From assembly GCF_020723905.1 (NCBI RefSeq), contig NZ_DYHZ01000003.1, positions 1-64,000 of the forward strand: a stretch of 64,000 nucleotides of DNA. The letters are read 5' to 3'. The position numbers and the translations under genes are program-made. This document shows positions 1-64,000 of the stretch, in pieces; positions within the stretch are counted from its first letter, which is position 1, and every line of letters starts with the position of its first letter. This stretch comes from Anaerolinea thermophila (GTDB lineage: Bacteria > Chloroflexota > Anaerolineae > Anaerolineales > Anaerolineaceae). A model generated the notes under the pieces. That model saw only the letters and a program-made list of their open reading frames with translations. It was not told the origin of the DNA and searched no databases.

Positions 1-136
1 CACAATACGGGCACTTTTCCGGTCGGTTTTCCTGGCAGTACTTGACTTCTGGAAGATGTAGGGTGACATTGACATGGCAGGCTCCGAGTTTATGGAGGTT
101 TTGCAACTCCCATATTACTCCGGGTTTGCTCTTTTT
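1..136 (-). CDS. Partial open frame with zinc-ribbon motif, possible transposase N-terminus
   Basis: The minus strand is open from an in-frame TGA (137-139) to the window edge. It encodes a stretch ending in two Cys-containing motifs, KYCQENRPEKCPYC. This CxxC-type arrangement is common at the N-terminus of zinc-ribbon transposases, but the family cannot be named from 45 residues. There is no in-frame ATG; TTG at 106 is the only plausible start. A short ATG frame with a good GGAG (ATG at about 114-112) runs out after seven codons, so a frameshift near the start is possible. The bulk of the gene lies outside the window. Confidence 0.35.
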
Positions 137-161
137 TCAAAACCCACCAGATTTGGGACAG

Positions 162-1435
162 TTATATAAAAATAACAGAACCAAAAACATCGATTATGCA
201 AACCTTTTTCTGTAAAATTGAGCGAAAAGTAACCACAGTTCTTTGACATTCGATCGGCTTGGTAGCACAAAATCGCTTACCGCTCTGCCATTCTTCACTG
301 ATTTCCATCAATAAGGCAGAAATCAGCCTCAGGCAGGATTCCTCGTTTGGGAAGATACCAACAACTCCAGTCCTGTGCCGAATCTCCTTGTTGACCCGCT
401 CCAGACTGTTGGTAGTTCGGATGTGGCGGCGGTGTTCCAAGGGAAAGTCAAATACCGTAAAACCATCCGGCAAGTTGTCTTCCAGCCATGCGGACAACCG
501 CGGGGCAATGACCGAAAACTTTTAAATGACCCTCTGAAGATGTTCCTGGGCTGTTTTGCGGTCAGCGGCGTTGAAGATGGCTCGAATATTGGCTGCCACC
601 TCAGCGGGCATGGATTGGCGGGGCACATACGCGCCCGCGTTCTGCTGCAGGTGAAAACTGGCAGCGCTGCCATGGAACACTGCCCAAAACGGTTTTACGG
701 GCAGCCTCAAGCCCGTGATGGTCGTCACTGATTACCAGGCGAACTCCATGCATACCGCGTTCCTTCAGCGATTTCAGGAAGGTATTCCATTGCGAAGCAT
801 CCCTTTAGGGAGTGCGTTTCGTGCTCGCTGAGCGAGGTGGAAACTCCTAAAACCTGCCTTTCACCGGTTGGTGAGATACCTGTTGCCAGTAAAACAGCCA
901 TGTCGCGGACTTGCCCAGCCTCTCTGACCTTCTCGTAGCGGGCATCCAGATAGAGATAAGTGATTTCGCCTAAAGGCAGCTCGCACCACGCCTGCAAAAC
1001 GGCATCCAGTTGGGCTGTGGCTCGGCTGACCGCCTCTGCTGAAACTTCAAAATCGCATAACTGCCCGGTGATCTCCTTCACCTTGCGAGTGGAAACGCCT
1101 TGAACAATACCCTCTGCTAACGTTATGAGCACCGCGTGCTCGCTGCGTAAGCCTTTCTCCAAAGCCGCAGGGTAGAAACCGCTTTCCCGCACTTGCGGAA
1201 CGGCGAAGGTAATCGCCCCAACCCGCGTTTTGACGGTCTTCGGCTTGTAACCATTGATATGACCGGTGCGGTGGGCGCTGCGTTCATAGGCTTCCGCTTG
1301 TAAAAACTTTGCCCGCTTCTCGGCCATTGCTTGGTTGACAAGGATGCGCAGCAGTTCGGGAATGACTCTCCAGCCCTGTTGAGATAAAATATCCGTGAGT
1401 TCTTCCAGAGAGGTATAATCGGTTGGGTGAGTCAT
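162..1435 (-). pseudogene. Degenerate IS256-family (Mutator-type) transposase
   Basis: Three consecutive minus-strand pieces together match an IS256-type DDE transposase of about 400 residues. The first frame starts at ATG 1435 and reads to about 805 (N-terminal region, then YLYLDARYEKVRE with the first catalytic Asp). A frameshift near 800-812 moves into a frame reading WNTFLKSLKERG and VISDDHHGL, with the second Asp. A second frameshift in a T-run near 670 moves to a frame reading HLQQNAGAYVP and ending with TTNSLERVNKEIRHRTGVV, which contains the C-terminal catalytic Glu region. That last frame also has an in-frame TAA at 522, probably from CAA (Gln). Two frameshifts and one nonsense codon make it inactive. 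Convincing terminal inverted repeats were not found, so element ends are uncertain. It lies just downstream of the defence operon. Confidence 0.85.
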
Positions 1436-1540
1436 GTCAGTCTCCTATTTTGTTTTGCGAACCTACAGGATACTTCTGACTCACCACTTTTGTTAAGGTT
1501 CGGATTTTTGTAGAAACAATGTTACACTAACATAGATAAA

Positions 1541-1700
1541 GGGGCTGTCTGGAAAGAAGACAGTCTTTTTACATTTACCATTTGACACCTGGTTTCATAA
1601 GGTAAATGCCTATTTTAGCCTCACCAGATGTTTTTTTCCTGCTAATGTTTCCCTCGGAGAGATGTCTGAAAAGAGAAAACAAGCCTTTTTGGACAGCCCC
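1541..1700. mobile_element. 160-bp MITE-like element with terminal inverted repeats
   Basis: The left end begins GGGGCTGTCTGGAAAG and the right end, read on the minus strand, begins GGGGCTGTCCAAAAAG. These match at 13 of 16 positions, including the first nine. The interior encodes nothing. Ends of the type GGGGCTGTC are found in several IS families, so this could be a non-autonomous derivative of an element absent from the window. No clear target-site duplication is visible. The left end also contains a small hairpin (CTGTCT/AGACAG) followed by TCTTTTT, which could act as a plus-strand terminator. It fills most of the 300-bp gap between the transposase remnant and the cysteine desulfurase gene. 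Confidence 0.6.
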
Positions 1701-1734
1701 TCTGTTGTGACCTTATGATAAGTTAAGTGCAGGT

Positions 1735-2865
1735 TTAAGTTGAAATTGCTGAAAAGATTTGTTCTGTAATAACTTGAATGTCTTCCTCTTTGGTCATTCG
1801 TCCCAGCGATATCCTGATTGAAGAAGAGGCTTGTTGGCGGGTAAGTCCAATGGCTTGTAGAACATGAGAAGGTTCTGGCGCTCCTGTATTGCAGGCAGAC
1901 CCGGTACTCATCATAAGACAGGGTAGACGAAGTAATAAAGCATCTGCCTCTTCGTTAAATGTTAAATTACTGGTATTGGGCAAACGAGGTGCAAATCGGG
2001 CATTAATTCGAAGGTTGGGAATTTTGGCTAATAAATTTTCCTCCAACTCATCCCGTAAATGCTGAATTCTAGTACTTTCATTACCAATTTCCGCGGCGAT
2101 TATTTCACAGGCGGCCCCCAAGCCAACGATACCTGGAACATTGGATGTGCCTGCTCGTAACCCATTTTCTTGTCCACCTCCTTCTAAGAGAGGACGGAGA
2201 GCAATTTTTCGCTTGCCTCCCCGCACATAAAGCGCACCAATACCTTTTGGTCCATATAATTTATGGGCGCTGAGGGAGAGTAAATCTATCCCTAAAGTTT
2301 CGACGTTTACAGGTATTTTACCGACTGCTTGCGCTGCATCAGTGTGTACTAGGGCACCATACCGATGAGCAAGCGCTGTAATTTCTGCGATTGGTTGAAT
2401 AGTCCCAATCTCATTATTAGCGGCTTGAATCGAAACGAGGAAAGTATTTTCATCAAGGAAATTTTCAAGATCGGTTAAACGCACCAGACCATTTTCATCT
2501 ACCGGAAGGATAATCACGTCAAAGCCATTTTCCCGCAAACGGTTGCATGGCGCTAACACTGATTTATGTTCGATGGCACATGTGATGATTTTACGACGCG
2601 TTGAAGGAGCATATTCGGATGCGCCAAGAATTGCTAAATGATTGCTTTCGGTTGCGCCTGATGTAAAAAAAATCTCACCGCCGAGTGAGCCAAGGAGAGC
2701 AGCTACCTGCTCACGGGCGGTTTCGATCGCTCGTGCCGCCTTGCGCCCCAAGATATGCAACCCATTAGCCGGGTTACCATAGATTTCTGTGAAGTAAGGT
2801 AGCATAGCATGGACAACACGAGGATCGCATGGAGTGGTGGCGTTGTAATCAAGGTAAATATTCAT
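1735..2865 (-). CDS. Cysteine desulfurase (IscS/NifS/DndA type), last gene of defence operon
   Basis: PLP enzyme of 376 aa that moves sulfur from cysteine to an acceptor as a persulfide. Visible residues: His100 in the AIEHKS motif that stacks on PLP, Lys202 in SLSAHKLYGPKG (Schiff base) and Cys325 in STGSACNTGAP (persulfide carrier). Length is typical of the group that includes IscS and DndA. It starts 11 bp after the short brxL gene, on the same strand, as the final gene of the operon. In Dnd loci a DndA desulfurase feeds sulfur to the PAPS-reductase-like DndC. The PAPS-reductase-like protein upstream in this operon suggests the same role here. No IscU-like scaffold follows, which argues against a general iron-sulfur operon. 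Enzyme family is certain; DndA-like role is inferred from context. Confidence 0.93.
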   Translation of the reverse strand: MNIYLDYNATTPCDPRVVHAMLPYFTEIYGNPANGLHILGRKAARAIETAREQVAALLGSLGGEIFFTSGATESNHLAILGASEYAPSTRRKIITCAIEHKSVLAPCNRLRENGFDVIILPVDENGLVRLTDLENFLDENTFLVSIQAANNEIGTIQPIAEITALAHRYGALVHTDAAQAVGKIPVNVETLGIDLLSLSAHKLYGPKGIGALYVRGGKRKIALRPLLEGGGQENGLRAGTSNVPGIVGLGAACEIIAAEIGNESTRIQHLRDELEENLLAKIPNLRINARFAPRLPNTSNLTFNEEADALLLRLPCLMMSTGSACNTGAPEPSHVLQAIGLTRQQASSSIRISLGRMTKEEDIQVITEQIFSAIST

Positions 2866-2876
2866 AAGATGGCTAT

Positions 2877-4307
2877 CTAAAAGTTTTGTGTGACTTTAAT
2901 TTCTTCATCATACTGCCGGTATTCTGCATCTAACATATATAACTGATCCCATACCAGCTGGCGTAATTCAATAGCAGGATTAAGGCAATAAATTTCAAAT
3001 TCTTCAGGCGTAATTCTTCCGTGTGGAAATTGCAATTTCATCAACCCGCTGGCTATCAGGCGCACGGCGTCTTCATTTCGCTTGTATCGTTTTTCGCCTG
3101 CGAGAGTGATAGCCGTTTGGACATATTGATTGGCAGTGATGTCTTCACGTAGCCCAAGCAGAGCATCACCGAAGAAGTCCGATTTCAACCCGATTCCTTG
3201 AGCAAACGAATCACCACTCAGTTTGCGCACTTTCCAACCGGGGATGATGCCACGCAAACGGTCTAAAAAGGCGGTTTCCCTTAAGAACTCGGGCAATTCC
3301 TTGATAATAGGTGTGTTGATGGGACGTTGTTCGTTGTCGAGTTGGATATTTGCAAGCATCACTAGGCTGGCTGGACTGGAAGTTTCATACAAGCCTCCGC
3401 GCGTCAGCTTCCCATTGGCAAGAAAGCCTTTCAGACCACCGACGATCTCTTCCGGTTTTTCGAACTTCAAGGTCTGGACTTCATCCAAAACGACCACGGC
3501 AAAACGCGCCAGCAGCCCCCATTGTCCGCTAGCGTTATTGACAAATAAGACGGCGGGAGATACATTGCCACCGCTGACCAGCCGAACCCGCGGGTTGATA
3601 TTTTCATACAAGTAGCTCTTTCCCGTGCCTTTGGGAGCAAGTTCAAGCAGGTGCATGTTTTTCTCCACTAAGGGCAACAAGCGGCAGAGTAAATAGGTTT
3701 TTTCATGCTCGGTGAAATTCCAAGGGTTGTAGCCCATTGAGGTCAGGAGAAGTGCTCGCCATTCATCCAGGGTAAAAAGCGCTCGTTTTTCTTTATAAAT
3801 TTCTAGATTCACCGAGGCCTGCATCGGTTTGAAGGAGGTCAGTGCAACTCCTTCCTTTGTATCCATCAATTCCACCACACCCCACATGCCTTGTTTAAGC
3901 AGGTCGGGATACTGTTCGACAATTCCATCAGCAATTTGAACTTCAGGTAGTCCTAATAACTTGAGTTGTGCTACACGTTCGCGCTTGTGTTTGGTCAAAA
4001 CGACTTCCACTTCCACAGGTGTGAGGACTTTGACAACGTCTCCGTTCAGCAGGCGATTCCGAATGATTTTGGCATCTTCGGGTAAGGGTAAAAAATGATT
4101 TGCCCAGGTTTGTATTTTTTCCAGTTCTTCAGGAGAAACTGGACCTTCTCCAGGAGCAAGACTATCTAAAATCCATTCTGCTACGTAAGCGGGCACATTA
4201 CGTCGGTTCAACTGGCTACTTGGAAGACGGCGTTTGTCAATAGCCAGGCGGCCAAAGACCTCTTTGACTTTTTTATTAAGTGTTTCAGGAGTGAAAGTAA
4301 TGGTCAT
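2877..4307 (-). CDS. brxL: BrxL, short form (AAA+ ATPase of BREX)
   Basis: 476 aa. The Walker A motif LAPKGTGKSYLYENI is followed by LVSGGNVSPAVLF and a Walker B strand VVVLDEVQ, the order seen in the Lon-like BREX protein BrxL. The sequence then reads FLDRLRGIIPGW and ends after a helical region. The usual C-terminal Lon-protease-like domain of long (about 680 aa) BrxL proteins is missing. From memory a shorter BrxL family of about 450 aa exists, so this is probably a natural short form and not a truncation. The start ATG overlaps the pglZ stop by 4 bp (ATGA), showing translational coupling. In type 1 BREX, BrxL is not needed for DNA modification but is needed for defence, so an effector or remodelling role is likely here. 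Confidence 0.85.
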   Translation of the reverse strand: MTITFTPETLNKKVKEVFGRLAIDKRRLPSSQLNRRNVPAYVAEWILDSLAPGEGPVSPEELEKIQTWANHFLPLPEDAKIIRNRLLNGDVVKVLTPVEVEVVLTKHKRERVAQLKLLGLPEVQIADGIVEQYPDLLKQGMWGVVELMDTKEGVALTSFKPMQASVNLEIYKEKRALFTLDEWRALLLTSMGYNPWNFTEHEKTYLLCRLLPLVEKNMHLLELAPKGTGKSYLYENINPRVRLVSGGNVSPAVLFVNNASGQWGLLARFAVVVLDEVQTLKFEKPEEIVGGLKGFLANGKLTRGGLYETSSPASLVMLANIQLDNEQRPINTPIIKELPEFLRETAFLDRLRGIIPGWKVRKLSGDSFAQGIGLKSDFFGDALLGLREDITANQYVQTAITLAGEKRYKRNEDAVRLIASGLMKLQFPHGRITPEEFEIYCLNPAIELRQLVWDQLYMLDAEYRQYDEEIKVTQNF

Positions 4308-6460
4308 AATCCTAATTCCTTGAGTAAGTCGTCTGGCTGATCGTAAAGAACCTTCACTTCTAATGCGGCTTCAGTCTTTCGTGTAAAGGTCACACCGTTA
4401 GGCTGTAAAAACAGCAATGAAACATCGACTTTTCCCTTTGAAGATTTTGGTGGCCAGGGAGTGAGCGATGCCTGAAATTTACGCTGACTCAGGGGAGGGA
4501 TCTTCCACTTAACGTTTAGTTTAGCTCCATGAGAAAATTCTATCGATTGGCATTCTAATTCTAATGAACTACCATTAACAATATAGACAAATATATCTCC
4601 ATTCATATCGGCTTCACCTGTGCCGGTCAGAGAGATTTCCAACTTGGGGTGCGTCACATCACGCTGGAAGAGAAACCATGGGACAATCACTTCCTCTGGG
4701 AATAGTCCCCCATGAGGATAGGCTTCTGTACCATTGGTGACTGTAAAACTTGCTTCGCCCCAGGCTATGCGTAGGTTTTCCGACATGCCAAAGCGTTCAC
4801 CATACAATTCAACCCAACCATCATTTTCGTTTACTATAAACCCAGCCTCAGGAAAGTTACGCTGGAAATTTCCCCAAGCGACACGTCCGTGAGCCTCCAT
4901 TCCCTCTTCAACAGGTAATTGGTGCGGTGAACGCGGATTCAATAGCCGCCCGTGATCGCTGGTGATCAGGATGCTTAAGGGAATATTTGCAGGAATGGTT
5001 TGGGCGACTTCTTCGATTTCGCTTAGGATGGATATTAGTTTTGCCTGAACTTCCCGCTCGCGTTTATCTTCCTTCTCGAAGTGATAGGCTTTATCTGGCT
5101 GTTCCACGCGCCAAAACCAGACCTCTCCGGCGGCGGCTTGCTGTAGGTGTTTCTTTGGGGATTGATTGTCTGGCAAAATTTTTCCCAGAGTTGTGGTCTG
5201 TGGAGCGTTAAGCGGCGGCACCCCTTTCAGAAGGGCGTCTTTGGCAAACTCAGTGACAGTAGGCAGGGCAGTAAAGCAATACATTTTTCGTAACAAAGTT
5301 AATCGCGGGGCACGGGCAGAAAGTTCCTGAACCAGCCATTCAGCATCCCAGGCGGGTAAGCCATCCAGGATTACGCACAGGGTCAGGGTGTTGAGGTCGG
5401 TCAGGTGAGCAGATTTTTGGAAAGACAGATGTTCGCCCCCTAGCAGCCAGAGCGGGTAACGCCGCAGCAACCAGCGGGCAAAGGTTTGCGCAAGCTTGAC
5501 CGCAGTCTGGCGGGCAGTTTCGTCCCCAAATTGCGCCTGCCAGCGGCGGTAAGGCAGGTACTCACGCTCGAACCACTCCAGAACAGCGTTTTCGTCTTCT
5601 GGCAGGTCAGTAGGCACAGGCGGCGGTAGATGCTTTTCTAGGTCAACCAAATTTGAGGGGTTGAGGTAGGGTTGAAGTTGCCAAAGCACTTCGCGGGTAA
5701 GTGCATGGGAGTGTTCACGGTAATAATCTGCCGTTTGACGCGCCAATTCCTGCCGCAATTTCAACGGCAGGGGGAAGGGTAACATCTTGGCAAAGAATAA
5801 GCCATTTGTTGCAATGATGCGCTTCATCCAGACTTCTCTCACCACACTTAGCCAGCGAGCGGGCAGTTCGAGCGGGAATTCATCCCAGGCATGATCTGCA
5901 CCTTCCTCCGCGCCAAGCCAGCGCAAGAGCAGTGTTTCTGCCTGTGCGGCATTGGTAGCACGATATAGTTCTTTGATAGGTGCTTCGCCTGCTTGCATTT
6001 CCATATCGGAAGCAAATTTTTTTAAAATGACGGCTTCGGCTTCGGTGGGGGTGTGTTCCAGCAACCAGATCAGCCAGCGCGCGGCGTGTTCAGGCGAAGG
6101 CTCATATTTCCAAAGCCACAAATCGTCAGGATAGCAGTGATTGAGAATAAAGACGGGTGTAATTTGATCAGGTGAAATTGTCGTTTGCTCTAATTTCTCT
6201 GTCAGTTCCTTTGCCTGTAAACTAGTAAGCCCGGGGAACACTTTGCGAAGTGCATCGCTGGACGATTCAAGATATTCAAACGATTGGCCACGCAGACGGT
6301 AAAACGCTTCCGCCCAAGCACATAATTTTTCACCCTGAATCAGAATAGGGGTATCATCGGTAGCCCATTGCAAAAAATCTACCTCAGTTTTTATAATATG
6401 GACATTGGGGGTAGCAGGCAAATTGCCTTGACGATCAAGGAAAATCTTCTTGCCATTCAT
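4304..6460 (-). CDS. pglZ: PglZ-domain protein (BREX phosphatase-superfamily component)
   Basis: 718 aa. It carries the alkaline-phosphatase-like core of PglZ. ILDGLPAWDAEW (about residue 361) supplies the first metal-binding Asp, ITSDHGRLL (about residue 498) the second metal site, and YPHGGLFPEEVIVPW (about residue 580) is the strongly diagnostic PglZ HGGxxPEEV element. The N-terminal half is helical with no recognised domain. PglZ is the one component shared by nearly all BREX types, although its substrate is still unclear. The gene starts 1 bp after the brxC stop and overlaps brxL by 4 bp, so the three are one translational unit. Confidence 0.92.
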   Translation of the reverse strand: MNGKKIFLDRQGNLPATPNVHIIKTEVDFLQWATDDTPILIQGEKLCAWAEAFYRLRGQSFEYLESSSDALRKVFPGLTSLQAKELTEKLEQTTISPDQITPVFILNHCYPDDLWLWKYEPSPEHAARWLIWLLEHTPTEAEAVILKKFASDMEMQAGEAPIKELYRATNAAQAETLLLRWLGAEEGADHAWDEFPLELPARWLSVVREVWMKRIIATNGLFFAKMLPFPLPLKLRQELARQTADYYREHSHALTREVLWQLQPYLNPSNLVDLEKHLPPPVPTDLPEDENAVLEWFEREYLPYRRWQAQFGDETARQTAVKLAQTFARWLLRRYPLWLLGGEHLSFQKSAHLTDLNTLTLCVILDGLPAWDAEWLVQELSARAPRLTLLRKMYCFTALPTVTEFAKDALLKGVPPLNAPQTTTLGKILPDNQSPKKHLQQAAAGEVWFWRVEQPDKAYHFEKEDKREREVQAKLISILSEIEEVAQTIPANIPLSILITSDHGRLLNPRSPHQLPVEEGMEAHGRVAWGNFQRNFPEAGFIVNENDGWVELYGERFGMSENLRIAWGEASFTVTNGTEAYPHGGLFPEEVIVPWFLFQRDVTHPKLEISLTGTGEADMNGDIFVYIVNGSSLELECQSIEFSHGAKLNVKWKIPPLSQRKFQASLTPWPPKSSKGKVDVSLLFLQPNGVTFTRKTEAALEVKVLYDQPDDLLKELGL

Positions 6461-6461
6461 C

Positions 6462-9400
6462 TCAATCTACCAGTTTTTGTAATCGTTCCAAACATCGACG
6501 GCGAGTAGCAAGATCACTTATGCGCATAAAACGTTCTTCAATTTGGGCGACAAGGTCTTCCTCCATCCGCTGTTGCAGTGCTTGTTTGAGTTGATAAACG
6601 CGATATAGATCCTCTTCTGATAAAAAAGCGGGTGGATTTTCCAGAATTTGAAGCAATTTAGCAGGGGGTTCACCGATTTTATAACGTCTTGCAAGATCAT
6701 CTAGCCAAGCATGAGCCTCTGAGATTTTGTTTTGCCGTAACCGGATAATTTCTTCTCGTTTTGAGCGTAACAAATCTTTCTGCGCTAAGTTGAGGCAGGA
6801 ATTGAAACGATTTTCTATCGCTTCAAGCTCTGCTTCAAAATATTCCAAATCCTTAGGGCTATTGCTGGGTAACTGGCTAAGCGATTGAAGGGCTTCAAAG
6901 AATGCCTCAAGTTGTTCGATCTTTTGCTGACATTCGAGCAAAATGGCCTCAAATTGCGTTCCTTGGAAAGCATTCAGGTTGCGTAATAGCGTATCTCGTT
7001 TGTTGCGTAAATCGGACAATGACTTTGCCTCAGCAATTGCTTCAGGGAGTGATTTTGCTATCGTCTCATATTGACTGATTTTCGCCTCAATCTGATGAAT
7101 TTTTTCCATCCGAAGTTTTTCGGTTTGTGGGGAAAGATTCTTAAATTCGCCCAGACGGTCCTGGTATTTATAAAGGTCTGCTAACCCTGCTGAAGGACTC
7201 ATTTGGATAATTTGCTCAATGATACTCTTTTCACTCTCTCGCTGTTTCAACTCCTCGCGCCGACGATTGAGAGTTTCAAGTGCTTTATCCACTTCTTTTG
7301 CCAAAGCAGGATAGTCGGACAGGCTCTTGCGGGCACGTTTGAGGTGATCTTCGTGAGATCTATAGTCTGCCAGATCCTCCAATTTTGAATATTTGTTGCA
7401 AAACTGTGTAAGAGATTGTTGCAAAGTCGTTTCCCAGTGGTTTTTTAGATCGTGAATGGTCGCTTGCCCTGGTTGTACCAGTGATGGGGATTGAAGTTCT
7501 TTGAGAGTGTTTTGTAAACGTAACAGACCATCAAAATCGCTTCTTTCGAGTTCTTTTAACCATTCGGTTACCTGGTGATCATAAGTTTGGGCTATTTTCA
7601 CTTCCTCCTCCAGGCGAGATTTCAATCGCTCAATTTCTTCTCGTTTGCTATCGGGTAGTCGCGGGTAACTCAATGTTTGTGCCAAAGTGTTTAGGGCGTC
7701 GTGTGCTTCAATCAATGTGAAAGGTTTCCCCTGGCGAATCTGATCTAAAACGAGATCTGTTTGATGATATATTTCATCGGCTTTAACGCGACTGATAGCA
7801 AGGGGCGTTGAGATAGTGATATAAGTGAAGAATTTTAGGAGAGAGTTGTTCTGATTCAAAATATTTCTTAGCTCGCTGAATGAAACTACTCTTCCGCCTA
7901 ATGAAATGCGTGAGAATTCATGGCGGTGATAACCCATCCATGACGCGAACAACAGCGCTAAAGTGTTGTAATCATGTCCATAAGGAGGATTAAACAATTG
8001 CAACAAAACTTCCTGAACGCGAACCTCATTGCAACCGGGAGGAAAAGCCTGGTTAAGGGCTTCCCAGGCGTTTCTTAAGGCGTTATTGGTGGGAGGCTGA
8101 ATAATGTAATCTTCCGCAGAAAGCAACCCCCACTTTTGGATTAGGTAATGGGTGATTAATTGATACTGGATATCTCTGTTTCGGAGAGTAGGTAGACTTC
8201 CAGCGATTTCATTGCTTAGTAACCCGAGCATTACATTTTGAACCGCATTGCGTAATTGATTGTTACCTTTCCCGATTACCTGATACTGCGTATAAAATTC
8301 CACTCGGTACGCATATGCCTGGCGGTAACACTCTGTTATGATGGATTTGAGGGATAAACGTCTGAGTGCCTGGATCGAAGGGCGATAAACTGATGGAATG
8401 GCGTAATCCGATAGATGAACGGGCAGATCAGCATAATTTTGAATATCTTCGACCAAACCAGTAATTGCGTGAGAAAAATTGGCTTCGGCCAAATTTTTTT
8501 CCTGCTCATACATCATTGAGCCGATTTTTTCACGGTCGGTATTATTCATGTTTTTAAGCGCCTTCAGGCGGCGTGCAGTTAAAATGAGGTCAGGCACAGG
8601 TCTCTTTGGAAGCACAATAACTACCGGAATAGGAAATTTGGAGCCTTCCAGTGCTTCCTCTAAAATTGATTGAGCGGTATGCCTTAAAGTTTCCTTTTCT
8701 TGTTCAGTTTGCGCAATTAGCCAAATAACAACTCCACGTTTTCCTTCCTCAATACTATTAAGACTTGCTCGATAAGGTTGAATTAGTGACCGAAGTGCTT
8801 CCGTGTTAAACATCTCCGCTGTCATAGCGGTATGATAGGGAGTCCAATCAGCAGCATGTCCAAATCCAAGGTTCAACTCCATTGGCTCGCGAACAAAAAT
8901 CGAAACAATAAGTTCCATCAAGTCATCATCAACAGGCGTTTGTTCTATGGCACGCTGCAAGATTTCTTCCACTTCCTGCGGACGGCTGCTGGCGGGCCAG
9001 AGGGAAGATATTCTGTTTACAGGGTCGTAACGAATAACTCTGGCGTTAGCCAATTCTTTAAGAATCTGCTTGATCCTTTCTCGGTCCACACCGCTAATAT
9101 GATGTAAAAGTTCAATTTGTGCTCCCGCATTTGCCCTCAAGTTAACTGCTGCTTGAACATACAAGGCTTGTAATACTTTTTGGTGTTCATCGTCCAGTGC
9201 CTGAGGTGCAGTTTGAAGTGCATTGTGGTAAGCCTGGTACCATTTTTTAGACAATTGCTCGCCAAAGAAATCAGCCAGAGCAATAGGATAGATAAAGTTT
9301 GGCCTTCCATCTATCTGGGCAGGCTGTGTGCGCAGGCGAGACCAAGACTCACGCACAAATTGCAGTGCAGTACGAGGATTTTCGCTTGCCCCTGCTTCAA

Positions 9401-10661
9401 AATGATGGATGGATAAGATAGCGGTGGTTAACGGGTGGAGAGGAAAACAACCCTTAATTACTTTTTCTCCAAAAGATCCCACATCCCAATGCAATTCCTG
9501 AGAATAATGGTTCCCAAAATGCTCCAAAACAATTTCCCGTGCCTGGGCAAATGCACTTCTCACCGATTGTTGTTCCTGAAATTTTTCCCACGCAACTTCG
9601 TCCTGTTTCAAGTAAGCGTCCAAAACACTTTCCATGAGCGAGAAGAGCCGCCCTCGTCTGTCTCTAGGCAAACGTTGTAATTCTCTCCTTACATCCTCAA
9701 GTTGTTGTCCCGTTGCGTAGGTACTTGAGATAGTCTCCACATCATGCTGAGAAAAAGCCACAAATGCGCTTTTGCCAGGGCAATCACTGATGCCGTTGAG
9801 CAATTCCTGTAATTTGCCCGATGAACGGCTCTGGATGTACTTGCGTAGAAACAGGCTAAATTCATCAAACAAGATCAGCAAGCCGCCAAATCCTTTGGGC
9901 TTGCAAACCTCGTTCACAGCCCAAATGACCAGGTCTTTTAAATTTATTTCACGGCCAAAGTTGGGATAGACGCCATTAAGATGCTTGAAGAGTTCCAGGG
10001 TTAGTTCATGTGATCCTTCCCGTTTTAGTGATTCAATTAGAGAAGGTAAATCGGTGTTTTCTTGCGCCAGGAATTCTTCAGCGCGTTCTCGCATTAATCC
10101 TTCGAGCCCTCTGAGCCATTTTTCAGCCGCATGGGTCCAAAGTGGAATTTGGATAGAGCGAGTGGCTTCGTGTTCGGAAAGGGCTTTTTCCAATGCAAGG
10201 ATGAAACCCTCCTGTAAATCATTAATGACATCTCCCTGTAAGCGAATAACAAGGAATTCGCCTTTGCTTTTTTTAAACTCCCGATACCCAGCCAGCTGTG
10301 AGGGATTGTTAAGCGCCTGTTCAAGACGAGACAGGATAATTCGAACCTCTTCTGAATCGGCCGGCCGAGAAAAGAAATTAGCCAACGTCAACGCCAGGTG
10401 GCTTTTCCCGTGTCCATAATTCGCTGTCAGGACAAAGCGATTTTCAAACCTATCTACTGAGTAAACAGTTTTCAAAAGATCCAGCACTTCTTTGGCGGAG
10501 TAATCCCTTTGGGCATAACCGATTGTGGTGGGAGCATGAGTGGTGAAAATGTAGTTTCGGAGCAATTGTTTGTTGAGGTCAGGTTTTTCATAATCGCTCA
10601 GTTGAACATCAGAGCGAAATTCTCCTTCGAAATCCATTTTGACCAGGTCTTCGATCTTCAT
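6462..10661 (-). CDS. brxC: BrxC/PglY-like large P-loop protein
   Basis: 1399 aa. An AAA+-like P-loop NTPase with Walker A ANYGHGKSHLAL (residues 80-87 for the core) and a probable Walker B LLILFDEFSLF near residue 270. The last 450 residues are rich in Glu, Lys, Leu and Gln and predict long coiled coils. This size and layout fit BrxC/PglY, the BREX ATPase. The open frame extends upstream to 10703, but ATG 10661 (MKIEDLVKMDFEGEF) is preferred because GGGAGGA lies about 8 nt upstream and the extension would overlap the previous gene. It sits between the small protein gene and pglZ. In a locus with no methylase it probably works with the PAPS-reductase-like protein in DNA modification or recognition. 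Confidence 0.82.
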   Translation of the reverse strand: MKIEDLVKMDFEGEFRSDVQLSDYEKPDLNKQLLRNYIFTTHAPTTIGYAQRDYSAKEVLDLLKTVYSVDRFENRFVLTANYGHGKSHLALTLANFFSRPADSEEVRIILSRLEQALNNPSQLAGYREFKKSKGEFLVIRLQGDVINDLQEGFILALEKALSEHEATRSIQIPLWTHAAEKWLRGLEGLMRERAEEFLAQENTDLPSLIESLKREGSHELTLELFKHLNGVYPNFGREINLKDLVIWAVNEVCKPKGFGGLLILFDEFSLFLRKYIQSRSSGKLQELLNGISDCPGKSAFVAFSQHDVETISSTYATGQQLEDVRRELQRLPRDRRGRLFSLMESVLDAYLKQDEVAWEKFQEQQSVRSAFAQAREIVLEHFGNHYSQELHWDVGSFGEKVIKGCFPLHPLTTAILSIHHFEAGASENPRTALQFVRESWSRLRTQPAQIDGRPNFIYPIALADFFGEQLSKKWYQAYHNALQTAPQALDDEHQKVLQALYVQAAVNLRANAGAQIELLHHISGVDRERIKQILKELANARVIRYDPVNRISSLWPASSRPQEVEEILQRAIEQTPVDDDLMELIVSIFVREPMELNLGFGHAADWTPYHTAMTAEMFNTEALRSLIQPYRASLNSIEEGKRGVVIWLIAQTEQEKETLRHTAQSILEEALEGSKFPIPVVIVLPKRPVPDLILTARRLKALKNMNNTDREKIGSMMYEQEKNLAEANFSHAITGLVEDIQNYADLPVHLSDYAIPSVYRPSIQALRRLSLKSIITECYRQAYAYRVEFYTQYQVIGKGNNQLRNAVQNVMLGLLSNEIAGSLPTLRNRDIQYQLITHYLIQKWGLLSAEDYIIQPPTNNALRNAWEALNQAFPPGCNEVRVQEVLLQLFNPPYGHDYNTLALLFASWMGYHRHEFSRISLGGRVVSFSELRNILNQNNSLLKFFTYITISTPLAISRVKADEIYHQTDLVLDQIRQGKPFTLIEAHDALNTLAQTLSYPRLPDSKREEIERLKSRLEEEVKIAQTYDHQVTEWLKELERSDFDGLLRLQNTLKELQSPSLVQPGQATIHDLKNHWETTLQQSLTQFCNKYSKLEDLADYRSHEDHLKRARKSLSDYPALAKEVDKALETLNRRREELKQRESEKSIIEQIIQMSPSAGLADLYKYQDRLGEFKNLSPQTEKLRMEKIHQIEAKISQYETIAKSLPEAIAEAKSLSDLRNKRDTLLRNLNAFQGTQFEAILLECQQKIEQLEAFFEALQSLSQLPSNSPKDLEYFEAELEAIENRFNSCLNLAQKDLLRSKREEIIRLRQNKISEAHAWLDDLARRYKIGEPPAKLLQILENPPAFLSEEDLYRVYQLKQALQQRMEEDLVAQIEERFMRISDLATRRRCLERLQKLVD

Positions 10662-10689
10662 TATGCTAAATCCTCCCAATGGTAAAAAA

Positions 10690-11154
10690 CTATTTGATTC
10701 CACCTTCGGCTATATACATCGCATAGTGGTGTTTAAGCTCAAGAGGTAACAATTCATTGGCACCTTCTGGAATAGTCAGCACCAGTTTTGTATTCGGATA
10801 CGGTATACCCTCAAGAACGGTTAGCCAAAAACGTTTGCGTTCATCTACTTCCATCCCCAAAAGAAGCAAATCAAGAGTGTGCACTAGCAGGCAAGAACGC
10901 TTGAAATCCCTCTCGGTTAATTGACGCACCATTTCAACCAATTTGAAATGACCATTCTGCCGGGTAAGGCCAGAAAAACGGGCACCTTGTGGCAGGCTTT
11001 GTAAGAAAAACTGGCGCGCATCTATGGCTTGCATATCTAAACGCAAGGCAAGGATTTCTTCTTGTCCTAATAAATGCCTGGGTAGTAACCAAATCCCTAT
11101 GCCCAACCGGGCACCAGGTTGACGTATCTTTTGAAGCAAATCGTAGATATCCAT
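10690..11154 (-). CDS. Small defence-operon protein, possible degenerate P-loop fold
   Basis: 154 aa, not assigned to a family. The second half reads SCLLVHTLDLLLLGMEVD and later TKLVLTIPEGANELLPLE. That pattern looks like the Walker B and sensor strands of a P-loop ATPase in which the acidic residue is partly lost, and no Walker A motif is present. Small BREX proteins of similar size (BrxE in type 6, BrxF in type 3) exist, but I cannot show homology to either. The gene lies 24 bp after the second DUF4007-like gene and 28 bp before brxC, so it is part of the operon. An adaptor or ATPase-regulating role is inference only. Confidence 0.7.
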   Translation of the reverse strand: MDIYDLLQKIRQPGARLGIGIWLLPRHLLGQEEILALRLDMQAIDARQFFLQSLPQGARFSGLTRQNGHFKLVEMVRQLTERDFKRSCLLVHTLDLLLLGMEVDERKRFWLTVLEGIPYPNTKLVLTIPEGANELLPLELKHHYAMYIAEGGIK

Positions 11155-11178
11155 CCCCTGTATTCTTTAGTCCAAGAA

Positions 11179-11976
11179 TTAAATAGCGTACAGTTTGTCC
11201 AAAGCGTATTCTAGGCTAGGCTGGAGCAGCACAACTTGATAGGGGTGCGCAATCCGGTAGAGGTCAATCATACCTTCCTGCTTCAGTTGTAGCAGCAATT
11301 CGGTGAAGCCACTTTCTCCAAGCAGAAAGAGCCCGGCAAACCGGTCTCCGCTCAGGTCATCCAGGTTAACCGTTAACCGCTCCCCATAGTGCGCTTGCCA
11401 GTAATCTGCCAGTGCATACCCCAGCGCCCAGATCGGAGGCTGGGACACTCTCTGTACATGATAAGTATTTTTTTCAATCTCCTCGAGCAAACCCAGTCGA
11501 CTCAATCCGTCTCTTTTAAGATAGGTGCCGGTAAAGATTGTGATGGTGCTTCGGATTGAATGTGGAGAAGGGGCTTTACCCTTCTCTCGCTGTAAAAACC
11601 CAGCCAAATCATCAGCAAGTTGATCTGCCGTGAAAGTGTTGCCCGGTACAAACCAGTGAGTCACCAAATAATGCCAGAAAGCCGTAGGACCATGTGGCGC
11701 AGCCAGGTGATAATGCAGCAACCACTGGGTACCCGTTTTTTCCAGATTGGGGTCATGCTCGGCAACAAAACGCCCGAATAGAGTAAGATGTTTTTTCTCG
11801 TCCAACAAACCCGCCCGATAGGCATAACGTGGCATGGCTTCCTGATAAACTGTGCCTAAATCAGTTTTATTGGCAATATCAGACTGGTTAAACTCTGGCT
11901 TTTCTTGAGCTACAAACAGAACTTTTGTAATAGAAGAACGCGATAAGGAAAAGGTTCGATGGAAAGTTAAGCTCAT
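11179..11976 (-). CDS. DUF4007-like protein (second copy)
   Basis: 265 aa. It lacks the N-terminal glycine-histidine segment of the longer DUF4007 protein in this operon. It shares the family pattern of a helical N-terminal module, then LTLFGRFVAEHDPNLEKTGT, a WLLHYHLA segment and a WHYLV segment. The C-terminal part, QPPIWALGYALADYW followed by ESGFTELLLQLK, resembles a winged-helix-like region. DUF4007 proteins occur repeatedly beside dndC-type genes in phosphorothioation loci. AAAGGA lies 8 nt before the ATG, and the gene begins 13 bp after brxP. Family assignment is good but more divergent than for the other copy; function is unknown. Confidence 0.75.
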   Translation of the reverse strand: MSLTFHRTFSLSRSSITKVLFVAQEKPEFNQSDIANKTDLGTVYQEAMPRYAYRAGLLDEKKHLTLFGRFVAEHDPNLEKTGTQWLLHYHLAAPHGPTAFWHYLVTHWFVPGNTFTADQLADDLAGFLQREKGKAPSPHSIRSTITIFTGTYLKRDGLSRLGLLEEIEKNTYHVQRVSQPPIWALGYALADYWQAHYGERLTVNLDDLSGDRFAGLFLLGESGFTELLLQLKQEGMIDLYRIAHPYQVVLLQPSLEYALDKLYAI

Positions 11977-11989
11977 TTCTCAATTCCTT

Positions 11990-12799
11990 TCACAGATGAC
12001 ATATCAAGCAACTTTCATCCTCAGATTCCTCTGGGGTGAAGATATTTGCCAGAGTTAAGTTACCCCTTGATTTCAAAGGGTGATCCTTGCGTCGCTCATA
12101 CTCTTCTAAAATTGCTTTTCTGCGCTCTGGAGAGCGTAACTCTTTGAGACTTTCTTTTTGTGACCATGTATAACGTTCGCCAGTTTCTGGATTTTCCTTT
12201 TCGTAACTTTCTGCCTTCTCATATAAATCAGGATGATGTTCTAGTAAACCAAGCCATTCAATTTTTTGTTGGAAAAAGCAGAAATAACATCCAGACCTCG
12301 AACGCCATTGGTAGTATTCAGGTAATCCTAGACCGCTCTCTTCTAATATTCGTATAACATCTTCTTTTCGTATACCCTCTTCAATAAAAGGATAATGTGC
12401 GATGATGTTTGGTTTTGTGGAGATATACCCTTTTCGGTAAGTTTCATCTGCCCGGATTCCGATGTAATTATGGCAAATGCTGTCACCTATATATTCTTCA
12501 AAGGGTTTTATTTTAAGATATTCTGTACACCAACGAACTTGTCCTGAAGGTAGAAAACCACCACGCGCCTTGAGCATATCATCAAAGGACTGACGGGCCT
12601 TAAGTCTTTTGATTTCCTTACCTAGAAAAACCTCAAGCCTATCCAAGTAACTGTAAGTTTCTCTCAATTCCTCACCAGTATCGCAGAAAACGTATTCCAG
12701 GTTAGGGATACGATCGCGCAGGTAAATTGCCAGAGCCGTGCTATCTTTGCCGCCGGAAAGCGAGACAATATGGCGAGCAGGTTGCTCGTTATTAGACAT
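11990..12799 (-). CDS. brxP: PAPS-reductase-like sulfurtransferase (BrxP / DndC-like)
   Basis: 269 aa from ATG 12799. The frame is open to 12835, but GGAGG lies 5 nt upstream of 12799 and overlaps the alternative ATG. SLSGGKDSTALA near the N-terminus is the PP-loop that adenylates the target. Cysteines in RWCTEYLK, SGCYFCFF and the C-terminal SCLICHL could hold a 4Fe-4S cluster, as in DndC. DndC activates the DNA backbone and inserts sulfur to make phosphorothioate. A PAPS-reductase-like protein is also the defining component of type 4 BREX, where it replaces PglX. The length is nearer to a compact BrxP than to DndC (about 500 aa). With the cysteine desulfurase in the same operon, a DNA phosphorothioation role is the best inference. 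Confidence 0.85.
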   Translation of the reverse strand: MSNNEQPARHIVSLSGGKDSTALAIYLRDRIPNLEYVFCDTGEELRETYSYLDRLEVFLGKEIKRLKARQSFDDMLKARGGFLPSGQVRWCTEYLKIKPFEEYIGDSICHNYIGIRADETYRKGYISTKPNIIAHYPFIEEGIRKEDVIRILEESGLGLPEYYQWRSRSGCYFCFFQQKIEWLGLLEHHPDLYEKAESYEKENPETGERYTWSQKESLKELRSPERRKAILEEYERRKDHPLKSRGNLTLANIFTPEESEDESCLICHL

Positions 12800-12894
12800 A
12801 AAGACCTCCATTAACGACTGTACCAAATAAGACAAAGAAAGCCCCCCACACTTTAAGTATTGTATTCATTTCATTGAAAAGTCTCAACGTTTTC

Positions 12895-15800
12895 TCATTT
12901 CAATTTTGTAAGCAAAAGGCGTAAAGCAACTTTGACTATTTCAGGGGAAACCCCGCCTGCTTTAAGCGAAACTTCCAGGTCTTCTGCTAATTTTTGAGCC
13001 TTTTTTAGGACATCATCCGGAAGAGTAGAAGGGTCGGAAAGATCTGCTTCTTCTCTCAATAGAGTAGCCAAATAGTTGGCTTGAGCCTGAAAACGCTCCG
13101 CGTCAGAATCAGTCCATGACCGTAAAGGTCGATTCGCTATATAAGCAAGAACGCTTTCCAGAGCAGCGCGCGAATCTGGGGCTTCAGCAGCCCGCTTGAG
13201 TAAAGGAAGCAGATGGGGATGGGTCACCCGGTGGATAAGGTTACTGGATTGCTGACAGAAATACTGCCAGCCGGTTTCATCCGGTTGCAATCCACAGGCA
13301 ATAAGCCATGTATCGCGTGCCCACATCATCAGGCGCGGAGTCGCCTGGGCGAGAGCATCTAGCGCCTGATTCAATCGTTCAAAAAAGAGGTCAAATCGTT
13401 GGGAATCGAATTCTTCAGTATCGAAGGGAGGCATTCCAAGCGCTTCGGGGACCTCAACGAAAAGAAAACGTTCTGGTGAGCGTGCTGTATCTACAGCGCG
13501 GCGCAGGTTGAGGGCGGATTCTGGTAATTTGCGCGTTCGCCAGGCATATTCCGGGAGGGCTTTCAAGCGGCCAATCAAAGAGCGAACCACTGGCATGACA
13601 TAAGGCACAACCTGTAATCCCCGTGCCATTCGTTGAATCACTGCTGCACGCAGGCCGGTTACTCGGCAACCGGCTATCGCGAATAATTCTGGACGGCGCA
13701 ACAGCACTTCCCAATCCGCGATGGTGGGATCAACCAGCAATGTTCCTTCTTTATACAATGTCATTTCGTTTTGATGAACCTTGTAGAAAACCGCAAGGAG
13801 AACGGGAGCCAATCCTGCTGTAACACCGTATGGAGGCGCAAACAGACGGGCATAGAGGTCTGGCAAAGGTCGTGGCTCGGGCAGTCCTTCAAAAACGAAT
13901 TCTGTCATTGCCTTCCAAACAGGGTTTAATTTAAGAGGATCATTTTCTGGTGGTGGGACAATAACCCATGTTTCTTCATTTTGCTGATGCAATCCTCCAC
14001 GGCGCAGGAATGTCTCGTACATACTGCGCTCAGGCGGAAATTTTTGAATACCCAGTAAGGGCTGGTCTGCTCGGGTGAGAATGCCTTCAATGAGAGTGCG
14101 GCGTGCTGCTGCTGCTTGTGAGGTCAATTCGCGACGGTTGAGCATTTCATTTCGCAATAATGGCGAGTCCCGGTAGAGAGCGTCGCAGATCTCTGAAAGG
14201 AGAGACGATAGACCATGCTGGACTTTGTGGGAAATGTCTGTGCCACCATAAAACCACTTACAGGCACGCAAGGAGGATATTTGATATAGATTGAAAGCCT
14301 CATCCAGTTCAACGCGTATGGCTTGTTCAATGGCTGCGAGACGAGTTCGCCATTCGCGTCGCGCGACGGGATCATCCCGTAATTCGGGAGTGTTTTCATA
14401 TACCCAATGAAGGCCACGAAATTCCTGCGCCAGTTCCTTCAAACGAATAGCACGCCCAGCCACACCGGTTACCACGTTGGACCGAGAAGCCAGAGCTTCG
14501 CTCTGTGCCCATTGTTCGAAAACTTCTAGATCTCCCAATGTTCCTGGCAGGCAAAGTAGAACCACTCCGCTGGCACTTTCTGATGGAGTCAAAGAAACAG
14601 ATTCTCGGTTATGCGTATCAACATAACGAACATCAAAAAATCGTTGAGCACCCGTTATATAACTGTGACGTCTCGCCATTAAGGGACGTGGAGGCAGGTA
14701 CTTTTGCAAGACCTCAGCCACACTGATAGTTGTTTCCAGAGTAGCACGGGCAGCCTGTAAACGCTCTTCAATGTCCACATCGCTACCTTGCCATACGGCA
14801 TACATATCATTAAAACGGCGGTATACAATAAAAGAGCGATGCTGAAGCGACTTCAGACCATTGCGTAATTCATTCTCATCATAAATTGGTGATAGCGCAC
14901 TCAAGATTAGGTTCTCTCTTGCCTGGAGGGGACTAATCTCTCCCAACCAGTTCAAAAGCCCAATGGTTTTCAAAATATCTTGTTCACTTTTCTTTAGGTG
15001 GGGGGCATTTTCTAGTCGTTCCAGTGTTTCCGTAATTGGACGTGCTCGGCCTGTGGCGTAGATAATGTTTTGATAGTTGGCTACAAGATAGTCAAAAATA
15101 TAAGGCAAACACAACATCTCACCCAATGAGTGAGTGGCTAAATATTCCTGAAAGCCAAAGGGTTCCTGTGAGGAGAGATACGCAAAAAGCGAGCGCTCGT
15201 TTTGTGCTAGGCGACGAAAAATATAGGGGAGAGAAACAAAGACACTAGGATGTAACGGATAAACTCTACGGCTAAGGGCTTCAAATTCTTCAATACTTAT
15301 TATCGCAGGACACCATTTCTGCAAGGATTCCCTTGATACGGTTAAATCAGAAACAATCTGAGGGTCAATATCAACAAATGTGCTTGCCAGCAGACGCATT
15401 TGTTGGATAGGTGGTTCCTGAAAGGGGATATCTTCAAAACGCCCTTGAACTTTTGCCCATTCACGCTGGGTTGCTCGATCCAATAGAGCAGCATACCCTT
15501 CAAAAGATTGGTGCAGGATTCCGATGAAGACGAGAGAAGGGGTTTTATTTTGTGCAGAAAATTCAGCCAACTCTTGTAGTAGATAAACGTCGCTTTCTTG
15601 AGGGTGGAAGGATGCAAATTCCAGAGATTTGCCCATTTCGTCAAAAATGATTAGTGTGCCAGCTTTACCGTACCCAAGTCTGCTAGCCGTTTCGAGAAAC
15701 TTTTCTACCCACTTCAAGAAAATACGGCTGTCTACTTCGCTGAGTGTTCTTAATTCTTCCTTCAAGGAGTTGGGAAATTCTTTGGCTTCCATTGCACGAG

Positions 15801-16209
15801 AGAAACCGCGAACCAGACATTGTTGAAGAGAAGCGCGTGTTCCTGTGACAGTCACGACTTCAAACCACCCGCGTTCTCCAATTACTTGACCCAGGCGCTT
15901 TGCCAGTTCAGGATCAGCCTTTGTAAGTATTTCCAAGGCTATCGGATGGCCTGGATGCTGCTTATCTAATAAGTGCGCAAGAAACAAACCAAAGAATGAT
16001 TTTCCAGAACCATAAGGGCCTGTTAGTGTCCATGCTTTGCTATTGGTGGTCAGACCGTCCACAATGCGCCCCAGTGCTACCAGAGCCTGAGCAGTTAGGG
16101 TATATCCGCTAAGCGAGTTGCCATTTGATGAATAATCTTCCAAACGTACTGCACGCAATCGATTAGAGCGAACTCGGACAATATTGTTCAGCAGTAGTTC
16201 AGTCTGCAT
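12895..16209 (-). CDS. Large P-loop ATPase of the DUF4007/BrxP module
   Basis: 1104 aa. Walker A is TGPYGSGKSFFGLFL (G64 to S71) and Walker B is TLIIFDEMGKSLEFA near residue 190, followed by a sensor-like strand LVFIGILHQSF. The rest is mostly helical, with no nuclease, helicase or methylase motif that I recognise. It is distinct from the BrxC-like protein of the same operon, although both are large AAA/STAND-like ATPases, so this could be a second, diverged BrxC/PglY relative. It is coupled to the DUF4007 gene by an 11-bp overlap. A 95-bp gap follows before brxP, the largest gap in the operon and a possible site for an internal promoter. Confidence 0.75.
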   Translation of the reverse strand: MQTELLLNNIVRVRSNRLRAVRLEDYSSNGNSLSGYTLTAQALVALGRIVDGLTTNSKAWTLTGPYGSGKSFFGLFLAHLLDKQHPGHPIALEILTKADPELAKRLGQVIGERGWFEVVTVTGTRASLQQCLVRGFSRAMEAKEFPNSLKEELRTLSEVDSRIFLKWVEKFLETASRLGYGKAGTLIIFDEMGKSLEFASFHPQESDVYLLQELAEFSAQNKTPSLVFIGILHQSFEGYAALLDRATQREWAKVQGRFEDIPFQEPPIQQMRLLASTFVDIDPQIVSDLTVSRESLQKWCPAIISIEEFEALSRRVYPLHPSVFVSLPYIFRRLAQNERSLFAYLSSQEPFGFQEYLATHSLGEMLCLPYIFDYLVANYQNIIYATGRARPITETLERLENAPHLKKSEQDILKTIGLLNWLGEISPLQARENLILSALSPIYDENELRNGLKSLQHRSFIVYRRFNDMYAVWQGSDVDIEERLQAARATLETTISVAEVLQKYLPPRPLMARRHSYITGAQRFFDVRYVDTHNRESVSLTPSESASGVVLLCLPGTLGDLEVFEQWAQSEALASRSNVVTGVAGRAIRLKELAQEFRGLHWVYENTPELRDDPVARREWRTRLAAIEQAIRVELDEAFNLYQISSLRACKWFYGGTDISHKVQHGLSSLLSEICDALYRDSPLLRNEMLNRRELTSQAAAARRTLIEGILTRADQPLLGIQKFPPERSMYETFLRRGGLHQQNEETWVIVPPPENDPLKLNPVWKAMTEFVFEGLPEPRPLPDLYARLFAPPYGVTAGLAPVLLAVFYKVHQNEMTLYKEGTLLVDPTIADWEVLLRRPELFAIAGCRVTGLRAAVIQRMARGLQVVPYVMPVVRSLIGRLKALPEYAWRTRKLPESALNLRRAVDTARSPERFLFVEVPEALGMPPFDTEEFDSQRFDLFFERLNQALDALAQATPRLMMWARDTWLIACGLQPDETGWQYFCQQSSNLIHRVTHPHLLPLLKRAAEAPDSRAALESVLAYIANRPLRSWTDSDAERFQAQANYLATLLREEADLSDPSTLPDDVLKKAQKLAEDLEVSLKAGGVSPEIVKVALRLLLTKLK

Positions 16210-17200
16210 AATACCCTCTTAATAAATCCCAGCCTAACTCTGGCGATGCAGCATGCAAGTACACTTGGCGCTGGCCAGCAGTCTCCTGGATGGCTATAGC
16301 ATCACTCGTAATTGTTTCCAATTCTTCTAAATATGCCATTACACTGTTCTCATCCAGTTTAAAAATCTGACCTGGACTTCCGGGCGAATAGACACATTCG
16401 TCAAGTGTAACGGTTCGCTGATGAGCCATTTTCTCTACTAGAAATTCCAGTAATGCATATCCAAAAACGGCAACCGGAAGAGATGTCTTTGCCCCAACAT
16501 TAAAACGATATACACTATCGCTTGGCGTCAAGCGAATCAGGTTCAAATCTACCAATGGGCAGTTCAACGTTTCTTCGCTTTCCCCTTTTTTAACTTGTGG
16601 CGGAACATAGGTGTGAATGAAAACATCAAATTCACGTTCAATCATTCCTTCAGTCGTATTTATACCTCGCTGGGTCAACTGGGTATTAAGAAATTCCAAC
16701 ATCGTCGACTTGCGAAATTCAACATCATGGTAACGAGAGAATATCAGGTGCCATACTATTCCGCGTTCTTGATCGCTGGAGAGCAGCCAGTGTAACAACC
16801 ATAGTGATCCAATATCTTCCAGATACGGATCCCAACCATTATCAGCGAGCAGTGCAACCCCCAGTTTGGATGTCGTCATGGCACGTGGATTGTCATCAGC
16901 AGGCTTAAACAAACCTAATCTCAATCCCCAGTAGCGAATTGAGGTGGCCATATTCTTCCCAACACCAAGAATGATAAATGCATCATCTCGGCTAAAGATA
17001 AAGGGGTCTTCCAGGATAGCATCGATTGCCTTCTTGAGCCAACCGTCTCGAAAAGTAAATTTCTCATGTCCACCAAAAGAAAAGCGAGAAAGACTCTTTG
17101 TACTCTGATGGGAAGGAGATGTGTTGTAGTCAATGGGTAGGTCTTGCCCATGATCGGGCAAATTGCTAATGTGACGGCGGTGACGTTTGTAAAGAGGCAT
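16199..17200 (-). CDS. DUF4007 protein, first gene of defence operon
   Basis: 333 aa with a typical DUF4007 layout. FSFGGHEKFTFRDGWLKKAI (about residues 41-60) is followed by RDDAFIILGVGKNMATSIRY, LGLFKP, a conserved WDPYLEDIGSLWLLHW segment and a C-terminal region with LPVAVFGYALLEFL. DUF4007 proteins are associated with DNA phosphorothioation loci; their molecular function is not known to me. AAGGGA lies about 9 nt before the ATG. It is the promoter-proximal gene, and the 244 bp upstream (17201-17444) hold no convincing gene. That gap is where the operon promoter should lie, but no strong -35/-10 pair stands out. Confidence 0.85.
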   Translation of the reverse strand: MPLYKRHRRHISNLPDHGQDLPIDYNTSPSHQSTKSLSRFSFGGHEKFTFRDGWLKKAIDAILEDPFIFSRDDAFIILGVGKNMATSIRYWGLRLGLFKPADDNPRAMTTSKLGVALLADNGWDPYLEDIGSLWLLHWLLSSDQERGIVWHLIFSRYHDVEFRKSTMLEFLNTQLTQRGINTTEGMIEREFDVFIHTYVPPQVKKGESEETLNCPLVDLNLIRLTPSDSVYRFNVGAKTSLPVAVFGYALLEFLVEKMAHQRTVTLDECVYSPGSPGQIFKLDENSVMAYLEELETITSDAIAIQETAGQRQVYLHAASPELGWDLLRGYYAD

Positions 17201-17444
17201 ATTTTGTTGTCCCTTAATGAAATGCGTTTTATAAAAAAAACGAATAAGACTGACAGTTCCCTTTCGCCCAGGAGTAAAAGTTCGCTATGCTCAATTTGCC
17301 GCAACGCGCCAGCACCGTGTACGTGTAGCCTTTCCAGCCTCGCTGCATCCACCGGCTGGGCTTAAGGATTAATAATACACCAAAAATTTACCTCCTGAGG
17401 CGGTTCTTAATGGGCTCTTCCTGAATTCAATCCCTGAAATCACG

Positions 17445-18245
17445 CTAGTGATAAATAAAAGGATCTCCCGATTCGATAAACTGTATCGGCATTGTGGGAA
17501 ATAAAGGTTGCAGCCAGTCTACCAGGTATTTCATCCCAATCTCTTCAGTACGATTGTGGCCCAAAATAATTAGAGATTTGTTCATCCCCAGTTGGGCGGC
17601 GTCACGCACATAGGCTGGCAAAGTCCATTCCAGAATTTCCCCGCAAATGATGGTATCCAGGTTTTTTCGATGTATGAGTTCCATCGGCATTTCTTCTCTG
17701 CCTAAACCCAGACTGCCCCCGCCAACCAGAACACCAGTTCGCTCTACCTGTCCATTTACAGCACCTACCAGACGGCATATTTCCACCCCCAGTCTTTCTT
17801 TCAGGAATTTTGCCAGATCCATCACAGGAATTTGAGGAATGGTAAAGCAATGTTTTTCATCTGGATCCTGATAGTTCTCCCATCCCAGTTCTCTGATTAA
17901 CCCGGCATATATCAGGTCAGGTTGGGTTCTGTGCATGTGGTCGTGAAATCGCCAGATATTGACGCCCTGGTTATGAATAAGACTCATCTTTTTCGCATAG
18001 ACAGGATCCTCTGCAAGCCAGCCGGTTTCATCCGGACCATTGAAAAAAGTAGGCTCGTGAGTGATGATCAGATTCGCGCCTCTTTGAGCAGTTTCCTGAA
18101 TGACATCAACAGTAGCCATGAAAGTTGTGACAATGCCTGTCACTTCCCGATACCAATCCCCGGCAATCAATTGATCGCAGGTTTTCTCAAAAGGCGGGAT
18201 CTGACACTTTTGGATGATGGCTTCAACTACATCTCTGACATTCAT
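17445..18245 (-). CDS. Nif3-like dinuclear metal-centre protein
   Basis: 266 aa of the NIF3/YbgI family. Metal-ligand motifs are IITHEPTFF (usually THHPxxF, so the second His is Glu here), WRFHDHMHRT in the middle, and the C-terminal ICGEILEW and LGHNRTEEIG. The family forms toroidal hexamers with two metal ions per subunit. Its cellular role is still unclear; GTP cyclohydrolase-related activity has been suggested for some members. It lies between the defence operon and the GH3 gene, on the same strand as both, but gaps of about 240 bp on each side suggest its own transcription unit. Confidence 0.85.
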   Translation of the reverse strand: MNVRDVVEAIIQKCQIPPFEKTCDQLIAGDWYREVTGIVTTFMATVDVIQETAQRGANLIITHEPTFFNGPDETGWLAEDPVYAKKMSLIHNQGVNIWRFHDHMHRTQPDLIYAGLIRELGWENYQDPDEKHCFTIPQIPVMDLAKFLKERLGVEICRLVGAVNGQVERTGVLVGGGSLGLGREEMPMELIHRKNLDTIICGEILEWTLPAYVRDAAQLGMNKSLIILGHNRTEEIGMKYLVDWLQPLFPTMPIQFIESGDPFIYH

Positions 18246-18362
18246 GGTTTACTCCCTTTGACAAAATGCCACACTTTCTCATTGCCAGTGTTTCCCAGAA
18301 TAGTGAATTTGCTCTTGAATTGCCAGGATTCAGCCGATTTTTCCCCACCTCCGGAAAAGATT

Positions 18363-18376
18363 GGGGGACATCCCCC
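18363..18376 (-). terminator. GC hairpin downstream of the GH3 gene
   Basis: GGGGG-ACAT-CCCCC forms a five-pair stem with a four-base loop. Read on the minus strand it is followed by AATCTTTTCC, a weak T-run. It lies about 105 bp past the GH3 stop codon and before the Nif3-like gene, so it is a plausible rho-independent terminator. A weaker long-range pairing (AACAGAT with ATCTGTT) lies next to it at 18380-18428. Confidence 0.4.
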
Positions 18377-18480
18377 GTCAAACAGATTTCGTAAATCCTC
18401 CCGAAAAGGAGAAATTTTCAGATCTGTTTGGTGGATGCCCCCCATGTCAACCTCAAAGATAGGCTTCAGGTTTTTTGAGG

Positions 18481-20949
18481 TTACACCAGTCGGATTAATG
18501 CCGTTGCCCGTATATCCCTGGACGAAGAGCCTGCCAGAATCTGGAATTCACCGGGCTCGACCACCCATCGAGATTGATAGGGATCGTAATAAGCAAAGGC
18601 TCTTTCGTTTAACTCAAACGAAAGCGTTTTGGCTTCACCGGGCTGGAGTTCCACTTTGGCAAATCCCTTCAGTTCTTTTGGCGGACGCGGCAGTGAGGAT
18701 TGAAGGTCACTCACGTAAATCTGCACCACTTCCTTACCGACGCGTTTTCCGGTGTTTTTCACAGTTACCTGTACGCGAACAGGTTGCCCCACTGTGGCTT
18801 CCGTTGGAACGGTCAGGTTTTCATACGCAAAGGTGGTATAGGAAAGCCCGTGCCCAAAGGGGAAGAGGGGTTCCATTTTCTTCTTGTCGTAATAGCGATA
18901 TCCGACAAAAATGCCCTCACCATAATACACCTTGCGGTCCCCCGGATAATTGATGAATGCGGGTGTATCCTCCAGACGGCGGGGGAAAGTGACGGTTAGT
19001 TTTCCGGAGGGATTGATTTCCCCGAAGAGAATTTTAGCGATCGCATTGCCGCCTTCCTGTCCGGGATAATAGGCTTCCAGGATTGCGGGGACTTCATCTG
19101 CCCATGGCATCTCAACTGGTGAGCCGGTGTTGAGAATCACCACAGTATTGGGGTTGGCTTTCAACACTGCCTGAACCAGTTCATCCTGTGCCCCCGGCAG
19201 ACGCATGTGGGGACGGTCGTAACCTTCGCTTTCAAATCCCTCTGGCATCCCAACAAACACCAGTGCCGCATCGCTCCTGGCGGCTAATTCCACGGCTTTC
19301 TGAAGGCGATGATCTTCTCCTGGAGCAAAGAAGCGCATCCATGCCAGTTTCCAGTAGGCAAATTCATCCTCGTTATCTTTCAAATATTCAATCACCAGGT
19401 CATACGATTTGCCTGCTTCCAGATCCATCTGACATTGTGCTTCTCCCTCTGCGCGATGTTCTCGCGGTTTTGAGACCTGATCAAAGACTTTTTCACCATT
19501 GATGAAGACGCGGCAGGCGCTGGTATTGTAAAGGAACAGGGTGAACGTCCCACTTTCCAGGGGCGTAAATGTGCCCTGGGCGCGGAAAGAAAAGCGTGAC
19601 GAAGTCACATGCGGAGCCGGCAGGGAGTTTGCCCACATCCACATTTCAGCCTTTGGGACCATGATGGTGTCGGCTGGTTGACCTTCCAGAGACGGGTTGT
19701 CAAAGAAATCAATTTTCAACCCCTTCTCTCCCAACCAGTCAGCACCCAGGACGGGCGGTTGGTGATAATTATCGCATCCTTGTTCATATTCAATACGTAC
19801 CCGATTACCTAATCGAGCGCGCAGTGCTTGCAATGGAGAAACCCGATACGGAGGATCTACGTAAGAAGAACCGCCACCTCCAATGCGATCCTCTGCCGCG
19901 TTGGGTCCAATCACAGCAATGGATTGAATTTTCTCTGCATCCAGCGGCAACAGGTCGCCTTCATTCTTTAAGAGGGTTATCGCTTCTTCGGCAACCTCAA
20001 GTGCCAGAGCCTGGTGTTCGGGCGTATTGACAGAGCCGGGTGGGAGAGTTGCAGGATCATCGAACTTCCCCGCACGGAACAGGATGCGCAAGATTCGGCG
20101 AACGGCATCATCAATGACGCTTTCCTCAATTTGCCAGGTGTTTACAGCGTCTTCTAGGAATCTCCCGTAATACCGGGCGGGACCGGGCATTTCCAGATCC
20201 AGACCATTTTCGACCGATTCGAAGATTGTGTGATTGGCTCCCCAGTCCGAAACCACTACACCGTCAAACCCCCATTCCTCTTTCAAAATATCTCGAAGGA
20301 GGTGCCGGTTTTGAGATGCATATACCCCGTTAATGCGGTTGTAGGAACACATCACCGTGAACGGCTTGGCTTCTTTCACCACCATCTCAAAATGGGGGAG
20401 ATAAATTTCCCTGAGTGTGCGTTCATCGATTTCCGAAGAACCACGATGCCGTTCAAATTCCTGATTGTTAGCGGCAAAGTGTTTTAGGGATGCTCCCACC
20501 TTCTTGCTTTGTAATCCCTTGACCCATGCTATGCCCATCTTTCCATTGAGATAGGGATCCTCTGAATACGATTCAAAATTCCGCCCTGCTAAAGGATGGC
20601 GCACAATATTCACACAGGGTCCTAACAGAATATCACAATCCATGGCACGGGTTTCTTCTGCCAGTGCCATTCCGACTTTCTCAATCAATTCTGTGTTCCA
20701 TGTTGCCGCCATACTTACCCCGGTCGGGAAACATGTAGTAGGACCGGCTTTTCGTCCGGCGTCCGGATAACTTGCTCTCACGCCGTGAGGACCGTCCGTC
20801 ATGGTGATGGAAGGAATGCCTAATCGGGGAATGGGCATGGTCCGCCAAGCATCTTTTCCAGAGAGAAGTGATACCTTTTCGGACAATGTCATTTGGGCTA
20901 TCAGATCGGAAATTTTCTGCTCAATGGGATCTTGATTGTGAACGTTCAT
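18481..20949 (-). CDS. GH3 beta-glucosidase with PA14 insertion and FnIII-like tail
   Basis: 822 aa, no signal peptide, so probably cytoplasmic. The N-terminal barrel has KHFAANNQEFERHRGSSE and the nucleophile motif VVVSDWGANH (Asp near residue 232). The alpha/beta sandwich domain is interrupted at about residues 395-530 by a PA14-like beta domain (FTPLESGTFTLFLYNTSACRV is its core). The C-terminal FnIII-like domain ends with FAYYDPYQSRWVVEPGEFQI. This architecture is typical of GH3 beta-glucosidases that split aryl or short oligosaccharide beta-glucosides. AGGAG precedes the ATG. The gene is divergent from the GH38 gene, with 152 bp between starts, suggesting shared control of glycoside use. 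Confidence 0.93.
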   Translation of the reverse strand: MNVHNQDPIEQKISDLIAQMTLSEKVSLLSGKDAWRTMPIPRLGIPSITMTDGPHGVRASYPDAGRKAGPTTCFPTGVSMAATWNTELIEKVGMALAEETRAMDCDILLGPCVNIVRHPLAGRNFESYSEDPYLNGKMGIAWVKGLQSKKVGASLKHFAANNQEFERHRGSSEIDERTLREIYLPHFEMVVKEAKPFTVMCSYNRINGVYASQNRHLLRDILKEEWGFDGVVVSDWGANHTIFESVENGLDLEMPGPARYYGRFLEDAVNTWQIEESVIDDAVRRILRILFRAGKFDDPATLPPGSVNTPEHQALALEVAEEAITLLKNEGDLLPLDAEKIQSIAVIGPNAAEDRIGGGGSSYVDPPYRVSPLQALRARLGNRVRIEYEQGCDNYHQPPVLGADWLGEKGLKIDFFDNPSLEGQPADTIMVPKAEMWMWANSLPAPHVTSSRFSFRAQGTFTPLESGTFTLFLYNTSACRVFINGEKVFDQVSKPREHRAEGEAQCQMDLEAGKSYDLVIEYLKDNEDEFAYWKLAWMRFFAPGEDHRLQKAVELAARSDAALVFVGMPEGFESEGYDRPHMRLPGAQDELVQAVLKANPNTVVILNTGSPVEMPWADEVPAILEAYYPGQEGGNAIAKILFGEINPSGKLTVTFPRRLEDTPAFINYPGDRKVYYGEGIFVGYRYYDKKKMEPLFPFGHGLSYTTFAYENLTVPTEATVGQPVRVQVTVKNTGKRVGKEVVQIYVSDLQSSLPRPPKELKGFAKVELQPGEAKTLSFELNERAFAYYDPYQSRWVVEPGEFQILAGSSSRDIRATALIRLV

Positions 20950-21101
20950 ATTTTACTCCTGAAAAAAGTGACGAGAGGGAAATTTAGGGTTATCATATCA
21001 CATGTGAGAAAATTTGCCTCATAAGAATCTCTCATCATTTTTCTGAACCAGGATAAATTTTTCCAATTCAAACACAACAAACCTCGAAGGAGAAAGAAAA
21101 A

Positions 21102-24100
21102 ATGGCGCTTACACCAGAATGGGAACATCGTATTAAATCCTGGGAGCGTACTCTCTGGGATGCAATTTATTTGCCGGTTGAGGAAGTTCCTCTCGAAGGA
21201 TTTACGACCACCTTACGGTTGACCTATGAGGAGGCTGTTCAAGGTCCATTTACCCCTATGCCTTCTGGAACTCCCTGGGGAGCCAAGTGGGAATACGGCT
21301 GGTTTCGAACAAAAGTGACCATTCCCGAGTCCCTCCATGGCAAACGGGTTGTCCTGCGGCTCGATCCCGGGGGAGAAAGTCTCGTATGGGTCAATGGAAG
21401 AATTGAAGCCTCTATTGGATGGGGGCATCCACAGTTTACACTTGCCGCCTCTGCTCAGAAAGGAGCAGCGTATGATATTCTCATTGAGGCGTATGCGGGT
21501 CATGGCAGAATTACAGTAGGCGATGGACCCAATCTCTGGGGAGTACAAACCGTGCCGGAACCTCCGGCAACGCAGACAAAAGTTGGCCAAAGCACATTGG
21601 GAGTCTGGCGTGAAGATATTTATCAATTAGCACTGGATTTCACCACCCTCAGAGAACTCAGGGATGGGTTGGATCCATTGTCTCTACGGGCTTCTGAAGT
21701 GGATGAGGGATTGATGGAAGCCACCCGCATCCTGGACCTTGAATTACCAGAAGAGGAACTCCTGGAATCGGTTCGTAAGACCCGCGCTGTTTTGAAACCG
21801 CTATTGGATTGCCGTAATGGAGATACTGCTCCGGAATTGCATGCATTTGGACATGCCCATATTGATGTTGCCTGGCTCTGGCCCCTTCAGGAAACGGAAC
21901 GAAAAATTGCCCGCACGGCAATTAACCAGTTGAAGTTGATTGAGGAATATCCTGAGTATCGTTTCCTTCAAAGTCAACCTCAGTTGTATCAAATGTTGAA
22001 AACACATTATCCAGAACTCTATGAGCGTTTTAAAGAAGCCGTTCGACAGAAGCGCGTTATTGCCGATGGTGGAATGTGGGTGGAAGCCGATACTAACATT
22101 AGCGGTGGAGAAAGCCTGATTCGGCAGATTCTGTACGGCAAACAATTCTTTGAGCAAGAGTTAGGGGTTAAAAGTGATATTTTGTGGCTTCCAGATGTGT
22201 TCGGATACTCGGGGGCTTTGCCACAAATTCTGCATGGATGTGGCATGAAAGGTTTTGCTACCCAGAAGATCACTTGGGCATATGGAGGTGGCGAACCTTT
22301 CCCCTACAATATCTTCTGGTGGGAAGGAATTGATGGCACAACCATCCCTGCCCATATTTTTACCGAATACAACAGTCAAACCAGTCCTCGTTTTATTTTT
22401 GAGCGCTGGAACACTCGCCTGCAGAAAAATGGAATTCAAACCATGATTCTCTCTTTTGGCTGGGGGGATGGTGGTGGCGGTCCGGAGCGGAATCATTTAG
22501 AGTATCTTCGCCGCGAAAGGGACCTGGAGGGTCTCCCCAGAGTAAAGATGTCTTCCCCGGCAGAATTTTTTGAAGATTTGAAAAAGCGAGGGTTACCCCG
22601 TCAGAAATATGTTGGTGAACTGTATTTTCAGGCTCATCGTGGAACCTACACCTCGCAGGCAAAGACGAAAAAGGGTAATCGGAAAAGCGAAATTGCCTTA
22701 CGAGAAGCGGAATTCTGGGGTACGGTATCTCGCGTTCTCCGGGGGTATGATTTTACGGCAGATACTCTGCGCAACGCATGGATGAAAGTGTTGCTGAACC
22801 AGTTTCATGATATCCTTCCCGGCTCTTCGATCCACCGGGTGTACGAAGAGGCAGAAGCCCTCTACAGTGAGGTTTTGCAGGAGTCTCACTCTGTGACAGA
22901 GCGAGCCTTATCCACACTCGTTCAGCCTTCCAATGAAGAAGTAACTGTGTTCAATTCACTGAACTGGAAGCGAAAGGCGTGGGTAGAGGTACAGGGACAG
23001 TTGACTGAGGTTGAAGTACCCCCTTGCGGATGGGTTACAGTGACGGGCCCAGGGGTAACTCCTGCTGATCAATCCCTTTGGGTTCGGGCTGGAATGTTTC
23101 CTCAAGGAGGGGCTTTCCTGGAAAACGAACATTTACGCGCAGAAATTAATTCCCAGGGAGAGATTGTTTCTCTCATCGATAAATCCACTGGTAGAGATCA
23201 GGTTGTTGGGAAAGCCAATGTCTTCCGCATGTATAAAGACGTTCCTGATGTATGGGATGCCTGGGATTTAAACAGCATGACTGAAGAAATCCCTGTTGAA
23301 CTTCATGGCCCTTCGACCATTGAGGTTTACTCGAACACGCCTTTGGAGGCATCGTTACGGGTCAGGCGAACGCTTCATCATTCAGAACTGATTCAAATCA
23401 TCCGATTGAGAAAAGGAAGCCGACGCATGGATTTCCTCACCGGCATTGAGTGGCAGGAAAGTCATAAACTGCTTAAGGTAAACTTCCCGGTGAACATTCA
23501 CTCAAACGAAGCCATTCACGAAATTCAATTTGGGCATATTCGTCGTCCCAATCATGCTTCACGGCAATTTGACGCTGACCGGTTTGAAGTGAGTCAACAT
23601 AAATGGACGGCTCTGGCGGAAGAAGGGCGTGGCGTTGCTGTGCTGAATGACTGCAAATATGGCGTCAGCGTGAAGGGAAACAGCATTAATTTGACTCTCC
23701 TGAAATCCCCTCTCGCTCCGGATATGCTGGCTGACAAGGGATTGCAGACTTTCACGTATTCTCTCTATTTCTGGAATGGAAGCCTTCTGGAGAGTGAGTT
23801 GATTCAAGAAGCCTATGATCTGAATGTACCGGTGATGGTGATCAAAGGGAGTGCTGGTGAAGGTTCTTTGCTTCAGACCAGTTGCTCAAATGTGGTTTTG
23901 GAAACGGTTAAACTCGCAGAGGACGGATCGGGAGATGTCATTTTGCGGTTTTATGAAGCCATGCGCACCAGAACTTGTTGTCAGGTGGAGGTGAATATTC
24001 CTTTCCATACGGCTGTAGAAACGAATTTGCTGGAGGAAGGAGCGAATCCTGTAAAGCAACAGGGGAATACCTTGCTTCTGGAATTCCGTCCATTTGAAAT

Positions 24101-24128
24101 TAAAACCCTTCGTCTGAAGATGAGATAG
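21102..24128 (+). CDS. GH38 alpha-mannosidase
   Basis: 1008 aa, the usual length of bacterial GH38 enzymes, without a signal peptide. HAFGHAHIDVAWLWPLQE (near residue 245) is the family zinc-binding motif with its HxD, and ILWLPDVFGYSGALPQI contains the probable nucleophile Asp. NQFHDILPGSSIHRVYEEA is another conserved GH38 block. The N-terminal region is the beta-rich accessory domain and the C-terminal half the large beta-sandwich. It removes terminal alpha-mannosyl residues with retention of configuration. GAAGGAG lies upstream of the ATG. The following META-domain gene starts 10 bp downstream and is probably co-transcribed. Confidence 0.95.
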   Translation: MALTPEWEHRIKSWERTLWDAIYLPVEEVPLEGFTTTLRLTYEEAVQGPFTPMPSGTPWGAKWEYGWFRTKVTIPESLHGKRVVLRLDPGGESLVWVNGRIEASIGWGHPQFTLAASAQKGAAYDILIEAYAGHGRITVGDGPNLWGVQTVPEPPATQTKVGQSTLGVWREDIYQLALDFTTLRELRDGLDPLSLRASEVDEGLMEATRILDLELPEEELLESVRKTRAVLKPLLDCRNGDTAPELHAFGHAHIDVAWLWPLQETERKIARTAINQLKLIEEYPEYRFLQSQPQLYQMLKTHYPELYERFKEAVRQKRVIADGGMWVEADTNISGGESLIRQILYGKQFFEQELGVKSDILWLPDVFGYSGALPQILHGCGMKGFATQKITWAYGGGEPFPYNIFWWEGIDGTTIPAHIFTEYNSQTSPRFIFERWNTRLQKNGIQTMILSFGWGDGGGGPERNHLEYLRRERDLEGLPRVKMSSPAEFFEDLKKRGLPRQKYVGELYFQAHRGTYTSQAKTKKGNRKSEIALREAEFWGTVSRVLRGYDFTADTLRNAWMKVLLNQFHDILPGSSIHRVYEEAEALYSEVLQESHSVTERALSTLVQPSNEEVTVFNSLNWKRKAWVEVQGQLTEVEVPPCGWVTVTGPGVTPADQSLWVRAGMFPQGGAFLENEHLRAEINSQGEIVSLIDKSTGRDQVVGKANVFRMYKDVPDVWDAWDLNSMTEEIPVELHGPSTIEVYSNTPLEASLRVRRTLHHSELIQIIRLRKGSRRMDFLTGIEWQESHKLLKVNFPVNIHSNEAIHEIQFGHIRRPNHASRQFDADRFEVSQHKWTALAEEGRGVAVLNDCKYGVSVKGNSINLTLLKSPLAPDMLADKGLQTFTYSLYFWNGSLLESELIQEAYDLNVPVMVIKGSAGEGSLLQTSCSNVVLETVKLAEDGSGDVILRFYEAMRTRTCCQVEVNIPFHTAVETNLLEEGANPVKQQGNTLLLEFRPFEIKTLRLKMR

Positions 24129-24138
24129 GAGATGCACA

Positions 24139-24558
24139 ATGAAAAAACTATTTGTACTGTGCTTGATTTGCCTTATCCTGCTCAGTGTTGTTCTTTCTGC
24201 CTGTAGCGGAAATTCTGGCGAACAAAATCCGCTGAAGGGGACGGTATGGGCATTGGAAACTCTGGGAGAATCGGCGGCTTATCCGGGTGTGGATGTGATC
24301 ATCGATTTCGGTGATGGGGAAGTCCAGGGCAATACCGGATGTAACAATTTCAGCGGGAAATACAGTATTAAAAAAGAGACAATTGAATTTAAGGATATTT
24401 CTATGACAATGATGGCATGTCAGGAGCCAGCTATAAACGCTCAGGAAAACGCTTTTTTGAATGCTTTGCAACTGGCGCGCTCGTATCGTACAGATGGGAA
24501 TATGCTGGAGTTGCTGGATGAGTATGGGGAAACGCTCATGATCTTGAGACGTTATTAA
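24139..24558 (+). CDS. META-domain (HslJ-like) lipoprotein
   Basis: 139 aa. A signal peptide ends in the lipobox LSACSGN (Cys22). It is followed by a single META domain with GTVWALETLG, the GNTGCNNFSGKY motif and ISMTMMACQEP. META domains are small beta folds of unclear function, found in secreted or lipid-anchored proteins and linked to stress or novobiocin resistance in HslJ. It follows the mannosidase gene directly and ends just before a strong terminator, so the two form an operon. Confidence 0.9.
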   Translation: MKKLFVLCLICLILLSVVLSACSGNSGEQNPLKGTVWALETLGESAAYPGVDVIIDFGDGEVQGNTGCNNFSGKYSIKKETIEFKDISMTMMACQEPAINAQENAFLNALQLARSYRTDGNMLELLDEYGETLMILRRY

Positions 24559-24581
24559 TCTCGAAAAATTAGTGAAACGAG

Positions 24582-24624
24582 TTTCAGGTGGAGGGCGAGA
24601 AAGTTGCCCTCCACCTGAGTTTTT
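24582..24624 (+). terminator. Strong rho-independent terminator after the META gene
   Basis: A perfect 12-bp stem, CAGGTGGAGGGC (24585-24596) pairing with GCCCTCCACCTG (24606-24617), has a 9-base loop and is followed by AGTTTTT. It ends the GH38-META operon and insulates the lipid megasynthase gene. Confidence 0.93.
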
Positions 24625-24742
24625 AAGGGGTAAGACGACAAAGGAAAAAATGTGGAAAGATCACCCGCTTTTTACGTAACTCCATTCCTCCTGGGGTGTT
24701 TTCAGGCACAGAAGAATTTCAATCAGGGCTAATCCTGTCATA

Positions 24743-24759
24743 TTAACCTGTTTGGTTAA
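24743..24759. promoter_or_regulatory. Palindrome upstream of the megasynthase, operator-like
   Basis: TTAACC-TGTTT-GGTTAA is a perfect 6-bp inverted repeat with a 5-base centre, 69 bp before the megasynthase start codon. The spacing fits a dimeric regulator of the TetR type. No regulator gene lies nearby. It could be chance in this AT-rich leader. Confidence 0.35.
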
Positions 24760-24827
24760 CACCTAATTAAATCGTTACGATTGAGGGATATTCCTTTAAA
24801 AAATTACTGAAAATAACAGGAGGAATC

Positions 24828-27800
24828 ATGACGGTCACAAAACCTGTAGCGGTAGTTGGTTTGGGGGTGGTTTTGCCAGATGCGCCAGATGTACCGACTT
24901 TTTGGGACAACCTGAAGTCGGGAAAATATTCCATCGGTGAAGTGCCACCCGATCGCTGGCGAATTGATCTATATTACGACCCGGATCCAAAAGCACCGGA
25001 TAAAACCTACTCAAAAATTGGCGCATTTGTTCGCCACTTTCAATTCGAACCGTATAAATGGGGAATTGCCATTCCACCGCGTGTGATTGAGCAAATGGAC
25101 CAGACCCAGCAATGGGCAATTGCCGCTGCCCGGCAGGCATTAATGGATTTTGGTTACCCACAGAGACCTCTGGACCCTCAGCGAGTAGCGGTGATACTGG
25201 GAAACGCATTAGGGGGAGAAAGACACTACCTGACCAGTATGCGTATTCGCGCTGCAGAGTACCAGGCGACGCTGACAGCAGTGCCGGAATTCAAATCTTT
25301 GCCTCCTTCGGTACAGGAAGCCATTCTCGAGGGCATTCGGAAACAATTCTGCGCTTCAGTTCCAGATATTACTGAAGATACCATGCCCGGAGAATTGGGA
25401 AATATCATTGCGGGTAGAGTGGCAAACGTTTTTAATTTCCAGGGTCCTAATTTTATTACGGATGCGGCGTGTGCTTCCTCGCTGGCGGCAATTCAGGCAG
25501 CAGTGGATGGATTGAACAATTATCACTTTGATGCTGTCCTTACTGGCGGTGTGGATCGGAGTATGAGCATCGAAGGGTATGTGAAATTCAGTAAGATTGG
25601 CGCATTAAGCCCTGATGGTTCTCGCCCGTATGCGGATGGCGCGAACGGCTTTGTTCAGGGGGAAGGTGCAGCGATCTTCTTGCTCAAACGGCTTGAAGAT
25701 GCAGAAAAAGATGGTGATCGTATTTATGCTGTCATTCGTGGCGTTGGAAGCAGTAGTGACGGAAAGGGGAAGGGCATCACAGCACCCAACCCGACTGGAC
25801 AACAGCAAGCCATTGAACGCGCCTGGAAAAATGCCGGAGTATCGCCGGCTACTGTGAGCATGATTGAAGGGCATGGTACTTCAACGCGGGTCGGAGATGT
25901 TGTTGAAGTGAACAGTTTGACCGCAATTTTTGGGCAGTTTGACTTGAAACCCGGTAGTGTGGCGTTGGGTTCTGTAAAATCGAACATTGGACATTTGAAG
26001 AGTGCCGCAGGCGCTGCTGGGTTAATGAAAACTGTCTTAGCCTTACACCACAAAGAAATTCCCCCTACATTGAATGTGGAACGTCCAAATCCCAATATTG
26101 ACTTTGCCCATATCCCGTTCTATCCCAATACTGTCTTGCGTGCTTGGGAAGTTAAACAGGGTGAAGTCCGACGTGCCGGGGTCAGTTCCTTTGGATTTGG
26201 AGGGACAAATTTCCATCTGGTTGTGGATGAATATATTCCCGGAATTTTACAGGCAGAAAAGAAAGTGTACTCGGGGGTGGATATAACTTACAGATCTGAG
26301 TCGGTCCCGGTTGAGGTTCCATTGGCTAAGGAGAGTTTGCCAGCCCCTTATCGTGGGTTGTACTTTGCCAGCGCAGATACGGGAGAAGGATTGAAACACG
26401 AAGTGGAAAAAGCGCTTCGTCAGGCTCAGCAAGGGATGTTACCCGAGAGCCGCATTCCTTCTGTAGAAGAACTGGAACGGCCTGAGCGTATTGCCATTGA
26501 TTACAGTGATCGGGATGAGTTCATCAAACGCGCTGAGCGTGCGTTGAAAGGCTTTGAAAGCGCCTCGGACAACAATCCATGGCAGGCGCTTGTAGCGCAT
26601 GGTGTCTTCCGGGGCAGTGGACAGGCGGGAAAGGTGGCTTTTCTGTTCCCCGGACAGGGCTCTCAATACGTGAACATGCTCAAAGACCTGTGTGAGGTGG
26701 AACCAGTTGCCGCTCAAACCTTTGCGGAAGCAGATCAAATCATGAAGCCAATCCTGGGCAAACCTCTTACAGAATATATTTACGTCTCAGGAGATGAAGC
26801 CTCTCTGGCGGAAGCCGAAAAAGCCCTGCGCAATACTGAAATCACCCAGCCGGCAATGTTGACAGCCAACGTTGCCATGATGCGCTTGCTCAACAAATTT
26901 GGCTTTGCTCCCGATATGGTGATAGGTCACAGTCTGGGTGAATATGCCGCGCTGGTCGCTGCAGGGGTGTTGACGTTTGCAGAGGCTCTGGAGGTGGTTT
27001 CTGCCCGCGGGCGAGAGATGAAACGGGTAGCCATGGAAGATAACGGCGCTATGGCGGCTGTCTCTGCTCCTATTGAAAAAGTGGAGAAAATTCTTGAGAC
27101 TATCCCCGATTATGTGGTCATTGCCAACATTAACAGTCCTCTTCAGTGTGTCATTGGTGGGACAACTCGAGGAGTGGACCTGGCTCTGGAAGCCTTCCAG
27201 CAGGCAGGGTATCAGGGAACAAAAATTCCGGTTTCTCACGCCTTCCATACCCGCATTGTTGCTCCCGCCAGTCAACCACTGCGGGAAGTGATTGCTCGTA
27301 TGAACATCCAGCCTCCTCAACTCACGGTTGCTGCCAACGTAACCGGAGAGGTTTACCCCAACACAAGAGAAGAAATACTGGACTTGCTTGCCGCACAGGT
27401 GGCTTCTCCTGTCCAGTTCATTAAGGGAATTGAAACGCTGTATCGCGAAGGCGCCAGGGTTTTCATTGAAGTGGGTCCCAAACGGGTTTTGAATGCCCTG
27501 GCAATGGATATCCTCAAAGGCAAGCCGGATGTGACGATCTTAGCCACCAATCATCCCCGGGAAGGTGCGGTGGTCAGTTTCAACAAAGCACTCTGCGGAC
27601 TCCTTGCGGCTGGGGTCAAACCAAAAGGCGCTCGACCTTTTTATACTGATTCGACCGTAATTTCCTCTGCACCGGTTCAAGAAGCATCTGTAGTCCAAAA
27701 GTTTGAATCGCAGCCGCTGTCTTTATCCCGGGTGTCCGAACCACAGAATAAAGAGGAGATAAAACGGTACGTCCTGAATCTGGTGAGCGAAAAGACCGGA

Positions 27801-30800
27801 TACCCTGTGGAGATGCTGGATCTTGACCTTGACCTGGAAGCCGATCTGGGCATTGATACGGTCAAGCAGGCGGAACTCTTTGCAACGATTCGTACCCACT
27901 ACAATATCCCCCGACGGGAGGATTTGCGCCTTTCTGATTACAACACCCTTGCAAAAGTCATTGATTTTATGGCTGAAGCCCTGGCACAGGTGTCTGAAGG
28001 GCAAAAGGAAAGCCAGGCGGCTTTCCCGGTGGCTCAACAAAAAGCAGAAAAACAAATTTCTCTCCCTGAGATGAGTAGGGGGGCATTCCCCCGGGAGACG
28101 GTTGCGACTCCTTCAGGCGGGGATGGCAGGCTTCCGCTTACCGGATCGGTTGTTATCAGTGGGGCTGGTTTAGGTTTGCCCGGTAAGAACCGTCGGGTTT
28201 TCGATGATGCCAACATTTCCAGCATCCTCCGGGGAGAGATTCGGATTGAACCGCTTCCTGAAGAACTGAGAGAGCGCATGGCAAAGAAACGGGCGATCCG
28301 GCTGGTGAAAAGTGAAGCCGGCGCCATTCAGGAAGTGATTGATCGGATAGACCAGACGGTGAAACTGGGTGGACAACGGGGCACGTTTGATTTGATTGAG
28401 GAATTTGGTGTCCCGACTGACCGGGTGGAGGCTACTGACATCAGCACTCAACTGGCAATCGCTGCAGGGATTGAAGCCCTGCGGGACGCCGGTATCCCAC
28501 TTGTGATGGCATATCGCCGCACCAGTAAAGGAACGTATCTGCCGGATCGCTGGAAACTTCCTGAAGCCCTTGCAGATGAAACCGGAGTGATCTTCGCATC
28601 TGCATTTCCCGGTCTGGATCGAATGGCAGAAGAGGCACAGCGATTCTATGAAGTCCAGACTCTGGAAGCGCAAATGAATCAACTTCAGGATGTGCAAAAC
28701 CTTTTGCCACCCGACTCTGATGCGTATAAAGAGATTCAACGCCGGATCGATACGCTGAAAGCAAGATACCATGCCCTGGATTATCATTTTGACCGGAGGT
28801 TTGTCTTTCGGGTACTGAGCATGGGGCACTCGCAGTTTGCAGAGTATATCGGTGCTCGAGGACCAAATACCCATGTCAACGCTGCCTGTGCAACCACAAC
28901 CCATGCCATTGCCATCGCGGAAGATTGGATTCGCTCCGGCAGAGCCCGGCGGGTGGTGATTATTGCTGGGGATGATGTTACCTCTGGGCCTCTCTCAGAA
29001 TGGATTGGCACCAGCCTGATGGCGAGCGGTGCGGCAACGGTGGAGGGAGATCCTCGCAAAGCCATTTTGCCATTCGATCGCCGGCGTAATGGCATGATTA
29101 TGGGAATGGGTGCCGCCGCGCTGGTAATTGAATCCGAAGATGCTGTTCGAGAACGTGGTATGCATGGCATCGCGGAAATTCTGGCATCTCAAATTGCCAA
29201 CAGTGCGTACCATGGCACCCGCCTGGATGTTGAGCATGTTGCCTTCGTGATGGAGCGCTTGATACAGCAGGCTGAACAACGCTTTGGGGTTCGGCGGACG
29301 GATCTTGCAGAGCAAATGGTTTTTGTATCTCATGAGACCTATACCCCCGCACGTGGAGGAAGTGCCTCGGCTGAAATACGCGCTTTAAGGCAGGTCTTCG
29401 GTGCTGATGCCCCCCGGATCATCATTGCCAACACCAAGGGCTTCACCGGTCACTCCATGGGGGTTGGCATTGAGGATGTGGTGGCAGTGAAGTCCCTTGA
29501 AACCGGAATGGTTCCACCCATTGCAAACATTCATGATGACTTTGAACCAGACCCTGAGTTGGGCGATTTGAATCTGTCCAAAGGAGGGCAATACAACCCC
29601 ATCTATGCACTCCGGCTTGGAGCAGGGTTCGGCTCTCAACTGGCAATGGTATTGTTGAGGAAGATCCCTGTTTTGGAGCGTGTGGAAAAAGAGACTTACA
29701 TTAACTGGTTGCGGGAAGTTAGCGGTTATGAAAAGGTGACGCTGGAAGTAGAACATCGCACTTTGCGTATCCGACATGACGGTCCCCCGGTAAAACCCCC
29801 ACGAAAGTCGCTCTGGCAGTATGGCTTTGGTCCTACCATGTGGGCAGTATCTCCGGGACAAAGTCAGGTTCCTTCCCCACAGACAATTCCACAACCGCTT
29901 ATCCAGAATCCTGTCCCGGAGAAGGTGACAGAGCCGGAAATAGCCCAAGCCGATTATGGCTCAGGTTCAGAGTCTAGAGGTTCGCGTCCGGGATTGGAAG
30001 AAGAAATTAAACAGTTTGTATTGGCGGTTGTCAGCGAAAAAACAGGCTATCCTCAGGAGATGCTGGATTTAGACCTGGACCTGGAAGCCGATCTTGGAAT
30101 AGATACCGTCAAACAGGCAGAACTTTTTGCCACCATCCGCACACATTACAACATTCCCAGACGGGAAGATTTGCGCCTTGCTGATTACAATACCCTGGCA
30201 AAGGTGATTCAATTCATGAAAGAGGCTCTCCTCCAGTCCGAGGGGCATTTTCAACCCGATCCAGATCAGGAGAAGCAGCCTGCCCAACCGCGACCGGAAT
30301 CCGGCAGTTCCTCTTTGCTGGATGAGGAGTCCATAAAACAGTTTGTTTTGAATGTGGTGAGCGAGAAAACTGGCTATCCAATCGAAATGCTGGATCTGGA
30401 TTTAGATCTGGAAGCCGATTTGGGGATAGATACGGTTAAACAGGCTGAACTGTTTGCAACCATCCGTTCCCACTACAACATTCCCCGGAGAGAGGACTTG
30501 CGGCTATCGGATTACAACACACTTGCCAAAGTCATCGCATTTATGCGAGAAGCACTGGAAGAGCAGTCAGGCGCATCAAAACCGTCAAATGGGAGTGAGG
30601 AAAACGATACAGGGGGGGCGGAAAAAGTACTTCCTGCTCAGTCGTCCCCCGATTCTCTCTGTGGGGTTGCGGAGAACGGTCAGGAGATGCCTCAATCGGA
30701 GGAACCCTCTGCCGAGAAACAGGATCTTTCCCAACAATCCGTTCTTCAGGTGCGCATCCCTGTTCCGGTTCTCATTCCTCATCCTGCGCTGAGCATTCCA

Positions 30801-33263
30801 TCAGGTGTGCTATTGAATGAAAATGCCCGCATCCTGATTCTGGATGGAAAGGAAGGCGCAGGAGAAGCGCTGGAAGAACTCCTTAAAAGCAAAGGCGTTC
30901 AGACCTATCGTTTCCATCCTGAATCGATGCGCGAAATAAACGAAGCAGTGACTAGATTTGCCTCTCAAGGGGAGGTCCACGGGGTGTATTTCCTGCCAGC
31001 GCTGGATCACGAGCCATCTCTGGCTACCTTCGAACCTCAAAAATGGCAGGAAATGGTGGAGAGCCATGCGCACTGGTTGTTTACCCTTATTCGTTCGTTG
31101 AATGGAGAACCTTTCGTCATTGCTGCCACTCGGATGGGAGGTCTTCATGGTGTGGAAGATGTTCTGCCCGGTGGCGCTTTTGGCGGATTAACCTCGGGTT
31201 TCATCAAAGCCTTGAGCATGGAACGTCCCAGTGCGCTCATCAAGGTAGTGGATTTTGAGCAGGATGCACAGAACCACTGGGTTGCCGAACGGTTGCTTGA
31301 GGAAACCCTCTTTGATGCTTCTACCTGTGAGGTGGGTTGGAAGGAAAATCAGCGTTTTACTTTCATCCTGAAAGAAGCCGAATCAGCCCCGCTGAACAAT
31401 CTGGAGCATCTTCATACGTTTGTGGTTACCGGTGCTTCCGGTGGAATCGTAGGTCCCATCCTGCTGGATTTGGCGAAATATACTCAGGGAACTTTCTATT
31501 TGCTCAGCCGTACCTCTTTGCCCGATCCGAATGATCCTGATCTTGAGGCACTTGCCCGGGACCGCAATGCATTCCGAAAAGCCCTGGCTGAGCGACTGTA
31601 TCAGCAGGGAGAACGGGCTACCCCATCCGCAGTCGAGCAGAAAATTGCAGCGTTGGAGAGGGGTTTGGCAGCCATCAAAATCATTGAAGAAATGCGGTCT
31701 TTGGGAGCAAAGGTGCATTATCTCCCCTGTGATGTCACCCAACCTGAATCGGTTAAAGAAGCGGTTGATCAAATCTTGAAAGATACTTCCAGTATTGATG
31801 TCATTCTTCACGCCGCGGGGATTGAGAAAAGTCGCAAAATTGAGACCAAGCCCTTTGAGGAATTTGCCCAGATTCTTTCGGTCAAAGTCAATGGCTTTTA
31901 CAATCTCTTCAAAGCCTTTGAGTCCAGGGGAGTTTTACCCCACCAGGTTGTGTTCTTTTCATCCGTTGCCGGGCGATTTGGAAACGCCGGTCAGACGGAT
32001 TACAGCGCGGCAAATGATTTTCTTTCAAAACTGGCAGGTGTGTTCTCACTGGAATACCCTCAGATGAATTGTGTGAGTATAGATTGGGGAGCGTGGGCAG
32101 AAGTTGGCATGGCAAGTCGGGGATTTTTGCCTGAACTGATGAAACGGGCCGGAATTGAAATGCTCTCCCCAGAGATTGCCGCTCCACAAGTCCGTTACCT
32201 GCTGGCACAAAAGAAAAAAGGTGAGGTGGTCGTTGCCGGTTCGCTGGGTGTATTGGAAACCCAGAGGCTTGAACAGGAATGTCTGAACCTTGAGCAAGCC
32301 AATCAATTGCTGGCAAATCCTGCCCGGAGACACTTCTTATTTGAGCGCATTACAGGATTCAAATTGGGAGAGGGGCTGACATTTGAGGGAGAACTTGATC
32401 CTGGCCAGCATCCATTTTTGCATGATCATGCATTGAATGGAATTCCCTTGTTGCCGGGTGTCATGGGAATCGAAGGTCTGGCAGTAGTGTCTCAACAGAT
32501 GGCGAACCTGTTTTCTTACAATCATAGAGACTATAGGATTGCTTCGCTTGCCAGCATTCACTTCCTCATGCCCTTAAAGTTTTACCGGAATCAGGCAAGA
32601 AAGTTGATTTGGAAAACCCAACTGACCTATCATGACAATCAACTGGTAGGGGATGTGAGCCTGGAATCGACCATTCAGCGTTATGGTAGAGACCCGGAAA
32701 CCATGGTGCATTTCACTGCCCGGGTATTCCTTGTGCCAGATGAGGGAAGAAAGGGTGAAATTCGGAGCAATCCACCTTACTGGAACGGTTCCCATCAATT
32801 ATCTGCGGAAGAGGTATACCGGTTGTATTTCCACGGTCCTTCCTTCCAGGTGATAGAGGGCGTTCAGAGAAAAGATGGCAAATTGATTGGAAAGTGGAGG
32901 AAAGATTTACCCCCTGTTGCAGATTCCATGACCGAATGGGCTACTTTGCCAATGCTTGTTGAACTTTGTCTGCAAACTGCCGGGGTGTGGGAGATTGGAA
33001 AGACGGGAGTACTTGCCTTGCCAAGATCCATTGAACGGTTGGATATTTACCGTACCTCTATACCGAGACAATCATCTTTATTTGCTGAGGTTGAGCCTGT
33101 TCAAATCGGGGATCATCCAATGAGGTTTGATGCTCGCGTTGTAGATGGTAAAGGAAAGGTGTATCTGGAATTGAAGGGTTACCAGACTGAACCGCTCCCT
33201 TATCCTGTTGAACCGGAACTGCTCTCCACTTTGACCCAGTGGGTTCAGATGCCAGAGAGGTGA
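24828..33263 (+). CDS. PUFA-synthase-like megasynthase (KS-AT-ACP-KS-ACP-ACP-KR-DH)
   Basis: 2811 aa. The domains in order are as follows. KS1 spans 1-470, with Cys215 in DAACASSLA, then EGHGTSTRVGD and SNIGHLKSAAG. The AT spans about 600-925, with Ser702 in GHSLGEYAA. ACP1 is about 979-1047. A second KS spans about 1103-1614, with Cys1354 in NAACATTTHA, His in VSHETYTPARGG and His in GFTGHSMGVG. ACP2 and ACP3 follow near 1728-1797 and 1837-1906. The KR is about 1990-2465, with VTGASGGIVG and the Ser-Tyr-Asn set in FSSVAGRFGN and TDYSAAND. A PS-type DH hotdog spans 2503-2800, with HPFLHDHALNG. All three ACPs read LGIDTVKQAELFA, with Thr (1011, 1760, 1869) at the usual Ser. The neighbouring PfaD and phosphopantetheinyl transferase point to a Pfa-like secondary-lipid pathway. 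The product cannot be predicted. AGGAGG precedes the ATG. Confidence 0.93.
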   Translation: MTVTKPVAVVGLGVVLPDAPDVPTFWDNLKSGKYSIGEVPPDRWRIDLYYDPDPKAPDKTYSKIGAFVRHFQFEPYKWGIAIPPRVIEQMDQTQQWAIAAARQALMDFGYPQRPLDPQRVAVILGNALGGERHYLTSMRIRAAEYQATLTAVPEFKSLPPSVQEAILEGIRKQFCASVPDITEDTMPGELGNIIAGRVANVFNFQGPNFITDAACASSLAAIQAAVDGLNNYHFDAVLTGGVDRSMSIEGYVKFSKIGALSPDGSRPYADGANGFVQGEGAAIFLLKRLEDAEKDGDRIYAVIRGVGSSSDGKGKGITAPNPTGQQQAIERAWKNAGVSPATVSMIEGHGTSTRVGDVVEVNSLTAIFGQFDLKPGSVALGSVKSNIGHLKSAAGAAGLMKTVLALHHKEIPPTLNVERPNPNIDFAHIPFYPNTVLRAWEVKQGEVRRAGVSSFGFGGTNFHLVVDEYIPGILQAEKKVYSGVDITYRSESVPVEVPLAKESLPAPYRGLYFASADTGEGLKHEVEKALRQAQQGMLPESRIPSVEELERPERIAIDYSDRDEFIKRAERALKGFESASDNNPWQALVAHGVFRGSGQAGKVAFLFPGQGSQYVNMLKDLCEVEPVAAQTFAEADQIMKPILGKPLTEYIYVSGDEASLAEAEKALRNTEITQPAMLTANVAMMRLLNKFGFAPDMVIGHSLGEYAALVAAGVLTFAEALEVVSARGREMKRVAMEDNGAMAAVSAPIEKVEKILETIPDYVVIANINSPLQCVIGGTTRGVDLALEAFQQAGYQGTKIPVSHAFHTRIVAPASQPLREVIARMNIQPPQLTVAANVTGEVYPNTREEILDLLAAQVASPVQFIKGIETLYREGARVFIEVGPKRVLNALAMDILKGKPDVTILATNHPREGAVVSFNKALCGLLAAGVKPKGARPFYTDSTVISSAPVQEASVVQKFESQPLSLSRVSEPQNKEEIKRYVLNLVSEKTGYPVEMLDLDLDLEADLGIDTVKQAELFATIRTHYNIPRREDLRLSDYNTLAKVIDFMAEALAQVSEGQKESQAAFPVAQQKAEKQISLPEMSRGAFPRETVATPSGGDGRLPLTGSVVISGAGLGLPGKNRRVFDDANISSILRGEIRIEPLPEELRERMAKKRAIRLVKSEAGAIQEVIDRIDQTVKLGGQRGTFDLIEEFGVPTDRVEATDISTQLAIAAGIEALRDAGIPLVMAYRRTSKGTYLPDRWKLPEALADETGVIFASAFPGLDRMAEEAQRFYEVQTLEAQMNQLQDVQNLLPPDSDAYKEIQRRIDTLKARYHALDYHFDRRFVFRVLSMGHSQFAEYIGARGPNTHVNAACATTTHAIAIAEDWIRSGRARRVVIIAGDDVTSGPLSEWIGTSLMASGAATVEGDPRKAILPFDRRRNGMIMGMGAAALVIESEDAVRERGMHGIAEILASQIANSAYHGTRLDVEHVAFVMERLIQQAEQRFGVRRTDLAEQMVFVSHETYTPARGGSASAEIRALRQVFGADAPRIIIANTKGFTGHSMGVGIEDVVAVKSLETGMVPPIANIHDDFEPDPELGDLNLSKGGQYNPIYALRLGAGFGSQLAMVLLRKIPVLERVEKETYINWLREVSGYEKVTLEVEHRTLRIRHDGPPVKPPRKSLWQYGFGPTMWAVSPGQSQVPSPQTIPQPLIQNPVPEKVTEPEIAQADYGSGSESRGSRPGLEEEIKQFVLAVVSEKTGYPQEMLDLDLDLEADLGIDTVKQAELFATIRTHYNIPRREDLRLADYNTLAKVIQFMKEALLQSEGHFQPDPDQEKQPAQPRPESGSSSLLDEESIKQFVLNVVSEKTGYPIEMLDLDLDLEADLGIDTVKQAELFATIRSHYNIPRREDLRLSDYNTLAKVIAFMREALEEQSGASKPSNGSEENDTGGAEKVLPAQSSPDSLCGVAENGQEMPQSEEPSAEKQDLSQQSVLQVRIPVPVLIPHPALSIPSGVLLNENARILILDGKEGAGEALEELLKSKGVQTYRFHPESMREINEAVTRFASQGEVHGVYFLPALDHEPSLATFEPQKWQEMVESHAHWLFTLIRSLNGEPFVIAATRMGGLHGVEDVLPGGAFGGLTSGFIKALSMERPSALIKVVDFEQDAQNHWVAERLLEETLFDASTCEVGWKENQRFTFILKEAESAPLNNLEHLHTFVVTGASGGIVGPILLDLAKYTQGTFYLLSRTSLPDPNDPDLEALARDRNAFRKALAERLYQQGERATPSAVEQKIAALERGLAAIKIIEEMRSLGAKVHYLPCDVTQPESVKEAVDQILKDTSSIDVILHAAGIEKSRKIETKPFEEFAQILSVKVNGFYNLFKAFESRGVLPHQVVFFSSVAGRFGNAGQTDYSAANDFLSKLAGVFSLEYPQMNCVSIDWGAWAEVGMASRGFLPELMKRAGIEMLSPEIAAPQVRYLLAQKKKGEVVVAGSLGVLETQRLEQECLNLEQANQLLANPARRHFLFERITGFKLGEGLTFEGELDPGQHPFLHDHALNGIPLLPGVMGIEGLAVVSQQMANLFSYNHRDYRIASLASIHFLMPLKFYRNQARKLIWKTQLTYHDNQLVGDVSLESTIQRYGRDPETMVHFTARVFLVPDEGRKGEIRSNPPYWNGSHQLSAEEVYRLYFHGPSFQVIEGVQRKDGKLIGKWRKDLPPVADSMTEWATLPMLVELCLQTAGVWEIGKTGVLALPRSIERLDIYRTSIPRQSSLFAEVEPVQIGDHPMRFDARVVDGKGKVYLELKGYQTEPLPYPVEPELLSTLTQWVQMPER

Positions 33264-34000
33264 GCACCATCTACGTTCTGATCCATACGATTGAGGACAG
33301 TCAGGCGTTCTGGGAAGAAGCCGGGTTTGATACCTGGCTTTCTCCTCGAGAAAAAGAACGCCTGACTGCTCTACGTTTTCAGAAAAGACGGAATGAATGG
33401 TTGCACGGACGCTGGGTTGCCAAACAACTGTTGAAACGGGTTTGTCCTTCTTTTCAAGCATTGCCTTTATCAGACATGGTCATTGATAATCTCCTGGATG
33501 GTTCCCCGATATTTATGACGCAGGATCAGGAAGTCTCTGGTGATCTTTCAATCAGTCATCGTGAGGGCTGGGCATGCGTGGCTTTCTCGTCCAGTGGGAA
33601 TTTCCACATTGGCATAGATGTCGAGAAGGTGGAAAAGAGAGAACTCGCTTTCTACACAGATTACTTTTCAGACCGGGAAATTGAGGGTGAAAGACTTTTC
33701 CCTCTTTCCAGGGAAGCATATTTTACCCTTCTCTGGAGTGCAAAAGAGTCTGTGGTGAAAGCGCTTAAAACTGGATTGCGCATAGATGTGCAAAAAATAG
33801 AAGTTTTTCCACAAAAGTTTGAACGTGAAACGGTCCCATCTCCACCTCCATACGGATGGTTAGCCTTTTCCTGCCAGGTCTCAGGGATGGATGGAAACTG
33901 GGTGGGTTTCTGGCAAAAGCGTGAGGAATTCATCATCACTCTGGCTTGTCGCTGTGTGAATCAAAAAGAGCCTGTTTCGCTTCAAGAAATCAGGCTCTAA
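33260..34000 (+). CDS. Sfp-type 4'-phosphopantetheinyl transferase
   Basis: 246 aa from GTG 33260. This start forms a 4-bp GTGA overlap with the megasynthase stop, indicating coupled translation. The frame extends to a GTG at 33239 that has no ribosome site. Family motifs are HIGIDVEKVEKRELAFYTDY (the GxDxE magnesium site) and LLWSAKESVVKALKTGL (WxxKES). It should transfer phosphopantetheine from CoA to the three ACPs of the upstream protein. Coupling to that gene makes it a dedicated partner, notable because those ACPs have Thr at the attachment position. Confidence 0.92.
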   Translation: MSTIYVLIHTIEDSQAFWEEAGFDTWLSPREKERLTALRFQKRRNEWLHGRWVAKQLLKRVCPSFQALPLSDMVIDNLLDGSPIFMTQDQEVSGDLSISHREGWACVAFSSSGNFHIGIDVEKVEKRELAFYTDYFSDREIEGERLFPLSREAYFTLLWSAKESVVKALKTGLRIDVQKIEVFPQKFERETVPSPPPYGWLAFSCQVSGMDGNWVGFWQKREEFIITLACRCVNQKEPVSLQEIRL

Positions 34001-34022
34001 TTCCTTTCTGATTGGGCCAGAT

Positions 34023-35603
34023 TTAAGCCAGAGGGGTTGCGGGTTTATAATCCTTCAAGGAGTGGGGGATCTGCCCTCCCTGGATCTCAATAAAGCGAAC
34101 CCTTGCCAGATACGCTGCCCCTTTCATTAAGTGTAGGGCAACATCGACCACATGACGATTTTCCGGCTTTTCCAGATAACTGCCACGAACCCAATCGTTG
34201 AATGTCCCCATGGCAGGTCCGCACCAGATTTGATAGTCCATTTCCCTTCCTTTTTCGCCTGTGTTCGACCATCTTGAAGACAGCCCAAGGTACCAGCGGA
34301 ATACCAGAGCCATTTTGTGATGGGGATCCTGCCGGGCTCGTTCTAATTGTCTGGGGTCCCTTTCTGCAAAGAATTTTTCTGTGTCCTGCCAGATTTCTTC
34401 AAACTTCCGTTTGAACACGGTGGTTTCAAGGCGAGTCCTTTCTGTTTGGGGGATGTCCTCCCATTGAGAATACCGGGAATACAACTCATATAATTTGGAG
34501 GCACGACTGGCAAACATGGTACCGCGTTTGAGAACCTGGACTTTTACCCCCATTTCAAACATATCTGCCGCTGGAGCCATGGCAACATCCGCCATATCCG
34601 CCTGGACAAGCAGGTTGCGGGTGTGTTCCGAGGCTCCAGATTCCACGCAAGATTGGTTTACCGATCCGGTGACAACGTACGCGGCTCCCATCATGAATGC
34701 GGCAAGCACTGACTGTGGGGTGCTGATTCCGCCGGCAGCACCAATACGCACAGGGGTTTCATACTGGTATTTGGACTGGAGGTCGTCCCGCACGGCTATC
34801 ATGGTGGGGATCAATCCCACCAGAGGGCGATTATCGGTGTGTCCCCCGGAGTCTGCCTCTACAGTAATATCATCCGCCATTGGGATTTTGGATGCCAGTT
34901 GTGCCTGTTCATCGGTGATTTTGCCTTCGCTCAATAGTTGCGCTACGAGATCTGCCGGAGCAGGAGAGAGAAACCGTGTAGCCACCTCTTTCCGCGATAT
35001 CTTTGCAATGATGCGGTTTTTAATCCTGATTTTGCCGTTTGAATCCCGTGATAATCCACTTAATCGGTACCATACCAGCGGGTAAGTGATATCGAGATAA
35101 GCGGAAGCCTCGATGACCTGAACTCCATAATTCAAATACAACTCAACCACTTTTCGTTCGAGATAAGGCTCGTTGGGGCTGTTCAGCAGGTTGAAGGCAT
35201 AAGGTCCCTGAGGGAGGGCTTGCTGGATTTCATGGATTGCACTTTCGACTCGTTGAGGTGAGCATCCGCCCGCCCCAAAAGACGCCAGTATCTTTTCCTT
35301 GCCCAGGGCAATGACCAGGCGTTCTGAGGCAATTGCGTTTGCCATAGCACCGGCGTAATATGCCAGTCTCACCCCGTAGGTTTTCTTAAAACCGGGGTCT
35401 CCTAAGGATTCCGGAAGCACTGCCGGGACAAAAACACCAGGCTCACCTGACGGTAGATGGGTATCGGAGCCAATTTTCCAGGTTCCTGACTCCTGAATTA
35501 TCCAGAATGGGGTATCCAGGGATTCCAGATAGGATTTCAACGCGGTTGTTGAATCCAATGTGGTTAATTTCGGGTGTTCGTGCGGTGAAGAGGGATGAAT
35601 CAT
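34023..35603 (-). CDS. pfaD: PfaD-family FMN-dependent enoyl reductase
   Basis: 526 aa from ATG 35603, with GAGG five bases upstream; the frame is open to a TTG at 35636. It is a TIM-barrel, nitronate-monooxygenase-like flavoprotein of the PfaD type. ILASFGAGGCSP, the conserved DDITVEADSGGHTDNRP block, RIGAAGGISTPQSVLAAFMMGA, and MFEMGVKVQVLKRGTMFASRA are characteristic of it. PfaD is the trans-acting enoyl reductase of PUFA synthases. The megasynthase has KR and DH but no ER domain, so this protein supplies the missing step. It is convergent with the transferase gene, 23 bp apart, so it has its own promoter upstream of 35636. Confidence 0.94.
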   Translation of the reverse strand: MIHPSSPHEHPKLTTLDSTTALKSYLESLDTPFWIIQESGTWKIGSDTHLPSGEPGVFVPAVLPESLGDPGFKKTYGVRLAYYAGAMANAIASERLVIALGKEKILASFGAGGCSPQRVESAIHEIQQALPQGPYAFNLLNSPNEPYLERKVVELYLNYGVQVIEASAYLDITYPLVWYRLSGLSRDSNGKIRIKNRIIAKISRKEVATRFLSPAPADLVAQLLSEGKITDEQAQLASKIPMADDITVEADSGGHTDNRPLVGLIPTMIAVRDDLQSKYQYETPVRIGAAGGISTPQSVLAAFMMGAAYVVTGSVNQSCVESGASEHTRNLLVQADMADVAMAPAADMFEMGVKVQVLKRGTMFASRASKLYELYSRYSQWEDIPQTERTRLETTVFKRKFEEIWQDTEKFFAERDPRQLERARQDPHHKMALVFRWYLGLSSRWSNTGEKGREMDYQIWCGPAMGTFNDWVRGSYLEKPENRHVVDVALHLMKGAAYLARVRFIEIQGGQIPHSLKDYKPATPLA

Positions 35604-35753
35604 ACCAACCTCATCAATTTGGTGGAATACACTCAATATAACCCTGTGAGGCTCTGACCGATGCGCAATGGGGGTGAAGATGATTTATTGATGTAGAACA
35701 AAGCCTCTTGAGATCTTATCTGGTATGATTATTCCAAGAGTTGGAGGAATTGC

Positions 35754-36128
35754 ATGCATCGGAGACTTGAACGAGAGAGAAAAACCATAGCAGCAATGTC
35801 CAGAATTTATTGCAGGGATCACCATGGGTTACCTCATGGGAGTCTTTGCTCAGCATGTCAGGAATTGTTAGATTATGCCTGTTTCCGGTTGGAGAAGTGT
35901 CCCTATCAGGAAAACAAACCTACCTGTGCCAATTGTCCGATCCATTGCTACAAACCCGAAATGCGCGAACGGGTGAGAGCCATGATGCGGTATGCAGGAC
36001 CCCGAATGCTCCTTCGGCATCCCATTCTGGCTGTTGCGCATCTACTGGATGGGAGAAAGAAAGTTCTGCCGCCTGGCAAAGTCAAATCTGTTTCAAAACG
36101 GGTACTTGATGAGACCAGTATGCGCTGA
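35754..36128 (+). CDS. ygbA: YgbA-like protein (nitrous oxide-stimulated promoter family)
   Basis: 124 aa. It is cysteine-rich: YCRDHHG, SLCSACQELLDYACFRLEKC, then TCANCPIHCYKPEMRE and RVRAMMRYAGPRML. The Cys spacing could hold a metal or iron-sulfur cluster. In enterobacteria ygbA is controlled by the nitric-oxide regulator NsrR, and links to nitrosative stress and amino-acid (including methionine or cysteine) recovery have been discussed. Here it sits directly upstream of the SAM-riboswitch methionine operon. GGAGG precedes the ATG. Confidence 0.88.
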   Translation: MHRRLERERKTIAAMSRIYCRDHHGLPHGSLCSACQELLDYACFRLEKCPYQENKPTCANCPIHCYKPEMRERVRAMMRYAGPRMLLRHPILAVAHLLDGRKKVLPPGKVKSVSKRVLDETSMR

Positions 36129-36150
36129 AAAATCACCCGTTTTTAGGGAC

Positions 36151-36178
36151 TTGAAATTAAGACAAAACATGGTATATT
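36151..36178 (+). promoter_or_regulatory. Sigma-70-type promoter of the methionine operon
   Basis: TTGAAA (36151-36156) and TATATT (36173-36178) are separated by 16 bp. Transcription would start near 36185, about 18 bases before the SAM riboswitch stem. Confidence 0.7.
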
Positions 36179-36202
36179 AACGCCAACAATTAAATAAAAG
36201 CA

Positions 36203-36306
36203 CTCTTATCCAGAGAGGTGGAGGGACAGGCCCGATGAAACCTCGACAACCAGCCGATATGCGGCATGGTGCCAATTCCTGCAGAAGTATTTCTGGAAGA
36301 TAAGAG
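36203..36306 (+). promoter_or_regulatory. SAM-I riboswitch (S-box)
   Basis: Stem P1 is CTCTTATC (36203-36210) with GATAAGAG (36299-36306). Inside are the conserved S-box core pieces AGAGAGGTGGAGGGAC, GGCCCGATGAAACC, GGTGCCAATTCC and the GCAGAA segment. SAM binding should stabilise the aptamer and free the downstream terminator. With low SAM, the 3' strand of P1 (TAAGAGGAG) can pair with CTCTTCTTA of the terminator as an antiterminator. It controls metA-metY. Confidence 0.97.
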
Positions 36307-36327
36307 GAGATTTAGCCAGACTTGCTA

Positions 36328-36360
36328 ACCTCTTCTTACTGACAGAAGAGGTCTTTTTTT
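36328..36360 (+). terminator. Riboswitch-controlled intrinsic terminator
   Basis: ACCTCTTC (36328-36335) pairs with GAAGAGGT (36345-36352), followed by C and seven T. It is the expression platform of the SAM-I riboswitch. The metA start lies 54 bp further on. Confidence 0.93.
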
Positions 36361-36413
36361 GTCTGGTAAAGACCTCCACTTGACACAATTCCAATCTAGA
36401 AAGGTTTTTGGAG

Positions 36414-38647
<2,234 letters not shown>

Positions 38648-38667
38648 GGTGTGGTACCCTATCAGGA

Positions 38668-38706
38668 CAACCCTCTGATTCTATCTAACATCAGAGGGTT
38701 GTTTAT
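38668..38706. terminator. Bidirectional terminator between metY and the sigma-fusion gene
   Basis: CAACCCTCTGAT (38668-38679) pairs perfectly with ATCAGAGGGTTG (38690-38701), followed by TTTATT. It lies between convergent genes and could end both. Confidence 0.85.
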
Positions 38707-41117
38707 TATGGGGATTGAGGGGATTTTTCAATCTGGAAGGAGAGAATGATCTTTTCTACCCACGCTTTTTGCTGGGTATTTGATGGCAAATAATCAATAC
38801 TGAGCGCTTTTCCCTCCTCCTTCAAATGGATCCAGTACGTATCACTGAGAACTGTCTGGTCGGTATCTTTGAACGTAGTGAGGTGATACACGGGAATTCC
38901 GGAAACAGTTTGAAAATCAGCAGGCGGACTTTGGATAAGACTGGAAATGAGAAATTCGCTGTAACGGATATTGATCAAGACCTTTGAAGAATCCAGTGCA
39001 ATCCAACCCACCGGGCCAGAGCGGTAAAAGTTGGTTATAGACAAAGTAGGAGTTGGGGTATCATAGATCCAGATTTGCCATCCAAAAGGCACTAAAAAAG
39101 ATCCCAGTGGCACTCCGGGGGCTGGGATCCGCACCGGATTTGAGGCAAAAATGGTTTCAACCGGAAAAGCAGGTGCAAGGTTTTGTGACTGAGATTGAAT
39201 GGATGAAAAGGTCCCCAAAAGAATGCCATCATTAACAAGCACTTCAACTTGCTGTGGATCCTCCACAGGCAATTTCCAGATTCTTCCGGGGGTGTGAAAC
39301 GTTTCGCCGAGGAGCAAAAGATTTTGCTCTGCTGTCCAATCAGCCTTCTGGATGGAGGGAAACTCTGTTGTCCAGAGGTTATTTTCCCAGTCAGTAGTGT
39401 CTTTCAGGATCAAAAAACCCTCTTTGAGATCCTCTCGCACAGTGCGAGAAATCAGTACCCTGTAATGATCAGGAGATAAGAAAATTCGTTCGTTTTGATG
39501 GGAGATAACCGGAGCCTTATTCAGATAACTGCTTCCAAACAAAGCCAGCATGGTGGTAAGCGTTTGTTCTTCATGGAATGTTGGAGGACTCCATAAAGGC
39601 ATTTCCCGGGAAGAGACATATTTCCCAACCGGTATCTCACTTTCAGAAGGCTCGAGTTCGGCAAGGAGAGTGTCGTCTATGGAATAAGCCAGTTTCCATC
39701 TCGGCACCCACAGTTGGTCGCTCCGGGTTGTCCACAGTAACCGGTAATCACCCATTACAGGCAGTGAATTGCTCTTTGTTTCGTTTTTTGAAGTCAATAC
39801 AATCCGTTTTGTTCCGCTGCGATCTAATAAGCCCAAATACACTTCACCTGACGGTAAACCAGAGGGAGACAGGTACAACACTGCCATCCATTTGTCATTG
39901 GGAGACAGGGATATACTTAGAACCTTACCAGGGAGTCTGGCAAATGGAACCGTGTTACCGCGTTCAATAGAGTAATCGCTGATGGTGCGAGGAGCATCAA
40001 TCCCCGCAAGGAAGAGGTGTTTTCCATCTTTTGACCATGAAAGGGGTACTGGAGAAGACGCAATGGGAATGGTTGTCTTACTACCATCGGTAGCAACCAG
40101 CCACAAAGTTTGATCTTGAGGACAATTCACAACCAGCCAGTTTCCATCTGGGGAAAGCACTGGCGGGGTGAGAGTGAATTCCTCCGATGGTTGAAAAAAA
40201 CCGGACTCGGTGAGAACGGTTTCTGTTTCTGTTGCGAGATCTAGTATTCGAATGCTTCCATCCCATCCCACGTAAAGCACTCGATCTTCTGAAGACCCGG
40301 CTGGAGGAATGGTAGACTTTTCTGGTTCAACAGTCGGTGTGACTTCGTTCATGAAAATTGGTGTGGATGCAGGGCTGAAGGGGGAAAAGGCTCCAGATGG
40401 ACCGCTTAAGCGCAAAATGGTCCAGAAGAGAATAATTACGAAAAGAATTATGGGTAATGCCCTCGAGAGGAAACCAAATATTTTTTCATGCAGGTACTCA
40501 ACTCGCCAGAAGAATAACCTGAAAGTGAACAGAAATTCATTTGAGGGTTTCTGGGCAAGGATGGAGCGAATTTCTTGTTCCAGATGCTGGGTGAAGTACC
40601 CTACCGGCATTAATAAATCTTGAAGTGTGCGCAGATGGGTATATTGAGAAATAAGTCTGGAAAGATTGGCTTGCGTATCAATGGGTTGCCAGCCAAGCAC
40701 AGCCGCAATCTGATCTACCTCCAGTGAGGTAAATAAAGCCATTGCCAGCCCATCTGCGTATTTTCGAGGAAGTTGTTTCCACTGCTCAGCATGCTCCTGG
40801 ATGCGGGCAAAGAAGGTCAATTGTTGTTGTGTGGGTAAAGAAAGCCCATTCTCTGGAGGGGGTTCATAAGCAGGATGCCGTTTGAGAGTGGCTACAGCAA
40901 TCTGAAAAAGCCATTCCTGATGGGATGTCTTTGAGTCCTTTCGATGGCTCCACGCCCTTGCCGCCTGCAAAAAGACAAATCGGGTGAGTTCTTGAGCCTC
41001 TTGCCAGTCCCCACACCGGGCAAGGAAGTATCGGAATACCTCCTGAACTGTATGATGATACAGTCGGATGAATTCTTCCGATTTCCCACGCAAGGGAACA
41101 TTTAAAGACCCAAACAT
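38706..41117 (-). CDS. ECF-sigma-like domain fused through a membrane helix to a beta-propeller
   Basis: 803 aa. Residues 1-165 resemble an ECF sigma factor. Region 2-like helices (FIRLYHHTVQEVFRYFLARC, then EAQELTRFVFLQAARAW) come first, followed by a region-4-like helix-turn-helix (YADGLAMALFTSLEVDQIAAVLG). A single transmembrane helix follows (ALPIILFVIILFWTILRL, about 220-240). The rest, from about 270, has repeated blades such as LSPDGNWLVVNCP, WSKDGKHLFLAG and LSPNDKWMAVLY, a TolB/WD40-like propeller that would lie outside the membrane. Fusion of a sigma-like domain to an external sensor suggests a one-protein signalling device, or a sigma fold retained for protein contact. Functional transcription is not shown. 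No clear ribosome site. Confidence 0.75.
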   Translation of the reverse strand: MFGSLNVPLRGKSEEFIRLYHHTVQEVFRYFLARCGDWQEAQELTRFVFLQAARAWSHRKDSKTSHQEWLFQIAVATLKRHPAYEPPPENGLSLPTQQQLTFFARIQEHAEQWKQLPRKYADGLAMALFTSLEVDQIAAVLGWQPIDTQANLSRLISQYTHLRTLQDLLMPVGYFTQHLEQEIRSILAQKPSNEFLFTFRLFFWRVEYLHEKIFGFLSRALPIILFVIILFWTILRLSGPSGAFSPFSPASTPIFMNEVTPTVEPEKSTIPPAGSSEDRVLYVGWDGSIRILDLATETETVLTESGFFQPSEEFTLTPPVLSPDGNWLVVNCPQDQTLWLVATDGSKTTIPIASSPVPLSWSKDGKHLFLAGIDAPRTISDYSIERGNTVPFARLPGKVLSISLSPNDKWMAVLYLSPSGLPSGEVYLGLLDRSGTKRIVLTSKNETKSNSLPVMGDYRLLWTTRSDQLWVPRWKLAYSIDDTLLAELEPSESEIPVGKYVSSREMPLWSPPTFHEEQTLTTMLALFGSSYLNKAPVISHQNERIFLSPDHYRVLISRTVREDLKEGFLILKDTTDWENNLWTTEFPSIQKADWTAEQNLLLLGETFHTPGRIWKLPVEDPQQVEVLVNDGILLGTFSSIQSQSQNLAPAFPVETIFASNPVRIPAPGVPLGSFLVPFGWQIWIYDTPTPTLSITNFYRSGPVGWIALDSSKVLINIRYSEFLISSLIQSPPADFQTVSGIPVYHLTTFKDTDQTVLSDTYWIHLKEEGKALSIDYLPSNTQQKAWVEKIILSFQIEKSPQSP

Positions 41118-41183
41118 GATTGACTCTGATCCTGTACAGGATTATAGCGGTTTTTGGGGTGTTATCCAAATGCCTGTATCAAC

Positions 41184-42599
41184 CTAGGGAGTGGGGGTGG
41201 ACTGGGAGCGGAAAAGCTCATATTCTGCTAACGTTTTGAGTTCAGCCACGACATCTTCAACCGATTGACCTTCTGCCAGGTGAAAAACTTGCCAGAATGC
41301 ATCTTGAATCGGGCGACGAATCACCAGCCAATCCGGATTGCCAGGTAAAGGAATAAGGGAGGCTTCTCCTTCAAAGTGCTTTTGCAGTTCTGGGAGAAGG
41401 AGAGAGTCTTTGAATGGGTTTTCCAAAGAAATACCGCCATAAACTCTGGTGATTTCCATCTGTCTGGTATTTTCCGTGAGCCATCGTATCCACAACCATC
41501 CCGCCATTTGAAGGTGAGGGTCATTCTTCAACAAACCGTATGAGTAACCGGTGGTCAGGTAAAACGGTTTTCCATCCTCTTGTGGAAAGGGGATCAATAA
41601 CCATTCATCTTTGCTTTCGGTACTCTGTTGATATCCCTGTTGAAAGGAAAGGTCTTGAAGAGAACCGATATAAAACAACGTGTAGCGGTCTGAAAAATAT
41701 CCGTAAGGAGAAGGATTCAGCCCCTGCCAGAGGCATCCCTGGGCTTGCATGTTTCGCAGGAACTTGAGGGTGTCGTTCACTTCGGTTTGATTAAATTGAA
41801 TGGGTTCACCGGGTTTCTCAGGTAATACTCTGGCATTGAATGCGTACCACCATACCAGGTCATGGAATGGTTCAGTTGATAACAACCATCCTCCAGTTCC
41901 TCGTTTTTCCAGATAGACGCTTCGATTGTTCTGACGCGCGGCAGCGCAGGCTTGCTCGAGCAACTCCTGGGGGGTTGTGGGCGCTTCCGGATAGCCCAAT
42001 TCATTTGCCCAGGTGCGGTTATAAACCATCCCATACACAGTTCGCAGTGCCGGAAAACCACTTTGCGCTCCTGAAAACCGATCCTGAAGCCAGAACATTT
42101 CATGGATTTCCTGCTGTTCTGTTTCGGAAAGTCCCCACTCATGGAGAGAGAGATATCCATCTAATGGTGTAATCCATCCTACATTCAGTCCGAAAGACAG
42201 GTATTCCGGTGGGGCTAAAATGACCTGGGGGTTCTCGGATTGTATCAAAGCGGGCAATGAATCCATACCGCCAGAACTCAAAACCCTGACCTTCATCCCG
42301 AAGGGGTTTTCCTGGTTAAACCGCATGCTCCATTCTTCATATTGCCCGGCAAGAGCCCCAGTAAAGGGATGTAAAAACAGGATTTCACTCCCCTTGAGTG
42401 TATTCACATCGACACGGTACTCCAGCGGAACTTCAGGGGTAAACGTAGGGGTTGGTTGGGGGGTAGGGGTGATGGCTCCTGGGCTGGGTTCCCGGGTGAT
42501 GGAGGGCGGATTGACCGTTGGAGTTGTACAGCCAGAGATGACTGCCAGAATCACAATAAACAGAAATAAACGAATTCTTTTGGGGTAAACCCTGTTCAT
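41184..42599 (-). CDS. Extracellular solute-binding lipoprotein (ABC type)
   Basis: 471 aa from ATG 42599. The frame extends upstream to 42833, but only the internal start gives a signal peptide with lipobox AVISGC. A Thr/Pro-rich linker with TPTPQPTPTFTP follows the Cys, as in many Chloroflexota lipoproteins. The body reads like family 1 sugar-binding proteins: LHPFTGALAGQYEEWSMRFN, later FGLNVGWITPLDGYL, TVYGMVYNRTWANELGYPEAP and YFSDRYTLFYIGS. Permease and ATPase genes are absent nearby, so its partner transporter is elsewhere. No ribosome site is clear. Confidence 0.82.
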   Translation of the reverse strand: MNRVYPKRIRLFLFIVILAVISGCTTPTVNPPSITREPSPGAITPTPQPTPTFTPEVPLEYRVDVNTLKGSEILFLHPFTGALAGQYEEWSMRFNQENPFGMKVRVLSSGGMDSLPALIQSENPQVILAPPEYLSFGLNVGWITPLDGYLSLHEWGLSETEQQEIHEMFWLQDRFSGAQSGFPALRTVYGMVYNRTWANELGYPEAPTTPQELLEQACAAARQNNRSVYLEKRGTGGWLLSTEPFHDLVWWYAFNARVLPEKPGEPIQFNQTEVNDTLKFLRNMQAQGCLWQGLNPSPYGYFSDRYTLFYIGSLQDLSFQQGYQQSTESKDEWLLIPFPQEDGKPFYLTTGYSYGLLKNDPHLQMAGWLWIRWLTENTRQMEITRVYGGISLENPFKDSLLLPELQKHFEGEASLIPLPGNPDWLVIRRPIQDAFWQVFHLAEGQSVEDVVAELKTLAEYELFRSQSTPTP

Positions 42600-42621
42600 A
42601 GGAGATAGTTTACTGGATACG

Positions 42622-42665
42622 AAGAAATTACACCAGAGCCAGTTGGTTCTCTGGTGTAATTTCTT
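42622..42665. terminator. Perfect 17-bp inverted repeat between two lipoprotein genes
   Basis: AAGAAATTACACCAGAG (42622-42638) pairs base for base with CTCTGGTGTAATTTCTT (42649-42665) around a 10-base loop. It lies 14 bp past the end of the tandem-repeat lipoprotein gene (minus strand). The U-tract is short, so it is a terminator by position more than by textbook form. It could also stabilise mRNA ends. Confidence 0.65.
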
Positions 42666-42679
42666 ATTAGAAACGGGGG

Positions 42680-43336
42680 TTATCTTTTCGCTTGAAGGAT
42701 TCGAGATCCATCTCGATTCGTGTGCAGTGTAACTTTCTTTCCCTGAACCTCGACGAGAATACGATATCCTGGCGTAATCACCTGCAGGCACATTTGATCC
42801 GGTTGGGAGATACCCAGACAGGAATCGGGCCATTCTACTTCCTGAATTTGAAGGATGTTAATCTGACTTTCATTTGCGCCAAAGGATTCCATCAAAAATG
42901 TTTTTACTTTTTCGGATATATCTACCATAGGGACGTCTCCAACAACTCGTATGGTTGTGCCATCTTGATTGGTATGAATCACTACGGTTTTGCCATCAAC
43001 CAGGAGGTGAATGCGGTAACCACTGACGATCATTTCAGCGCAAACCTCATCGGGTTGAGGTAATTCAAGACATGCATTAGCCCATTCTCTTTTTTCTACT
43101 TCTTGGATTTTGAGTTTCTCTCTGGGGACATTGAGCACTTCAGATGCCTTTTGAAGGGTATTCTCCATTGCCTTTTCTTCAGTGATTGTATCGGGTGCTG
43201 GATAGGGCTCTGTGGATCCATTGGGTACATCTCCTGATGGATAAGGAGAGGGTGTAACGGAAGATGAACTCTGTGGCTGACATGCAGAAATGAGTAGCCC
43301 AAAAATGATAATCATTATGATCCAGGATTTTGGCAT
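42680..43336 (-). CDS. Lipoprotein with two tandem Cys-containing repeats, function unknown
   Basis: 218 aa from ATG 43336, with GGAGGT five bases upstream; the frame opens at 43348. A signal peptide with lipobox LLISACQ is followed by a Ser/Pro/Tyr-rich linker. Two copies of a domain of about 65 residues follow. The first has IQEVEKREWANACLELPQPDEVCAEMIVSGYRI and the second a matching segment with WPDSCLGISQPDQMCLQVITPGYRI. Each has two cysteines that could form a disulfide, and each ends in VxxHTNxDG. I do not recognise the family. It is surface-anchored by the lipobox. Confidence 0.8.
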   Translation of the reverse strand: MPKSWIIMIIIFGLLISACQPQSSSSVTPSPYPSGDVPNGSTEPYPAPDTITEEKAMENTLQKASEVLNVPREKLKIQEVEKREWANACLELPQPDEVCAEMIVSGYRIHLLVDGKTVVIHTNQDGTTIRVVGDVPMVDISEKVKTFLMESFGANESQINILQIQEVEWPDSCLGISQPDQMCLQVITPGYRILVEVQGKKVTLHTNRDGSRILQAKR

Positions 43337-43361
43337 TTTTACCTCCAATTGTTTTACTTAC

Positions 43362-43377
43362 TAAACCAGACGGTTTA
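43362..43377. promoter_or_regulatory. TetR-like palindrome upstream of the repeat lipoprotein
   Basis: TAAACC-AGAC-GGTTTA is a perfect inverted repeat lying 26 bp before the lipoprotein start on the minus strand. Its form is like TetR-family operators, but no TetR gene is in the window. Confidence 0.3.
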
Positions 43378-43486
43378 AAGGATAAAAAGTTCCCAAAGGG
43401 TTTTTATGGAAACAACCAATTTGTGAACCTTTTAGATGTGCCTGGAAATATGACTGCAGTCACCCTTCAGGTGAAATCGGGAAGAG

Positions 43487-43492
43487 TATAAT
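43487..43492 (+). promoter_or_regulatory. -10 element of the degV gene
   Basis: A consensus TATAAT 40 bp before the degV start codon. The expected -35 region (CCTTCA) is weak. Confidence 0.45.
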
Positions 43493-43531
43493 ATTTCCAA
43501 AATTCCTAATAAAGAAAGCGCGTATATATAT

Positions 43532-44392
43532 ATGAAATACCCCATTGCACTGATTACCGACAGCACCTGTGACATCCCTCAAGCCTGGCGGGAAGAAAAC
43601 GAAATTTCCGTTGTTCCTCTAACAATTCACTTCGGGAATGAAACTTTTCTGGATGGGGTTACCTTATCCCCTGAAGCCTTTTACGAAAGGCTGGAACGGG
43701 AAGCCGTTCATCCAACTACATCCCAACCATCTCCCCAGGATTTTTTGAATGTATATCAGAAAGTCCGTGCCGAAGGTGCGCAGGAAATCATTGTTTTTAC
43801 TATTTCCAGCGCAATGAGTGGAACCATTGAGTCGGCTCGCCTTGCCGCGCAGGATTTTCCTGTACCCATTCACATTGTGGACAGTAAAAACAACTCGATG
43901 GGATTGGGCTGGCAGGTGATTGCTGCTGCGCGAGCGCGTGAAAAAGGCGCAAATGCTCAGGAAATGATGGCGGTGGCTACAAAAGTTCGTGAAAAAATGG
44001 TTTACTATGTGTCCCTAAATACCATGAAGTACCTTGAAAAAGGGGGACGGATTGGGAAGGCAACCAAATTTCTTGCGTCATTATTACAAATTAAACCCTT
44101 AATTTATGTAGATCCCGCCACTGGTGTTGTCCATCCTTCTATACCAGCGCGTTCTCGCAATGCCGCTATTGATGGACTGTTTAAGGAATTTTTTAAGCAC
44201 ATGGATACCAGCAAGCCGATGCATATTACAGTTTTACACAACGCTGCCAGAGACGAGGCAGAGGCTCTTGCTGAACGGGTAAAAGAGACGTTCCATCCTG
44301 CCGAACTCTTCATCACAATTGTCAGCCCTGTATTGGGAGCCCATACCGGGCCCAAAGCAATTGCGCTATGTGGTTATTCGGAGCCGGATTAA
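43532..44392 (+). CDS. DegV-family fatty-acid-binding protein
   Basis: 286 aa. LITDSTCDIPQAW at the N-terminus, then HPTTSQPSPQDF, IFTISSAMSGTIESARLA, VDSKNNSMGLGWQV and LEKGGRIGKATKFLASLLQIKPL are classic DegV blocks. The family binds fatty acids and, in some bacteria, presents them to fatty-acid kinase FakA. No fakA is seen here. The stop overlaps the convergent HAD gene by 4 bp. Confidence 0.95.
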   Translation: MKYPIALITDSTCDIPQAWREENEISVVPLTIHFGNETFLDGVTLSPEAFYERLEREAVHPTTSQPSPQDFLNVYQKVRAEGAQEIIVFTISSAMSGTIESARLAAQDFPVPIHIVDSKNNSMGLGWQVIAAARAREKGANAQEMMAVATKVREKMVYYVSLNTMKYLEKGGRIGKATKFLASLLQIKPLIYVDPATGVVHPSIPARSRNAAIDGLFKEFFKHMDTSKPMHITVLHNAARDEAEALAERVKETFHPAELFITIVSPVLGAHTGPKAIALCGYSEPD

Positions 44393-45069
44393 TCGGGATG
44401 TATTGGGGAGCGGTCACACTCCTTTTCCAGAATCTCAACCACATCCGCCAGGGTGTTTACCTGACGCCATACCAGACTTAAGGCCTGTGGCGAAATGGGT
44501 TGAATGTCCGGAATGTGAATGCATCGAATTCCCGCTGCGGAGGCTGCCTGGATTCCTGCTTCAGAGTCCTCAAGCACAACACAACTGGAAGGAGAAACTT
44601 CCAGTTTTTTTGCCGCAGTGAGGAATAGATCAGGCGCTGGCTTTCCACGTGCCACTTCGTCCCCTGTGACAATCACTTGGAAGAAATTAGACAGTCCTGC
44701 GGCTTTCAATTTTTTCTCTGCCAGACGGCAATAGGTTGAAGACGCAACTGCGGTTTTCAAACCGGTACGGGAAATATGAGCGGCTAACTTCTCCCATCCC
44801 GCCTTTGTAGGCATACCTTCCTGCTCGATGATTTCAAAGAAGCGTTTTTCCCGTTTTTGATACATTTCCTCAAATGGAAATTCCATTCCATAGGCTTGTC
44901 TAAGAATGGCTTTGACATCCTGTTCAGTTCTACCAATCATTTGATGGTAAATTTCTTCGCTCAAAGTGTAACCCGCATGAGCCATGACTTCAGACCATGA
45001 CCGTTGAGAGAGCCGTTCTGAGTCGATGAGTAATCCATCAAGATCAAATATTAATGCCTGAATGGTCAT
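44389..45069 (-). CDS. HAD-superfamily hydrolase, beta-phosphoglucomutase-like
   Basis: 226 aa. FDLDGLLIDSERL holds the nucleophile and acid Asp pair, AVASSTYCRLAEKKL is motif II, and GKPAPDLFLTAAKKL with VVLEDSEAGIQAA are motifs III and IV. The cap is of the beta-phosphoglucomutase/phosphatase type. The substrate is probably a sugar phosphate, but phosphatase and mutase activities cannot be separated by eye. It is divergent from the LacI regulator with 117 bp between, so it may be a target of that regulator. Confidence 0.9.
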   Translation of the reverse strand: MTIQALIFDLDGLLIDSERLSQRSWSEVMAHAGYTLSEEIYHQMIGRTEQDVKAILRQAYGMEFPFEEMYQKREKRFFEIIEQEGMPTKAGWEKLAAHISRTGLKTAVASSTYCRLAEKKLKAAGLSNFFQVIVTGDEVARGKPAPDLFLTAAKKLEVSPSSCVVLEDSEAGIQAASAAGIRCIHIPDIQPISPQALSLVWRQVNTLADVVEILEKECDRSPIHPD

Positions 45070-45186
45070 TCTCTACTCCGTTCCAAAGATGGTGTGATTA
45101 TAAATCAATTGAGAAAATATTCCTCACAGCAGCATGAGAATGTAGGATTATAATTAGAAAAATTTATGGCTCAGAGGTGAACTCTG

Positions 45187-46203
45187 GTGGTAGCGGCAAA
45201 TCGTCATCCAACATTACATGATGTTGCGCGTTTAGCGAATGTATCCCATCAAACGGTTTCTCGTGTCATTAACAACAGCCCCAATGTAGCCGATGATACC
45301 CGTGAGCGGGTTTTAGAAGCCATTCGAATTCTGGATTACCACCCCAATCGAGCGGCGCGAAGCCTGATTACAGGGCGTTCCCAGACCCTTTACCTGGTTC
45401 ACCTTAATCCTCGTTTCCTGACCCCGCTCCCTGCCATTATTCAACATGCAGATTCTCATGGATATCGAGTAGGACTCTCCATGATCAAAGAACCTGTTTC
45501 TCGGGAAGAGTTACAGGGATTATTGAATGAAGTTTCTTCCAGAATTGTGGACGGATTTCTCTTTATTGATCCTCAGGGAATTTATACTGCAGAAGAACTC
45601 AACCGCTTTTGTCGAGGCGTACCCTATATTCAGTTGGGTGGTGAGCCAGTAGATCACGTGCCTGCTGTACTGTTTGATCAGGAACAGGGAATGCGTGCAG
45701 TGCTTAGACATCTGGCTCAATTAGGACATCACAAAATTGCCGAAATCAGCGGGTTGATGGTGAACTACGATGCCAGAATGCGTCATCGCGCTGTGGAAGC
45801 GATTGCGGGGGAATATGGGCTTGAACTGGTTGCCTGGTTGGAAGGTGACTTCACTGTCCCCAGCGGTTACCGATTAACCCGTCAATTGCTTCAGAAAAAT
45901 GGTAAGCGCTTTACGGCGCTCATATGTGGCAATGACTTGATGGCTTTAGGGGCTTTACGCGCAATTCATGAATGTGGGTACCGGGTACCAAATGATATTT
46001 CTGTGGTAGGGTTCGATGATGAGTTGATTTCCTCCTTCTTTGAACCTCCACTTACAACCGTCAAACAAGATTATGATGAACAGGCACAAATCGGAATTGA
46101 ATACTTAATTAACCGGATTGACAAGAAGGATTTCACCATTGAGCATAAACGCATCTCTCCTCAACTGATCATTCGTTCCAGTACCAGTAAGGCTAATGGG
46201 TAG
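45187..46203 (+). CDS. LacI-family transcriptional regulator
   Basis: 338 aa with a GTG start and AGAGGTG seven bases upstream. The N-terminal helix-turn-helix reads TLHDVARLANVSHQTVSRVI with the hinge YHPNRAARSLITGRS. The ligand-binding domain follows, with GFLFIDPQG, AVLFDQEQGMRAVLRHLAQL, ICGNDLMALGALRAI and SVVGFDDELISSFFEPPLTT, typical of sugar-sensing members. A TATAAT lies at 45149-45154. Candidate targets are the divergent HAD gene and its own promoter. Confidence 0.95.
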   Translation: MVAANRHPTLHDVARLANVSHQTVSRVINNSPNVADDTRERVLEAIRILDYHPNRAARSLITGRSQTLYLVHLNPRFLTPLPAIIQHADSHGYRVGLSMIKEPVSREELQGLLNEVSSRIVDGFLFIDPQGIYTAEELNRFCRGVPYIQLGGEPVDHVPAVLFDQEQGMRAVLRHLAQLGHHKIAEISGLMVNYDARMRHRAVEAIAGEYGLELVAWLEGDFTVPSGYRLTRQLLQKNGKRFTALICGNDLMALGALRAIHECGYRVPNDISVVGFDDELISSFFEPPLTTVKQDYDEQAQIGIEYLINRIDKKDFTIEHKRISPQLIIRSSTSKANG

Positions 46204-46840
46204 GATACCACTCGCACCGGGTTGGTTTGGGAGAGGCTGTCAGTCTCTCCCATTCTTTTATGGCAAGGTCTTTTGACCAGTTGGTGCTTACGTGCTCTTT
46301 CAGGGCATCAACATTCAGAGGATAAGACAGAATCGGGCGATTGCCTAAGACCTGGCAGGTGGCGCTCAATATCCCCTTTAAGTCTTTGCCTGTAGAGTCG
46401 GAAATTTCTTTGGGAAACGCCGATTTAATTTCTTCCAGCCCTTTTTGATCCACGACAACAAAATATGCCCACTGATAGCCTTTCTTGCTGAGTTGTCGGG
46501 TAAACTTTTGAGCCAGTTTATCTTGCTTGATCTGGAAATTGCTCTGTAAATCCTTATGCAGGTCTTCTGAGGTGTCGATTCGCATCAAATGAAGTGCCGA
46601 TTGATTGGAAGACTGGTAACGCAGTACCATCCAGGCAGATTGGAAAGATGGTTTACTGGAGGAAAGCGAATCCACCTCAATGACCAGGTAATTCACTTGT
46701 GAGTTGCTGATATGCACCGCTGACGGGGAAGAAAAGTTCAACAGCCCTAATTGTTCCACCCGAATGGCAAACAGGAAACCGAACCATGCTGAGATGGTAA
46801 AAGCGACAATGAAGAAAATAGCCCATGGATGCTTGTTCAT
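46193..46840 (-). CDS. Membrane-anchored protein of unknown function
   Basis: 215 aa. An N-terminal membrane helix (WAIFFIVAFTISAWFGFLFA) is followed by an extracytoplasmic domain with VNYLVIEVDSL and SAWMVLRYQSS. The order of strands is faintly like an LCP (LytR-CpsA-Psr) domain, but the catalytic arginines are not evident, so I do not assign it. It is the last gene of the ftsZ operon, 12 bp after the 69-aa gene. Its end overlaps the convergent lacI-type gene by 11 bp. Confidence 0.7.
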   Translation of the reverse strand: MNKHPWAIFFIVAFTISAWFGFLFAIRVEQLGLLNFSSPSAVHISNSQVNYLVIEVDSLSSSKPSFQSAWMVLRYQSSNQSALHLMRIDTSEDLHKDLQSNFQIKQDKLAQKFTRQLSKKGYQWAYFVVVDQKGLEEIKSAFPKEISDSTGKDLKGILSATCQVLGNRPILSYPLNVDALKEHVSTNWSKDLAIKEWERLTASPKPTRCEWYPTH

Positions 46841-46852
46841 AGTCTTGGTGTC

Positions 46853-47062
46853 TCAAATAAGGAAAATGATCAGACAGAAACCTAAAACGAAGCCGGTGAA
46901 ACCGCATGAAAGGAGACCCACCAGCCATAACCATTCTTTGCTCTGATAAGAACCTGTCAGTGTAGATCGGACAAGAGCGCGGACAAAAGAAGAACGGCTT
47001 AATGCGGTGATGGCGATATTACAGGCCATTAATTCCAGGTGGTAGTGTAGATTGGCTTTCAT
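46853..47062 (-). CDS. Small membrane protein in ftsZ operon
   Basis: 69 aa. The N-terminal half is amphipathic and basic (ALSRSSFVRALVRSTLTG). The C-terminal half is one or two hydrophobic helices (WLWLVGLLSCGFTGFVLGFC). AGGAG lies nine bases before the ATG, supporting a real gene. It follows the 77-aa gene by 27 bp in the same operon. Function unknown; position suggests a cell-division or envelope link. Confidence 0.65.
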   Translation of the reverse strand: MKANLHYHLELMACNIAITALSRSSFVRALVRSTLTGSYQSKEWLWLVGLLSCGFTGFVLGFCLIIFLI

Positions 47063-47089
47063 AAACGCTCTCCTGAGGCAATGAATACG

Positions 47090-47323
47090 CTATTTTGAGG
47101 TGGTTAATTTGATGATTTTTCCATTTTGATCAACAACAGCCCGAACAGTTCTGGGAAGGGGATGCCCATCTGCGGTTTTAACGCTGGCTTTGAAGATCAA
47201 AAGATGACCGTCCGGGCGTTTCGTAACTTTTGGCGAAACCCCAGCCACTTCCGGAAATTGCCGGTAGACTTCTTTACAAATGGACGTCAGGAGGTGAGTT
47301 TCCATAGCCGCACGAATCCTCAT
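47090..47323 (-). CDS. Small protein next to ftsZ, function unknown
   Basis: 77 aa. A soluble alpha/beta pattern: ICKEVYRQFPEVAGVSPKV is a helix and loop, then HLLIFKASVKTADG, RTVRAVVDQNGKIIKLTTSK. The ATG directly follows the ftsZ TAA, so it is translationally coupled. A second in-frame ATG lies six codons in. I do not recognise the family. Confidence 0.65.
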   Translation of the reverse strand: MRIRAAMETHLLTSICKEVYRQFPEVAGVSPKVTKRPDGHLLIFKASVKTADGHPLPRTVRAVVDQNGKIIKLTTSK

Positions 47324-48442
47324 TTAGTGTAATCTTCGACGCATGAACGCCGGGATGTCCAGATCCGTTGAAGAAATCTCAGCAGGTAGAGGTTCGCGAA
47401 CCTCTACCGGTTGAACAGGTTTCTCGAACCTGGTTTCCTGCTGGACGGGCGTCACTCTCTGGATGGCCTCCACCGGGGTTGCGCCTACACCTGTGACGAT
47501 TAAGATGACCTGAGCGCGGTCTCTCATGCGTTCATCCGTAATCACACCCGGGATGATGTCTGCCCGCCCATGAGTTTGTTCCTGAAGATATTGCATGGCT
47601 TCCATTAGTTCCATGAAGGTCAGGTCGGCGCCTCCGGTGAAGTTGGCAATGATTCCCGTGGCGGAATCGAGACTGATGGAATCGAGAAGCGGATGGTGAA
47701 TGGCATGTTCAACGGCTTTCAGGGCTTTGGAATTGCCTTCGCCAATGCCAATTGCCATGAGCGAGCCACCGCCGTGTTGCATCACTTGCCGAATGTGAGC
47801 AAAATCCACATTGATCAGGCCAGGCTGGGTGATTAATTCAGAAATTCCTTGAATCCCTTGTCTGAGGACATCATCTGCAAGGCGGAAAGCCATATCCAGC
47901 GGTAAATTCGGAGAGGCAATCTTCAGTAATTGATCGTTAGGCACAGTAATTAAGGTGTCTGCATGAGGTTGAAGTTTCATCAACCCTTCACGGGCATTCT
48001 TTTGGCGTTTTCCAACCTCAAACCCAAAAGGCATGGTCACAATGGCAACGGTCACCGCACCAACCGAACGCGCCGCTCTGGCAGCCACAGGAATGGAGCC
48101 CGTGCCGGTTCCACCTCCCATACCGGCAGTCAGGAAGACCATATCCGCTCCGCGAAGTGCGTCGCACAGCACATTGAAACTTTCTTCTGCCGCCAGTTCT
48201 CCCTGAATGGGGTTGCCGCCCGCACCCAGCCCGCGAGTGGTGCGAGGTCCCAGAACGATTTTCTTGGGTGCCAGGGATTGTTTCAGGGCTTGTAAATCGG
48301 TGTTGGCGGCAATGAATTCCACCCCCTTCAGATCCAGTTCAATCATCCGATTGACTGCGTTCGATCCGCCTCCTCCCAACCCCAGAACCTTGAGATTTGG
48401 AAGATGAACATGGGAATTGTTTTGTGCAGGTTTTGTCAACAT
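47324..48442 (-). CDS. ftsZ: FtsZ-family cell division GTPase with altered T7 loop
   Basis: 372 aa. The nucleotide site is intact: LGLGGGGSNAVNRMI (T1), AANTDLQALK (T3) and the tubulin signature GMGGGTGTGSIPV (T4). The C-terminus carries the conserved tail DLDIPAFMRRR that binds FtsA or other partners. In the T7 synergy loop the usual NxDFADV reads NVDFAHI. The first Asp (213) is kept, but the second, equivalent to E. coli Asp212, is His216. That Asp is needed for GTP hydrolysis by the neighbouring subunit. The gene is in an operon with a TIM-barrel-like protein and small proteins, not in a mur-fts cluster. GAGAGAGGTG precedes the ATG. It may be a second FtsZ. Confidence 0.93.
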   Translation of the reverse strand: MLTKPAQNNSHVHLPNLKVLGLGGGGSNAVNRMIELDLKGVEFIAANTDLQALKQSLAPKKIVLGPRTTRGLGAGGNPIQGELAAEESFNVLCDALRGADMVFLTAGMGGGTGTGSIPVAARAARSVGAVTVAIVTMPFGFEVGKRQKNAREGLMKLQPHADTLITVPNDQLLKIASPNLPLDMAFRLADDVLRQGIQGISELITQPGLINVDFAHIRQVMQHGGGSLMAIGIGEGNSKALKAVEHAIHHPLLDSISLDSATGIIANFTGGADLTFMELMEAMQYLQEQTHGRADIIPGVITDERMRDRAQVILIVTGVGATPVEAIQRVTPVQQETRFEKPVQPVEVREPLPAEISSTDLDIPAFMRRRLH

Positions 48443-48446
48443 GGTT

Positions 48447-49685
48447 TCACCTCTCTCTCAGGATTGTTGCAAGGGCTGTGCCAGTCTCACTGATCCGTTC
48501 TACAAGAATGCCCATGTGACGCAAATAACTCAAATCTGCTTCTGGCACTTCTTCCTCAGTGGCAAGAACCGTCACATGTCTGGCTTGTGTTGCTTCTTGA
48601 AGGGAAAAGCCTAAGGTGGCTTTGTGTTTTATGACAAAGGGATAAGAGGCTCTCACCCGCCAGTCTGTAATTGCTGGGTGACTGGTGCCAACCAGCACAT
48701 AATGTGCGATGACAGGCATGGCGGGGGGATTTACGCTCTGGAAACTCTGTTTTGGTTGATGTGTATCCGTCCATGCTTTGATTTGTTCGAGGGCTTGCTG
48801 AAAGGCTGTGCTGTCTGGTTCACCAGGTATCCACAATCCCATTGCCTGAACCGAATGAGAGCCTGATGGTTGATTTTTCTGTTCTTTGGGGGTGAAAAAG
48901 GCTTTGAGAATTTCCAGTCCTTGCCATGTTTCCAGATCTGTTGAAGGTTCCTCTGGTTTCCCTGTTTCAAGGATGAACAATGGCAGGTTCTCAAAACCAA
49001 CCGAACGGGCAATAGAGGAATACCATTCGTGAATGTTCACTCCCCGATGGTCTTCATTCTCCGGGTTCAGGTGGTAAGGCAAAACAAGCGGCCAGCGTTC
49101 TGGACCACCTGTGCCCCAGTTCAGAGGATGTCCGCAGGTCCATCCATAAGCGCTGATGCCAAAATGGACCTCGTGATTTCTCCGCTGCATGGCTTGTAGT
49201 GTAGATTTCAGGAAGAGGGTATCCCAGTAATCTCCGCCGGGTTCAAGGGGAGGTAAGATTGGGAGGATATCGAATCGGTTGGCAAACTCAAACAGAGGAA
49301 AAACCTGATCTACGAATCGTTCGACCAGATTCGGGAGCACCCAGACCGGCGCTGACCAGGATGAGCGCATATTGGGCCGGTCAAAAAAGATCAAATGCTT
49401 TACCCCTTGTTTTGCATATGTTTCTATTAGCAGGTAGAGGTCTCTGTTTTGGGAGGCATTTTCAACGGATAATCGCAGATGAATAACCGGGCAAAGATTT
49501 TCTGCTATACATTGAGATAGAAAATATTCTGGAATGGCCGTAGTAGAATGAACCGACAAAAACAACAGGTGACTGCCTGCTGACTTGATCAGGGGGAGGA
49601 AGGTGATGGCATCTTGTAGCCGGTAATGTTCATTATCAAGAAAGTAGTGAACGCCAAGTTGCGGGGTTGTTGTAATGGATTCCAT
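48447..49685 (-). CDS. Predicted TIM-barrel (glycosidase-like) protein upstream of ftsZ
   Basis: 412 aa from ATG 49685; the frame opens at 49739, but that start lies only 37 bp from the divergent gene and has no ribosome site, while GGAGG precedes 49685 at a long 12-base spacing. It reads like a barrel: GVHYFLDNEHY, LLFLSVHSTTAIPEYFLSQC, LIFFDRPNMR, VHFGISAYGWTCGHPLNWG, LPLFILETGKPEEP with a possible acidic residue, and ALGLWIPG-like strands. This resembles glycoside hydrolase or cell-wall-active folds, but I cannot name a family. It ends 4 bp before ftsZ, so a role in wall metabolism at division is a reasonable guess. Confidence 0.7.
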   Translation of the reverse strand: MESITTTPQLGVHYFLDNEHYRLQDAITFLPLIKSAGSHLLFLSVHSTTAIPEYFLSQCIAENLCPVIHLRLSVENASQNRDLYLLIETYAKQGVKHLIFFDRPNMRSSWSAPVWVLPNLVERFVDQVFPLFEFANRFDILPILPPLEPGGDYWDTLFLKSTLQAMQRRNHEVHFGISAYGWTCGHPLNWGTGGPERWPLVLPYHLNPENEDHRGVNIHEWYSSIARSVGFENLPLFILETGKPEEPSTDLETWQGLEILKAFFTPKEQKNQPSGSHSVQAMGLWIPGEPDSTAFQQALEQIKAWTDTHQPKQSFQSVNPPAMPVIAHYVLVGTSHPAITDWRVRASYPFVIKHKATLGFSLQEATQARHVTVLATEEEVPEADLSYLRHMGILVERISETGTALATILRER

Positions 49686-49763
49686 GCTGATAATTGCCTC
49701 CACTGGACTTGAAAGACTTTCTGGTTCATTTCGGAGCAAGAGTCATGCCAGAACCTGATCTGC

Positions 49764-49769
49764 TATAAT
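49764..49769 (+). promoter_or_regulatory. Extended -10 element giving a probable leaderless mRNA
   Basis: TGCTATAAT, an extended -10, ends only 7 bases before the ATG at 49777. Transcription should start at or next to the start codon. No ribosome site is present. Confidence 0.65.
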
Positions 49770-49776
49770 TCTTTCG

Positions 49777-50673
49777 ATGCTACTGATTACAGGCGCTACA
49801 GGATTCATTGGCCGTCATTTAGTCCCGCACCTGGTCGAACTGGGATATTCTGTTCGTATCCTTTTGCGTCCATCCCCATTTACCCCGCTTCTTCCGGAAG
49901 GTGTTTCTGTGGAAACGGTTATTTGTAATCCTGACGATGAGAGGGGAATTCAGTCTGCACTGAAAGGGGTTACCCAGATCATTCATCTTGCAAGTGCAGA
50001 ACACTCAGAGAATCCAGAATCACATTTATCCTTTGAGAAAACTTTTGCTGAAGTGCTATTCCATTCTGCTGCTCGTGCTAAGGTTCAACGAGTAATGTAC
50101 TTGAGTCATTTAGGAGCAGATCGTTTATCTGCTTTCCCCTCCCTCAAAGCCAAAGGATTGGTGGAAAAAGTTATTTTGCGGTCGGGTATACCATTTACTA
50201 TCATTCGATCTGGCATGATATTTGGTGCGGGCGATCATTTCACCCTGCCAATTGCGGTAACCATGAGAAAATCTCCGGGTTTTTTCTTGCTTCCGGGAGA
50301 GGGCCGAACTTCTGTACAACCCTTATGGATTGGTGATCTGGTGATGGCTTTGCCCCTCTTCCTGGAAGATCCTCGCGCTGAAAACCAGTTGTTTTCTCTG
50401 GGAGGACCAGAATATTTGACCTTTCGAGAGGTTTGTCAATCGATTAAAGAGGTATTGGGCTTGCGAAGAACGTTTGTGCCGATGTCACCGGGTATTTTGC
50501 GTCTTTTGTCCCAGAGGTATTCCAGACACAAACCATCCATGTTTTTACCGACGTATTTGCTTGATTATCTGGCAACGGATAGAATCACTACCCTGGATAC
50601 GTTGCCTCGATTTCTGGGTATCATGCCAGAACGCTTTACCCATCGTTTACATTATTTGAAAACTGCAGGATAA
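49777..50673 (+). CDS. NAD(P)-binding epimerase-like protein (NDUFA9/atypical SDR)
   Basis: 298 aa. A Rossmann motif ITGATGFIGRHLVPHL at the extreme N-terminus, then IIHLASAEHS, VQRVMYLSHLGAD, FTIIRSGMIFGAGDHF and VQPLWIGDLVMAL. This pattern is that of the atypical SDRs related to complex I subunit NDUFA9. Substrate unknown; isoprenoid quinone or lipid-linked roles are suggested for relatives. Translation probably starts on a leaderless mRNA. The GH57 gene starts 10 bp downstream. Confidence 0.88.
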   Translation: MLLITGATGFIGRHLVPHLVELGYSVRILLRPSPFTPLLPEGVSVETVICNPDDERGIQSALKGVTQIIHLASAEHSENPESHLSFEKTFAEVLFHSAARAKVQRVMYLSHLGADRLSAFPSLKAKGLVEKVILRSGIPFTIIRSGMIFGAGDHFTLPIAVTMRKSPGFFLLPGEGRTSVQPLWIGDLVMALPLFLEDPRAENQLFSLGGPEYLTFREVCQSIKEVLGLRRTFVPMSPGILRLLSQRYSRHKPSMFLPTYLLDYLATDRITTLDTLPRFLGIMPERFTHRLHYLKTAG

Positions 50674-50682
50674 TCAAATGGC

Positions 50683-52104
50683 ATGAAGCCATTATATTTT
50701 TGTGTTCACGCTCACTTCTACCAGCCTCCACGCGAAGATCCTTTGACCGGGGTGATTCCGGTTGAACCCGGGGCTGCTCCCTTTCGTAACTGGAACGAAA
50801 GGATTCATGCTCAGTGTTACTATCCCAATGCTATCCTGCATAATTTTGAAAAAATCTCATTCAACATGGGTCCTACTCTGATGGAGTGGATGTTTGATTA
50901 TGACCCCATTACCCTCAAACGTATCATTCAACAGGCCCAATCAAATGTAGAACGTTATGGGGTCAGCAATGCAATGGCACAGGCTTATAATCACACCATT
51001 TTGCCTCTGGCTACCCGTTCGGATAAAATCACCCAGGTACGCTGGGGAATTTACGATTTCGAAATGCGGTTTGGACATTCTCCTCAGGGGATGTGGCTGC
51101 CAGAAACGGCTGTGGATATCGAAACTCTCGAAGTCCTGGCAGAAAACGGCATTCAGTTTACCATTCTGGCTCCATGGCAGGGGAAAGGCATCCCGGTTTC
51201 TCCTGCCCACCCGTACAGGGTAGTATTACCTGGCGGAAAATCGTTAGCCATTTTCTTTTATGACCAATTGATCAGCACTCGTTTGAGTTTTGACCCTGGT
51301 GCAACCGTCAATGCCGATTCTTTTGTGCAGGAATTTCTTCTTCCCAAAGTGAAATGGGTAAATCAAAATGGGGGCATGCCTGCATTAACTTTGCTGGCAT
51401 CCGATGGAGAACTGTACGGGCATCATCAAGCCTTTCGAGATAAATTTTTAGCCTATTTAGTAGATGGTGCCATTCAGGATAAGCCCATTGAACTGATGTA
51501 CCCGGCTCGCTGGCTGAAAGAATTTCCAGTTACCGACACCGTAGAAATCATTGAACCCTCATCCTGGTCCTGTCATCATGGGGTGTTGCGCTGGTCTGGA
51601 GAGTGTGCCTGTACGCCACATGCATCCTGGAAAGCCCCATTAAGAGAAGCCTTCAATGAAATTGCTGAAGTTGTTGACCAGGCATATCTGGATTGGGTGG
51701 GGAATGATGGAAAAGATCCCTGGGAACTCCGCCATCAGTATATCCGTGTAGTCTTTGGGGAAGTGCATCTGGACATGTTATACGAGCAGGTTACGGGTAA
51801 GACTCTGGATTCGGTGGGACGCGAAAAATTGCACCTTCTCCTTCGGGCTCAGTATGAACGCCAGCGGATGTTTACATCCTGCGGCTGGTTTTTTGATGAC
51901 TTTGACCGAATCGAACCGAAAAACAATGTGGCTTATGCCGCACAAGCCATTTGGCTTACCCAAATGGCTTGTGAAAAAGACCTTTCGGATGTGGTATTGA
52001 AAAAATTGAAAGAGGTGAAATCCTGGCGCACTGGATTAACTGCCGCTGAGGTTTTCAGCAGGCATCTCCAGCGCGCCCGGGAATTCTGGAAAGAGAAGGT
52101 TTAA
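50683..52104 (+). CDS. GH57-family glycoside hydrolase
   Basis: 473 aa. Family GH57 is shown by VHAHFYQPPREDP at the N-terminus, WNERIHAQCYYPNA, GMWLPETAVDIETLEVLAENG and ASDGELYGHHQAFRDKFL. GH57 includes alpha-amylases, branching enzymes and 4-alpha-glucanotransferases acting on glycogen or maltodextrin. The exact activity is not decidable. No signal peptide. Its end overlaps the convergent GH13 gene by 4 bp, and both are probably used in alpha-glucan turnover. Confidence 0.9.
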   Translation: MKPLYFCVHAHFYQPPREDPLTGVIPVEPGAAPFRNWNERIHAQCYYPNAILHNFEKISFNMGPTLMEWMFDYDPITLKRIIQQAQSNVERYGVSNAMAQAYNHTILPLATRSDKITQVRWGIYDFEMRFGHSPQGMWLPETAVDIETLEVLAENGIQFTILAPWQGKGIPVSPAHPYRVVLPGGKSLAIFFYDQLISTRLSFDPGATVNADSFVQEFLLPKVKWVNQNGGMPALTLLASDGELYGHHQAFRDKFLAYLVDGAIQDKPIELMYPARWLKEFPVTDTVEIIEPSSWSCHHGVLRWSGECACTPHASWKAPLREAFNEIAEVVDQAYLDWVGNDGKDPWELRHQYIRVVFGEVHLDMLYEQVTGKTLDSVGREKLHLLLRAQYERQRMFTSCGWFFDDFDRIEPKNNVAYAAQAIWLTQMACEKDLSDVVLKKLKEVKSWRTGLTAAEVFSRHLQRAREFWKEKV

Positions 52105-55100
52105 AGTGCTTCGAGCAGTTTGGCGACTTGATATTGGGAAGCCTTCAATCCTTTCAACAGTTTCTGAACAACTTCAAAGCCTAAAATGGCTCGTTCGGTA
52201 AAGAATCCGGCGCTGGCATTGGGACTGAGTAGAGTCTCAAATACAGATAACAGATACATCCACCAGACAAATTCCTCAAACGCCTCCTGATTAAACCAGA
52301 GGATCTCTTTGTAGCGATTTACCCCAAGGTAGCGGCGAATTTCATCGTTTTCCAGCCATTTCTGCATGAGCTGACGCACCGGGATTTTCAGATTCTCCTC
52401 GAACCAGTTTTGCTGTTCGATTAAGATCCGTACCATGGAAACAGCCCGTGAGGATTGTTGTTCGTTGAGCCCAAGTCCCAGCCCGCTGTCAAAGATGGCT
52501 TTTGAAAGCCGCCATTCGTCCAACCAGGAACGGGACAAGCCCGATACATCCTCAACGCCGGCAATTTTCCCTAAATTCGCGGTGAAGATCCAACCAATCA
52601 GAGTCAGCCAGTGAGCATCGGGATTTTGAGAGATGCCGCTTCCCAGATAACTCATTGCCTGAGCGTATTTCTTCGAGCCTGGTAATGGATAACGGCTACT
52701 TAAGATTTGGATGGAGAGCGCTGTCTGGAGGGTGAGCTTCATGCTGGAGAGCATTTCTTTTCGGTTGAGGTTATATCCGCTGATTGCCGATGCACCATCC
52801 AGCAAACGGTTATATTTTCCTTCTGCTTCTTCTAACAAATGAACGGATAATGTCTGCTGGGGAGTTTTCAGACGACTCTCTACCAGATACCGGATATATC
52901 CCGGATGGATGATCTCACGAAATGCTGTTAAAACGGGTCGCAGAACCAGTTCGCGAATGGCTTCTTGAATATTGGGTACTCCTCTCCCATTCAAATATTC
53001 GTATAGTTGTTTGTAGGATTGCCATTCGTCGTCTTTCACCTGTTGAAAGTCCATGAACACATGATATTCATAGGCGTTCAGCGAGAGGTGCAAGCCATTG
53101 TGAGCAATTTCTGCGTTTGAGAAGAGGTACTCCTGACCGGTTACTTGATCTCTGGCGATGGTATACCAGCCCTCTTCTGTATGAAGCCCAAGCCCTTCTG
53201 AAAGCGACTTTTGGACTAAAGGACGGTTTCCCTGTCCTTTCACCAGGAATGGGGTGGAGGTTCTGATCCATCCTTCGGTGCTGGCAAACCGGTTATGCAC
53301 AACCACCAGGGCTCTCTGGTTTCCAATTCCATTGGTGTAGGCAAAAACATTTTCATCCACCCATCCATTCGGGGTGACAAAATCATAGAAAAGGAAGTTG
53401 TCAATGCCTGCAAACAATGCCCGACGGTGGAGTAAAGGTGCGATCTCCCGGCGGTGACGCTCCATCAGATCCTGATCGGGTTGTTCGTTCCACATCGGTT
53501 TCCGGAATTCCATGCCATATTTCTCGGAATACCCTTCCAACTGTCCATGTCCAAACATAGGCAGACCGGGGAGAGTGGACATCAGTACGCAAATACCAAA
53601 GTATTTGTCTCCCTTCCCGAATTGATCGACCGCTGTTCGTTCGTCGGGGTTATTCATAAAATTAACATAACGTTTCAGAATCTCCGGATCGAATTCCAGG
53701 GTGTTCTTAATCAATGCTCGATACTTGTTATTTTCCTCGTTTCGAAGCATGTTCATGAAAGCGCTGTTATAAACACGGTGCATTCCTAACGTGCGAACAA
53801 AGTATCCCTCCATCAACCAGAAGGCTTCAGCAAGCAGAAGAGTATCGGGCGCTTCCTGAGCAACGCGGTCAACGACTTCGCGCCAGAATTCTTTGGGAAA
53901 TACAACATTGAATTGTTCGCGAGTCAAACCATGTTCAGCACGGGATGGGATGGCGCCGCCTGTGCCGGGTTCCGGGTACCAGAGGCGCTGATAGTGCCGT
54001 TTTGCCAGGGTCATTGCGGCATCAAATCGAATGATGGGGAACCGTCGGGCTACCTGCAGGATGGTTTGAATGACGGCTTCCCGGACTTCCGGGATGAGGT
54101 AATTCAACTGCGCAGTGTCATTCCAGGGCATGCTCGTGCCATCATTTCCATGATAGATATAACGGGTGCGTCCATCACGATGATCGTAGTATTTGAAGAC
54201 CACGGCGGCATCGGTGCGGTCGTAGTAATGATCTTCTATTTGAATGGTTACAGAAGGATCGCTCGATAAATCTGGACCTGAGAAGGTATAAGAGGGAAAC
54301 GGACTGTAATCCAGCTGGATAAACCAGTCGGGATGATTCACAACCCATCGCGAATCAATCCCCATGTGGTTAGGAACCATATCCGATGCCAGCCGGATTC
54401 CATATTTCCATGCCCGGTCTCTCAAATTTTGATAAGCACTTTCTCCACCCAAATCTGCGGCAATTTCATAGTCATAGAGAGAATAAGCCGAGGCAATGGC
54501 ATCGGGATTACCACAAAGTTGTTTGATTCGAGCGGATGCCCGACTGCGTTCCCATAATCCAATCAGCCACAACCCGGAAAAGCCCCAGCTTGCCAGTTCT
54601 GCCAGTTCTTCATCAGGAATTTCATCCAGTCGTTGAATCGGACGTTGATATTTTTGGGAGAGTTGATAGAGCCATACATATGTGTTCTTTGCCAGTAAGA
54701 CAAGGCGAGGCATCCATTCTCGATCCGGGCTGAACGCCTCAACCTCAAGTTCACCCATTTGATACCGGTCATAAACCGGAATCAGAGTAGGACCAGGACC
54801 GAAAAACGAGGCTTTTTCTTCTTCTTTTACAAGGTCCAGACTGGATAAAAGACGATACAGGAACCTGCCTAAAAGTTCAGCCCAGCGCTCCCGGATGTAC
54901 TCCAGTTGTCCGGTCAATGAGTAAGGTACAGCAATGGCTGGACTGCGTAAAAAATCTATCAAATTTTGACGATCCGGTCCAAAGGGAGGTTGGGTTTCAA
55001 AAAACTGATGCAGAGACTGGATAAAGGGTTTGTAAATTGTGGTAGATGCAAGTCTGTCGTCATCAAACAATTCCACGAAAGGATTTGTTGCCGGATTTTG

Positions 55101-55565
55101 GTTGGTGATCCAGAGCATCATCAGTTCCTCAACCAGGGCTTCCCGGTTGGGAACCCCTTCCGTTTCCCCCTCTAAATACTCCTCGGGAGTCACTTGCCCC
55201 AGATAGACGGAGAGGGGTGGAAACTCCTGGATAAAATTGAGCAATAAATGTTCTACTTCAGAACTTCCAAATTGTTCTGTGAGGAATTGGAGCGCTTTGG
55301 TAAAAGTCTGAGGATTCCTTTGCTGCTGGTAAAGGGCTGTAACATGATGAAAAATTTCATCCATCAACCCCAGGGCATTAATTTGCCCCGCTTTTACTGC
55401 CTGCTCCGGGTAATTGACCAGGTCCCGGTGCTGATTAATCTTTTGAGCAAATAAACGGGCAGCGTGGAAATTGGCAAAAATGACATTGCCATGATATCCG
55501 AAAAGACTTAAGTCAAAGTGATAGCGATCACGAGCCTGACGGGAAACATGAAATTCCATATCCAT
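52101..55565 (-). CDS. Large GH13-family alpha-amylase-like protein
   Basis: 1154 aa. The catalytic barrel lies at about residues 300-800: IRLASDMVPNHMG (region I), IRFDAAMTLAKRHYQ (region II, nucleophile Asp), LLLAEAFWLMEG (region III, Glu) and YVNFMNNPDERT (region IV). Region IV normally reads FxxNHD; here His is replaced, with NPD. The 300 residues before the barrel and the 350 after it are helical with no recognised domain. This is much longer than typical amylases (450-700 aa). No signal peptide. Probable cytoplasmic alpha-glucan or maltosyl-transferase-type enzyme; exact reaction unknown. Confidence 0.85.
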   Translation of the reverse strand: MDMEFHVSRQARDRYHFDLSLFGYHGNVIFANFHAARLFAQKINQHRDLVNYPEQAVKAGQINALGLMDEIFHHVTALYQQQRNPQTFTKALQFLTEQFGSSEVEHLLLNFIQEFPPLSVYLGQVTPEEYLEGETEGVPNREALVEELMMLWITNQNPATNPFVELFDDDRLASTTIYKPFIQSLHQFFETQPPFGPDRQNLIDFLRSPAIAVPYSLTGQLEYIRERWAELLGRFLYRLLSSLDLVKEEEKASFFGPGPTLIPVYDRYQMGELEVEAFSPDREWMPRLVLLAKNTYVWLYQLSQKYQRPIQRLDEIPDEELAELASWGFSGLWLIGLWERSRASARIKQLCGNPDAIASAYSLYDYEIAADLGGESAYQNLRDRAWKYGIRLASDMVPNHMGIDSRWVVNHPDWFIQLDYSPFPSYTFSGPDLSSDPSVTIQIEDHYYDRTDAAVVFKYYDHRDGRTRYIYHGNDGTSMPWNDTAQLNYLIPEVREAVIQTILQVARRFPIIRFDAAMTLAKRHYQRLWYPEPGTGGAIPSRAEHGLTREQFNVVFPKEFWREVVDRVAQEAPDTLLLAEAFWLMEGYFVRTLGMHRVYNSAFMNMLRNEENNKYRALIKNTLEFDPEILKRYVNFMNNPDERTAVDQFGKGDKYFGICVLMSTLPGLPMFGHGQLEGYSEKYGMEFRKPMWNEQPDQDLMERHRREIAPLLHRRALFAGIDNFLFYDFVTPNGWVDENVFAYTNGIGNQRALVVVHNRFASTEGWIRTSTPFLVKGQGNRPLVQKSLSEGLGLHTEEGWYTIARDQVTGQEYLFSNAEIAHNGLHLSLNAYEYHVFMDFQQVKDDEWQSYKQLYEYLNGRGVPNIQEAIRELVLRPVLTAFREIIHPGYIRYLVESRLKTPQQTLSVHLLEEAEGKYNRLLDGASAISGYNLNRKEMLSSMKLTLQTALSIQILSSRYPLPGSKKYAQAMSYLGSGISQNPDAHWLTLIGWIFTANLGKIAGVEDVSGLSRSWLDEWRLSKAIFDSGLGLGLNEQQSSRAVSMVRILIEQQNWFEENLKIPVRQLMQKWLENDEIRRYLGVNRYKEILWFNQEAFEEFVWWMYLLSVFETLLSPNASAGFFTERAILGFEVVQKLLKGLKASQYQVAKLLEAL

Positions 55566-55627
55566 CCCTCTCTTAGGTTTGATTTGATTATACCTTTCAA
55601 TTGTCTGGGCAGTTTCATGAAACCGAA

Positions 55628-56491
55628 TTAAATTTTCAACAGATCTGGCACACAGAAATAATCGGGTTGCGACGCATCAATCGAAATTTGCCCTGCAATG
55701 ACATCTCTTTCTACTAAAGTGAGACAGGTCCTTTCCAGCAGGGGCTTTTCCCAGGGAAAAAGTCGACCCAGATCTGACAACTGGACAGCACCTAGACTTT
55801 GTATGGCTTTCTGCACAATAACTCTTCGTGCATCCCATTCGGAAATAGGGTGCGCATCCTCAATTAAATTTGGAAAATGCCGGGCGGTTAGATCGTAAAT
55901 AAAGGCATATTTCCATGCACCTGCCTGCGCGACCCCAACCGGAACAATGCGAAAGGTGATCTGGAGTTCCTCAAGAGCGCGGTTGAAGGCAGAGTCGCTG
56001 GAACGGCTTGCCAGGCGAGCGGCTTTTCTCAGGGATAGGGTATCCAGTGCACCTTCTTTGATCAGTGCTTCATATACTGCTTTTGCTTCAGCGGAAAGTT
56101 TTCCTGCAGTGTAGTCAATCAGGTAATCCTCATACGGGTTGCCATAGTTTGGCGATAAAGCATAAAAATAAGGGAGAAGGTCTAAAGAAATGAAAGTGTT
56201 TTTTCGTCGGATCACCCTGCCATAATACACGAGGTGTTTTCCCAGCCATTCATCCTTCCATCCCCAGGTGATGTGCCCCGGGTCATCGTGTTCATCGGCA
56301 ACGGGACGGTTTCCCGCAACTGCAGTCCACAGACTGGGGAATTCAATTCCACGGCAGGGCCAGAATAAGATATATCCTCTTTCCTGAATATAATCAAGCG
56401 CTACCTCAGGGCTTTTTAACCGATGATCTGGTTGAAGCCGAAAAGTGTATTGACGATACTCCTGAAGGACTGCCCGGGTGATTTGCTTCAT
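55628..56491 (-). CDS. Winged-helix protein related to AlkZ/YcaQ DNA glycosylases
   Basis: 287 aa. Looks like the winged-helix AlkZ-like superfamily: LDYIQERGYILFWPCRGIEFPSLW at the N-terminus, ITWGWKDEWLGKHLVYYGRVIRR in the middle and winged-helix repeats such as TLSLRKAARLASRSSDSAFN later. AlkZ members excise bulky or crosslinking lesions using a QxQ or QxD motif, which I do not see here, so an active glycosylase is not shown. It is shorter than YcaQ (about 400 aa). GGAG precedes the ATG. Confidence 0.7.
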   Translation of the reverse strand: MKQITRAVLQEYRQYTFRLQPDHRLKSPEVALDYIQERGYILFWPCRGIEFPSLWTAVAGNRPVADEHDDPGHITWGWKDEWLGKHLVYYGRVIRRKNTFISLDLLPYFYALSPNYGNPYEDYLIDYTAGKLSAEAKAVYEALIKEGALDTLSLRKAARLASRSSDSAFNRALEELQITFRIVPVGVAQAGAWKYAFIYDLTARHFPNLIEDAHPISEWDARRVIVQKAIQSLGAVQLSDLGRLFPWEKPLLERTCLTLVERDVIAGQISIDASQPDYFCVPDLLKI

Positions 56492-56591
56492 GTTGCGCTC
56501 CAGAAGTATTTATAACCCAATTTTTGAGGGATGAAAACAAAACGCCGGCATTGAGAGTATGCTCATGCCGGCTCCAGCGAATGGGAAAAAG

Positions 56592-57749
56592 TTATTCGCA
56601 CATTAAGATATGGGTAATGATGTTCGAGCCACTGCCGCCAATGTTTTGAGCCATGCCGTACCGTGCCCCTTCTACCTGAGTGGCTCCGGCTTCTCCGCGG
56701 AGTTGTTGAACCACCTCCACAATCTGATACATTCCTGTTGCACCTACAGGATGCCCGCGGGCTTTCAAACCACCTCGTGTTGCTATTGGAATTCTTCCAT
56801 TGGGACGGATTTCCCCTTCCATGGCAAGGCGTGGTCCCTGCCCTCTTTCTGCAAAGCCGCAGGCTTCCAGAGAAAGTGCAGCCATAATGGTAAAGGCATC
56901 ATGGGCTTCGAATAAATCAATATCTTTGGGTTCAATTTGAGCCTGGCTGTATGCCTGTCTGGCTGATTTTTCAGCCGCAGAAAGCCACAAAGGATCTTTC
57001 CGGTGATGGATGGCAATGGTATCTGTTGCGGCAGCAGATCCTACCACGCGGATAACTTTCCTGCCGTTTCCTCTTCTCAGCATTTCAGCCGGCACGAGAA
57101 CTGCAGCAGCAGCGCCATCGCCCATCGGAGAAGCATCTAACAGATTAATCGGCTCAGCAATCATGGGTGCCTTACGATATTGAGCCTCACTGATGGGTTC
57201 CTGGAATCGGGCAAAGGGGTTGTGGGCTCCATTGGCATGCGCATTGATGGAAAAGCCCGCAAAGTGATCCCGTTCCCATTTGTATTCATACATATAACGG
57301 CGCATGATCAGCGCATTCAGCGCGACGAATGATAATCCCTGGCTGGCTTCCCAATCCTGATCGGCGGCTGTGGCTAATTCAGCGGTGATCTCACTCCCCG
57401 GGGAGTCCGTCATTTTTTCTACCCCGGCGGCTATTGCCACATCAACGGCTCCAGAGGCAACTGCCATGACTGCGCTGCGGAATGCCGCTGCACCCGAACT
57501 GCAAGCGTCTTCTATATGCAGGGCTTCAGCGTTTTTTATGCCTACCCAATCGGCAATGTAAGTTCCCAAATGCTGTTGGTGATTTGCCGAGCCACTCATC
57601 ATATTTCCAACATACAGAGCATCTGCTCTGGTAATACCCGCATCCAGCATAGCGGCAAGAACTGCTTCTCCAGCCAGTTCCCTCAGGGATTTTTCCCATT
57701 GTTCATCAATTTTGGTTTGTCCGATTCCCAGAACTGCCACTTCACGCAT
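56592..57749 (-). CDS. Thiolase-family acetyl-CoA acetyltransferase (SCP2-type)
   Basis: 385 aa. The acylated cysteine is Cys83 in IEDACSSGAAAFRSA; the later motifs are DLFEAHDAFTIMAAL and ARGHPVGATGMYQIV with the catalytic His. This is the SCP2-thiolase branch used in acetoacetyl-CoA formation. Archaeal-type homologs usually sit beside HMG-CoA synthase and a DUF35 zinc-ribbon protein. Neither is present here, so the pathway (mevalonate, butanoyl or fatty-acid turnover) is open. Confidence 0.9.
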   Translation of the reverse strand: MREVAVLGIGQTKIDEQWEKSLRELAGEAVLAAMLDAGITRADALYVGNMMSGSANHQQHLGTYIADWVGIKNAEALHIEDACSSGAAAFRSAVMAVASGAVDVAIAAGVEKMTDSPGSEITAELATAADQDWEASQGLSFVALNALIMRRYMYEYKWERDHFAGFSINAHANGAHNPFARFQEPISEAQYRKAPMIAEPINLLDASPMGDGAAAAVLVPAEMLRRGNGRKVIRVVGSAAATDTIAIHHRKDPLWLSAAEKSARQAYSQAQIEPKDIDLFEAHDAFTIMAALSLEACGFAERGQGPRLAMEGEIRPNGRIPIATRGGLKARGHPVGATGMYQIVEVVQQLRGEAGATQVEGARYGMAQNIGGSGSNIITHILMCE

Positions 57750-57853
57750 AGTTTATCTCCTGCTTTTGATACTTTCATTCTACCGGTGTTCCCTATCAAA
57801 AACCATCAAATTGTACAGGCTTGTGAAAAAGGGAGGCAAAATCACCTGCAGAG

Positions 57854-57859
57854 TATAAT
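57854..57859 (+). promoter_or_regulatory. -10 element six bases before the GTG start of the first CapA gene
   Basis: TATAAT followed by six bases and GTG at 57866. No ribosome site lies between, so the mRNA is probably leaderless, as for the gene at 49777. Confidence 0.55.
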
Positions 57860-57865
57860 TAGGGC

Positions 57866-59530
57866 GTGTCTCGAATATCTTTGTGGTTTTCCATTGGATG
57901 GATTTTCCTGCTTTTCTCCGGTTGTGTCCCTTCAACCGTTGAGGTCTCCCCCACCCAACCCGAGAATTCCCTTCCGGTGGAAACGACGAAGGTTTTTTCC
58001 CTCTCTGAAAACACCCCTACAGTAGTGGCTACGGACGTTCCCACTGCGGGAGCATTCCCCATCTGGTTTGATGGGGCAATTCCTCCGTTTGCGAGAGAGT
58101 TAATCCTGCAGGATAAATTGTTTACTGTGGCTGATAACCCGGAAAATTCGATTGGGGTTTTTGAAATTGGGGCTCCAGAGGGGATTAATGCAATACAGGC
58201 AGGCGTGTTGGTATATTCTCTGGCAGTCGCATTTCCAGAGCCAAAGATGTCTGAAAGCCTTAAGACTCTCAAAGATATTTGGTGGGGAACGCTCTCTTTT
58301 CCCCTGTTAATGAGCCCCGAAACTTTCAAGGTGTTTAACGCTTACTGGGGAGAGCCAACTTCGAACAGCATCGAGGTAATGGAGGAGTCTTTGATGCTGG
58401 AAAAAGTCTGGAAGACTCCTGGTGCCATGGCTATTCTTCCTTTTGATCATCTGACATCCAGATGGCGTGCGCTTCCTGTAGATGGTATTTCTCCCTTTGA
58501 TTCAAATTTTTTTCCCCAGAGTTACTCTCTTGGAGTCCCTGTCCGTATGGTGATGAAGCAACCGATTACCCTGAGCATACAGGCTGATAAGAACCTGTTT
58601 GCTCATTATCGAAGGGAACAGATCACTTTTCTGGCAATGACAGGAGTAACTGCCTTATCCCGTCGTACAGCACAGCGGATGAATGAAAAGGGCGTTTTAT
58701 ACCCTCAGGAGAATATCGGTGCACTGCTTTCTTCTGCTGACTTAACCCATATCAGCAATGAGGTTTCGTTTAACCCGGAATGTCCTCCTGAAAAAGCCCA
58801 GTTGCGAGAAGCTCTTTTTTGCAGTCCTCCGGAATATATCCAACTTCTGGAAGCCGTGGGGACTGACATTGTGGAATTGACCGGAAATCACAACCTGGAC
58901 CGGGGAGTAGAGGCGTATCTCTATTCTCTCTCGTTATATCAAGAGCGGGGCTGGCAGGTTTTTGGCGGAGGCGAGGCACAGGCACAGGCGTCCAAGCCGC
59001 TCCTCATTGAAAACCATGGAAACCGGTTGGCATTCATTGGTTGTAATCAGGCTGGTCCAGAAATAGCCTGGGCAGGTGAAAATTCCCCCGGTGCGGCACG
59101 CTGTGATTTATCCTGGATGAAAGAACAGGTGTCTTCTCTACGGTCTCAGGGAGTTCTTCCGATTGTAACATTCCAGTCCGTTGAAACCGAGGATTATCGT
59201 CCAGCCCCCATGCAGCGCCCGGGAGATTATCTGCAAATGGCTCAGGCAGGTGCGGTTATTGTGAGTGGAAGCCAGTCTCACGCGCCGCAGGGATTTTCGT
59301 TCATAGAAAACAACCTGATTCATTTTGGATTAGGGAATTTATTCTTCGATCAAACTGATACCTTTCTTACCAGTCAGGCTTTCATTGACTGGCATGTGTT
59401 TTACCAGGGTAGATATCTCGGTGTGTGGTTGATCCCGATTCGCCTTGAAGATTATTCTCGCCCGCGTCTCATGACGCAAGATGAATCTCTCTCGTTGTTA
59501 AAAAAGGTGTTTGAGGCAAGCCTGTGGTAG
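57866..59530 (+). CDS. CapA-like lipoprotein with extra N-terminal binding-like domain, copy 1
   Basis: 554 aa. The signal peptide ends in lipobox LLFSGC. Residues 60-270 look like a periplasmic-binding-type region (AILPFDHLTSRWRALPVDG). The C-terminal half is the CapA/PgsA metallophosphoesterase-like domain: ISNEVSFNP, VELTGNHNLDRGVEAY, LAFIGCNQAGPE and VIVSGSQSHAPQGFSF. CapA domains act in poly-gamma-glutamate capsule export. No capB or capC is seen. The next gene is a paralog overlapping it by 7 bp. Confidence 0.85.
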   Translation: MSRISLWFSIGWIFLLFSGCVPSTVEVSPTQPENSLPVETTKVFSLSENTPTVVATDVPTAGAFPIWFDGAIPPFARELILQDKLFTVADNPENSIGVFEIGAPEGINAIQAGVLVYSLAVAFPEPKMSESLKTLKDIWWGTLSFPLLMSPETFKVFNAYWGEPTSNSIEVMEESLMLEKVWKTPGAMAILPFDHLTSRWRALPVDGISPFDSNFFPQSYSLGVPVRMVMKQPITLSIQADKNLFAHYRREQITFLAMTGVTALSRRTAQRMNEKGVLYPQENIGALLSSADLTHISNEVSFNPECPPEKAQLREALFCSPPEYIQLLEAVGTDIVELTGNHNLDRGVEAYLYSLSLYQERGWQVFGGGEAQAQASKPLLIENHGNRLAFIGCNQAGPEIAWAGENSPGAARCDLSWMKEQVSSLRSQGVLPIVTFQSVETEDYRPAPMQRPGDYLQMAQAGAVIVSGSQSHAPQGFSFIENNLIHFGLGNLFFDQTDTFLTSQAFIDWHVFYQGRYLGVWLIPIRLEDYSRPRLMTQDESLSLLKKVFEASLW

Positions 59531-61209
59531 TGATGAGAAAGAATCTATACATTTTGCTGTGTCTCTTGATGGTGCTTCTGATTTCTTCCTGCACAGGAAA
59601 AGTTCAGTCATCAAAGCCATTGTCTGTACCACAACCGACATTGACGCCCTTTCAACCCGTAGAGCCAACAAATGGAAGGGCTTCAAATTTGCTCCTACCT
59701 GCGGATACCCCCATTCCTCCATTGGAGGACTCTCCGCTGAAACCGGCAAGTTTTCAGGCAGTGTACTTTTCTCCGGCAGTTCCAGAGTTTTTCCGCAGCA
59801 GCGTTCCATATCCATCCGGCTGGCAAATCTCTGAGCACCCGGATTCGTCTGCAGTTCAGGTTGTTCCATCCATGGATGGTACGATAACATGGGTTTATGC
59901 CCTGGTAGCACCATTCCCGACAATTGAGGATGATATCTCTCTGGATGTTCTACTTCGAATCTGGCGTGGCGAAGATTCACGTTCGTTACTGGTATCACCA
60001 TCTACATATCATGCAATGTTCTGGTTATTAGGAAATTGTGGGGAGAATGTTTCTCAGGTTGCTCCAGATGAACTTTTGAATCGCGCCTGGCAGGATCAAT
60101 CCTGGGCAATAGTGCCGTTTGAAGAAATCATCCCCCAATGGAAAGTTCTGAGCATTGATGGAAAATCCCCCTTACAACAAGGGGCTCTGGAAGGTTACCC
60201 GTTAACGGTAAATTTTTCAATTAAGAGCGAAACTCCGCTTCCGGAGGACATGTTTCAATGGCTGGTAGAACATCGTACCAATCGTGATCCACAATTCATG
60301 ACCACCTTAATGCTGACCGGGACCACTGCCTTAGTAAGAGCCATTGGATGGAAAATGGAAACACTGGGAATGACGTACCCGGCTCAGGATATTTTGAACT
60401 GGTTGCTTGAGCCAGATTTCCTTCACATCAGCAATGAAGTCTCCTTTAACCCAAAATGTCCGCCAGCAAACCCCAACCAGACCAGTTTGATGTTTTGTAG
60501 CCGTCCGGAATATCTGGAGTTATTCCGTGCCATTGATGTGGAAATAATCGAGTTGAGTGGAAATCACAATACCGACTGGGGTAGGGATGCCTTTGCTTAT
60601 TCCCTGGAGCAATTCCAGAAAGAGGGCTGGATGTGGTATGCCGGGGGATGGAATGCCGGAGAAGCCTCACAGCCGCTGTTAATTGAACACCATGGCAATC
60701 GGATTGCCCTGTTGGGGTGTAATTACGCAGGTCCACCTTCCGTATGGGCGACTGACGAAGAACCTGGAGCAGCAAAGTGCGATTTTGACCGTTTAGAAGG
60801 GCAGATTCAATCCCTTCGGGATCAGGGATTTCTTCCTGTAGTTACCCTTCAGCATACGGAAGTTTATCAATCTCCTGCCTCTGAGACGCAACAAAGGGAT
60901 TTCCGAAGGCTGGCACAGGCAGGTGCGGTGATTCTCAGCGGAAGTCAGGCACATTTCCCTCAGGCGTTGGAGTTTTATCACGGTGCTTTTATCCATTATG
61001 GCTTGGGCAATTTGTTTTTTGATCAGATGGATATTCCTGTCCCCGGAACCAGACGCGAGTTTTTAGACAGGCATGTTTTTTATCAGGGAAAACATATCAA
61101 TACCCAGTTGTTAACGGCCATGTTGGAAGATTATGCCCGTCCCCGCCCGATGACAGATGAAGAACGAACGGAATTTCTTCGAGAAATTTTTAGTGCCAGT
61201 GGCTGGTGA
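59524..61209 (+). CDS. CapA-like lipoprotein with extra N-terminal binding-like domain, copy 2
   Basis: 561 aa from GTG 59524, with GAGG seven bases upstream; ATG 59533 is the alternative. A signal peptide with lipobox LLISSC is followed by a Pro/Thr linker and the same two-part layout as the upstream gene. It has a binding-like region (SWAIVPFEEIIPQWKVLSIDG) and a CapA domain (ISNEVSFNPKCPP, IELSGNHNTDWG, GCNYAGPPSVWA, ILSGSQAHFPQAL). The two are clear tandem duplicates. The overlap of 7 bp with copy 1 implies co-translation. Confidence 0.87.
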   Translation: MVVMRKNLYILLCLLMVLLISSCTGKVQSSKPLSVPQPTLTPFQPVEPTNGRASNLLLPADTPIPPLEDSPLKPASFQAVYFSPAVPEFFRSSVPYPSGWQISEHPDSSAVQVVPSMDGTITWVYALVAPFPTIEDDISLDVLLRIWRGEDSRSLLVSPSTYHAMFWLLGNCGENVSQVAPDELLNRAWQDQSWAIVPFEEIIPQWKVLSIDGKSPLQQGALEGYPLTVNFSIKSETPLPEDMFQWLVEHRTNRDPQFMTTLMLTGTTALVRAIGWKMETLGMTYPAQDILNWLLEPDFLHISNEVSFNPKCPPANPNQTSLMFCSRPEYLELFRAIDVEIIELSGNHNTDWGRDAFAYSLEQFQKEGWMWYAGGWNAGEASQPLLIEHHGNRIALLGCNYAGPPSVWATDEEPGAAKCDFDRLEGQIQSLRDQGFLPVVTLQHTEVYQSPASETQQRDFRRLAQAGAVILSGSQAHFPQALEFYHGAFIHYGLGNLFFDQMDIPVPGTRREFLDRHVFYQGKHINTQLLTAMLEDYARPRPMTDEERTEFLREIFSASGW

Positions 61210-61215
61210 ACTCAT

Positions 61216-61992
61216 TTAGGGAACAGGTAAAGTGTAACCCCCATCCAGAATGATCACTTGCCCGCGAATCATGAAGGCTTCCGGAGAACACAGGAAGGCT
61301 ACCACGCCTGCAACATCTTCCGGGGTGACTAACCGTCCTGCGGGAGTTTTTTCAATTGCATGGGGTATCGTTTCCGGGTTGCTTAACGATGCAAAATGCT
61401 GTAATGCATCCGTCAGAACCAGTCCGGGAGCAACGGCGTTCACAACAATGTTTCTGGGGGCTAATTCCACTGCCAGATACCGAGTCAGTGCTTCTAATGC
61501 TGCTTTGCTGGCTCCTACAGCCACGTAATCGGGCAAAACACGATGGGAGCCGGGGCTGGAAATTGCGACAATACTGCCGCCACCTCGTTTTTCCATCAGA
61601 GGCACAGCCCTTTGGGCTGCAAAAAGGAATGCTCGTGCATTCACATTCATTGTCCAATCCCATCCAGTAACTTTCTGTTGCAGGGCAGGACGATTGAAGC
61701 CGGAAGCCGCGTTGCTGATAAAACCATCCAGTGCACCCCACTCGTTCTCTATCGTGTCAAAGAGCAGGTCAATGTCTTCCGGCTTTGCCAGGTTGGCGCG
61801 AATAACCAGGGCTTGCCTTCCCATTTCTTTGATCTGACTGGCAACTTCCTGGGCTGGCGATTCATTTCGATGGAAGTTCACTACCACATTTGCCCCTAAT
61901 TGAGCCAGATGAAGCGCAATGGCTTTCCCTATTCCTCTACCAGAACCGGTTACCAGAAAATTTTTATTGAAAAAGAGAAGTTCTTTGCTCAT
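61216..61992 (-). CDS. FabL-like enoyl-ACP reductase (SDR family)
   Basis: 258 aa. The Rossmann motif is TGSGRGIGKAIALHL, and the active site is ISSPGSHRVLPDYVAVGASK, where Tyr and Lys are six residues apart (Y-x6-K). That spacing marks enoyl-ACP reductases (FabI/FabL), not ordinary SDRs (Y-x3-K). LTRYLAVELAPRNIVVNAVAPG and the RGQVIILDGGYTL end fit FabL. It should reduce trans-2-enoyl-ACP with NADPH in fatty acid synthesis. It follows the DUF309 gene with a 4-bp overlap. Confidence 0.88.
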   Translation of the reverse strand: MSKELLFFNKNFLVTGSGRGIGKAIALHLAQLGANVVVNFHRNESPAQEVASQIKEMGRQALVIRANLAKPEDIDLLFDTIENEWGALDGFISNAASGFNRPALQQKVTGWDWTMNVNARAFLFAAQRAVPLMEKRGGGSIVAISSPGSHRVLPDYVAVGASKAALEALTRYLAVELAPRNIVVNAVAPGLVLTDALQHFASLSNPETIPHAIEKTPAGRLVTPEDVAGVVAFLCSPEAFMIRGQVIILDGGYTLPVP

Positions 61993-62429
61993 TCTTCTGA
62001 TTGCTCCATTAAAACAGGTTTAAAAAGTTCAAGAGGGAATTGAGACATCTTTGCCTCTCCCAACTGGAGAAGAGTGTTTTCAGACTGTAGGGCGTCCTGT
62101 CGCAATTTCCCCAGTTGAATTCCACAGCAGATATCAGGGAACGGAGATAGCCAGTATCGGCTGTAAGTAAACATTTTTACCGCTCCCCGGTAATTTCCCC
62201 TTAGAATGTGATAATAGGCTAGCCCTATCTGGAGGATACCGCGATACACATGTCGAAGTGCTCCTTTTTCTGCCCGCCAGGCAATTTCTAATTCTTCGTG
62301 GGCTTCAAAATATTGCTTTTGATTGAATGCTTGAATCCCGCGAATGGCGGATGGATGGATTTTCCCTTTGCATGCTTCCATGGCTTCTTGTGGGGTACAG
62401 GGTGATTCTTTATCAGTCAGGTTATTCAC
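61989..62429 (-). CDS. DUF309 protein
   Basis: 146 aa. The core HPSAIRGIQAFNQKQYFEAHEELE with EVAWRAEKG-like continuation (IAWRAEKGALRHVYRGILQI) is the DUF309 helical signature containing an HExxE-like segment. Function is unknown. It is the first gene of a two-gene unit with the FabL-like gene, overlapping it by 4 bp. Confidence 0.88.
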   Translation of the reverse strand: MNNLTDKESPCTPQEAMEACKGKIHPSAIRGIQAFNQKQYFEAHEELEIAWRAEKGALRHVYRGILQIGLAYYHILRGNYRGAVKMFTYSRYWLSPFPDICCGIQLGKLRQDALQSENTLLQLGEAKMSQFPLELFKPVLMEQSEE

Positions 62430-62460
62430 GTTTACACACCGGGTGATAGATTGCAGAGAT

Positions 62461-62466
62461 TATAAT
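62461..62466 (+). promoter_or_regulatory. -10 element of the aminotransferase gene
   Basis: A consensus TATAAT lying 40 bp before the aminotransferase start, with GAAAGGAAA between. No strong -35 is visible. Confidence 0.45.
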
Positions 62467-62506
62467 ACAATAACATTGGCAAGTTCCAACAGAAAGGAAA
62501 CCCAAT

Positions 62507-63859
62507 ATGATAAACATCTCGGATGAGGATATCCTTTCAGCCTCTCTGGAAACCAACTTTTGGACCTGGTCCGCTCAAGGTAAAGTCAACCCAATTCCAG
62601 TAAAACGGGCTGAAGGGGTTTATTTTTGGGACGTTCACGGGAAGAAGTATCTGGATTTCAACTCCATGGTGATGTGTGTGAATATTGGACATGGAAATCA
62701 GCGGGTCATTGAGGCAATTGCATCCCAGGCAAGGGAACTTGCTTTTGCAGGTCCAGGGATGGCAACCCGTCCTCGGGCAGTTCTGGGAAAATTATTGCGA
62801 GAAATTGTCCCCGAAGGGCTCACCCATTTTCTTTATACCCTTGGTGGGGCAGATGCCAATGAGAATGCCATCAAACTTGCCCGGGCATACACCGGGCGCC
62901 CCAAAATTCTTACCCGTTATCGTTCCTATCATGGAGCGACCCATGGAGCGCTTGCTTTGACTGGTGATCCCCGGCGGATAGCCTGGGAGCCGATGGTGAT
63001 GCCTGGAGTGGTTCATTTTCTGGATCCGTATCGTTATCGCTCCACATTTCACACCCATCATCCAGAAGTGACTGAAGAACAGTTCTCGCAGGATTACCTT
63101 AATCATCTGGAAGAAATCATCCAGTATGAAGGACCTCATACCATTGCGGCCATTTTGCTGGAAACCGTAACCGGAACCAATGGCGTGATTGTGCCTCCAA
63201 AAGGATATCTCGAAGGGGTGCGTGCCATTTGTAATCGGTATGGAATCTTATTGATTTGCGATGAGGTGATGAGCGGATTTGGGCGAACAGGGCGCTGGTT
63301 TGCTGTGGATCATTGGGGCGTTAAACCCGATTTAATGACCATGGCAAAGGGGCTGACTTCAGGGTATGCCCCTTTAGGCGCTGTAGCCATGCGACGAGAG
63401 ATTTTCGAGTTTTTCAGGGATCGTGAATATGTGGGAGGGTTAACGTTCAATGGACACCCCATCTCTTTAGCGGCAGCCGCGGCGGTGATCGAAGTAATGA
63501 AAGATGAGCATCTGGTTGAACATGCCGCCGAAATGGGAACCGTTATGAAAGAAATGCTGGATGAACTGGTAGAAAGGCATCCCTCCGTCGGAGAAGTTCG
63601 TTCGATTGGTTTGTTTGGGGCCATCGAACTGGTGAAAAATCGTAAAACGCGGGAACCGATGGCTCCATTCAATGGTTCCAGCCCTGAAATGACAGCTCTC
63701 CGTAAATATCTTCTGGATCACGGGGTATTTTTGTATACCCACTGGCATACTGTATTGCTTCTTCCGCCATTGATTATTACGCCGGATCAACTACGTGAGG
63801 GGTTTGAGGTGATTGATCGTGCTCTCGAGATTACGGATCGAGCCACTGGTGAAGTGTAA
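62507..63859 (+). CDS. Class III PLP aminotransferase
   Basis: 450 aa. Typical features: FLYTLGGADANENAIKLARA, RYRSYHGATHGALAL, LLICDEVMSGFGRTG with the cofactor Asp, and the PLP-lysine segment MAKGLTSGYAPLGAVA. The length and the EVMSGFGRTG motif are those of the omega-amino acid/pyruvate or taurine/pyruvate group. Substrate cannot be assigned. AAGGAAA precedes the ATG. Confidence 0.93.
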   Translation: MINISDEDILSASLETNFWTWSAQGKVNPIPVKRAEGVYFWDVHGKKYLDFNSMVMCVNIGHGNQRVIEAIASQARELAFAGPGMATRPRAVLGKLLREIVPEGLTHFLYTLGGADANENAIKLARAYTGRPKILTRYRSYHGATHGALALTGDPRRIAWEPMVMPGVVHFLDPYRYRSTFHTHHPEVTEEQFSQDYLNHLEEIIQYEGPHTIAAILLETVTGTNGVIVPPKGYLEGVRAICNRYGILLICDEVMSGFGRTGRWFAVDHWGVKPDLMTMAKGLTSGYAPLGAVAMRREIFEFFRDREYVGGLTFNGHPISLAAAAAVIEVMKDEHLVEHAAEMGTVMKEMLDELVERHPSVGEVRSIGLFGAIELVKNRKTREPMAPFNGSSPEMTALRKYLLDHGVFLYTHWHTVLLLPPLIITPDQLREGFEVIDRALEITDRATGEV

Positions 63860-63922
63860 CTTTTAGGGTGAGACATCGTCTAATAAAAGGTGTATTTTTG
63901 AATCCTGAACAAGAGGTGAATT

Positions 63923-64000
63923 ATGGACTTCAACCTGATCAATTTGACTTCACATGCCGAAGAAGAGAAAGAGCACCATCCTTATAAAGTGGTGATTTTA
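63923..64000 (+). CDS. Start of a gene cut by the window end
   Basis: 26 codons, starting at ATG after AGAGGTG, beginning MDFNLINLTSHAEEEKEHHP. It begins 64 bp after the aminotransferase stop and may be in the same operon. Too short to identify. Confidence 0.5.
   Translation, partial: MDFNLINLTSHAEEEKEHHPYKVVIL

What the first reader, a model, noticed from the sequence alone, without database searches (positions are those of the whole stretch)
27858..30434. All three ACPs have Thr at the phosphopantetheine site
The sequence LGIDTVKQAELFA occurs at residues around 1011, 1760 and 1869 with codons ACG, ACC and ACG. The normal attachment residue is Ser. The three copies differ at the DNA level, so Thr is conserved, not a recent copying artefact. 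Either the coupled transferase modifies Thr, or carriers work differently. I recall similar motifs in other PUFA-like synthases, but do not know of a proof of Thr loading.
Basis: seen in the sequence. Interest (0 to 1): 0.65.

Follow-up and report, generated by a model that had tools for sequence, protein, structure and literature searches.

The report
Lipid synthase carriers built on threonine
A bacterial lipid-making megaenzyme carries its growing chain on domains where the usual attachment serine is threonine, and this held in every relative whose site could be read, most of them beside or fused with an enzyme that should attach the carrier arm.

Summary
In detail: all three carrier domains (ACPs) of the 2811-residue synthase at 24828-33263 have Thr (ACG, ACC, ACG) where Ser normally holds phosphopantetheine. 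It is a fixed family trait. In loci fetched by their second ketosynthase domain, not by the ACP, 300 of 300 distinct ACP cores have Thr; so has the one ACP found in an actinobacterial relative. On a 106-protein tree, made without selecting for Thr, the silent base of the codon changed 37 times and the other two never. No other serine of the domain is conserved. Key catalytic residues are kept. A phosphopantetheinyl transferase lies just downstream in 74, or is fused in 3, of 82 testable loci. Thr comes with Gln at +3 and Ala at +4, where Ser-type PfaA ACPs have Arg/Lys and Val. Best reading: the cognate Sfp-type transferase loads Thr. No call shows the modification itself, and E. coli AcpP S36T is reported unmodifiable. 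The gene set resembles the 'Type R' lipid synthases of 2011; my searches found no paper that notes the Thr. The window's genome shows no FabF or FabH over cut-off, so this may be its fatty acid synthase.

The parts
24828..33263 (+). Type I iterative lipid synthase, 2811 aa: KS1-AT-ACP1-KS2-ACP2-ACP3-KR-DH
   Evidence: ORF; Pfam domains; TIGR02813 PfaA 1037.4 bits against a cut-off of 1010.1
24828..26237 (+). KS1 with Cys215-His349-His389
26598..27617 (+). acyltransferase, Ser702/His807
27756..27968 (+). ACP1
   Evidence: HMM match
27858..27860 (+). Thr1011 codon ACG at the phosphopantetheine position of ACP1
28338..29777 (+). KS2; keeps Cys1354-His1502-His1542, so not a chain-length factor by sequence
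30003..30215 (+). ACP2
   Evidence: model
30105..30107 (+). Thr1760 codon ACC
30333..30542 (+). ACP3
30432..30434 (+). Thr1869 codon ACG
31248..32147 (+). ketoreductase region
32238..33260 (+). dehydratase region, His2534/Glu2712
33239..34000 (+). Sfp-type phosphopantetheinyl transferase; its reading frame overlaps the end of the synthase gene by 25 bases
   Evidence: PF01648 64.5 bits; aligns to Sfp 1qr0/4mrt; D127, E170, K174 in 74 of 74 and E129 in 73 of 74 distinct related transferases scoring over 60 bits
34023..35636 (-). PfaD-type enoyl reductase (candidate last reductive step)
   Evidence: TIGR02814 680.8 bits against a cut-off of 449.25

Best explanation
The locus encodes an iterative lipid synthase (KS, AT, KR and DH on one chain, PfaD as a likely separate enoyl reductase). 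Its three carrier domains are made active by the co-encoded Sfp-type transferase, which attaches 4'-phosphopantetheine to threonine instead of serine. Shown here: Thr is invariant and under strong purifying selection, no alternative Ser is conserved, key catalytic residues are kept, the transferase is linked or fused, and the predicted fold position is canonical. Inferred: the phosphopantetheinyl-Thr bond itself, a role of the Ala at +4 and Gln at +3 in accommodating the extra methyl group, and a saturated long-chain fatty acid product. In the window's own genome this synthase holds the only FabF-like condensing domains found, so it probably supplies the cell's fatty acids there.
For: Thr in 300 of 300 distinct ACP cores (333 of 333 matches) from loci fetched by KS2, window included; in the one ACP found in Nonomuraea. 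Unfiltered tree of 106 proteins, length 22.7: Fitch changes of the codon 0, 0 and 37 at bases 1, 2 and 3. Both KS keep Cys/His/His, AT Ser/His, KR Tyr, DH His/Glu in every one of 122 ORFs that shows the column, except one X at the DH Glu. Transferase just downstream on the same strand or fused in 77 of 82; in three loci from the Myxococcota set it is a C-terminal domain of the chain with 3-5 Thr ACPs. Transferase catalytic residues kept. Model puts Thr at the start of helix II, with ACP matches in the PDB. Own genome: two further stand-alone ACPs with Ser and a separate AcpS-type transferase. FabF over cut-off in 0 of 37 genomes of family f1 and 24 of 24 of other families of the order; FabH in 0 of 37 and 23 of 24.
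Against: No mass spectrum or structure of a Thr-linked arm was found. E. coli AcpP S36T is stated to be unmodifiable by 4'-PP and does not replace acpP (PMC3340395, passages), so at least the E. coli machinery does not accept Thr in that context. 5 of 82 loci show no adjacent transferase by my rule. Within the family f1, 12 of 37 genomes show neither a FabF-like match nor this synthase, and six others show only a Ser-type PfaA-like synthase, so the Thr system is not the family's only solution and fatty acid synthesis may be dispensable.
Confidence: 0.8

Rival explanations
1. The Thr domains are never loaded. They serve as scaffolds or docking domains, and a stand-alone Ser ACP of the cell carries the chain in trans.
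For: The genome has two stand-alone Ser ACPs and an AcpS-type transferase. E. coli AcpP S36T is inert. The number of ACPs found varies from 1 to 6.
Against: A hydroxyl residue is strictly kept and never becomes Ala, Gly or anything else in 300 of 300 cores. A transferase is linked or fused in 77 of 82. The conserved G-x-D before and E after the site match those of the Ser-type carriers.
Confidence: 0.1
2. The arm is attached to another residue of the domain, such as a serine or threonine elsewhere.
For: Ser is common at columns 11 (145 of 296) and 61 (93 of 291). Thr is fixed or nearly so at columns 14 (302 of 306) and 65 (294 of 296), and common at column 41 (122 of 305).
Against: No Ser column is conserved. 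The Thr of columns 14 and 65 lies outside helix II in the model and is shared with Ser-type PfaA ACPs: column 14 in 12 of 12, column 65 in the 11 of 12 that reach it. The site itself sits at the canonical place.
Confidence: 0.03
3. Thr is loaded only poorly. It was fixed by drift in one ancestor and is kept by history, without any special chemistry or cognate enzyme; a generalist transferase suffices.
For: A single origin is plausible because the trait is fixed in one family; no tree with a Ser outgroup was built to test it.
Against: Ser is one base change away (ACN to TCN); the silent base changed 37 times on the tree and no change to Ser was seen. The +3 Gln and +4 Ala are fixed with it.
Confidence: 0.07

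Closest known systems
Type R secondary lipid synthase (Shulse and Allen 2011, PMC3098273)
   Same: PfaA-like synthase with tandem ACPs and KR followed by a transferase gene; described from Roseiflexus, Acidobacteria and Elusimicrobium. A locus titled Roseiflexus sp. is in the present family, with four Thr ACPs (L119).
   Different: Here one ACP precedes the second KS, that KS keeps Cys-His-His, a DH follows KR, and a PfaD gene is adjacent. The terms 'threonine' and 'LGIDS' have 0 occurrences in the paper's main text.
PfaA polyunsaturated fatty acid synthase (TIGR02813)
   Same: Over the NCBIfam cut-off, 1037.4 against 1010.1 bits; tandem ACPs; PfaD partner.
   Different: Ser-type PfaA ACPs of the same order read GIDSIK(R/K)VE in 12 of 12 distinct cores; the present type reads G(I/V)DTVKQAE with rare exceptions beside the site.
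E. coli AcpP(S36T) mutant
   Same: Thr at the attachment site.
   Different: A laboratory dead control (PMC3340395, passages; also PMC9456370, passages). Here Thr is natural, fixed and accompanied by other changes and a linked transferase.
Sfp-type phosphopantetheinyl transferases
   Same: Catalytic Asp, Glu, Glu, Lys kept; aligns to Sfp (the roles of these residues are recalled).
   Different: By linkage it serves Thr carriers; fused to the synthase in three loci of the Myxococcota set.

Membership tests
Type R secondary lipid synthase (PMC3098273) | KS-MAT-CLF-ACP(3-6)-KR on one protein | tested here: inconclusive
   Domain order KS1-AT-ACP-KS2-ACP-ACP-KR-DH. Three ACPs, but one lies before the second KS; the second KS has Cys-His-His, not a CLF by sequence; DH in addition. 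L221 shows KS-AT-KS-ACP6-KR-DH.
Type R secondary lipid synthase (PMC3098273) | downstream phosphopantetheinyl transferase gene | tested here: met
   33239-34000, overlapping the synthase gene; linked or fused in 77 of 82 relatives.
Type R secondary lipid synthase (PMC3098273) | common descent with the named Type R loci | tested here: inconclusive
   A locus titled Roseiflexus sp. is retrieved at 61% identity in KS2 (L119), but its title is not one of the strains named in the paper. Acidobacteria and Elusimicrobium members were not fetched.
PfaA (TIGR02813) | score over the curated cut-off | tested here: met
   1037.4 against 1010.1 bits.
PfaA (TIGR02813) | tandem ACPs with the LGIDS attachment serine | tested here: not met
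   Thr in 3 of 3. That LGIDS is typical of PfaA is recalled and seen in the six Ser-type genomes.
Carrier protein domain (PF00550) | profile match and ACP fold | tested here: met
   67.5 bits, three stretches; model and PDB matches.
Carrier protein domain (PF00550) | attachment Ser | tested here: not met
   Thr in 300 of 300 distinct cores of KS2-fetched loci.
Carrier protein domain (PF00550) | bears phosphopantetheine | not testable with these tools
   needs MS
Sfp-type phosphopantetheinyl transferase | PF01648 over cut-off and catalytic D/E/E/K | tested here: met
   64.5 against 25 bits; D127, E129, E170, K174 conserved.

The most novel reading that the evidence does not exclude
O-(4'-phosphopantetheinyl)threonine is an obligatory natural modification, kept across at least three phyla and matched to a dedicated, sometimes fused, transferase. 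In those Anaerolineaceae whose only condensing enzyme is this synthase, it carries all de novo fatty acid synthesis, with the cell's Ser carriers and AcpS kept as a separate channel.
Probability: 0.4. Interest if true: 0.85.

Novelty: new variant of a known kind. Interest (0 to 1): 0.72.

Why it matters
From general knowledge, serine is treated as the attachment residue of phosphopantetheine on carrier proteins, and S-to-T is used as a dead mutant in E. coli. A family in which Thr is fixed and Ser never returns would add a second acceptor residue to a central modification. It could give an orthogonal carrier/transferase pair for engineering and a rule to test (Thr with Ala at +4). It would also mean that annotation which looks for the Ser can call working carriers inactive. 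If the synthase stands in for FabF and FabH in part of the Anaerolineaceae, it helps explain how these anaerobes make lipids without the standard condensing enzymes.

Tried and rejected
Chance or a recent copying artefact: rejected, because the copies differ silently at 34-37 codons and Thr is fixed in relatives. Decayed synthase: rejected, key catalytic residues kept. Alternative attachment Ser: no conserved candidate. FabZ (PF07977) as a marker of type II synthesis: not informative, 6 of 61 genomes have a hit. FabH by PF08541 in the own genome: the one hit over cut-off (L147) I read as an HMG-CoA synthase from its sequence and its thiolase-like neighbour. Viral contigs: 40 pattern matches, none encodes a relative. 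A special residue in the transferase that would explain Thr use was not sought beyond conservation; no Ser-specific Sfp set was fetched. A first tree and codon count took only rows with Thr, so zero changes at bases 1 and 2 there followed from the choice; I repeated the tree without that choice. A first pooled count (308 distinct Thr cores, 3 Ser from L053) mixed in 20 loci fetched by an ACP query; one search separates them. The paper searches gave three papers whose matching passages were off the point or only cited older work; PMC13291983 had none of my terms.

Full report
The observation. The synthase gene 24828-33263 (+) encodes 2811 residues with the Pfam domains KS, AT, three carrier stretches, KR and DH and scores over the PfaA cut-off of NCBIfam. 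A second KS lies between ACP1 and ACP2. A transferase gene (33239-34000) overlaps the end of the synthase gene, and a PfaD gene (34023-35636) follows on the other strand.

How wide it is. An ACP query in 61 genomes (own plus 60 relatives) matched 26. The loci it returned fall into two kinds: G(I/V)DTVKQAE, and PfaA-type GIDSIK(R/K)VE in six genomes. To avoid choosing by the ACP I then searched with an alignment of the second KS. 484 relatives were found in the genome collection, of which the tool keeps the best 80; most titles are Chloroflexota, two are Archangiaceae and Myxococcales. In these 80 loci plus the window all 223 ACP matches with a residue at the site have Thr; 8 matches do not reach the site. 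Further members came from 20 of 195 genomes of the phylum of the Myxococcales record and 23 of 400 sampled genomes of the window's phylum; 20 regions of each set were fetched.

The count. Over the 121 loci fetched by KS2 (window included; 119 distinct KS2 ORFs) there are 343 ACP matches. 10 lack the site and were dropped; 333 of 333 have Thr, in 300 of 300 distinct cores. 110 of the 121 loci have a readable site; the other 11 are L102, L113, L117, L118, L130, L184, L194, L228, L229, L234 and L238. In the 20 loci fetched by the ACP query there are 53 Thr and 3 Ser, the 3 Ser all in L053, a PfaA-type locus without a KS2-family ORF. The two sets overlap, some loci are the same genome fetched twice, and tandem ACPs of one protein are not independent; the tree uses one ACP per distinct protein. 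One counted match (L111) comes from an odd, possibly frame-shifted ORF. A blast of the plasmid collection gave one more close relative, in Nonomuraea gerenzanensis (Actinomycetota), with one ACP found, DLGVDTVKQAE, and a transferase match in an ORF starting about 1.8 kb downstream.

Selection. On a FastTree of KS2 from 106 proteins (length 22.7 substitutions per site), built without selecting for Thr, the codon at the site of the first ACP after KS2 has 0 changes at base 1, 0 at base 2 and 37 at base 3. Ser would need a single change at base 1. In an earlier run on 109 Thr rows, 17 of 70 scored ACP columns showed no change, so the site is among the most constrained but not alone. Over 330 distinct contexts with Thr the codons are ACG 183, ACC 102, ACT 25, ACA 20. 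The columns richest in Ser are 11 (145 of 296) and 61 (93 of 291), so no other Ser is conserved. Thr is accompanied by Val (2 Ile) at +1, Gln at +3 (299 of 299 with a letter) and Ala at +4 (298 of 298), against Ile, Arg/Lys and Val in 12 Ser-type cores from six genomes. Position +4 lies about one helix turn from the Thr, so the smaller residue there may make room for the added methyl group; this is inference.

The machine looks alive. In 122 distinct family ORFs both KS domains keep Cys-His-His, AT keeps Ser/His, KR keeps Tyr and DH keeps His and Glu wherever the column has a residue, except one X at the DH Glu (L236); gaps number 0 to 44 of 122 by column and were not sorted into contig ends, split ORFs and misalignment. 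The KR serine is less strict (Ser 62, Gly 12, Thr 7, gap 41). The second KS is an intact KS by these residues, not a chain-length factor.

The transferase. Among 86 distinct KR-DH ORFs, 82 have at least 1300 bases downstream. A transferase lies within 1.3 kb on the same strand or is fused in 77 (74 and 3). The five others are L052, L125, L181, L185 and L236; L185 has a weaker overlapping match. In three loci of the Myxococcota set the transferase is the C-terminal domain of the synthase itself, with 5, 4 and 3 Thr ACPs on the chain, some at new places after KS1 or between KR and DH. Asp127, Glu170 and Lys174 are kept in 74 of 74 distinct transferases scoring over 60 bits, Glu129 in 73; weaker ones were left out. 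The window's copy aligns to Sfp. A PfaD gene within 4.5 kb on the other strand is found in 29 of 58 loci with room.

Structure. The ACP2 model (20-sequence alignment, mean pLDDT 92.7) has helix II starting at the Thr. Its 50 listed PDB matches are mostly acyl carrier proteins, alone or in complexes, some holo or acylated, with TM-scores by query length of 0.64-0.85.

The cell around it. The own genome (99.96% complete by the tool's figure) has five PF00550 matches: the three Thr ones and two stand-alone ones with Ser. It has two transferases, one AcpS-type elsewhere and the one here. Its FabF matches are KS1 and KS2 of this synthase; PF02801 finds KS1 and a weak match in an ORF I read as thiolase-like. 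FabF over cut-off is found in 0 of 37 genomes of family f1 and 24 of 24 of other families in the order, FabH in 0 of 37 and 23 of 24; some f1 genomes are incomplete and some have weaker FabH-like matches, up to 252.7 bits against a cut-off of 292.1. Of the 37 f1 genomes, 18 hold this Thr synthase or a piece of it, six show only Ser-type PfaA-like ACPs, 12 show neither a FabF-like match nor an ACP match, and one (G003) has a KS fragment I did not assign. G001 holds both this synthase and a second KS-bearing frame of 1744 residues whose ACPs I did not read. So this synthase is not the family's only condensing enzyme. That it makes the membrane fatty acids where it is alone is likely but not shown.

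What is known. The layout resembles 'Type R' of Shulse and Allen 2011 (section 7 and passages read), which names Roseiflexus, Koribacter, Solibacter and Elusimicrobium; 'threonine' has 0 occurrences in its main text. L119, titled Roseiflexus sp., has four Thr ACPs. L221 comes from a contig of 5,801,598 bases that I recall as the length of Roseiflexus sp. RS-1, a named Type R strain; it has six Thr ACPs. E. coli AcpP S36T is described as unable to be modified by 4'-PP and unable to replace acpP (PMC3340395, passages). It also fails to suppress a lapD defect (PMC9456370, passages) and loses IscS binding (PMC13343975, passages). A sorghum paper says that S38T or S38C of spinach ACP-I changed its conformation and cost its function (PMC9310384, passages); the original 1989 paper was not read. 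Ten full-text searches of the open PMC library (listings seen, three of them cut short) gave no paper that I could recognise as reporting a natural Thr carrier site. Subscription journals are mostly missing from that library.

Verdict. The sequence fact is firm and wide. The chemistry, phosphopantetheine on Thr, is the best explanation and needs one mass spectrum. It is a new variant of a known synthase kind, not a new kind of system.

Noticed in passing
family f1 genomes G009, G012, G014, G015, G019, G021, G022, G023, G025, G027, G032, G036: Twelve genomes of the window's family, two of them 99% complete, show neither a FabF-like match (E up to 1e-10) nor an ACP match to this synthase; they may not make fatty acids de novo.
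   Followed up: no
L190, L191, L192: Synthases of the Myxococcota set with the phosphopantetheinyl transferase fused to the C-terminus: a chain that could activate its own carriers.
   Followed up: partly
window 28338-29777: The second KS of this family keeps Cys-His-His although the 2011 paper describes the Type R domain at this place as CLF; what it condenses is unknown.
   Followed up: partly
same order, 61 genomes: FabA/FabZ (PF07977) is found in only 6 of 61 genomes, none of them among the 24 that carry FabF over cut-off, so these may use another dehydratase for type II synthesis.
   Followed up: no
G000:C2:103044 (L138): A stand-alone Ser ACP sits between two AMP-forming ligase-like ORFs; a small uncharacterised carrier cluster.
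   Followed up: no
G000:C10:110422 (L147): HMG-CoA synthase-like gene followed by a thiolase-like gene, suggesting a mevalonate route in this bacterium.
   Followed up: no
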